This document shows, piece after piece, positions 1 to 34,165 of a DNA stretch of 34,165 bases. The stretch is from Candidatus Omnitrophota bacterium (GTDB lineage Bacteria > Omnitrophota > Omnitrophia > Omnitrophales > Aquincolibacteriaceae), in NCBI GenBank assembly GCA_028713205.1, contig JAQTOZ010000008.1, forward strand, positions 1 to 34,165, given 5' to 3'. The position numbers were made by a program, and so were the translations under genes. The notes beneath the pieces were generated by a model. It was not told where the DNA came from. It saw only the letters and a list, made by a program, of their open reading frames with translations, and ran no database searches. Position 1 is the stretch's first letter, and each line of letters opens with the position of its first letter.

Positions 1-38
1 GGGGCCCACCGGCAAGAAACGAGCGGAACGAAGAGGGC

Positions 39-1289
39 TTAGCGATGACCGCGTTTTCTAAAATCGGGGGAAAGGTACCCCCGGGATTTGCGGCGGCCGC
101 GAAATTTGCGCCCGTCAAAGGAAGCGACTTTTTGCGGCGCGTGGTCGATAAAAATTTCCGGCGGCATATCGGGATGTTTCGAAATCGGAAGGACGGCACG
201 CATAATTTTTTCGATGTTCCGGACATCCCGCCCCTGTTCCGGTGTGGCAAACGAAATCGCATGTCCCTGATTGCCAATCCGCCCGGTGCGTCCGATGCGA
301 TGCACGTAATTTTCCGCCTCGTCCGGCAAATCATAATTGAGCACCAATTCAATCCCGCGCACGTCAATCCCCCGGGCCGCGATGTCGGTGGCAACCAGCA
401 CACGGTATTTGCCCGAGCGAAACCCCTCCAGTGCTTCCCGTCTCTGACTCAGAGAGCGGTTGGCATGAATCTCCGCAGCATTGTGCCCCAGATCGCGGAT
501 AAACTTTGAAATCTTCTTCGCCCCGATCTTGGTCCTCGAAAAAAGAAGGATCGTCCCGTGATATTGGGAAAGCAACTTGCCGAGAAGTTTTTTCTTGGCT
601 TCCGACTTCACGATGAACAACTCTTGTGTAATCCGGTCCGCAACGGTACCGGATTTCGCAATCTCCACATGAACCGGGAGTTTCATTTGCGAAGCCGCGA
701 GCGTCAAAATGGTCTCGGGCATAGTGGCCGAAAAGAGCATGGTCTGCCGGTCCCGCGGGACCATGCGGAGAATTTTATGGATTTGCGGCGCAAATCCCAT
801 GTCGAGCATCCGGTCGGCTTCGTCAAGTACCAGGATGGATATATCATTCAGTGTCACCGTCCGCTGGTTCATGTGGTCCAGCAAACGTCCCGGTGTAGCA
901 ATCAAAATACGCGGATGCTGGTGAAGCTCCTGAATTTGACGGTGCATCGAATCCCCGCCGATAAGAACCGCAAACTTCATCGTGTGTTCAATCTTCCGCA
1001 AAGCTTGATGGACCTGGGCAGCCAGTTCACGTGTCGGCACAAGGATCAACCCACGGCCCGATTTTTGCGCAAGCCGCTGGATCATGGGAATACCGAAAGC
1101 CATCGTTTTCCCGGTACCGGTTTGCGCAATGCCGATCACATCCTGCCCTTCCAGGGCAATCGGGATGGCTTTGTGTTGAATCGGCGTCGGAACGTTAAAT
1201 TTCAGACGGCTCAAGACATCAAGCAAATGCGGCGCAATGCCCAACCCGTAGAAAGTCACCGGAGCGGATGGTGTTGATAATGGCGTCAT
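39..1289 (-). CDS. DEAD-box ATP-dependent RNA helicase (RhlE-like)
   Basis: 416 aa; AQTGTGKT (Walker A), PTRELAAQ, VLDEADRMLDMGF, SATMP, HRIGRTGR motifs; basic C-terminal tail. Confidence 0.96.
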   Translation of the reverse strand: MTPLSTPSAPVTFYGLGIAPHLLDVLSRLKFNVPTPIQHKAIPIALEGQDVIGIAQTGTGKTMAFGIPMIQRLAQKSGRGLILVPTRELAAQVHQALRKIEHTMKFAVLIGGDSMHRQIQELHQHPRILIATPGRLLDHMNQRTVTLNDISILVLDEADRMLDMGFAPQIHKILRMVPRDRQTMLFSATMPETILTLAASQMKLPVHVEIAKSGTVADRITQELFIVKSEAKKKLLGKLLSQYHGTILLFSRTKIGAKKISKFIRDLGHNAAEIHANRSLSQRREALEGFRSGKYRVLVATDIAARGIDVRGIELVLNYDLPDEAENYVHRIGRTGRIGNQGHAISFATPEQGRDVRNIEKIMRAVLPISKHPDMPPEIFIDHAPQKVASFDGRKFRGRRKSRGYLSPDFRKRGHR

Positions 1290-1357
1290 GGAACCAGTAT
1301 AACCTCAAATTGCCTAAAAGGCGAGATGTTAAACAGCCACAAGCACAAACCGTTTTC

Positions 1358-1386
1358 TTGACGGACATGTGCTTTGGGGATAATCT
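1358..1386 (+). promoter_or_regulatory. Candidate sigma70-type promoter for the exported toroid protein
   Basis: TTGACG, 17-nt spacer, TAATCT (an alternative GATAAT overlaps with a shorter spacer), in the divergent intergenic region. Confidence 0.35.
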
Positions 1387-1475
1387 GTTCTAAATTCCCT
1401 TCGGTCGAAGACGAGCATCAAGGATCAAAAGCAGACAAACCACGGCATAGGACAACGAAACGGGCGGGTTTTGAG

Positions 1476-3104
1476 ATGAAAAAGAGGAATCCATGCGGCG
1501 CCTTATTTCTGGCCCCCCTATGCGGGGCGCTTGTGCTCATGATGGTGGCGGAATGCCGTTTCTTTTCTGCGGCGGCGATCGGAGCTCAAGAAATACCCGA
1601 TGAGCTTCGCCAGCAAACACTCCGATTCGTCCGTCAATTGGCTGAAACAGGTTTGCCGGTACAGGAGATCCCTTCTTGGATGAAACCTTTAAATCATCAC
1701 GGCCCTTGGGCAGCGGACGTCACCCTTTATCGCCAGGGGGAAATCCGAGGGAAAGGCCAAGCAGCGGATCCTCTCTTTTCTTCTGCGTTGGAAAAAGCGG
1801 CAAAGGCGGCCATGCCCGCAAGCACCGAAGGCCTTGACCTCCAAGACTCGCGGTTTCTCATCTCGGTCACATCGCCCAAGCACCGGCCGATCGCCCTCAT
1901 CGAATGGCACGGTAAGGCCGAGGAACTCGCCGGAAATGTCACGGCTGTCCGTGTCCTCGACAAGGCTTTGATTTTCCGGCAAATTGAAGCCGGCAAACAA
2001 TATTTGTTGCGGGTGATGCATCCCGAGAAACACGGCTTTTATAAGAAATACGATGTCCTCCGCGATGACTTTGGAAACAGGCTCCGCACCATTTATTCTG
2101 CTTCAAGCCTGTTGACGCTCTTGAAAATTTCCGATGTCGATTCCGACAAAGCGATTGCCGGGGTCACGCCCCGGATTGCGGAATTCCTGCTTTCGATGCA
2201 ATGTCAAGACCAGGCAACGCACGGCGCTTTTTACTATGCTTATTATTTGGACAGCCAAACAAAGCAGAACAAGTTTGTCGTCGGCACGACCTCCAAGGCC
2301 ATCTTCACCTTGCTGGAACTCTACCGGAGAAACCAGGACCCCAGATATCTCGAGGCCGCCCGTTCGGCCGGTGACTGGTTACTGACCATGCTCAATCCCG
2401 ACGGAAGCGTGATCAATCAGGTCAAAGACCATAACGGCCAGTGGGTATACGACAAACGTTATTCCTGTCTTTATACGGGCCAGGTCCTCTCGGCATTGTC
2501 CCGGCTCTATCGCACAACTTTGGACCCGCGATATTATACCGCTGCCGAAATGATCGCGCGCCTCACGATCAAGAGAGCGCGCGCGCAAAAATATTTCATG
2601 AAAGACGATTACCGCTACCCGGAAGATCCCGTGCCGACGAGTTGGGTCGTCATGTCCCTCCTTGATTTTTACAAAATCAAGAGAGACGCCGCCGCCGGCC
2701 ATACGCTATTTAAATCAGCCCGCGTCCTGCTGAAAAGGCAGTACCGGAACCCGGACGACCTTGTCAATTTCGGACGGTTCAAAGGCACCGAGGCCACGAG
2801 CGGTAACGGTTGGATCGGCGAAGTGCTCGGAGAGGTCTACGCCCTAGGCCGTGAAGAAAAAAAGAAGGACCTCGAAGCATTCAAGAATGCTCTACTGCGC
2901 CTCATCCGCTGGCTGATTCAGAACACTTACTCGGAAAAAAATATGTTTTTCCTCAAAACCCCTGCCAAAGCCATCGGCGGACTGATCCGCAATCCCCATG
3001 AAGAAAGCGTGCGCACCGATGCCGTGTGCCATGGCATCAACGGTTATTTGAATATCTGGCAGGAGCTAAACGAAGGGCCGCTGCTGACGGTACCGGAGAA
3101 GTAA
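1476..3104 (+). CDS. Exported alpha/alpha-toroid (six-hairpin glycosidase / C5-epimerase-like) protein
   Basis: Start refined to MKKRNPCGALFLAPLCGALVLMM (signal peptide); repeated toroid-like segments such as AIFTLLELYRRNQDPRYLEAARSAGDWLLTMLNPDGSV and YTGQVLSALSRLYRTTLDPRYYTAAEMIARL. Confidence 0.75.
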   Translation: MKKRNPCGALFLAPLCGALVLMMVAECRFFSAAAIGAQEIPDELRQQTLRFVRQLAETGLPVQEIPSWMKPLNHHGPWAADVTLYRQGEIRGKGQAADPLFSSALEKAAKAAMPASTEGLDLQDSRFLISVTSPKHRPIALIEWHGKAEELAGNVTAVRVLDKALIFRQIEAGKQYLLRVMHPEKHGFYKKYDVLRDDFGNRLRTIYSASSLLTLLKISDVDSDKAIAGVTPRIAEFLLSMQCQDQATHGAFYYAYYLDSQTKQNKFVVGTTSKAIFTLLELYRRNQDPRYLEAARSAGDWLLTMLNPDGSVINQVKDHNGQWVYDKRYSCLYTGQVLSALSRLYRTTLDPRYYTAAEMIARLTIKRARAQKYFMKDDYRYPEDPVPTSWVVMSLLDFYKIKRDAAAGHTLFKSARVLLKRQYRNPDDLVNFGRFKGTEATSGNGWIGEVLGEVYALGREEKKKDLEAFKNALLRLIRWLIQNTYSEKNMFFLKTPAKAIGGLIRNPHEESVRTDAVCHGINGYLNIWQELNEGPLLTVPEK

Positions 3105-3162
3105 GACCCTGACGGTTCAGGGATGGAATCTTCCCATATGCTTCTCGAAGATTGTTTTGATT

Positions 3163-3528
3163 TTAAGGCAGAAATTGTTTAATTTTTTTAACGAGTACCG
3201 CGGTCTCAAAGGGTTTGATGAGGTACCCCTCGGCCCCGAGGCGTTGGACATTTTCCGGAACTTCGCCGCTGTCGTCCGCGGTCGCAAAAATAATCGGGAT
3301 TTTGGCAAGCTGCGGATCCTCGCGAATCCTGCGGAAGACCTCATAGCCGTTGAGCTTCGGCAATCGAATGTCCAGAAGGATAAGATCCGGCACAACTTGT
3401 TTCGCAACCAGAACGGCCATATCGCCATCGGTGGCGATCGAGATATCATAGCCGCTTCTTTCCAGCCTCAATGTTGTCAACTTGACAACATCCGGTTCAT
3501 CATCAACAATTAATATCCTGTACCCCAC
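3163..3528 (-). CDS. Stand-alone CheY-like response regulator receiver domain
   Basis: 121 aa; ILIVDDEPDVV, LILLDIRLPKLNGYEV, IIFATA, LIKPF; no output domain. Confidence 0.95.
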   Translation of the reverse strand: MGYRILIVDDEPDVVKLTTLRLERSGYDISIATDGDMAVLVAKQVVPDLILLDIRLPKLNGYEVFRRIREDPQLAKIPIIFATADDSGEVPENVQRLGAEGYLIKPFETAVLVKKIKQFLP

Positions 3529-3699
3529 ACTTATTTTCTCCTTGGTTCAACCTCACCGCGATTCTTAAAAAACCGTTTAGAGGGCATTGAACAAAACAGC
3601 CATTCCACTCTTATTGAAAGTATACCCAACAAAACGCCGTTTCAACACAAGAAATTAGAAATATTCTGTCACGTCCCCCCGTTGCGGGAAAAAAGAATT

Positions 3700-4419
3700 T
3701 TAAATTTTTATTTCGTGACTAAAAAACAGGATCCGCTCTTTTTTCGAAGCACCCAGATGATGTTTGAAACCGTCTTTCATCGGGGCCGAACCAAAGTTTT
3801 CAATCCCTGCCTGAATAATTTGAGGGCCTTCCTCTTGAATCTCGGCAGCAGTTTTGGAACAAGGACGAACGATGGCAATATGTCCCGGTTTTTTCCGGGA
3901 AGGATTCTGATAGCTGATCACCACCAAATCACCCTGGTTTGCTCGATATTGGGCCTCCATCGAGGTTGCCACCGGTAACCAGCCGAACTTCTTTCCTCTC
4001 TTGATCAGCCATCGATGTTGAGCATTGGCCAATAAATTTTGTTCGTGCTGCGGCGGACGAAGGATGTAAATACCCAATTTTTCCGTCGCGCCTGCGACAA
4101 AAGCGCTGCAATGCGCATATTCACCTTTCTGTATCATCGGAATGCCGTCCGGCTCGCCAGTCCTCCAATCGACATTCTGATGCGCTAACCAATGATGTTC
4201 GACATCCAGGGTATCCAGTAACTCGGCCAATCGCCGCCCTTTATCGCTGATCTCCGTCGTATTGAGTTCCCCTGCCGGTTGCTTCAATAAATCTTTTTGG
4301 GTAAAGATCGCATGGGCCGCCCAGGGAAACACAACCACGGCTATCAATAGGCAAAATATGACCTTACGCATTTTCGGACAATACCCTTGGAGCCCTTCAT
4401 GACCTGAGTTTGATATCAC
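3700..4419 (-). CDS. Exported CHAP/NlpC-P60-like cysteine amidase family protein
   Basis: Signal peptide MRKVIFCLLIAVVVFPWAAHA (internal Met likely start); HCSAFVAGA (candidate Cys), PGHIAIVRP (candidate His). Confidence 0.6.
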   Translation of the reverse strand: MISNSGHEGLQGYCPKMRKVIFCLLIAVVVFPWAAHAIFTQKDLLKQPAGELNTTEISDKGRRLAELLDTLDVEHHWLAHQNVDWRTGEPDGIPMIQKGEYAHCSAFVAGATEKLGIYILRPPQHEQNLLANAQHRWLIKRGKKFGWLPVATSMEAQYRANQGDLVVISYQNPSRKKPGHIAIVRPCSKTAAEIQEEGPQIIQAGIENFGSAPMKDGFKHHLGASKKERILFFSHEIKI

Positions 4420-4489
4420 TTGTTGAAATGTTAAACCGCCTTTTTCTTCATTGCAAGAATTTGATTCGATCCCAATCTCGATCTTTTCA

Positions 4490-5839
4490 TCAGGTATTCA
4501 TGAAACGGCGAATGAGTTCAATTACCTCTCGCTTCTTTTCAAGCAGGATCTTTTCGTTATCCGCTTCCAGATTGAGCCGGATGGCAGGTTCCGTATTCGA
4601 TGCCCGTAAATTAAACCACCACGTGTCATATTCTACCGTCAGCCCGTCTAAAAAATCTTTCTTGGCATCAGGGTAACGGTCTTCCAGTACTTTAAAAACG
4701 GCTTGTTTCTCTTTGATCGCGAAATTGAGTTCGCCCGTCGAAACGTATTTTCTAAGCGGCGCAATCAATCCGGACATCGATCCTCCTTTAAGGGATAACA
4801 AATTCAGGATCTGGATCATCGTCATCAACGCATTGTCCGTGTATCCGGTATCACGATAATAGTAATGCCCCGACAGTTCTCCGGCGAAGGCAGCCTGCTC
4901 CTTTCTCATGGTTGCTTTGATAAAGGAGTGACCGACCCTGCAGCGCAAAGGGCGTCCGCCCAAACGCAGGATCGTTTCCGGCACGACCCGGCTTGATCGT
5001 AAATCATAAAGGATGGTCGCGCCCGGGTTTTTGGACAAAACAAATTCTGCCACCAAGGCGGTAATCAGGTCCTGAGAAATTCTCTCCCCTGTTTCATCGA
5101 TAAAGCCACAGCGGTCGGCATCTCCGTCAAAGGCGATTCCGATCGCGGCCTTTTCCTGAACGACCCGTGATTGGAGATCCCGGGTCGTTGAAACAATCAG
5201 CGGATTGGCAACATGGTGCGGGAATCTTCCATCCGGTTCCATGTACATCGTAACCGTATCCCACATCGGAAACTTTTTAAGAAATAATGCAAGCTCCGGA
5301 CCGGCAGAACCGTTTCCGGCATCGATGACGATTTTCAAGGATTGCGGTCGATGAACAAACCGGCTGAGCTTGTCGACATAGGCCTCTCGCCGATCAACCT
5401 GCTCGTAAGACGATCGAATCGCTTGTGGCTCCAAAGGCGCGGCGGTGAGCGTTCCCATCAAAGATTCAAGCGCCGGAAGTCCTTCGTCTCCGCTCAACGG
5501 GATGGCCTTTTCACGGCACAATTTGAAGCCGTTCATTTCCGCCGGCAAATGGGATGCCGTGACCATGACACCCGCGTCAAACGCACCTTCAATAATCGCA
5601 TCGTAAAGCGCCGGCGATGTCGTTAATCCCACATCCGCAATCACAACTTCCGAGGTCGCGGCGCCGGCAATAAAGGCTTTGCTGAGTGCCGGCGACGAGC
5701 AGCGTGAGTCATGCCCGATGACCATTCGTTTCGGGGAGAGCAACCGCACAAAGGCTGCACCGATTTTTTGGGCGGTCGTCTCATTCACTTCTTCCGGATA
5801 CTTCCCCCGCACGTCATATGCCTTGAAAATTCCGCTCAT
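4490..5839 (-). CDS. Phosphomannomutase/phosphoglucomutase (alpha-D-phosphohexomutase)
   Basis: 449 aa; FKAYDVRGKYPEE, TASHLPAEMNGFKLC (phosphoserine loop region), FDGDADRCGFID, GELSGHYYY, RASNTEPAIRLNLEA. Confidence 0.96.
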   Translation of the reverse strand: MSGIFKAYDVRGKYPEEVNETTAQKIGAAFVRLLSPKRMVIGHDSRCSSPALSKAFIAGAATSEVVIADVGLTTSPALYDAIIEGAFDAGVMVTASHLPAEMNGFKLCREKAIPLSGDEGLPALESLMGTLTAAPLEPQAIRSSYEQVDRREAYVDKLSRFVHRPQSLKIVIDAGNGSAGPELALFLKKFPMWDTVTMYMEPDGRFPHHVANPLIVSTTRDLQSRVVQEKAAIGIAFDGDADRCGFIDETGERISQDLITALVAEFVLSKNPGATILYDLRSSRVVPETILRLGGRPLRCRVGHSFIKATMRKEQAAFAGELSGHYYYRDTGYTDNALMTMIQILNLLSLKGGSMSGLIAPLRKYVSTGELNFAIKEKQAVFKVLEDRYPDAKKDFLDGLTVEYDTWWFNLRASNTEPAIRLNLEADNEKILLEKKREVIELIRRFMNT

Positions 5840-5885
5840 GGATTGATCCCAACACCCCCGTTATGGGTTTTACTTTGAGGTCATG

Positions 5886-6272
5886 TTAACGAAACAACAA
5901 ATTATAGGTTAAGGTAAGAAACACGAAAAGCGTAAATAAAGTGTATTTACGGTTCCGCTCCACCATCGCAAAATAAAAAACCGAGACCAAAACACGGACA
6001 TAGGGAGTCAGCAGGAGAATGGCAATACCGAGATTGATCAATAAACGTGGCCGGAAAGTCCCTCGGAGGAGCAAATGCAATTCTTCCAAAACAAATTGCA
6101 GGACACTTGTCTTGGGCAAACTGTAATCAAAGCGAATTGCTCCGACTTCATGCCATTTCCATACCAAGCCGCAGGTGATAAAAGTCAAACTCAAGCTCAA
6201 ACCTATCCTCAAAATGCCGCTTACCCAAAGATCCATATCCCAGCCACGGGATGCCGTTTGACTTATTTTCAT
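5886..6272 (-). CDS. DUF1634-type small membrane protein
   Basis: Start refined to MKISQTASRG; three hydrophobic segments; ATGA overlap with the TauE/SafE gene, a neighbourhood typical of DUF1634. Confidence 0.75.
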   Translation of the reverse strand: MKISQTASRGWDMDLWVSGILRIGLSLSLTFITCGLVWKWHEVGAIRFDYSLPKTSVLQFVLEELHLLLRGTFRPRLLINLGIAILLLTPYVRVLVSVFYFAMVERNRKYTLFTLFVFLTLTYNLLFR

Positions 6273-7102
6273 GCGACACCTCGGATTCCCCGCCAAATCA
6301 TCTGAACACCCAGCGCCAACAGCACCACAAGAAAAAACCAGCGTACGGCCTGATTGGACAAACGAACGAACAATCGCGTCCCCAAAAAGGATCCGATCAC
6401 CACACCCAGAATAACCAACGCGGCAAGCCCCGGACGAATAAAACCGGCGGAAAGGTAAACACCGGTACCGGCCAAAGCCGTTACTCCGATAATTAAATTG
6501 CTTGTCGTCGTCGATACTTTCGGCGGAAGCTTCATGATCAAATCGTGTATTAAAACCTTCACGGCTCCCGCGCCGATCCCCAGTAACCCGGCTATCATGC
6601 CAGCGATAAACATGAGCACGCCTCCGATCGGTGCCCGAACCGCCTTGTATTCAACGACTCTGTGTTCTGTCTGATCGTAATATTTTCCTTCGAGCTCCAG
6701 CCATTGTGAAAATCTGTCTTGACGGGACGCGGGTTTCCACACCGCTCGATATTGCACCAGGGACATCCCCCATGAAAGCAACAAAACCATTCCGAATATC
6801 AAAAAAAGAAAACGTTGCCCCGAAACAACCGTAATCGAGGCGCCGGCCAAGGCCCCCATCATGGTGAACATCTCAAGGAACATTCCGACCTTCAGATTTG
6901 TCAGATGGTCCCGCGCATAGGCCGAAGCCGCTCCGCTCGAAGTAGCAATGACGGAAATCATGCTGAGGGCAATCGCTTGTTTGATATCTAAACCGAAAAA
7001 CGTCAAGGCAGGAATCAAAATAATGCCGCCCCCCATACCGCTTAAGGCACCTACAAAACCGGCGATGATCGAGACGAAGATTAAAACGGAAGGCGATATC
7101 AT
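6269..7102 (-). CDS. TauE/SafE family sulfite exporter / membrane permease
   Basis: 277 aa; GFVGALSGMGGGIILIPAL and GMIAGLLGIGAGAVKVLIHDLIMKLPPKVSTTTSNL repeats. Confidence 0.94.
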   Translation of the reverse strand: MISPSVLIFVSIIAGFVGALSGMGGGIILIPALTFFGLDIKQAIALSMISVIATSSGAASAYARDHLTNLKVGMFLEMFTMMGALAGASITVVSGQRFLFLIFGMVLLLSWGMSLVQYRAVWKPASRQDRFSQWLELEGKYYDQTEHRVVEYKAVRAPIGGVLMFIAGMIAGLLGIGAGAVKVLIHDLIMKLPPKVSTTTSNLIIGVTALAGTGVYLSAGFIRPGLAALVILGVVIGSFLGTRLFVRLSNQAVRWFFLVVLLALGVQMIWRGIRGVA

Positions 7103-7103
7103 C

Positions 7104-7850
7104 CTAACTTTGTTCTAAATCCTCGGTTTGCGGCGTAAACTGATCAAGCTCGTAGATATCCAGCGATCGTTCTAACTCCGCAACCTCATCCACGATTTTT
7201 TTGAATCCATCCGCACCGAACAAGGCCTGCTCTCTTTCCTCAAACCGATCGCTCATCTCGGCGAGCTCGGCGGGCGTGACGAGATCATGCAAGGCCGGAA
7301 AGAGCACCGTATCTTCGCGCGCGGCGTGCGGACGATACATCCGGATAAACGCCTGAAGGCAGGCCGCGAGATTGTTTTGATCTTTACCGAAATTATTCAA
7401 ATGTGCGGATACGGCATAAAGCAGGATACGGTCCGTCAATTGCCTGCCGGCCTGGTGCTGCGCCCGCAAACTTTTGACCAATTCGGCATAGCGGCTGTCT
7501 TTTTCAAGCTTCGGGAAAAGATATTCCTCTTCGAGCTTTTCGTGGTAATCCTCAATAAACCGTCGAACAATACCGGCGGATTTTTGCAGGTCTTCGCGCG
7601 GAAAACGCTTGCCCGCATGGATTCGCTCGATCATTTTTTCATCGCTCAGCAGGATCCTTCTGAGCACGCCGTGCTCGCGCATCAAATCCTCAACCGCCGG
7701 AATTTCACTCACTTGATCCGGCGATGCATCATTTACCGGTTTTGTTTCCGCATAGGCAAGCGCCATGGCAGCAAGGGATAAAACGGCCAAGAGCCATCCG
7801 CCTTTCCACCACCCGCAACAGCTCCCGGAAGAAAATCTGTCCTGTTTCAT
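7104..7850 (-). CDS. Exported hemerythrin (HHE) domain protein
   Basis: Start refined to MKQDRF; hydrophobic N-terminus (WLLAVLSLAAMALAYA); LMREHGVLRRIL, DYHEKLEEEYLFP, LRAQHQAGR, YRPHAAREDTVLFPAL. Confidence 0.88.
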   Translation of the reverse strand: MKQDRFSSGSCCGWWKGGWLLAVLSLAAMALAYAETKPVNDASPDQVSEIPAVEDLMREHGVLRRILLSDEKMIERIHAGKRFPREDLQKSAGIVRRFIEDYHEKLEEEYLFPKLEKDSRYAELVKSLRAQHQAGRQLTDRILLYAVSAHLNNFGKDQNNLAACLQAFIRMYRPHAAREDTVLFPALHDLVTPAELAEMSDRFEEREQALFGADGFKKIVDEVAELERSLDIYELDQFTPQTEDLEQS

Positions 7851-7867
7851 TTTTCTTTCCACAAAAC

Positions 7868-8497
7868 CTATTTCAACGGATACCAGACCTTGACACCCCT
7901 GACTTTGGCCCAAGGGGTCAATGTATGCCGCTTCAAGCTGTTGATTCCCAAGATATGCCGAACCTCAAACTTTCGCACGCACAACGCATCCGCGATCAGA
8001 GAACGATGACACCGCCACGGTACGGCCTCGGCACACATGATCACCACCCGTTGGCGTCCGGCCATCCGTATCAAAGGCTGCAGATTTTTGACAAACCCCC
8101 GTGTCTGCATATAATCGGCGTAGCCTCGAAACGAGGCATTGCGCCACGCCGTATTGACGGAGTCGGCTTTGGCATGCCGTAACCCGCCTAACCCGTCCAG
8201 ATGACAATACCGCAGGCCGGCGGCGCGGAGTCTTCGAGACAATATCGCGCGGTTAAACTGGGGATTATGCCGCGAGCGCGGAATGGTTCGCACATCGGCC
8301 ACCATCGCAATTTCGTGATTCCGTAAAACGGAGATAAATTCTTTCCACGTTCTGATCGAATGCCCGATGCTGAAAATCGTCCGCGCTTTCTTAGGCCCGC
8401 TTGGTTTAATACTTTTCTTCTTCCTTTCCTTCTTGGGCTTCTTTGTCTGCATATTTTTTTCAGCGAGTCGGCAATCATCGGATGGGAGACTTGCCAT
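7868..8497 (-). CDS. DUF488 family protein
   Basis: FSIGHSIRTWKEFISVL, VADVRTIPRSRHNPQFN, LDGLGGLR, RVVIMCAEAVPWRCHRSLIADAL. Confidence 0.93.
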   Translation of the reverse strand: MASLPSDDCRLAEKNMQTKKPKKERKKKSIKPSGPKKARTIFSIGHSIRTWKEFISVLRNHEIAMVADVRTIPRSRHNPQFNRAILSRRLRAAGLRYCHLDGLGGLRHAKADSVNTAWRNASFRGYADYMQTRGFVKNLQPLIRMAGRQRVVIMCAEAVPWRCHRSLIADALCVRKFEVRHILGINSLKRHTLTPWAKVRGVKVWYPLK

Positions 8498-8544
8498 ACA
8501 ACGGCCGCCTCAAGGAACGCGGATCAACACAACACTCGGTCTTG

Positions 8545-8580
8545 AAAAGGGCGAAGCCGCTAGCTCGGCTTCGCCCTTTT
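8545..8580. terminator. Strong bidirectional-looking rho-independent terminator hairpin
   Basis: AAAAGGGCGAAGCCG-ctagct-CGGCTTCGCCCTTTT; lies between the 8613 gene and the DUF488 gene. Confidence 0.8.
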
Positions 8581-8612
8581 CCTTATTTAGGAGGAATGTT
8601 ATGAAGCGCCTC

Positions 8613-8876
8613 TTATTGCGCCTGAGTCCCGGTCCCTTTCCCGGCCACTCCACCTTTCTTCATTCCCTGCATTTTCATTTTCATGTTCTTCTTTGCGGTC
8701 GCCCCCTCTTTCTTCGCCATACCGGGAGGAGTGCTCTTCCCACCCCAACCCTTTTTCTCCCCTTTACCCCAACCGGAAGGAATATTCCCACCCTGTTTGG
8801 CAAAAGCAAGTTGGCTGCCGAAAACCAGTGACAAACCGACCAGAAGAATCACCAAAAGCCTCATTTTGTTGCTCAC
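8613..8876 (-). CDS. Small exported Gly/Lys/Met-rich protein, unknown function
   Basis: 87 aa with signal peptide MRLLVILLVGLSLVFGSQLAFA; terminator just downstream. Confidence 0.65.
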   Translation of the reverse strand: MSNKMRLLVILLVGLSLVFGSQLAFAKQGGNIPSGWGKGEKKGWGGKSTPPGMAKKEGATAKKNMKMKMQGMKKGGVAGKGTGTQAQ

Positions 8877-8927
8877 AATTCTTCCCTTTTTCGAATACTC
8901 TTATGGTTTCAACAACGCTCACAGTCT

Positions 8928-9290
8928 TTACGAAATCGCATCGCCCGCCACGTTGCTTGTGACCGGAGTCAAAAGCAAACTGAATGGGAAAAACACAAAC
9001 CACCAATTGGTCCTGCTGGACTGAACAATACGGACCTTGGAAGCCCCTTCGCTTTTGGCGGCAGCCGTAAAGTCGGAAACTGTTTTCTCCAGACTTGCGT
9101 CGCCCCACAGAGGTTTTTTGCCCAGCATCAGATGGACCGCCATGTTCGAGGTGTTCAAATGTCCGAGTTCCTTACCGTCGCAGGATCCTACCCCGTTCCA
9201 ATCCTTGGCAACAATCGTGCTACTGCAGCCGGATACCAGAATCACCGTCAGCATCAAACACAAAAATTTAAATGACAATGATCGAGTCAT
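8928..9290 (-). CDS. Small predicted lipoprotein
   Basis: MTRSLSFKFLCLMLTVILVSGCSS lipobox; 120 aa. Confidence 0.7.
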   Translation of the reverse strand: MTRSLSFKFLCLMLTVILVSGCSSTIVAKDWNGVGSCDGKELGHLNTSNMAVHLMLGKKPLWGDASLEKTVSDFTAAAKSEGASKVRIVQSSRTNWWFVFFPFSLLLTPVTSNVAGDAIS

Positions 9291-9655
9291 TATCTCCTCC
9301 TTGATGTTAGTTCAGTTCCCTGACACGGTTCGAAATATCCGTTTCGACCTGCCGATACTAGGGCCGGTCGAAACTGAGGTATTTTAGCATTATATTTTTC
9401 GATCAATAGTCCAAAGTACCAACAGGAGCAGCTTCTGCATAGAAGGGGGTACCGAAAATCAAAAAAAAGGGGAATTTAGTCAATCCTCGTCGCTGACTTA
9501 ATCCCAAAAGACAGGAAGCAAAACGGGGAGCGTTGTTTGAGACATACAAGCAACGGACAGCCGACGTCGTTTTTGCGGGAATCAAAGGCCGGATCAGGTT
9601 CTCCGAATCAAGCATGACGATGGCCCCATTCCCGCCGCGTTAAGCAACCGTGAGG

Positions 9656-11170
9656 TCATTCGTTCGGCAAATGCTTTTTCCCGAGTCCCGCCGGTTCAAG
9701 ATTAAAAACAATCGTCTTCAGTTGAGTCAACTCCTCGATACTGTAGCCAATCCCTTCCCGGCCGATCCCGGAATTCCGGACACCGCCGAAAGGAAAATAG
9801 CCCACACCGTGCCGTGGTAAATCGTTGATGGTCACCCCGCCCACCTCGAGGTGCTTGGCCAGCTTCCACATGCGGTAATAATTGTTCGTAAACACACACG
9901 AATCCAAACCATAGTGGGGACGCGCCGCAATGGCCATCGCATCGTCCTCGTCTTTGACACGGATCACGGACACGACGGGTCCGAAAGTTTCTTCCGAGGC
10001 AATTCTGGCATCACGCGAAACATGATCCAGCAAAGTCGGCTGAATATACGTACCGCACCGTTTTCCGCCGGCAAGAACCTTGGCGCCTTTTTGACGGGCA
10101 TCCTCGATCAGTGACAACACACGTTCCGCCGCGGCTTCATTGATCAGAGGCCCCACTTTCGTTTCTTTTGCCTGCGGGCCGCCGCCGGGCCACTGCTGCA
10201 TGTTTTTTTGCATACGCTCGATGAGTGCGTCTGCCACTTTCTCGACGACCAGGACCGAGCTGATGGCATCGCAGCGCTGCCCGGCATTTTTCAAGGAGCC
10301 TTCGACACATCTCTGGGCGGCAAGATCCAAATCGCAATCTTCCAAAACGATCGCGACCCCTTTCCCGCCGAGTTCCAGATGAAGCTTCTTAAGACCCGCC
10401 GTCTTGGCAATATGCTGGCCGATCTCCGTCGAACCCGTAAAGCTCACCAAATGCACTCGCGGATCCGCAACCAGCATATCTCCCACCTGACTGGAACCGG
10501 TAATCACATTGATCGAACCTCGAGGGAACCCGGCCTCTTCAAGCAATCGCACAAAACAAAGCAGCGTCAAGGGCACGGCACTGGCCGGCTTCGCCACGAC
10601 CGTGTTCCCGGCCAGGAGCGCGGGGACAATCTTGGCTGCCGGAATATACAATGGATAATTAAAAGGGGTAATCGCTGCAATCACGCCGACGGGTTCATGC
10701 ATGACGATCCCGATCTTGCCGATGGTATCGTGCGACCAATCGCCCGGGACATATTCGCCGGTGATTTTCTTGCCCTCCTGCATGGTCATGCGCAGACGCT
10801 CTTTGGTTGCCTCGATTTCCCCGTGCGCTTCGTGTGCGGGCTTGCCCGCCTCCCATAGCAGAAGATATTTGAAAAAATCGCTGTATTCGCCCAAAAGTTC
10901 ACGCACGCGGCCGAAAAGCGTGATCCTCTCAATGGCGGCAATCTCCCGGATACGGGGCTGGGCGGTGTCGGCCGAAGCGATGGCTTCAGCAATTTCCGCC
11001 GGTGAAACCTTCGGCAAACGCGCGACCCGATGGCCGTCGACGGGACTCGTGACGAAAAACTCAGCTGTGCCGGCCGGCCAAACCCAACGTCCGCCGATTA
11101 AATTTTTTGCCTGCCACACTTTGTCCGAATCGATTTCAATCACATTTTGAAATATTTTAGGAATATCCAT
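9656..11170 (-). CDS. NAD(P)+-dependent aldehyde dehydrogenase
   Basis: Start refined to MDIPKIFQN; ITPFNYPLYIPAAKI, FTGSTEIGQHIA, LELGGKG, NAGQRCDA (catalytic Cys), EETFGPVVSVI. Confidence 0.96.
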   Translation of the reverse strand: MDIPKIFQNVIEIDSDKVWQAKNLIGGRWVWPAGTAEFFVTSPVDGHRVARLPKVSPAEIAEAIASADTAQPRIREIAAIERITLFGRVRELLGEYSDFFKYLLLWEAGKPAHEAHGEIEATKERLRMTMQEGKKITGEYVPGDWSHDTIGKIGIVMHEPVGVIAAITPFNYPLYIPAAKIVPALLAGNTVVAKPASAVPLTLLCFVRLLEEAGFPRGSINVITGSSQVGDMLVADPRVHLVSFTGSTEIGQHIAKTAGLKKLHLELGGKGVAIVLEDCDLDLAAQRCVEGSLKNAGQRCDAISSVLVVEKVADALIERMQKNMQQWPGGGPQAKETKVGPLINEAAAERVLSLIEDARQKGAKVLAGGKRCGTYIQPTLLDHVSRDARIASEETFGPVVSVIRVKDEDDAMAIAARPHYGLDSCVFTNNYYRMWKLAKHLEVGGVTINDLPRHGVGYFPFGGVRNSGIGREGIGYSIEELTQLKTIVFNLEPAGLGKKHLPNE

Positions 11171-11317
11171 ATCCTGCCCCCTCTGGTTTTCATGCATAAA
11201 TTCGCCCCGTCCCTCTTAAAGGGGCCTGCCCCCTTTGGGCTACGTGCATCTATTATAAACTTGGGGCGGCCCTTTTCTGAAATATTAATCCGGTAATCCG
11301 GCTCTCTCGTACGAGGG

Positions 11318-12931
11318 TCAGTGGATTAAAAAATCGTCCAGAAAAATGACCTGCTTTTCGTCCGACTCATTGGCAAAACCGACTTGTTCGAGGAATCCGA
11401 TGTCTCCCTCCCGAATACCGAGATCTTTAAAGCTCACGCGATACCCCTTCCAGCGTTTCGCTTTGATCCGGACCGGACAACGGAACTCCTTGTCGCCCTG
11501 CCGGGCCACAAGCGTCAGCTCTCCGCCCTGAATCAGTTTGGCCTGAAAAACCAATCCGTCCGCGGCCGTAACGCCGCTATCCCGCCAATGCACCGGAATC
11601 ACCGAATGCAGCATGCTTTGTCCGGGCTCTAAAATCAAGCGCGCCGCAATCGTCGAGCCGGTGCCCCACGCAATATCCTTTTTTTGCCCGACGATCGTCC
11701 CGGACCCGTTCCAGCGTTTTGAGATGCCGGGTTTCGTCTTTTGAGGATCCAGGGCCAGGTTCTCTTTCCCGTTTTTGGGAAGACTTGCGGCGTCCAGCGT
11801 CTCGAAAGAATCGATCCCCGAGGCCAAATCACGCAGGGCCCAATAATAAGGTGTCGGCCGGTCCGCATGCCGATGATCAAAGAGCAGCAATTCGTCCGCG
11901 GAACCGTTGGAAGAACCGACGCGCCAAACATAAAACGACTTGAGGTCCGGAACGGCCGCCGTCGCCAGGCCTTCGTAATCGTAGACCGCGTCATAATCAT
12001 AAAGCGCCGGCGTATGGTCCGCGGTCGGCGACCACTGCGTCCTGATTTTGGCATAATCGAAGTCGACTTTGCGCGCGGCCTCCAGGAGTTTGAAGTTAAA
12101 CGCCACTTCCGTACGGATCTTGGCGCGTCCGGGATACCATGGGCAGGCGGCCATGAGCATTTGCAGATTTTGGGCCGCGACCGGATCCAGATAATTATTC
12201 CAAAGCACCGTCAAATCCATCTTACCGGTGTTCTCCCACATGTAACGTTCAAAGCCGACATCGCAGCTGGCGTTGCCGATGATCAAGAATTGCGGAGCGC
12301 GGATTTCCCGCAAGTGCTCCCAGACGGCCTTGACGATTTCATAGGTGCCTTCCCAGCGCTGATCGAACTCCCCGCGCGCGAATTTGAAATAACGTTTTGT
12401 GGCCGAAACCGGTTCATTGAGGATGTTGTATCCGGCAATGCACGGATACGATCGAGTGGCATCGATCCAGCGATTCAGGAATGAAATCTGATGCGCGCGA
12501 ATCGAAGCAACGGTCAAGGCCGAGGTGGCCGATTCAAAACCGGGCTTTTGCAGCAGCCAGTCCGGCATGCTCCAGTTGCCCTTGGCGCTCCAGTAAGAAC
12601 AATGGTTCGAAAGAATGACGGATATTTTATGTTTCTCACAAAACCTGAGCACCGGCGCCAGGCGCTTTGAAATAAAGTATTCGTCCACCTTCCCCTCCGC
12701 CGGCTCCCACTGCCCCCACGGCAGGCAAATCATGACCGTACGGATACGGTCCTCCGAAAACCTTTTGAAATCCGAGAGGGCCGGCTTGGGGTACTCCCAT
12801 TTCGAGCGGTTGTATTTGATCCCGACCTGGGCCGCATCGAGAGGCATCCCATTCGAAAGCATCGCGGACAGAATAAAAACCACCAAGATAAAATTCCGGC
12901 AACGCGGATTCATGTTCTTCGGTTGTTTCAT
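11318..12931 (-). CDS. Exported glycoside hydrolase (GH5-like) with C-terminal beta-rich region
   Basis: Start refined to MKQPKN; signal-like N-terminus; CIAGYNILNEPVS (NEP acid/base motif); VILSNHCSYW; C-terminal carbohydrate-binding-like region ending VIFLDDFLIH. Confidence 0.75.
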   Translation of the reverse strand: MKQPKNMNPRCRNFILVVFILSAMLSNGMPLDAAQVGIKYNRSKWEYPKPALSDFKRFSEDRIRTVMICLPWGQWEPAEGKVDEYFISKRLAPVLRFCEKHKISVILSNHCSYWSAKGNWSMPDWLLQKPGFESATSALTVASIRAHQISFLNRWIDATRSYPCIAGYNILNEPVSATKRYFKFARGEFDQRWEGTYEIVKAVWEHLREIRAPQFLIIGNASCDVGFERYMWENTGKMDLTVLWNNYLDPVAAQNLQMLMAACPWYPGRAKIRTEVAFNFKLLEAARKVDFDYAKIRTQWSPTADHTPALYDYDAVYDYEGLATAAVPDLKSFYVWRVGSSNGSADELLLFDHRHADRPTPYYWALRDLASGIDSFETLDAASLPKNGKENLALDPQKTKPGISKRWNGSGTIVGQKKDIAWGTGSTIAARLILEPGQSMLHSVIPVHWRDSGVTAADGLVFQAKLIQGGELTLVARQGDKEFRCPVRIKAKRWKGYRVSFKDLGIREGDIGFLEQVGFANESDEKQVIFLDDFLIH

Positions 12932-13029
12932 ATCTGAGGCACCCGGCCAAATCGTGGACAACTCAAAAACCTTCTTTCTTCAATTTCCCTTTCGAATATT
13001 GCAATGCAGGATGAGCCATCATCCCGGGC

Positions 13030-14295
13030 TTACTTCACGAGCAGGATTTTATCCTGGGGCGCGCCGCAAATCGGACAATACGACGGTTTCTGATCGGCCT
13101 TGATCGTATAGCCGCACGAACTGCAGGTGTAGTACTCCGCCGGAGGAATGTCTTTCTGCTGCAGGTAATTTGCCCGGGCGTCTTCCAATAATTTTTTGTG
13201 GACTTTTTCCGCCTCGAGCGCATCCAGAAACGCGTACTTGGCCAGGCCGTGCCGCTTCTCCCGGGCATATTGCATAGTCTGCGGGTACAGGGTTTCAACT
13301 TCGTAGGTCTCGTTTCGAAGACTGTCCTCAAGGTTGCTCCCGACCGATCCCTTTTGACCCAAAACATAATAATGATTTTTTGCGTGGTAAAACTCCGATT
13401 CGGAAAGCGCCGAGAACAGCTTGGCAAGCCCCGCGAGCCCCTTGTCCTTCGCCTGTTCCGCAAACAGGCGGTATTTAAAATGAGCGGCCATTTCATTTTG
13501 ATAGGCTTGCTGCAAATATTGCGCCAGAGTCGCATCGGCAAGTTCAGTCTGATAAGCCTGGTCTTCAAGACCGATGGTCGCGTGCGACAACCGTTTTGAG
13601 TGATCGAATTCAAAACGGACGATATGATACCGGGCCTTCTTCTCATCAACCTGCTTGTCGACCGCTTCGATCCTCGCACCGCCCCCGCCCGACACAATGA
13701 TCGGAATATCGTCGATGGCATCCTCGAAATAGGAATGCACGTGGCCGCAAATCAAATAGCGGATCCTCTGCCGGTGAGGAGTGTAGATTTCGCGGAAAGG
13801 CTCCCATTGCTCACGGGAAAGACTGTTGCGCGTAAATGAGTTCGGCGGCGGGATATGAAACAGGATGACGACATTCTCATTCGGATATGTCGCGAGGGCA
13901 TGGCGGCAGAGCTCCAAGGCTTCGAAGCTGAACTCCCTTTTCGAATTGTCCAGGATAATAAATAAAATATCATCATTAAACAAAACGTAATTTCGCCTGC
14001 CGAAATAGGAATCAAAATATTCCGTATCGTGATTGCCGCAAATGGCAAACACCGGATTGGGGGCGAGCATCTCGATAAACTCGCTGACGTTTTCGTACAA
14101 CGGCTTCGATCCGAGCGGAACAAGGTCCCCGACGATAATACTGAAATCGACCGGCCTTGCATGCAAGGCCCTGGCAAAAATACTCATCGTCGCCGCCCCC
14201 AACCCGTCACAACCCGGATCTCCGATAATCGAAAAACTGCTGAAGGGAACGAGACGCAACGCTTGCTCTTGAATTTTGATCAATCCGTTTTTCAT
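13030..14295 (-). CDS. Metallophosphoesterase - rubrerythrin - rubredoxin-like fusion protein
   Basis: Start refined to MKNGLIK; N-term IIGDPG, IIVGDLVPLG, ICGNHDTEYF, LFHIPPP, ICGHVHSYF; C-term four-helix diiron motifs YQNEMAAHFKY, SESEFYHAKNH, RNETYEVETLYP, ALEAEKVHKKLL; CSSCGY..CPICGAP. Confidence 0.92.
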   Translation of the reverse strand: MKNGLIKIQEQALRLVPFSSFSIIGDPGCDGLGAATMSIFARALHARPVDFSIIVGDLVPLGSKPLYENVSEFIEMLAPNPVFAICGNHDTEYFDSYFGRRNYVLFNDDILFIILDNSKREFSFEALELCRHALATYPNENVVILFHIPPPNSFTRNSLSREQWEPFREIYTPHRQRIRYLICGHVHSYFEDAIDDIPIIVSGGGGARIEAVDKQVDEKKARYHIVRFEFDHSKRLSHATIGLEDQAYQTELADATLAQYLQQAYQNEMAAHFKYRLFAEQAKDKGLAGLAKLFSALSESEFYHAKNHYYVLGQKGSVGSNLEDSLRNETYEVETLYPQTMQYAREKRHGLAKYAFLDALEAEKVHKKLLEDARANYLQQKDIPPAEYYTCSSCGYTIKADQKPSYCPICGAPQDKILLVK

Positions 14296-14564
14296 CAGAC
14301 CTTTTGTGGAGCGGACAGCAATGGGTTTCTCTGCTTCGGTGGAGAACAGGCTACACTTTCCGGAGAAAGTTATCAAACAAAAACCTTATGATCCCGATAG
14401 ATTTCGGCCGGATGAATTTTGGCGGGAGCGGGCGTCTTCGTGGCTATCATGCGCACGGTCATCTTGATCGAAGGACACCAGGATATGGTCATTGCCTACC
14501 GGCAGGTCTCGCGGCACTGAAGCTCCTTTGAGATCCGTGATGGAAATGCCGGACACAAACCGGA

Positions 14565-15191
14565 TCAGAATTTCTCGCCCAAACTTCTTGCCAGGGCACA
14601 GGCCGTTTCTATCTTTTGGTCCCGCACCTGAGGACCTGACGCATCCATCGGCTGGCTGTTCACGAAGGCAATGTCCTCGACCCCGACAAAAGTAAAGATT
14701 GTTTTCAAATAAGGTTCCTGATGATCAAAGGCCCGTGTCTCCGCCGAACGATAATCACCGCCGCGGCTGGTCACAATGACCATTTTCCGGTTTTTCACAA
14801 GACCCTCGACACCGTTCGCGGTGTAGCGAAACAGATATTTCGGCTGCACGATAATATCGAGATAATGCTTGAGGACATACGGAATGCTGAAATTCCACAT
14901 CGGCGCGGTGATCAGATATCCGTCTGCCGAAAGAAATTTATTGATATGCCCGATAATGTCGTCCCAGGCCTCCTTTAAATTTCCAGGCAGGTCTTTGCCG
15001 CTGAGGAGCACATATTTTCCGTCCACCCTTTCTATGGTCAGGGGCGGGAGGGCTTCTTTAAAGAGATGCAACTCTTCCAGGGTCCAGTCATGATGCGCCG
15101 GGGTGAATGCCTCCAGAAAAGCATTGGACACCCTTAAGGTTTGCGACTCGTCCTCGCGCGGTGTCGCAATGATATGCAATAATTTTTTCAT
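14565..15191 (-). CDS. azoR: FMN-dependent NADH-azoreductase / flavodoxin-fold quinone reductase
   Basis: 208 aa; KLLHIIATPREDESQTLRVSNAFLEAF, APMWNFSIPYVLKHYLDIIVQPKYLFRYTANGVEGLV, TSRGGDY. Confidence 0.93.
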   Translation of the reverse strand: MKKLLHIIATPREDESQTLRVSNAFLEAFTPAHHDWTLEELHLFKEALPPLTIERVDGKYVLLSGKDLPGNLKEAWDDIIGHINKFLSADGYLITAPMWNFSIPYVLKHYLDIIVQPKYLFRYTANGVEGLVKNRKMVIVTSRGGDYRSAETRAFDHQEPYLKTIFTFVGVEDIAFVNSQPMDASGPQVRDQKIETACALARSLGEKF

Positions 15192-15250
15192 CGGATATCT
15201 CCTCTTTGGTTTTTATCCGCGCCGCCGAACTGTCTCAGCGCGGCTTTTGT

Positions 15251-15595
15251 CTATAAAAGACGGTTGATCTTGGCGGCACAGATAAAATCATTGTCCGAAA
15301 GTCCGCCGATCGCGTGCGTCGAATAACGGACGCTGCAGGTCTTGTAACCGAACTCGATCCGGGGATGATGGTCTTCATGGACGGCGATCCAAACCACGGC
15401 ATTCACGAACGAAACCGTTTCGGCGTAATTTTTAAAGGTAAAAGTCTTGACGATCTCCCCGTTTTCATACCGCCACCCCGGAAGCTCCTTCAAATGCTCC
15501 AGGATCTCGGTTTCGCTCTTCGGACGCGTACTGCCCGAACAAGGTCCGCACTTTCTTGCCGCCAATTCCGTGTGGGAAACATTCGTGCTATTCAT
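15251..15595 (-). CDS. phhB: 4a-hydroxytetrahydrobiopterin dehydratase (pterin-4a-carbinolamine dehydratase)
   Basis: Start refined to MNSTNVSH; LPGWRYENGEIVKTFTFKNYAETVSFVNAVVWIAVHEDHHPRIEFGYKTCSVRYSTHAIGGLSDNDFICAAKI. Confidence 0.94.
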   Translation of the reverse strand: MNSTNVSHTELAARKCGPCSGSTRPKSETEILEHLKELPGWRYENGEIVKTFTFKNYAETVSFVNAVVWIAVHEDHHPRIEFGYKTCSVRYSTHAIGGLSDNDFICAAKINRLL

Positions 15596-15686
15596 CGCTG
15601 CGCCTGCCTTTCTAAATCCCGTATCCTTTCCGGAAGTGCTAAGTTCCCGCTCAGCCAATGCCTTGGGCCATAGAGCGGGATTTTAT

Positions 15687-16892
15687 CTACCGGATAGTTC
15701 CGCACAGCTGCGCTTCGGAAATCGAAGCGTTTTTCAGGATGAGTTCGCGGGCCATGTCGAGCTTTCCCCAGACATTGCACAGCATCACTCCGCGGATACG
15801 GTCTTCGATCAAATAGTAAATAACACCCTTGCGGTTTTCCTCTTGCCAATCCGTTACCGTTTTGAGTCTGGCGTCAACCTCGCCCACCGCTTCATACCCG
15901 AATTCGAAAAGATCGGAGAAAAAGTAAGGCAAATAGTCATACGGCTTCGCCGCGCCCGCCATGTTTCTCCCCGCCTGTTTGCCCTGATTCAGGGCATTGT
16001 CCCAATGCTCCATGCGCACCCGTTTTCCGAGGGCCTTCGACGGAAAGAAGGCGTTGTCCCCCGCAGCGTAGATGTCGGAATTCGAAGTCTGAAGGTATTC
16101 GTTGACCACGATACCATTCTTGATTTCCAACTGCGCAGTCGCGGCGAGTGCGGTTTCAGGCTGAATCCCGATCCCGGCAATGACAATGTCCGAGGTGATT
16201 TCCACGCCTTTTTCCGTTCTCGTCAAAAACCTTTGCCCCTGGCGCGAGAACAACGCGGGCTTGTCACCGGCAAGGATCCGGACGCCTCTTTCAATGAAGT
16301 GCGCTTGAACCGCCAGGGACAAAGTTGCAGGAAAAACCAATTGGCAAAGGGAATCCTCCGGGAAAATCATGGTAACCTCAAGTCCGTTGACACACAGCGC
16401 CGCCGCCATTTCGGAACCGATAAACCCGCCGCCGATGATCACCGCAGACTTCCCGTGTGCGGCCCGGGTACGGGTCGCTTCGTAATCATCGAGAGTGCGG
16501 TAATAGCAGATTCCGTCCAAAGCGCCGCCGGGTATTGTCAGGCGACGTGGCTCTCCGCCTGTCGCCAGAAGAAGCTTATCGTAATGGTAGGCATTACCGG
16601 TATTGTCCGCGACGATCTTCCGGGAAGGATCGATACGCATCGCTGTGATGCCGAGCTTTAAATCGAGGTGATGCGCATAGTAAAAGGCAAGATCGTGGAG
16701 GAATATATCGTCCACATGTTTTTTGCCAAACCACAGTTTTTTGGTCAAGGGCGGCCGGTCATAGGGCAAAGAATCTTCCTTGCTGATAAGGAGAATCGAT
16801 CCGGCAGTGTTCATCTCCCGGATCCCCTCGATGGCGGAATCTCCGGCAAGCCCACCGCCGACGATCACAAAATTATAATTATCCCGGGCCAT
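15687..16892 (-). CDS. FAD-dependent pyridine nucleotide-disulfide oxidoreductase (ferredoxin/rubredoxin reductase-like)
   Basis: Start refined to MARDNYNF; FVIVGGGLAGDSAIEGI, SAVIIGGGFIGSEMAAAL, DIYAAGDNAFFP. Confidence 0.93.
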   Translation of the reverse strand: MARDNYNFVIVGGGLAGDSAIEGIREMNTAGSILLISKEDSLPYDRPPLTKKLWFGKKHVDDIFLHDLAFYYAHHLDLKLGITAMRIDPSRKIVADNTGNAYHYDKLLLATGGEPRRLTIPGGALDGICYYRTLDDYEATRTRAAHGKSAVIIGGGFIGSEMAAALCVNGLEVTMIFPEDSLCQLVFPATLSLAVQAHFIERGVRILAGDKPALFSRQGQRFLTRTEKGVEITSDIVIAGIGIQPETALAATAQLEIKNGIVVNEYLQTSNSDIYAAGDNAFFPSKALGKRVRMEHWDNALNQGKQAGRNMAGAAKPYDYLPYFFSDLFEFGYEAVGEVDARLKTVTDWQEENRKGVIYYLIEDRIRGVMLCNVWGKLDMARELILKNASISEAQLCGTIR

Positions 16893-17308
16893 CGGTCTCC
16901 TCCCTCGTTGCCTTCGCCCCAACACACAACGTTTGACCTCACACGCACTTCACCTTGAAACCACTTATAGCGTAAACTCGGAAGAGTCAGATGAGAATAG
17001 CAGCGGCTCACTTTTGATTGACTTTATCCCACTACGTCTCTCTCGTATCGAGAACGCTATCCGCGCTTGTCTCACGATCGGCCCCCCAGACCTGAGGCAA
17101 TCAATGCTTGTGCAATGACTATCCGTCCCGCGTTGAAATCCGTAAATTGGCGTGGACCGCCTTTTTTTGATTTTTGTCTACCCGTGATTTGGGCAGATAC
17201 CTTCGGAAGTTATCTGGAAGGTTATACGTAAAGACACGGCGGCATTGGATTTAATTTATCGGATGAATGCCATACAGCGACATGGGGAGTACCAAAACGG
17301 AGCGGATT

Positions 17309-17827
17309 CTATCTTTCTTTTGTTTCGGCTGTCTCGGCTTTAATCCTTTTAATTTCGTCACCCGTAAAATTCGGGCCGAGTAAAAGCGCGGGGCTATCGA
17401 TCACCACTAAAATAGTGGGTGCATCACGAAGCTCGCCGTTGATCACAATGCCCAGCCTTGGACCGCTAAGTTCACCGTCCCGATATTTTCCCAGATGATT
17501 GGCGGTATAAACAGCCAACGCCTTTCTTTGCGCTTCGTCCAAAACCGCCCAGACGGCGTCATCTTGAGATTGAATGGACCGCACCTTGAGCTTTTTAATA
17601 TCCGATATCGCGATCACGTCCGTGTTTGAGACGTAAAGCGTGTCTTCAGTATGCGTGGTGCGGTTTTTCAATACCAGCGGAGTGAAACCTTCTGCCGGTT
17701 TCTCGCTGACCTCTTTGATTTGCACCGTCACACCGGCCGGACCGGTTGTTTCAGCCAGCACAGCCCCGGAATAACAACTCAACACAAAAAGGATCGTTAA
17801 AACAAACAACCCTGCTCTTTCTTCCAT
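17309..17827 (-). CDS. Exported stand-alone SecD P1-head-like domain protein
   Basis: Start refined to MEERAGLFVLTILFVLSCYSGAVLA with GGAGGG upstream; AVLDEAQRKALAVYTANHLGKYRDG..RLGIVINGELRDAPTI..NFTGDEIKRI resembles SecD periplasmic head. Confidence 0.6.
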   Translation of the reverse strand: MEERAGLFVLTILFVLSCYSGAVLAETTGPAGVTVQIKEVSEKPAEGFTPLVLKNRTTHTEDTLYVSNTDVIAISDIKKLKVRSIQSQDDAVWAVLDEAQRKALAVYTANHLGKYRDGELSGPRLGIVINGELRDAPTILVVIDSPALLLGPNFTGDEIKRIKAETAETKER

Positions 17828-17995
17828 GGCGAATCCCTCCACCCCTTTGCGCATAAAATGCCCTCCACGTAAAACCCATGTTTTTCTCTGAGCAACCGAT
17901 TCTAGGGTCAATTCCCCCCCCCAACCTAGCCGGCTTTTTTGTTTTGGTCAATAACACGAATCGGCCCATCCTTTTTGAACACCAGCTCGGACAGG

Positions 17996-18781
17996 CTATT
18001 TCTTACAAAAATAGATTGCTTCACCGGACATGAGAGCGTATTCGCGAATCTTGTTTTCACCCAAGTTTTTGATGTAGTCATCGACCTTAACTTTGAATCC
18101 AACTCCTTCCAAGCGATCTTTATAATCAATGCCGTACTTTCTCACATGGTCCTTTTGGCCAAAAATACGCGCCCGCTCCTCCGGCAAAACGACCTTCTCG
18201 TCTTCGAATGTTTTTCCACACAATATAGGAACTTGCAGGATCGCCCACCCCCCGGGTTTTAACACCCGATACAATTCGTTCATCGCTTTGCGATCATCCG
18301 GGATATGCTCCAAAACATGCGTGCATAAAATGACATCATACGCACCGTTTTCCTCCGGAATATGGGTGATGTCCATCTTGACCATTGCGATTTCCGAAGA
18401 AAGATCAGCGCTGGTATATCTCAGATTCGGCATGTCCTTGAAAATCTTTTGGAAAACAGGTTCGGGGGCAAAATGCAAAACTTTGTGGGGACGGTCAAAA
18501 AAATCGGTTTGGTTGCGGAGATACAACCACAGCAAACGGTGCCGCTCTAAAGAACCGCAAAAAGGACACAGGGCATTCAGGCGGGCCGGATGCCCGGCGG
18601 GACGCATCGTTCGAAATCTCCACCCGCAAATAGGACATTGATATTTAAAACCGAAATAAATCATGCCGTTTAGCACACGAAAAATTTCCGGGGGCATCAT
18701 TTCCGTTGCGGCTGATTTTAGGGACCTCATCATCACTCTGCCTTCGAAAGGGGCCGACTGCCGGTCACGCTTTTTTATCAT
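17996..18781 (-). CDS. SAM-dependent class I methyltransferase with N-terminal zinc-binding cysteines
   Basis: CPICGWRF..CPFCGSLERHR; VILCTHVLEHIPDDRKAMNELYRVLKPGG; ATGA overlap with upstream gene. Confidence 0.9.
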   Translation of the reverse strand: MIKKRDRQSAPFEGRVMMRSLKSAATEMMPPEIFRVLNGMIYFGFKYQCPICGWRFRTMRPAGHPARLNALCPFCGSLERHRLLWLYLRNQTDFFDRPHKVLHFAPEPVFQKIFKDMPNLRYTSADLSSEIAMVKMDITHIPEENGAYDVILCTHVLEHIPDDRKAMNELYRVLKPGGWAILQVPILCGKTFEDEKVVLPEERARIFGQKDHVRKYGIDYKDRLEGVGFKVKVDDYIKNLGENKIREYALMSGEAIYFCKK

Positions 18782-19260
18782 TCCGCCGTTTTCTGGTGCG
18801 GTAATTTGAGCAGGAGATAATTATTTTTGACGAAAAGGGTGATGGCGATAAGACAGAAAAGAAAGCCGATAAAAAAAATAACATTCTCCGTTTTGGCATC
18901 GTTCAAAATCCGGTAAGGCAGCTTCACGAGTTCAATCGTCACTTCCATAAAAAGTCCGATCAGCAGGTAGGAAAGACCGTAAAAGTGACACAGCTTGTCC
19001 GTGGCCTCCTGCCTGACGCTTTCCAACCGGGGATACAGTTTAAAAACCTTCATGAGGGTATCCCGTTCTTCCAGTGCGACACCGTAGGCAACAAAAATGG
19101 TCGCAACGCCTTCCAACAAGTTCTCAATTACCGCGCTATTCTCAATCAAATCACTCAGGAGGAGGGAGGCATCCCAGAGTGTCACGAAAGTAATAACGGC
19201 GAGAACAACATTTAAAGCAAAAATCGCAAAGCGGTGCGTCAAATAATATCCGATGTTCAT
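18778..19260 (-). CDS. Small multi-pass membrane protein, unknown function
   Basis: 160 aa with about four hydrophobic segments; ATGA-coupled to the methyltransferase. Confidence 0.7.
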   Translation of the reverse strand: MNIGYYLTHRFAIFALNVVLAVITFVTLWDASLLLSDLIENSAVIENLLEGVATIFVAYGVALEERDTLMKVFKLYPRLESVRQEATDKLCHFYGLSYLLIGLFMEVTIELVKLPYRILNDAKTENVIFFIGFLFCLIAITLFVKNNYLLLKLPHQKTAE

Positions 19261-19402
19261 GTCCTATTCTCCAGATCGATCAACCGTTAAGGGCATTGGG
19301 ACTTAGGATCAAATCAACACACCTTACACGTCCGGCAAACATGCTGATTTTAATTCAAGGGCAGGAAAAATCCAGATAAAAAGCGTAGCACGGAGTGAGG
19401 CG

Positions 19403-19438
19403 CTCCGGCTACGTTCAGGAAGCTGAGCGCAGCCGGAG
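19403..19438. repeat. 36-nt near-perfect palindrome (REP-like hairpin)
   Basis: CTCCGGCTaCGTTCAG-gaag-CTGAGCGcAGCCGGAG; one mismatch and one G-U pair. Confidence 0.7.
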
Positions 19439-19522
19439 AACCAAAGCCCACGTCAAACGATCCCCTTCGTGGACATCTTTCGCAATTGAAGAAAATTCCG
19501 TGGGACGAGGAGTTCGCTACCT

Positions 19523-19551
19523 CAGGGATTGGGGAATCCCCAAAATCCTGT
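19523..19551. repeat. Imperfect long hairpin
   Basis: CAGGGATTGGGGA / TCCCCAAAATCCTG arms; core TTGGGGAATCCCCAA. Confidence 0.6.
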
Positions 19552-19563
19552 TTCAGGAACTTC

Positions 19564-19588
19564 CGGCCCGCAATCTTTCCGCGGGCCG
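19564..19588. terminator. Terminator-like GC-rich hairpin downstream of the zinc-ribbon gene
   Basis: CGGCCCGC-aatctttcc-GCGGGCCG, 9 nt past the stop of the 54-aa ORF; the T-rich side lies on the + strand, so direction is uncertain. Confidence 0.45.
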
Positions 19589-19597
19589 ATGTTTCTT

Positions 19598-19762
19598 TTA
19601 ACGGCCGCCGTCTTTACGCTTTGAAAAACAATCTTTGCAATAAACGGGACGATCGCCACTCGGCTTAAAAGGAACCTCGCACTCTTTTTTGCAATCCGCG
19701 CAAGTCGCCTTGTGCATTTCCCTCGGACGCCCACCGAAATCTCCACCTGGTCTAAAACCCAT
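19598..19762 (-). CDS. Small zinc-ribbon protein (CxxC-x(n)-CxxC), 54 aa
   Basis: Not in the ORF track. Translation read from sequence: MGFRPGGDFGGRPREMHKATCADCKKECEVPFKPSGDRPVYCKDCFSKRKDGGR*; upstream GGAGGAG (19767-19775) as RBS. Confidence 0.88.
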   Translation of the reverse strand: MGFRPGGDFGGRPREMHKATCADCKKECEVPFKPSGDRPVYCKDCFSKRKDGGR

Positions 19763-19806
19763 ATTCTCCTCCTTTGTTGTGTTAACTAAATAGTAAACTC
19801 AGATTC

Positions 19807-20325
19807 CTAATTCTCCACAGCATGATCCAGCGCGGACATCACCAAAGGGTTGATTTTGGATGCATCCCCAAGGTTTTTCCGGATAATCCGCACCGTTTCA
19901 TTCAAGGTCATTTTCAACACGACCGCAAGTTCTCCGACGAGCCCATGGACGGAACGCTCCATGCGCCGGCGGTTCTTCAAATCCTTGACTGTCCTGTCTA
20001 CCCGCGAAAAGGAAAAGATCTCCTTGGCGAGATAGGAGGCTTCGTATTCAGAGCCCTCCGCAAGCGGAGCGCTATTGCCGTCTCCTAAATATTTCAGGAT
20101 CCCTTTGGCCTCCATGGTGGAAACGAGCGAATGAAAGCCGGAGGCCTGCACATTGACGGCGGGAATAATAAAACGCACTTTCGTCTTATTCGCGGAGCTC
20201 GGCTCCAAAGCATAAAACAGGACTTCTTTGCCGGCCTCGATTTGCCGCGTCAATTGTTTCACACGGCATAACCCATGCGCCGCGTGATAAAGCAAATTTC
20301 CTTGAACAATTTTCGTCTGAATCAT
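19807..20325 (-). CDS. CarD/CdnL family transcriptional regulator
   Basis: NLLYHAAHGLCRVKQLTRQIEAGKEVLFYALEP...VRFIIPAVNV, CarD/TRCF interaction domain, plus alpha-helical C-terminus. Confidence 0.85.
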   Translation of the reverse strand: MIQTKIVQGNLLYHAAHGLCRVKQLTRQIEAGKEVLFYALEPSSANKTKVRFIIPAVNVQASGFHSLVSTMEAKGILKYLGDGNSAPLAEGSEYEASYLAKEIFSFSRVDRTVKDLKNRRRMERSVHGLVGELAVVLKMTLNETVRIIRKNLGDASKINPLVMSALDHAVEN

Positions 20326-20427
20326 ACCGCTCTTTTCCGCATCATTTTTTTTGGCACACTGACATAATCACTTCTCTGACAGGGCGATTTCCCAAGTCTT
20401 TAGTTCTGGCCTACAGGTATGCACCGC

Positions 20428-20619
20428 TTAGGTGATCGAAGGCGGGTTTTGCTCGACCGTCTCTGTCGGAACACCGGAACTCTCCTGGCCTGGCAAAGCG
20501 TCCTGTGCTCTTTTCTGCAAACGTTTATTCCGCTTTTCTTCCTGTTTTTTCTTCCTCAATTCTTCTTTTCTTCTTTTGTCCCTCTGAAAATTCTGCCGCA
20601 TAGCCGTCCTTTTTGGCAA
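20428..20619 (-). CDS. Small Lys/Arg-rich charged helical protein
   Basis: MRQNFQRDKRRKEELRKKKQEEKRNKRLQKR charged helix; fits the intergenic space; no other signal. Confidence 0.45.
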   Translation of the reverse strand: MPKRTAMRQNFQRDKRRKEELRKKKQEEKRNKRLQKRAQDALPGQESSGVPTETVEQNPPSIT

Positions 20620-20714
20620 ACCCTTATTCCACGTTGTTGGCCCAGTTGGCCCATGGCTCAGCTTGCCGTTCGCATTAGCTTATCACGATATGTCACCAAA
20701 CCCTACACATTAAA

Positions 20715-20824
20715 TTAAGTTCCATCTGTCGCTGCCATTCTCACTTGCGGCCGGCCGAACGCCTTCAGATGGACAGCCCGTATTCTTTCGATGTCTTCTT
20801 TTTTTCCTCTCGGATGAGGATCAT
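20715..20824 (-). pseudogene. GNAT N-acetyltransferase N-terminal fragment (frameshifted, truncated)
   Basis: Minus-strand ATG gives MILIREEKK; after a shift at an A7 run the adjacent frame reads EDIERIRAVHLKAFGRPQ then a stop. Confidence 0.55.
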
Positions 20825-20887
20825 GGCTTCTTTCGATATCGATCGGACTATTTCATCCGACACAGGGCAAAAGACGACCGGATTGGA

Positions 20888-21682
20888 TCATGGATGGGTT
20901 CTTTCCTCAAAAAGCCTGGCGACGCGGGTCACCAGATCTCCGGGGAAAAACCGGACGAGGAAAACCAGAATCTTGTTGATCAGGCCTGGGACGACCACCG
21001 TTTTCCCCTTCAGAAAACCCTGGTAGCCGGCTTTGGCGACCGATAAAGCGCCCATCATGATGAACTCTTCGCGGATATTTTGCGTATCGGTCCGAGTCTG
21101 AAAATCGGTTCGCGTCGGACCGGGACATAGCGCCGTGACGGTTACACCGGTGTCCTTCAGCTCATTGGCCAAAGCCTCCGAAAAATGTAAAACATAGGCC
21201 TTGCTGGCAAAATAACATGCCATCAAAGGGCCCGGCTGAAATGCCGCCACGGATGCCACATTCAATATTTTCCCTTTCCGGCTTTTGATCATCGGAAGGA
21301 CCAAGTGGGTCAGACCAGTTAACGACAGGATATTGAGCTGCAAGGCATCCAATTGCTCTTTTAAATTGCTCTCGGCAAACGGGCCGTAAATGCCGGTCCC
21401 GGCGTTATTGACCAGCATATCGATCGGGAGGGAGGCGCGTTGAAGTTCTTCGTAGATTTCCATCGGGGCCGAAGACCGTGCCAGGTCTTTTTCGATGACC
21501 TTCACGGAAATCCCGTGGCGGCGGATCAACTCATCGGCAAGCTGCGTCAGTTTCGGTTTATTTCTCGCCACCAAAATCAGACGGCAATGATCCTGCGCAA
21601 ACAATTTCGCAAGTTCAAGGCCGATTCCCGTCGACGCCCCCGTGATCAGGACCGTGCGATCAGCCGGGCAAAATGCCGACAT
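20888..21682 (-). CDS. Short-chain dehydrogenase/reductase (SDR)
   Basis: Start refined to MSAFCPADR; TVLITGASTGIGLELA, NNAGTG, NVASVAAFQPGPLMACYFASKAYV. Confidence 0.93.
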   Translation of the reverse strand: MSAFCPADRTVLITGASTGIGLELAKLFAQDHCRLILVARNKPKLTQLADELIRRHGISVKVIEKDLARSSAPMEIYEELQRASLPIDMLVNNAGTGIYGPFAESNLKEQLDALQLNILSLTGLTHLVLPMIKSRKGKILNVASVAAFQPGPLMACYFASKAYVLHFSEALANELKDTGVTVTALCPGPTRTDFQTRTDTQNIREEFIMMGALSVAKAGYQGFLKGKTVVVPGLINKILVFLVRFFPGDLVTRVARLFEERTHP

Positions 21683-22874
21683 GCTTTGCCACCTTCTCAA
21701 ACGCGGTTATGGCAAATTCGAGTTGATCAAAGCTGTGTCCGGAAGTAATGGTCGCCCGGATCCGGCTGCTGCCGGACGGAACGGCCGGGCTCAGAACCGG
21801 CAAAACAAAAACGCCTTCATCCTTCAAAGCCTTCGCCATGATCAGGGCCCTTTCATCGTCGCCGATAATGATCGGCACGATCGGCGTTTGAAGGTTCGCG
21901 GTGGGAAAACCGCGCTTCGCCAGACCCTGAATGAAATAGTTCGTATTGTCACGGAGTTTTTTCACCCGTTCGGGTTCTGCCGCGATGACTTCAAAGGAAG
22001 CTTTTGCGGCCGCAACCAACGCCGGCGGCAACGCCGCGGAAAAAATAAAAGACCGTGCGGTATGTTTGAGATAAGTAATCAACTTCGAACTGCCGGCGAT
22101 ATAGCCGCCGAGACTGGAAATGGCTTTGCTGAGAGTGCCCATCCGGACACCGATGGCATCCCGGTCATCGATTCCGAAATGCTCTTCAATGCCATGCCCG
22201 GTTTCTCCCAAGACGCCCGTGGCATGGGCTTCATCCACCATCAGTATCGCATCATATTTGCGCGAAAGCCGGATGACTTCCGGCAAGTTGACGATATCCC
22301 CTTCCATGCTGAAGACCGCGTCGACGACAATCAGCTTCCCGCAATTTTTAGGCGCTTCCGCCAATACTTTTTCGAGATCTTCCATGTCGTTGTGTTCATA
22401 CCGGACAAACTTCGCGCGGGAAAGCGCGCAACCGTCCATAATGCTCGCGTGGTTGAGCTTGTCACAAATGACCACGTCATTTCTTCCGGCCAACGCGGAA
22501 ATCGTTCCCAGATTGGTCACATACCCGCTGGGGAAAACCATGGCTTCATCGGTTTTTTTAAATTGAGCGATCGTTTTCTCAAGCTCTGTGTGTATCCTCG
22601 TTGTGCCGGAAAGAAAACGCGCGCCTTGTGTACCGGTACCAAACTCGGTCAGTGCCGATTGGGCGGCCTGCCGGACCTTCGGATGATTCAACAAATCGAG
22701 ATAGGCGTAGGATGAGAGCTGCAGCAGCTGATGCCCATCAATGGTAACGTAACCGTCGCGTATTTCATCTGCAATTTGCATGTACGGATAAATGCCACTT
22801 TCCTTACCCGCTCGTATCCGTTCATTGATCTGCTCCATGCGAGCGTAAATGGGATTCCCGAGACGCTGAGTCAT
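21660..22874 (-). CDS. Alpha-oxoamine synthase family PLP enzyme (KAPA synthase / glycine C-acetyltransferase / serine palmitoyltransferase-like)
   Basis: 404 aa; FGTGTQGARFLSGT, DKLNHASIMDGC, VDEAHATGVLGETGHG, GTLSKAISSLGGYIAGS (PLP Lys), RSFIFSAALPPA. Confidence 0.92.
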   Translation of the reverse strand: MTQRLGNPIYARMEQINERIRAGKESGIYPYMQIADEIRDGYVTIDGHQLLQLSSYAYLDLLNHPKVRQAAQSALTEFGTGTQGARFLSGTTRIHTELEKTIAQFKKTDEAMVFPSGYVTNLGTISALAGRNDVVICDKLNHASIMDGCALSRAKFVRYEHNDMEDLEKVLAEAPKNCGKLIVVDAVFSMEGDIVNLPEVIRLSRKYDAILMVDEAHATGVLGETGHGIEEHFGIDDRDAIGVRMGTLSKAISSLGGYIAGSSKLITYLKHTARSFIFSAALPPALVAAAKASFEVIAAEPERVKKLRDNTNYFIQGLAKRGFPTANLQTPIVPIIIGDDERALIMAKALKDEGVFVLPVLSPAVPSGSSRIRATITSGHSFDQLEFAITAFEKVAKHVGILPG

Positions 22875-23273
22875 GTTTGGTCCTTTATGGCTATGCCTTA
22901 GGTTAAAAAAAGCGATCTTGGAACTGTCCGATTTAAAAATAAAGAATACTACTCCGGAGCGGAAGCTTCAAGAATTATAAAGCGCCGTGTCCAGCCGATT
23001 CGGTTTCTGCGTCTCCGGTATCCGCGAAACTTTCCGGAATAAAAAAAGATGCCATCGCGCGCTTCGGGTATTAAGAACCTCCGGATTCATTCGTAAAAAA
23101 ATCCGGGATCATTTCCGAAGGGCTGTCCGCGCGTTCATCGATCATAAAAGATCGTCAGATGATCCGAACGCAGGAATGAACGGGACTCCCTCCCGGCAGC
23201 AGAAAATGGCCGAATGATCACAAGCTGTATTTGCGGCGGGCTTGTCCTTTGGGGAAGTGCCCGGAAAACTCGG

Positions 23274-24224
23274 TTATTCTTTAGACGGAAGATAGGGACA
23301 TTTTTGTGATGCGGCAAGGATCGCGCAACTTTCATCGCAGGGGATGATCCGCGCGGTCGCTTCGCACCCGGGGATATTGTTACGCAGGTCTTTTTCGATT
23401 TCGCTCGAGATCCGGTGCGCTTCGGGGAAAGACATCCGGCACGGCAACACCACGTCGCACTCCACGAATTTTTTCCGACCGGAACTCCGGCTGCGGATAT
23501 CGCGGAATTCACAGCACTGCCCCATATATTTCCCGAGCTGTTTGATGACTTCCATTTTGCTCCCTTCTTCCAGGGAAGCGTCCAGGAGCTTTAAGAAAGC
23601 GTGACGGCTCATCTCGAAGGAAGGCACGGTGATCCAAATGCTGACGATGAGAGTGGCCACAGGGTCCAAATACATCGTCCACGGTCTCAAAAAGGTCGGC
23701 GCCAAAAGGATCGCAAGCAGGAAGGCCCCGGCAATCGTCAGGGAAATAAAACCTTCCAGGCGGTAATGGATCCCTTCCGCGCGAACCGCCGGAGAGGCGC
23801 AAATCTTTGCCATCGAAAGGATCCAGGCCGAACCTAAAAAGTTTACAATCACGCTGATGATACTGAAGCCAAAACCCAGCCAAGGCATGGTTATTTCCGA
23901 GGTGTGGGCAAGATGAAGGACAGCCTGGACTGACATTACCAGTGCAATCCCGATCAGGACAATCCCCTCAAGGGCTTCGCAGACATGCTCGATCTTCCCG
24001 TACCCGTAATTATGAGCAAGGTCCGCCGGCCGGTTGGAGACCTTGACCGAGTAATAGAAAATGACGGAAACAATAAGCCCGACTACGGTAATGCCGAGAT
24101 CGGTTGCGATGGCCAGCGAATGGACAAGAAGCAACGCCGTGAGTTTGACGGTAAACAACACGATGTTCCCGAACAAACTGATCTGCGCGGCTTTGAACAT
24201 CGCCACCTGTTTGGATCCTTTCAT
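23274..24224 (-). CDS. Cation diffusion facilitator (CDF) family transporter
   Basis: 316 aa; six TM-like segments; SLAIATDLGITVVGL, PADLAHNYGYGKIEHVCEALEG; Cys-containing C-terminal tail. Confidence 0.9.
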   Translation of the reverse strand: MKGSKQVAMFKAAQISLFGNIVLFTVKLTALLLVHSLAIATDLGITVVGLIVSVIFYYSVKVSNRPADLAHNYGYGKIEHVCEALEGIVLIGIALVMSVQAVLHLAHTSEITMPWLGFGFSIISVIVNFLGSAWILSMAKICASPAVRAEGIHYRLEGFISLTIAGAFLLAILLAPTFLRPWTMYLDPVATLIVSIWITVPSFEMSRHAFLKLLDASLEEGSKMEVIKQLGKYMGQCCEFRDIRSRSSGRKKFVECDVVLPCRMSFPEAHRISSEIEKDLRNNIPGCEATARIIPCDESCAILAASQKCPYLPSKE

Positions 24225-24278
24225 CCCGGATCAACCTTTCTTTTTTAGAAACACGTGATTTAAAAATGAAGGGGTATT

Positions 24279-25781
24279 TTAACGGATTTTTTTACCCGGC
24301 GGCTTTTTATCTTCAACGGCATTCAAAATGGCCTTGACCACGCCCAGATCCTTTTTGCTCACAAGCACCAAAACGACATCCCCTTCTTCGAGAAGGGTAT
24401 CCCCTTTCACGACAATGAACTTGTCTCCCCGGCCGACAAGGACGGCCAAACTATCCTTCGGAAAATCTAAATCATAAATTTTTTTTCCGGCGGCCGCACC
24501 CGCGTAGGGCACCATAAACTCCACCAGATCGGCATCGACACCTTCGTGCTGCTCGAACTCGATGGGATAACGGGTCCGCCGCTGCAAGGGGGCATGCACC
24601 CCAAGCCATTTGGACACGATCGGAATGCTGGACCCCTGAATAAGGACCGAAACAAGGACCACGAAGAAAACAACGTCAAAAATAAGTTCGGAATTTGAGA
24701 CCTTCGCAAGCAAAGGGAAAGTGGCCAACACAATCGGCGCCGCCCCCCGAAGCCCCACCCATGCTATCATGAGCTTCTCCCTGAATGCGTCAAACGGCAG
24801 GCACATAAAAACACCAATGGGTCTTGCCACAAAAAAAAGGACCAGGGCGGTCGCGATACCTCCCACCGCAATCGGCAGGAGTTTCGAAGGAAAGACAAGC
24901 AGCCCCAATGTCACAAACATGGTGATTTGCATCAGCCAGGCCAACCCGCCGTGAAAACGTACCAGGCTTCTTTTATAGAAAAAGTCCTTCCTGGAGAGCA
25001 AAAGCCCGGTCAGGTAAACCGCAAGGAATCCGTTCCCTCCGGCCGTCTCCGCGACGGCATAAGCAAGCAACGCAACGGAAAAAGAAAGCGCCACATACAG
25101 GCCTTCATATTCCAACCGCAAACGATTGATACCCCATAACAGAACTCCCGCAAAAATCCAGCCCGAGGCAAAACCGAGGGCCATTTGCTTGAAAAACATT
25201 CCCAGCAAAGAGGACCAGGGCATGCCCGGATTCTGGATCAAGTAGATCAACCCGACGGTCAAAAAAACAGCCATCGGATCATTGCTCCCGGATTCCAATT
25301 CCAAGAGAGGCCGAAGCCGTCCTTTCAAGCTGATGTTTTTCGACCGCAAAATAGAAAAAACCGCAGCGGCATCTGTGGACGAAATGATCGCCCCGAGCAA
25401 AAGCCCTTCCTTGATGGATATCCTGAACATCCAGGATGCAAAAGTCCCGACAACAAACGCGGTGATCAGAACACCCGCCGTGGAAAGTGTGATCCCTTTA
25501 ACAAAAACGCGCTTGGCCTCCTGAAAATCGGTTTCCAAACCGCCGGAGAAAAGAATAAAAGAAAGCGCAATCACTCCGATCATTTTGGCCAATACCGCGT
25601 TGTCAAAATAGATACCGCCGATCCCTTCGGAGCCGGCCAGCATGCCGATGGCGAGAAACAGAGCGAGAGAGGGAATGCTGAATCGGTCCGAAAGCTTGCT
25701 TGAAAGGACGCTCAAAAACAAGAGCAGCGCACCGATCAGCAGAATGTGCTCGACGGCAATACTCCAAGAAACATTGAACAC
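24279..25781 (-). CDS. Cation/proton antiporter, CvrA/NhaP2-like with C-terminal RCK_C (TrkA-C) domain
   Basis: 500 aa; FLAIGMLAGSEGIGGI, GAIISSTDAAAVFSILRS, ELESGSNDPMAVFLTV, AWVGLRGAAPIVLATFP; C-term FIVVKGDTLLEEGDVVLVLV. Confidence 0.94.
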   Translation of the reverse strand: MFNVSWSIAVEHILLIGALLLFLSVLSSKLSDRFSIPSLALFLAIGMLAGSEGIGGIYFDNAVLAKMIGVIALSFILFSGGLETDFQEAKRVFVKGITLSTAGVLITAFVVGTFASWMFRISIKEGLLLGAIISSTDAAAVFSILRSKNISLKGRLRPLLELESGSNDPMAVFLTVGLIYLIQNPGMPWSSLLGMFFKQMALGFASGWIFAGVLLWGINRLRLEYEGLYVALSFSVALLAYAVAETAGGNGFLAVYLTGLLLSRKDFFYKRSLVRFHGGLAWLMQITMFVTLGLLVFPSKLLPIAVGGIATALVLFFVARPIGVFMCLPFDAFREKLMIAWVGLRGAAPIVLATFPLLAKVSNSELIFDVVFFVVLVSVLIQGSSIPIVSKWLGVHAPLQRRTRYPIEFEQHEGVDADLVEFMVPYAGAAAGKKIYDLDFPKDSLAVLVGRGDKFIVVKGDTLLEEGDVVLVLVSKKDLGVVKAILNAVEDKKPPGKKIR

Positions 25782-25943
25782 GGTGCATCCTCCGGAAACG
25801 AGCCTTTAGATGAGGCCTTTGCCCTTCATGATTTGATCATCATAATTTCAAATCAGTTATCTGTCAAAAGCAAACAATGACACAACCATGAAAAACATCC
25901 GGCTTTTCGATCCGGACTTCCCCGGGGCACACGGAGTCCCTTT

Positions 25944-26462
25944 TTAGCTTGAGGGTATCTTGATAGCGCCTGTCTCAATCCGGCGGGCAAAAACACGCAG
26001 CGATAACCCCACCCCGCTTAAGAGGATTGGGATCAATCCCAATAAAATCCCCACGGGCGAATAGGATCGATCGAGTACGGCGTCGCCCGGTTTTTTGGGA
26101 TTCACATAGCAAACCGTTTTCTTGTCTTTCGGATAGGCATCCGCCATTTTCCTGGCCTTTGAATAATCGGAGGTTGTGGTAGAAAAGGGACGGATGATAC
26201 TTGAATCATAGGTCTCATTGTTGACATGATAATGATACGTAACACGGGGCGCGTACATCATCCGGCGTGGTTTTCGGACGCTCCGTGAGTGCTGGATGAC
26301 TTCGCTGGCGGCAATCGTGCACGCTGTTTCATTCCAGGTTTTGACACTCGCGTACTTGACAATGCCGGGAACAACAAGCCACAGAAAGAGCAAAAGAGAA
26401 AACAGGATGACGAGATTGCCGAACCAACGAATTGTTTTTGCGATATTCTCTGTTGTTTGCAT
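25944..26462 (-). CDS. DUF3592-type membrane protein
   Basis: Start refined to MQTTENIAKTIRW; VTYHYHVNNETYDSS, TVCYVNPKKPGDAVLDRSYSPVGILLGLIPIL. Confidence 0.75.
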   Translation of the reverse strand: MQTTENIAKTIRWFGNLVILFSLLLFLWLVVPGIVKYASVKTWNETACTIAASEVIQHSRSVRKPRRMMYAPRVTYHYHVNNETYDSSIIRPFSTTTSDYSKARKMADAYPKDKKTVCYVNPKKPGDAVLDRSYSPVGILLGLIPILLSGVGLSLRVFARRIETGAIKIPSS

Positions 26463-26651
26463 ACTCCACCCCGGGTCAGTCCCAAAAAGGGCACACGAGG
26501 CTATGGCGCCCCTCAAAAAAGTTATCGGCGCTATCCTCGCAGGTTCCCCGCGGCACCCAATGGCGCCGGCATCAAGATGCCTTCATTCTCCTGGTCCGAA
26601 ACCAACAATCTCAGAAATTCGGGCGATTTGTTCCTTCGATAATTCATCCCG

Positions 26652-27338
26652 TCATTTCATCAACGGTTCTTTCTTTACGTCCGGGACAGGAATCGCATCT
26701 TCCAGACGCAAAAAATGCCGCAATCCGGACAATTCTTTTTCGGTGTCTTGGACAAAACTCTCATATTTCAAAACCGCGAGCTTGTCGCCCAGCGCGGTCT
26801 GCAGATACGACATCTGCCGATGATGCGCAAGCCATCTGAGGGCCCCTTGTGAAACAAACGGTAACTGTTCATACCCCGCGGCAATCTCCTGAGTGATACC
26901 CAGAAATTGATTCGGAATCGGATACTTGCGCCACCGCTTATGCCAACGCGCCCCCCCCTTGTGCTTCATCATACTCGCGATCGTGGCAAACGGGTCCCTT
27001 TCGATGCCCACGAATTGTGCGTTGGGGAAAGTTTTGTGTAAATCCTCGGCAAGCCATAGATTCGGGTGACTTTTATCTAAATACCTGCGCGGCACCGACC
27101 TCATCATTTCGTATTTATACTGTCGGATAAGTCTTGGAAACAACTTCTTCCGGGTCCCGGGATTCAACGCCATGGTCAATACCCACCGAAACATCGGGTT
27201 TTTCTCAATCGTAGCCCGAATCGACAGATACCCTCCGAGCGCATAACCCACCAAGTGTGTTCCGGATCGGCGTGATCCCAGAACAAAAATGGGATTTTGG
27301 AACTCTGTCTTGAATAAGACCCTGGGCTTTTTAAACAC
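26652..27338 (-). CDS. Sulfotransferase family protein
   Basis: PIFVLGSRRSGTHLVGYAL (5'-PSB loop), FVGIERDPFATIASMM (3'-PB motif). Confidence 0.85.
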   Translation of the reverse strand: MFKKPRVLFKTEFQNPIFVLGSRRSGTHLVGYALGGYLSIRATIEKNPMFRWVLTMALNPGTRKKLFPRLIRQYKYEMMRSVPRRYLDKSHPNLWLAEDLHKTFPNAQFVGIERDPFATIASMMKHKGGARWHKRWRKYPIPNQFLGITQEIAAGYEQLPFVSQGALRWLAHHRQMSYLQTALGDKLAVLKYESFVQDTEKELSGLRHFLRLEDAIPVPDVKKEPLMK

Positions 27339-27497
27339 GTTTCCTTTTCAACCCGCAGTGATTTTAAAGTTTCCCGGCTGACGAAGATAAAACCGCCGCC
27401 CGATTATATCAACGCCTTCCGATTGATAATCCCCCACACGGCACATCCGGCCAGGAATCCTGACCGGGCCAATCTCTCTTGAGACCGTCCCTCAAAA

Positions 27498-28643
27498 CTA
27501 AAACGAAAAAACCACTTTCCCGCCGATCATATGTGTGCCGAGATTTTCATGCTCCTGAATATTGGTTTCGGAATTTTGAACGGTTTTCAAATCGGCCGAA
27601 ACCACGGGATTTTCGATACCGGATAACCAGAGCCATTGGTCAAACTGGTAAAAAAAACTCAGGGTCGCCCATCGGGTCATCTTGTAGCCTAACTCGATCT
27701 GACTTGAGAAATGAGACGTGTATTTGCTGTCACTGTCGCGCATCGAAATCCGTTCATTCAGGTCCGCAAAATTAAATCCCCCACCCATCATGCCGCTGCC
27801 ATGGACAATTTCTTGAGATGCCGTGAGGCGGCCCGCATTCAAAAAACCCCCAAAAACCTGCTCGAAGGACAGGAATATCTTTTTACACAATTCCAGATGC
27901 CCCAGAAAACCCAAGCGTCCCCCAAACAGGTTTTCTGCCAGTTTCTCATCCGTCGTGGAGGAAGTCGGTCCCCCGTTTACGGCATTGGTCCCCCAAGTGT
28001 TCAACCGGAAATCCTGAAAAAAACGGACAAAGGAAGGCCCCGCGAAAAGATCGAAACGGAAGCGGTTTTTTTCAAGCAGATGGTAGGTCCCGCGAAAAGA
28101 AATATCGTAGTAATGAAGCGTGTAATCAAACTTGGCCGCGCTGGCCCGCGTTTGAAGCGCTATCGGGCTGGCGCTGACAAAATATCCGAAGGATTGATCC
28201 GTCGCATGCGCCCGCCCGTCAATGAAGCCCACGAGGGTGAGTTGCCCCGCCCCGACGGCGGGCAAATTATCTTTTGTCTGGGTATTGGCGGAAAAAGACT
28301 GGGAGAAGGACAGCTGGTAATCAAATTTCTTACCGGGCAATGTCGCCGTAATTTCATACCCCCCGCCCCAATCGTCACGGTTAAAGGACAGCGGTTCTTC
28401 CCGGCCGGGAAGCCCGCGGATGACGACATCGCCCCACTCCCCGGTATTGGCAATTTTGAAATTCCGTGAACGGTCAAAGTGAATGCCGCCTCCGTCAACA
28501 TCGACAATAATTTTTGCTGCCGCCGGCGGCGTTTGGCTGATTGAAGGGGGGAGTTCTTGGGAAACAGCCAACTGCGCAAAACTGCCCCCCATCCAAAGGA
28601 ACATCAGCAAAAACGCAAGATGACGAAAATGACAGTGCTTCAT
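27498..28643 (-). CDS. Outer-membrane beta-barrel protein
   Basis: Start refined to MKHCHFRHLAF (signal peptide); alternating beta pattern; C-terminal GGKVVFSF ending in Phe. Confidence 0.75.
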   Translation of the reverse strand: MKHCHFRHLAFLLMFLWMGGSFAQLAVSQELPPSISQTPPAAAKIIVDVDGGGIHFDRSRNFKIANTGEWGDVVIRGLPGREEPLSFNRDDWGGGYEITATLPGKKFDYQLSFSQSFSANTQTKDNLPAVGAGQLTLVGFIDGRAHATDQSFGYFVSASPIALQTRASAAKFDYTLHYYDISFRGTYHLLEKNRFRFDLFAGPSFVRFFQDFRLNTWGTNAVNGGPTSSTTDEKLAENLFGGRLGFLGHLELCKKIFLSFEQVFGGFLNAGRLTASQEIVHGSGMMGGGFNFADLNERISMRDSDSKYTSHFSSQIELGYKMTRWATLSFFYQFDQWLWLSGIENPVVSADLKTVQNSETNIQEHENLGTHMIGGKVVFSF

Positions 28644-28704
28644 AGTGCCTTGAACCCGTTGAGGGTATCGTCCGTTCAAGCCTTGGGCTTGACGACACCT
28701 TTTG

Positions 28705-30168
28705 TTAAAATGAGAAAGAAGCGCTCAGGGAAAGATTGGATTCCCGATCGTTGGATTCTGCCGGGAAAGCCGCCCCAGGGAAGAAAAGACCGTAACTGAC
28801 CGAAATAAAAAGATCCGAAAAAACGGGCCAGGCCACAGCAAAATCGATTTCACGGCCGATATCCGATGATGGTTGCGTTGCGTCGATATCATAAACGCCA
28901 CCCTTCGCAACAGCTTTCCAATAAGCATATCCGTTGCTGATGATTTCCAATTTCCGGATGGACCAGATTTTCTCAAACGGTTTCAAAGAAACCCCGGCCC
29001 TCAAAATCTGAATATTCGAGAGCGTCGGCGCAAGGGCATAGCCGTTAGGAAAAAATCCGAGCGGGAGGAAATTGTGGTCATACCCGTTCAGGTTCCCGCC
29101 TTCGGTGTTCGTCACACTCGAACGGTCCGTATCTCCGGATCCGAAGGCATATTCGACACTGACCTCGGGTTTCATCCAGCACGGAACGGTATAACTTGCC
29201 CCGAGATCCAATCCGTGCGCCAGCACGGGGTGTCGCGCGTCCTCCCCGTAAACGGCCGAACTACCGGTCTCAAAAATATATTCTCCCCATAACGAAACCC
29301 CGCGTATAGCCTGATAGATGCCCCCCAGGCTCCAATATTGCGAATGATAAGCGAAATCCTGGCCATCGTCGGGATTGGGTTTGCTGTCATCGTGCTGGAT
29401 CAGAAAATAGTTGTATAAACTCAAGTTATCTTTAGGGGTCCAGATGGTTTGAGCGCCGACAAACTTGCGATCGCTTTTCTTGTCGAAACCGGGGACACTG
29501 AAATCAATATTTTCCGTGAAGGGCACGGTCTTTGCGACAAAACTTTCAAACTTAAACTTAAAAAATTCGAGGGTTAACTTTAGGGCGTCATAGATATCGG
29601 CCAGAGCAATCCCCTGGCCGAGATTTAAATATTGGCGGCCGGAGCGAAAGGTCGCGTACTGAAGGTCCAGATCGAGATAGAGAAGATCGACACGCGGACC
29701 AACATTATCGTCCCGGTGACCGAGCAACAGTTCTTCTTTGGGCCAGCTGGACATGTAAAGATCCCGGAACTGGGCGAAAACGACATGTTCAAAATGATGG
29801 GGATTCTTTTCCCCCAACTGATGCCGGACGATCCCTTTCACCCAGATCCGCGAGTCGACTAAAATTTCAGCGTCGTAGACATCCCGGACCTCCCGATTAT
29901 TATCATCGTTATGGTAGTCGATATAGTCAAAATCCGCATATCCGCCGAAATCGAGAAGGAAATTCCGGGCCTTCGGGGCAACGGCCGCTTCCTTTGCCAG
30001 GGTATCCAAATACCTTCCGCGTTCCCGCAATTGAAGATTTTCTGTCAGCCGTCCTTGAGCAGCCCGGGCATTGATCTCTTCGGCCCATATCAAATTGTCC
30101 GGCATTAGACTTTGCAAAGAAAAAACAAAGAGAATTAGAATAGAAGCTGTTCTATTCACCGCGAACAT
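28705..30168 (-). CDS. Alginate-export (AlgE)-like outer-membrane porin
   Basis: 487 aa; signal peptide; FRSGRQYLNLGQGIALADIYDALKLTLEFFKFKFESFVAK; C-terminal LSLSASFSF. Confidence 0.72.
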   Translation of the reverse strand: MFAVNRTASILILFVFSLQSLMPDNLIWAEEINARAAQGRLTENLQLRERGRYLDTLAKEAAVAPKARNFLLDFGGYADFDYIDYHNDDNNREVRDVYDAEILVDSRIWVKGIVRHQLGEKNPHHFEHVVFAQFRDLYMSSWPKEELLLGHRDDNVGPRVDLLYLDLDLQYATFRSGRQYLNLGQGIALADIYDALKLTLEFFKFKFESFVAKTVPFTENIDFSVPGFDKKSDRKFVGAQTIWTPKDNLSLYNYFLIQHDDSKPNPDDGQDFAYHSQYWSLGGIYQAIRGVSLWGEYIFETGSSAVYGEDARHPVLAHGLDLGASYTVPCWMKPEVSVEYAFGSGDTDRSSVTNTEGGNLNGYDHNFLPLGFFPNGYALAPTLSNIQILRAGVSLKPFEKIWSIRKLEIISNGYAYWKAVAKGGVYDIDATQPSSDIGREIDFAVAWPVFSDLFISVSYGLFFPGAAFPAESNDRESNLSLSASFSF

Positions 30169-30646
30169 CTCCGCCCCGGCGCTCCGCCATCAGATTCAAC
30201 GCCTGGGTCATGATCGCAACCAATTCTTCTCCCGTGACATAATCACGGGAATGCACGGGACTCATCACTCCCTGATAAATCAATTCCTCCAAAGCAAACC
30301 TCTTGTTCATCCCAAAAAGACGGGCCTTGAGACCTCCGTGGAGGCGCAGCGTTTTGACCAAGGCATAAGCGAGATCGCCTTGGGTCAACGGGTCCGCGGG
30401 GTTTTTGGACAACCAAGAGGAAGGGATAATCCCTGTTTTGCGAAGAAAGGTTTTGCGAGATTCAAAGTCCGGATACAATTCTTCGATTTGCATTAAGGTC
30501 ATCAGGAGTTCAAAGGCATCGGATGTCGCTGCGACATTGCGGCCGACGATAGAGCTAAGACGATCGGCATCAAAAGCGGACGCGTGAAAACCGCCCGCAA
30601 ATAACAAGTAGAGAAAAAGCGGGAAGAGGTAACAGAATTTTTTCAT
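30152..30646 (-). CDS. Small exported protein, unknown function, coupled to the AlgE-like porin
   Basis: Signal peptide MKKFCYLFPLFLYLLFAGGFHASA; 17-nt overlap with the downstream porin gene. Confidence 0.7.
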   Translation of the reverse strand: MKKFCYLFPLFLYLLFAGGFHASAFDADRLSSIVGRNVAATSDAFELLMTLMQIEELYPDFESRKTFLRKTGIIPSSWLSKNPADPLTQGDLAYALVKTLRLHGGLKARLFGMNKRFALEELIYQGVMSPVHSRDYVTGEELVAIMTQALNLMAERRGGDVRGE

Positions 30647-31026
30647 CGGTCAGAATGGGCCTTTTGATTTATTCAGGAGGCAAAAATTTTTCTGCCCCAC
30701 CCACCGTCTCCGGCCTTGTATGGCATTTTGATAGAAAGACGGAATTGCCTATGATGCCCAAAGCAAGCACCGGTCACCTATGATTTAGGGCAACATCGAA
30801 GGAGCTCTTTAATAAGTCCGTTCTCCGTTGCATTTGTGAAGCTTCGCTCAGAATGACTCCCCGGGAAAAGCACCTTGAAGGGGCATTCAGTTGGTCTTAT
30901 TTTCGGCAAAAACCTCGTCTAACTTGTCCTATTTACCTTGTGAATATTTTATAGATTTGTGTCTTCATAAAGGCCAACACGAATATCAAAATATGATAAA
31001 TACTAGCATGCTATAAAATCCAACCT

Positions 31027-31049
31027 CAATCTATGCTAGGCTTAGATTG
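31027..31049 (+). promoter_or_regulatory. Inverted repeat in the 5' leader of the Pro-rich exported protein
   Basis: CAATCTA-tgctaggct-TAGATTG, with flanking CC/GG; followed by AGAGGAGG. Confidence 0.4.
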
Positions 31050-31090
31050 GGTAGATAGAGGAGGTTTTAAAGGAAAGCGAGGCGATAACG

Positions 31091-31939
31091 ATGGAAAAGA
31101 GAGGAACTTCCCAGATAGCGGGCACCATCGGAATCGCTGTTATCTTTTTACTTACACAAGCAGTGTTCCTTCCGGATGCGCTTATGGCAAAACCCGATAA
31201 CGGCAAAGGCGGGGGTAACGGCCATGGCAATTCCGAATCCAATATGAACGGAAATTCGAATTCGAATCCTCATGTCCAGGGCGGCAGGCACTCCATTGAA
31301 TCGCCCATGAGCCGCGGTCAAGCGACGGCGGCACTTGCCCGGATGAATATTCACAGTTCCCATTATCAACACAAAGGCGGAGTCCGGGCCGATGCGATGA
31401 AAACAGGGAACTTTGAAGTAACGGGCGTCCAAGCGAGACAGCTTGCCTCTCCGGTGAGGACCGGCCTTCATTCAAAACAGGGTTTTTCGAAAAATGCGGT
31501 CCTTAAGGATTTTGCATCGGCACTTGAAAAAATCCGGGCAAAGGGAAACAACTCCGGAAAACTAATGCTGGATCCTTACGGATTGGTGAAGGATGATCGA
31601 AAAGAAATTTACGGAAATCGCGGACGGCCGATTCAAGGTGAAGTGATCGAACCTCCGCCGGTTGAGGACCCGCCTCCAGCGGTTGACCCTCCGCCGGTTG
31701 AGGAGCCGCCGCCGGCGGTGGAACCTCCGCCCCCGCCGCCACCGGAACCGCAAGTGGTGAGCGTAACACAGACAACTGTTTCCATCATCGAATTAATGGT
31801 GTGGAACGGGCAAACCGTTACGAGACAACTCCTGAGCGATCAGGGATATACGAGCAGCCAAATTGACTTTTTGCTCACGCTGTCCCTCACACAGCTCCGG
31901 ACTGCTGCAAGCGGCACAGGCACCATCCCCCTCCCCTAA
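31091..31939 (+). CDS. Exported Asn/Gly-rich and Pro-rich protein of unknown function
   Basis: 282 aa; signal peptide IGIAVIFLLTQAVFLPDALMA; low-complexity GKGGGNGHGNSESNMNGNSNSN; PPPVE(D/E)PPPAV repeats; about 55-aa C-terminal module. Confidence 0.75.
   Translation: MEKRGTSQIAGTIGIAVIFLLTQAVFLPDALMAKPDNGKGGGNGHGNSESNMNGNSNSNPHVQGGRHSIESPMSRGQATAALARMNIHSSHYQHKGGVRADAMKTGNFEVTGVQARQLASPVRTGLHSKQGFSKNAVLKDFASALEKIRAKGNNSGKLMLDPYGLVKDDRKEIYGNRGRPIQGEVIEPPPVEDPPPAVDPPPVEEPPPAVEPPPPPPPEPQVVSVTQTTVSIIELMVWNGQTVTRQLLSDQGYTSSQIDFLLTLSLTQLRTAASGTGTIPLP
31652..31723 (+). repeat. Two tandem copies of a 36-nt unit encoding PPPVE(D/E)PPPAV(D/E)
   Basis: PPPVEDPPPAVD / PPPVEEPPPAVE read in frame, followed by PPPPPPPEP. 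Confidence 0.9.
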
Positions 31940-32139
31940 GATTTTCAGCCGCCGCTTTTCATGAAATCAATACGGAACGATAAACCCGTCTAAAAGCACG
32001 AGGTTCAACAAAAAAGCTTCACCGGCATATCCCGCAAGATTTTTTGTTAAAAACTCTCCCCGACGATTTTTTTCGTACCAAAGAGCGAAGTCCGGCAGAC
32101 CTGTCCCTTTGGGGACCGTCCGTGGGTATCGGAGATGAT

Positions 32140-33807
32140 TTATCGCTTCCGGACAAAAATGATCGCGCCTTCGATCATGATGAATATCGACAGGGCCAAG
32201 AGGATGAGAACGGTAATGTCCACCGGGCTGATGCTGAAACGGCCGGCGAGGATATTGATTGCAGCGGGTTTGATTAAAAGGACCAACGCGGCAAACGCTG
32301 TTCCCAGCATAAAAATCGACCCGCCGAGCGTATGAAGATATTTCATCTTGCGCCTAAACAACCACAGACTGACGATAAAAAGAACGAAGCCCGCCAGAAG
32401 CTGATTGGACGCCCCGAAGACCGTCCAAAAAACTTTCCACGCCGGAATGACATTGCCGTCGGCGTCAACCATTCGTTGCGCAAGAAAAACGGCCGGCATT
32501 AAAAGCGTGATAAAACTTGCCAAATACGGAGTGAACCGGTTCCGCACGCTCCCGAGTTCCTCGAAGATGTAGCGGCCCAGACGCGTTGCGACATCCAGGG
32601 TATCGTAGACAAAAGTCGCAAACGCCAGCAGGGCAAAGTTTAGCGCGAAGGCCTTATTGATACCGAGAAAATTCAAAAACGTGGCAATGCCGGTGCCATA
32701 AATCATGTTCGGGTCCTTCAGCGCGCCGATCTGTGCCGTGCCGAATATCATCACCGTGGCCAACGCAATGATCGCGACCACGCTTTCCAACAGCATTCCG
32801 CCATAGCCGACCAGGACGCTGTCGGTCTCCCTGTCAAGCTGTCTGGATGTTGTGCCGCTGGCTACCAGCGAATGAAATCCCGAACAAGCGCCGCAGGCAA
32901 CCGTGATAAATAGCAGCGGAAACAGAGGCAGCCCGGATGGACTATGCCAGTCGACAAAAAACGGATACTCCACGCGCAAGTTGGAAAAAAGGGAGCCGAT
33001 GACAATACCGACAAAACTGACGACCACGGTCCCCGTCAAAAAAAATCCGCCCAAATATCCCCTGGGTTGCAGCAACAACCACACCGGAATAACGGAAGCA
33101 ATGAAACAATAGAGCAGAAGCAACAGGCACCACGTCTGGCGCGCATCCATGCCGAACAAAGGCGTCATCGTGATCGGAACAAACCGGCCGGCATAAATAC
33201 AAAGCAGGATCAAAGGAGTAAAAATGGCCGTCGCAAGCTTGAGATTGAGCTTGCCCCACTGAACGGCGATACCCATGATCAAGGCTAAACCCAGGTACAT
33301 CATCGAGCTCGATGCCACGGCCGGACCGTTGACAGGATCGACGAAGGTATTGACCGTGATATCGGCGAAGGCCGTAATGATATACATCAGCGAAAGCCAT
33401 AAGAAGATCAGGAATAAAATAAATGCCCGCTTGGGCATATGCGCCTTGACCACTTCGGCGATGGATTTGCCCTGGTGCCTGATCGAAGCGACAAGTGCGC
33501 TCATATCGTGTACGCCGCCGATGAACACACCGCCCAGAATAATCCATACGATTGCCGGTCCCCACCCAAACCACATTCCCGCCAGGATCGGACCGACGAT
33601 AGGACCGGCCGCTGCAATCGCCGACAGATGTTGCCCCAACAAATAGACCCGGTTGGTCGGCTGAAAATCTAGTCCGTCGCGAAAGGTATGGGCCGGAGTC
33701 GGACAACGATCATCCAAATGGAAAAGCTTTCTAAGAAGAGAACCGTAAATCCAATAACCCGCCGCCAGCGGCACGAGCATAACAACAATCACAAGCAAAA
33801 GATTCAT
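32140..33807 (-). CDS. cstA: CstA family carbon starvation protein / peptide-pyruvate transporter
   Basis: 555 aa; many TM segments; GPIVGPILAGMWFGWGPAIVWIILGGVFIGGVHDMSALVASIRHQGKSIAEV; CGACSGFHSLVASGTTSRQL. Confidence 0.95.
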   Translation of the reverse strand: MNLLLVIVVMLVPLAAGYWIYGSLLRKLFHLDDRCPTPAHTFRDGLDFQPTNRVYLLGQHLSAIAAAGPIVGPILAGMWFGWGPAIVWIILGGVFIGGVHDMSALVASIRHQGKSIAEVVKAHMPKRAFILFLIFLWLSLMYIITAFADITVNTFVDPVNGPAVASSSMMYLGLALIMGIAVQWGKLNLKLATAIFTPLILLCIYAGRFVPITMTPLFGMDARQTWCLLLLLYCFIASVIPVWLLLQPRGYLGGFFLTGTVVVSFVGIVIGSLFSNLRVEYPFFVDWHSPSGLPLFPLLFITVACGACSGFHSLVASGTTSRQLDRETDSVLVGYGGMLLESVVAIIALATVMIFGTAQIGALKDPNMIYGTGIATFLNFLGINKAFALNFALLAFATFVYDTLDVATRLGRYIFEELGSVRNRFTPYLASFITLLMPAVFLAQRMVDADGNVIPAWKVFWTVFGASNQLLAGFVLFIVSLWLFRRKMKYLHTLGGSIFMLGTAFAALVLLIKPAAINILAGRFSISPVDITVLILLALSIFIMIEGAIIFVRKR

Positions 33808-33897
33808 TCGTTTAATCTCCGCATCAACAGGTCACATCGACCGGACTCTTCCCGAAAAAAACACGGGTAGGAACCATTAGAAAACAGTTTATCCCAA

Positions 33898-33935
33898 ACA
33901 AAAACCCTCCGCAACCTTTTAAGTTGCAGAGGGTT
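33898..33935 (-). terminator. Rho-independent terminator upstream of cstA, same strand
   Basis: Minus strand AACCCTC-t-GCAAC-ttaaaag-GTTGC-g-GAGGGTT followed by TTTGTTT; 12-bp stem with U-tract only on the minus strand. Confidence 0.8.
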
Positions 33936-34056
33936 AGGAATAAAGTCCCTCAACAATCCGGAAATCTTTCCGATTGCGCGGCCTGCCTTCCGGCGAAGCA
34001 GGCCTGCCAAATTTTGTGGTGAGAAACGGAAACTTTTTTTGTAATCCCAAAATGAT

Positions 34057-34165
34057 AATGTCCTATTTGGCCCAATTAGAAATGTCCTATTCCAAGCAGC
34101 CTATAATGCCCCGTTTCCAAAGGGGGTGTTATGGCGGAAGAGGACAGGATTACGATGAGCCAAAG
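34057..34165 (+). mobile_element. Probable left end of an insertion sequence, truncated by window edge
   Basis: Two direct repeats AATGTCCTATT (34057-34067, 34082-34092), then RBS-like AAGGGGGTG and ORF start MAEEDRITMSQ at 34132 running off the window; arrangement resembles IS with DDE transposases (e.g. ISNCY-type). Confidence 0.5.

Follow-up and report, generated by a model that had tools for sequence, protein, structure and literature searches.

Rubrerythrins of the Pyrococcus furiosus type (PDB entries 1nnq and 2hr5) and nigerythrin consist of a four-helix diiron domain followed by a C-terminal Fe(Cys)4 domain, and rubrerythrins work as dimers. Purple-acid-phosphatase-type metal centers classically switch between activity and inactivity with their oxidation state. 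The class III phosphodiesterases (GpdQ, Rv0805) have a D(X)H signature (PMC4320098), and purple acid phosphatases are characterized by the DxG/GDxxY motif set (PMC5591292 and others). A metalloenzyme and a rubrerythrin are also found in one chain in an anaerobe, namely in CperHydR, the [FeFe] hydrogenase-rubrerythrin chimera of Clostridium perfringens, in which the two active sites are coupled and electrons pass from the partner domain to the diiron site (PMC11926857).

The stretch of DNA analyzed here (hereinafter, the window: 34,165 nucleotides of a contig of a Candidatus Omnitrophota bacterium) encodes a protein, P0001, that resembles each of these systems in part. Its C-terminal half has the domain order of the P. 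furiosus-type rubrerythrins and nigerythrin but is located behind a phosphoesterase and belongs to a clade of its own, in which two members are diiron-less. The N-terminal half finds its best PDB matches among the class III phosphodiesterases and conserves motifs II–V, whereas D(X)H is replaced by D(X)G-C and a rubrerythrin is attached. With purple acid phosphatases, it has the DxG motif I and the fold in common but lacks the Tyr of GDxxY, and the C-terminal half is unrelated. In contrast to CperHydR, where the partner is a hydrogenase feeding the diiron site, the partner domain in P0001 is not a redox enzyme but a hydrolase fold without redox turnover of its own. Finally, stand-alone metallophosphoesterases of Omnitrophota, Verrucomicrobia and Desulfofustis (L036-L045, L102-L110) possess the same GDxGC motif I, including the Cys, and the remaining ligands, but no rubrerythrin in the same ORF. 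A tardigrade ferritin-like phosphatase, considered as a lead and set aside, combines a ferritin-like protein with an Ig-like domain, with no metallophosphoesterase named (PMC11616004). No title or abstract describing a phosphoesterase-rubrerythrin fusion was found in the open-access literature, and a paper on rubrerythrin evolution, searched for fusions, makes no mention of phosphoesterases. The components are known, but the architecture appears to be new, "undescribed" here meaning not found in the open-access literature.

Domain architecture and metal ligands

An earlier note, made from the letters of the window, proposed that a phosphoesterase and a whole rubrerythrin-rubredoxin module are joined in one ORF, and suggested a domain search on both halves. 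Pfam domains, predicted folds and ten homologues agree on this organization: judged by the curated cut-offs, all three domains of P0001 are above threshold, which covers both halves (Table 1), and the Metallophos and Rubrerythrin domains are both above cut-off in the ten fused homologues scanned. The ORF list extends the gene upstream to a TTG at 14376; however, the ATG at 14295 is the preferred start because the fused homologues share the start Met and the length (MKQGL... in L035, 420 aa). An AAAGG-like stretch is seen by eye directly upstream of this ATG. No signal peptide was seen by eye either, and P0001 is best explained as a cytosolic two-module metalloenzyme.

Table 1. Coordinates of the fused gene, its domains and predicted ligand motifs, and two upstream neighbors (window positions)
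Feature	Coordinates	Strand	Remarks
Fused gene P0001, metallophosphoesterase - four-helix rubrerythrin - rubredoxin-like domain	13030..14295	-	421 aa + stop
Metallophos domain, residues 23-189	13729..14229	-	Pfam PF00149, 48.1 bits vs cut-off 21.5
Motif I, D26-P-G28-C29, DxG form	14209..14220	-	D, G, C invariant in 23 fused and stand-alone relatives (alignment)
Motif II, G56-D57, bridging aspartate	14125..14130	-	invariant in alignment
Motif III, GNHD (87-90)	14026..14037	-	alignments
Motif IV histidine H147 (FHIPP)	13855..13857	-	invariant in alignment
Motif V, GHVH (184-187)	13735..13746	-	H185 and H187 invariant in alignment
Rubrerythrin diiron domain, residues 260-371	13183..13518	-	Pfam PF02915, 48.7 bits vs cut-off 22.8
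Diiron ligand E268	13492..13494	-	alignments
Diiron ligands E301 and H304 (E-FYH)	13384..13395	-	alignments
Diiron ligands E329 and E332 (E-TYE)	13300..13311	-	alignments
Diiron ligands E363 and H366 (E-KVH)	13198..13209	-	alignments
Rubredoxin-like Fe(Cys)4 domain RUBY_RBDX, residues 389-416	13048..13131	-	Pfam PF21349, 33.8 bits vs cut-off 26.5
Flavodoxin_2 / FMN-reductase-like protein	14565..15191	-	upstream neighbor, 270 bp from fused gene
FAD/NAD(P)H pyridine-nucleotide-disulphide oxidoreductase, Pyr_redox_2 and AIF_C match	15687..16925	-	farther upstream

The predicted phosphoesterase ligands of P0001 are D26, D57, N88, H147, H185 and H187, all conserved in 10 of the 10 full-length fused sequences, as well as in L146, and kept by every intact fused member. 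When stand-alone relatives are included (23 aligned sequences), D26, G28, C29, D57, H147, H185 and H187 are invariant, and D(X)G takes the place of the class III D(X)H in 23 of 23. The GDPG sequence, initially taken for a departure from DxH, is therefore a conserved GDxGC motif, with the DxG form (D26-P-G28) characteristic of purple acid phosphatases; GDLVP, listed as an odd motif II, turned out to be ordinary, given that GpdQ carries GDIVNCG in this position. The description as a "divergent phosphoesterase" holds insofar as this is a subfamily with a DxG motif I, but one that is conserved and keeps the six usual metal ligands, and since these are present in every intact member, the phosphoesterase half, although divergent, is probably not dead.

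Motif II lacks the Tyr of purple acid phosphatases, position 60 being P, H or A in the fused members, so that a redox-active Fe(III) site may not form. The M1 metal site would then have one protein ligand fewer than in the DxH or DxG/Y types, unless the gap is filled by C29 or some other residue. By sequence-profile and fold comparison with the PDB, the nearest solved relatives of this half are GpdQ and Rv0805, followed by purple acid phosphatases, to which the sequence matches are weak. The NCBIfam models of cyclic-nucleotide phosphodiesterases match P0001 weakly as well, far below their cut-offs.

The invariant Cys that follows DxG could be a metal ligand or a redox switch. It is independent of the rubrerythrin fusion, being carried also by stand-alone phosphoesterases. 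These form a metallophosphoesterase subfamily whose motif I is invariably GDxGC (or ADPGC) (L036-L045, L065-L067, L102-L110) and which is represented in Omnitrophota, Verrucomicrobia, Spirochaetota and Desulfofustis. No rubrerythrin was detected in the ORFs of the stand-alone GDxGC genes, nor adjoining the 5 whose surroundings were listed.

In the C-terminal half, the rubrerythrin-type ligand set noticed earlier is complete in P0001 (E268, E301, H304, E329, E332, E363 and H366), and the CxxC..CxxC end is indeed rubredoxin-like, with C391, C394, C407 and C410 inside a RUBY_RBDX match above cut-off. In the PDB sequence search, residues 258-419 align to P. furiosus rubrerythrin 1nnq (E 8e-36, 38% identity), whose diiron ligands and cysteines line up with those of P0001. 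The NCBIfam equivalog models for rubrerythrin and nigerythrin, with cut-offs of 200 and 340 bits, are not reached (61 bits), which indicates a related domain rather than the stand-alone enzyme.

The AlphaFold2 monomer, built from a 24-row alignment, has a mean pLDDT of 93.4 and a pTM of 0.85. Foldseek matches the rubrerythrin half of the model to P. furiosus rubrerythrin (TM 0.91 on the target) and the phosphoesterase half to Rv0805, GpdQ and the rat and pig purple acid phosphatases. The fused copies are near-constant in length (about 418-423 aa) and have no long flexible linker, which, together with the pTM, suggests that the two modules are held in a fixed arrangement.

Distribution and origin of the fused family

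A scan of genome contigs with a single-sequence query returned nothing, whereas an alignment-based query recovered fused homologues. Altogether, the fused architecture is found in 14 genomes, fragments included, from three bacterial phyla. The class of Lentisphaerae bacterium GWF2_44_16 accounts for 7 of these: GWF2_44_16 itself (L035, 57% identity to P0001, full length), G495, G510, G792, G654, G1434, and G1438 with a fragment. Spirochaetota contribute three copies, one intact, one split between contigs (G088) and one internally deleted (G060); the Treponema copy L046 is 42% identical to P0001. Outside of the source genome, Omnitrophota carry the fusion in three genera of another family (G890, G1057, G1032). 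In evenly drawn phylum samples, the fusion is present in 5 of 390 genomes for the phylum of GWF2_44_16, in 4 of 286 for Omnitrophota, the source genome included, and in 2 of 395 for Spirochaetota. It is missing from all 297 genomes of the Desulfofustis phylum, which have one stand-alone phosphoesterase, and the source genome has the only fused copy among the 47 genomes of its order. The plasmid collection yielded stand-alone rubrerythrins only, and the fusion was not found in viral contigs. Thus, the distribution is wide, patchy and rare.

In the Treponema bin Kf353_bin129 (L047/L057), the fused gene is internally deleted from about motif II through motif IV, with a frame change; this could be a natural pseudogene or an assembly error.

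The source assembly is a MAG of 3.1 Mb in 295 contigs. The tetranucleotide usage of the contig correlates with that of the other contigs of its own bin at r 0.979, compared to 0.5-0.8 for Lentisphaerae or other fused loci, which supports a contig native to the bin; misbinning is rejected as an explanation of the fusion. A frameshift joining two genes, one of the refuting cases named in the earlier note, and a misassembly are both excluded, since other genomes carry fused copies of their own. An assembly, binning or frameshift artefact is accordingly extremely improbable, despite the fragmentation of the MAG and a phosphoglucomutase/phosphomannomutase gene in the window (4490-5839) that is only about 35% identical to the genes of all relatives and has a second copy in the bin (contig C112), given that fused copies recur independently in many genomes and that contig composition equals bin composition. 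Because the same chain recurs in three phyla, the fused protein is, judging from these comparisons, a genuine and apparently undescribed enzyme family.

A maximum likelihood tree of the phosphoesterase half separates the ten fused sequences from 16 stand-alone relatives and unites them in one clade (SH-aLRT 99). The fused rubrerythrin halves also group together in their own tree (SH-aLRT 100), to the exclusion of 27 stand-alone rubrerythrins. A single fused clade in both trees fits one fusion event, and the simplest reading is that this event was followed by vertical and lateral spread. Given the three phyla and the one clade per half, the linkage has survived considerable divergence, with identities as low as 42%. 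The phosphoesterase tree joins P0001 to the Lentisphaerae copy (support 90) and not to the remaining copies from Omnitrophota; combined with its being the sole fused copy in the order, this suggests that it was acquired by lateral transfer. The synonymous sites of the fused genes are saturated, such that dN/dS values are unusable except as being consistent with constraint.

Loss of the diiron site and gene surroundings

None of the 14 fused copies lacks any of the four rubredoxin Cys, and 11 of the 14 have intact diiron ligands. Two members from another Omnitrophota family, L119 (5222-6484) and L120 (5487-6740), have a degraded diiron site (E301A, E332D, E363R/K, H366Y); in L118, the change is H304Q. 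Nevertheless, L119 and L120 keep all predicted phosphoesterase ligands and the four rubredoxin Cys, and both their Metallophos and Rubrerythrin domains still pass the Pfam cut-offs. The phosphoesterase and Fe(Cys)4 are therefore the constant pair, and this pattern of ligand loss points to the phosphoesterase as the activity that stays constant in the fused family. The existence of diiron-less members also speaks against obligatory peroxide chemistry and lends weight to a redox input through Fe(Cys)4 or to a structural role. Separate rubrerythrin and desulfoferrodoxin genes are located about 2.4-3.9 kb upstream of the fused gene in the L119 genome, suggesting that peroxide defense is not wholly lost there.

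Of the neighbors in the window (Table 1), the Flavodoxin_2 / FMN-reductase-like protein is a possible redox partner of the fused protein, and the Pyr_redox_2 oxidoreductase is a candidate rubredoxin reductase. In G654, a flavin reductase-rubredoxin fusion (L093:2144-2887) is encoded directly upstream of the fused gene on the same strand and is a candidate electron donor. In G1057, genes for an oxidoreductase, a rubrerythrin, an FMN reductase and a desulfoferrodoxin are found upstream. The redox neighbors at these three loci are suggestive only, and most loci show none. An all-against-all comparison of neighbors found no family common to the fused loci, and a conserved operon partner was rejected on this basis. 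No cyclase or signaling partner was identified in the neighborhoods examined. A role in anti-phage defense was also considered and rejected, as PADLOC gave only a weak superfamily-level match.

Several other genes in these surroundings deserve mention. About 5 kb from the fused gene, the window encodes a hemerythrin HHE domain protein (7104-7913), a member of another non-haem diiron family, and sulfotransferase-family and alginate-export-like outer membrane genes are clustered at 26652-30168. In Lentisphaerae GWF2_44_16, a phosphoesterase-type ORF (L035:1321-2853, minus strand), the C-terminal half of which resembles, by eye, a PHP-type domain, adjoins the fused gene and is divergently transcribed.

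Possible coupling between the two modules

The fusion itself is solid, and its conservation, the complete ligand sets of P0001 and the predicted folds are shown; that its two modules may be coupled, with electrons passing between them and gating as a result, is inferred, as are the metals and the substrate. Tentatively, and at somewhat less than an even chance, we propose that the fused redox module serves to maintain or gate the metal center of the phosphoesterase. The N-terminal half, with its Rv0805/GpdQ fold class and DxG motif I, would hydrolyze a small phosphate mono- or diester, and the C-terminal rubrerythrin-rubredoxin module would accept electrons from cellular flavoprotein or rubredoxin reductants. 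These electrons would keep an oxidation-prone, probably iron-containing phosphoesterase center active, i.e., reduced or mixed-valent, either by reaching it via Fe(Cys)4 or by serving the diiron site in clearing peroxide from its vicinity, or in both ways. Phosphoesterase activity would thereby track the cellular redox state when an anaerobe encounters oxygen. Such maintenance or gating is consistent with the presence of all domains above cut-offs and their linkage across three phyla, the constancy of phosphoesterase and Fe(Cys)4 as opposed to the variable diiron site, the purple-acid-phosphatase form of motif I, and the redox genes in the vicinity of three copies (window, G654 and G1057). Furthermore, the metals bound in this class of metallophosphoesterases include redox-active Fe or Mn (PMC4320098), and the [FeFe] hydrogenase-rubrerythrin chimera sets a precedent for the coupling of two active sites (PMC11926857). 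The proposal is weakened by the variable gene neighbors, with most loci having no redox genes, by the absence of the metal-binding Tyr, without which a redox-active Fe(III) site may not form, and by the loss of diiron in two members, which makes peroxide chemistry dispensable.

Alternatively, the chain could harbor two independent activities, an NAD(P)H/rubredoxin-linked peroxidase and a housekeeping phosphoesterase, co-expressed under oxidative stress with no cross-talk, for example, one removing peroxide and the other cleaning up a damaged or signaling nucleotide. The peroxidase ligand set is complete in P0001 and most members, as this would predict, and the genes near the window, G654 and G1057 copies include redox and oxidative-stress genes. 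However, if the peroxidase were the purpose, L119 and L120 would not be expected to retain the module and Fe(Cys)4 after losing the diiron, and the near-constant length, the lack of a long linker and the pTM suggest a fixed arrangement. We regard this explanation as rather unlikely, although less so than those that follow.

Rubrerythrins form helix-bundle dimers, and Rv0805 and GpdQ are oligomeric, which counts in favor of the rubrerythrin half being mainly a dimerization or iron-handling scaffold, or an iron feeder to the phosphoesterase, with redox secondary. The retention of the fold in two members in spite of diiron ligand loss would also fit. Yet a pure scaffold needs neither the Cys, invariant in 14/14, nor the diiron, intact in 11/14, and a primarily structural role seems distinctly unlikely. 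Still less probable is strict peroxide gating, an idea raised in the earlier note; in the form considered here, H2O2 at the diiron site would alter the conformation or the electronic state of the protein and so switch second-messenger hydrolysis on or off. The diiron and Fe(Cys)4 sites are complete and do lie beside a class-III-phosphodiesterase-like domain that weakly matches cyclic-nucleotide phosphodiesterase models, but these NCBIfam matches are far under the cut-offs, members without diiron exist, and no cyclase or signaling partner is found in the neighborhoods examined.

Returning to maintenance or gating by the redox module, it is possible, though on the doubtful side, that this is a family of redox-governed phosphoesterases, in which the covalently attached rubredoxin/diiron relay would serve to reduce or gate the binuclear center, and Fe(Cys)4 would be the only input left in one sub-branch. 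If true, this would, to our knowledge, be the first phosphoesterase controlled by rubredoxin-type electron transfer. The Fe/Mn hydrolases of anaerobes need protection from oxidation, and the fusion, kept across three phyla, makes it possible to probe the redox maintenance or gating of a hydrolase directly in one soluble protein, with the diiron-less members as natural controls.
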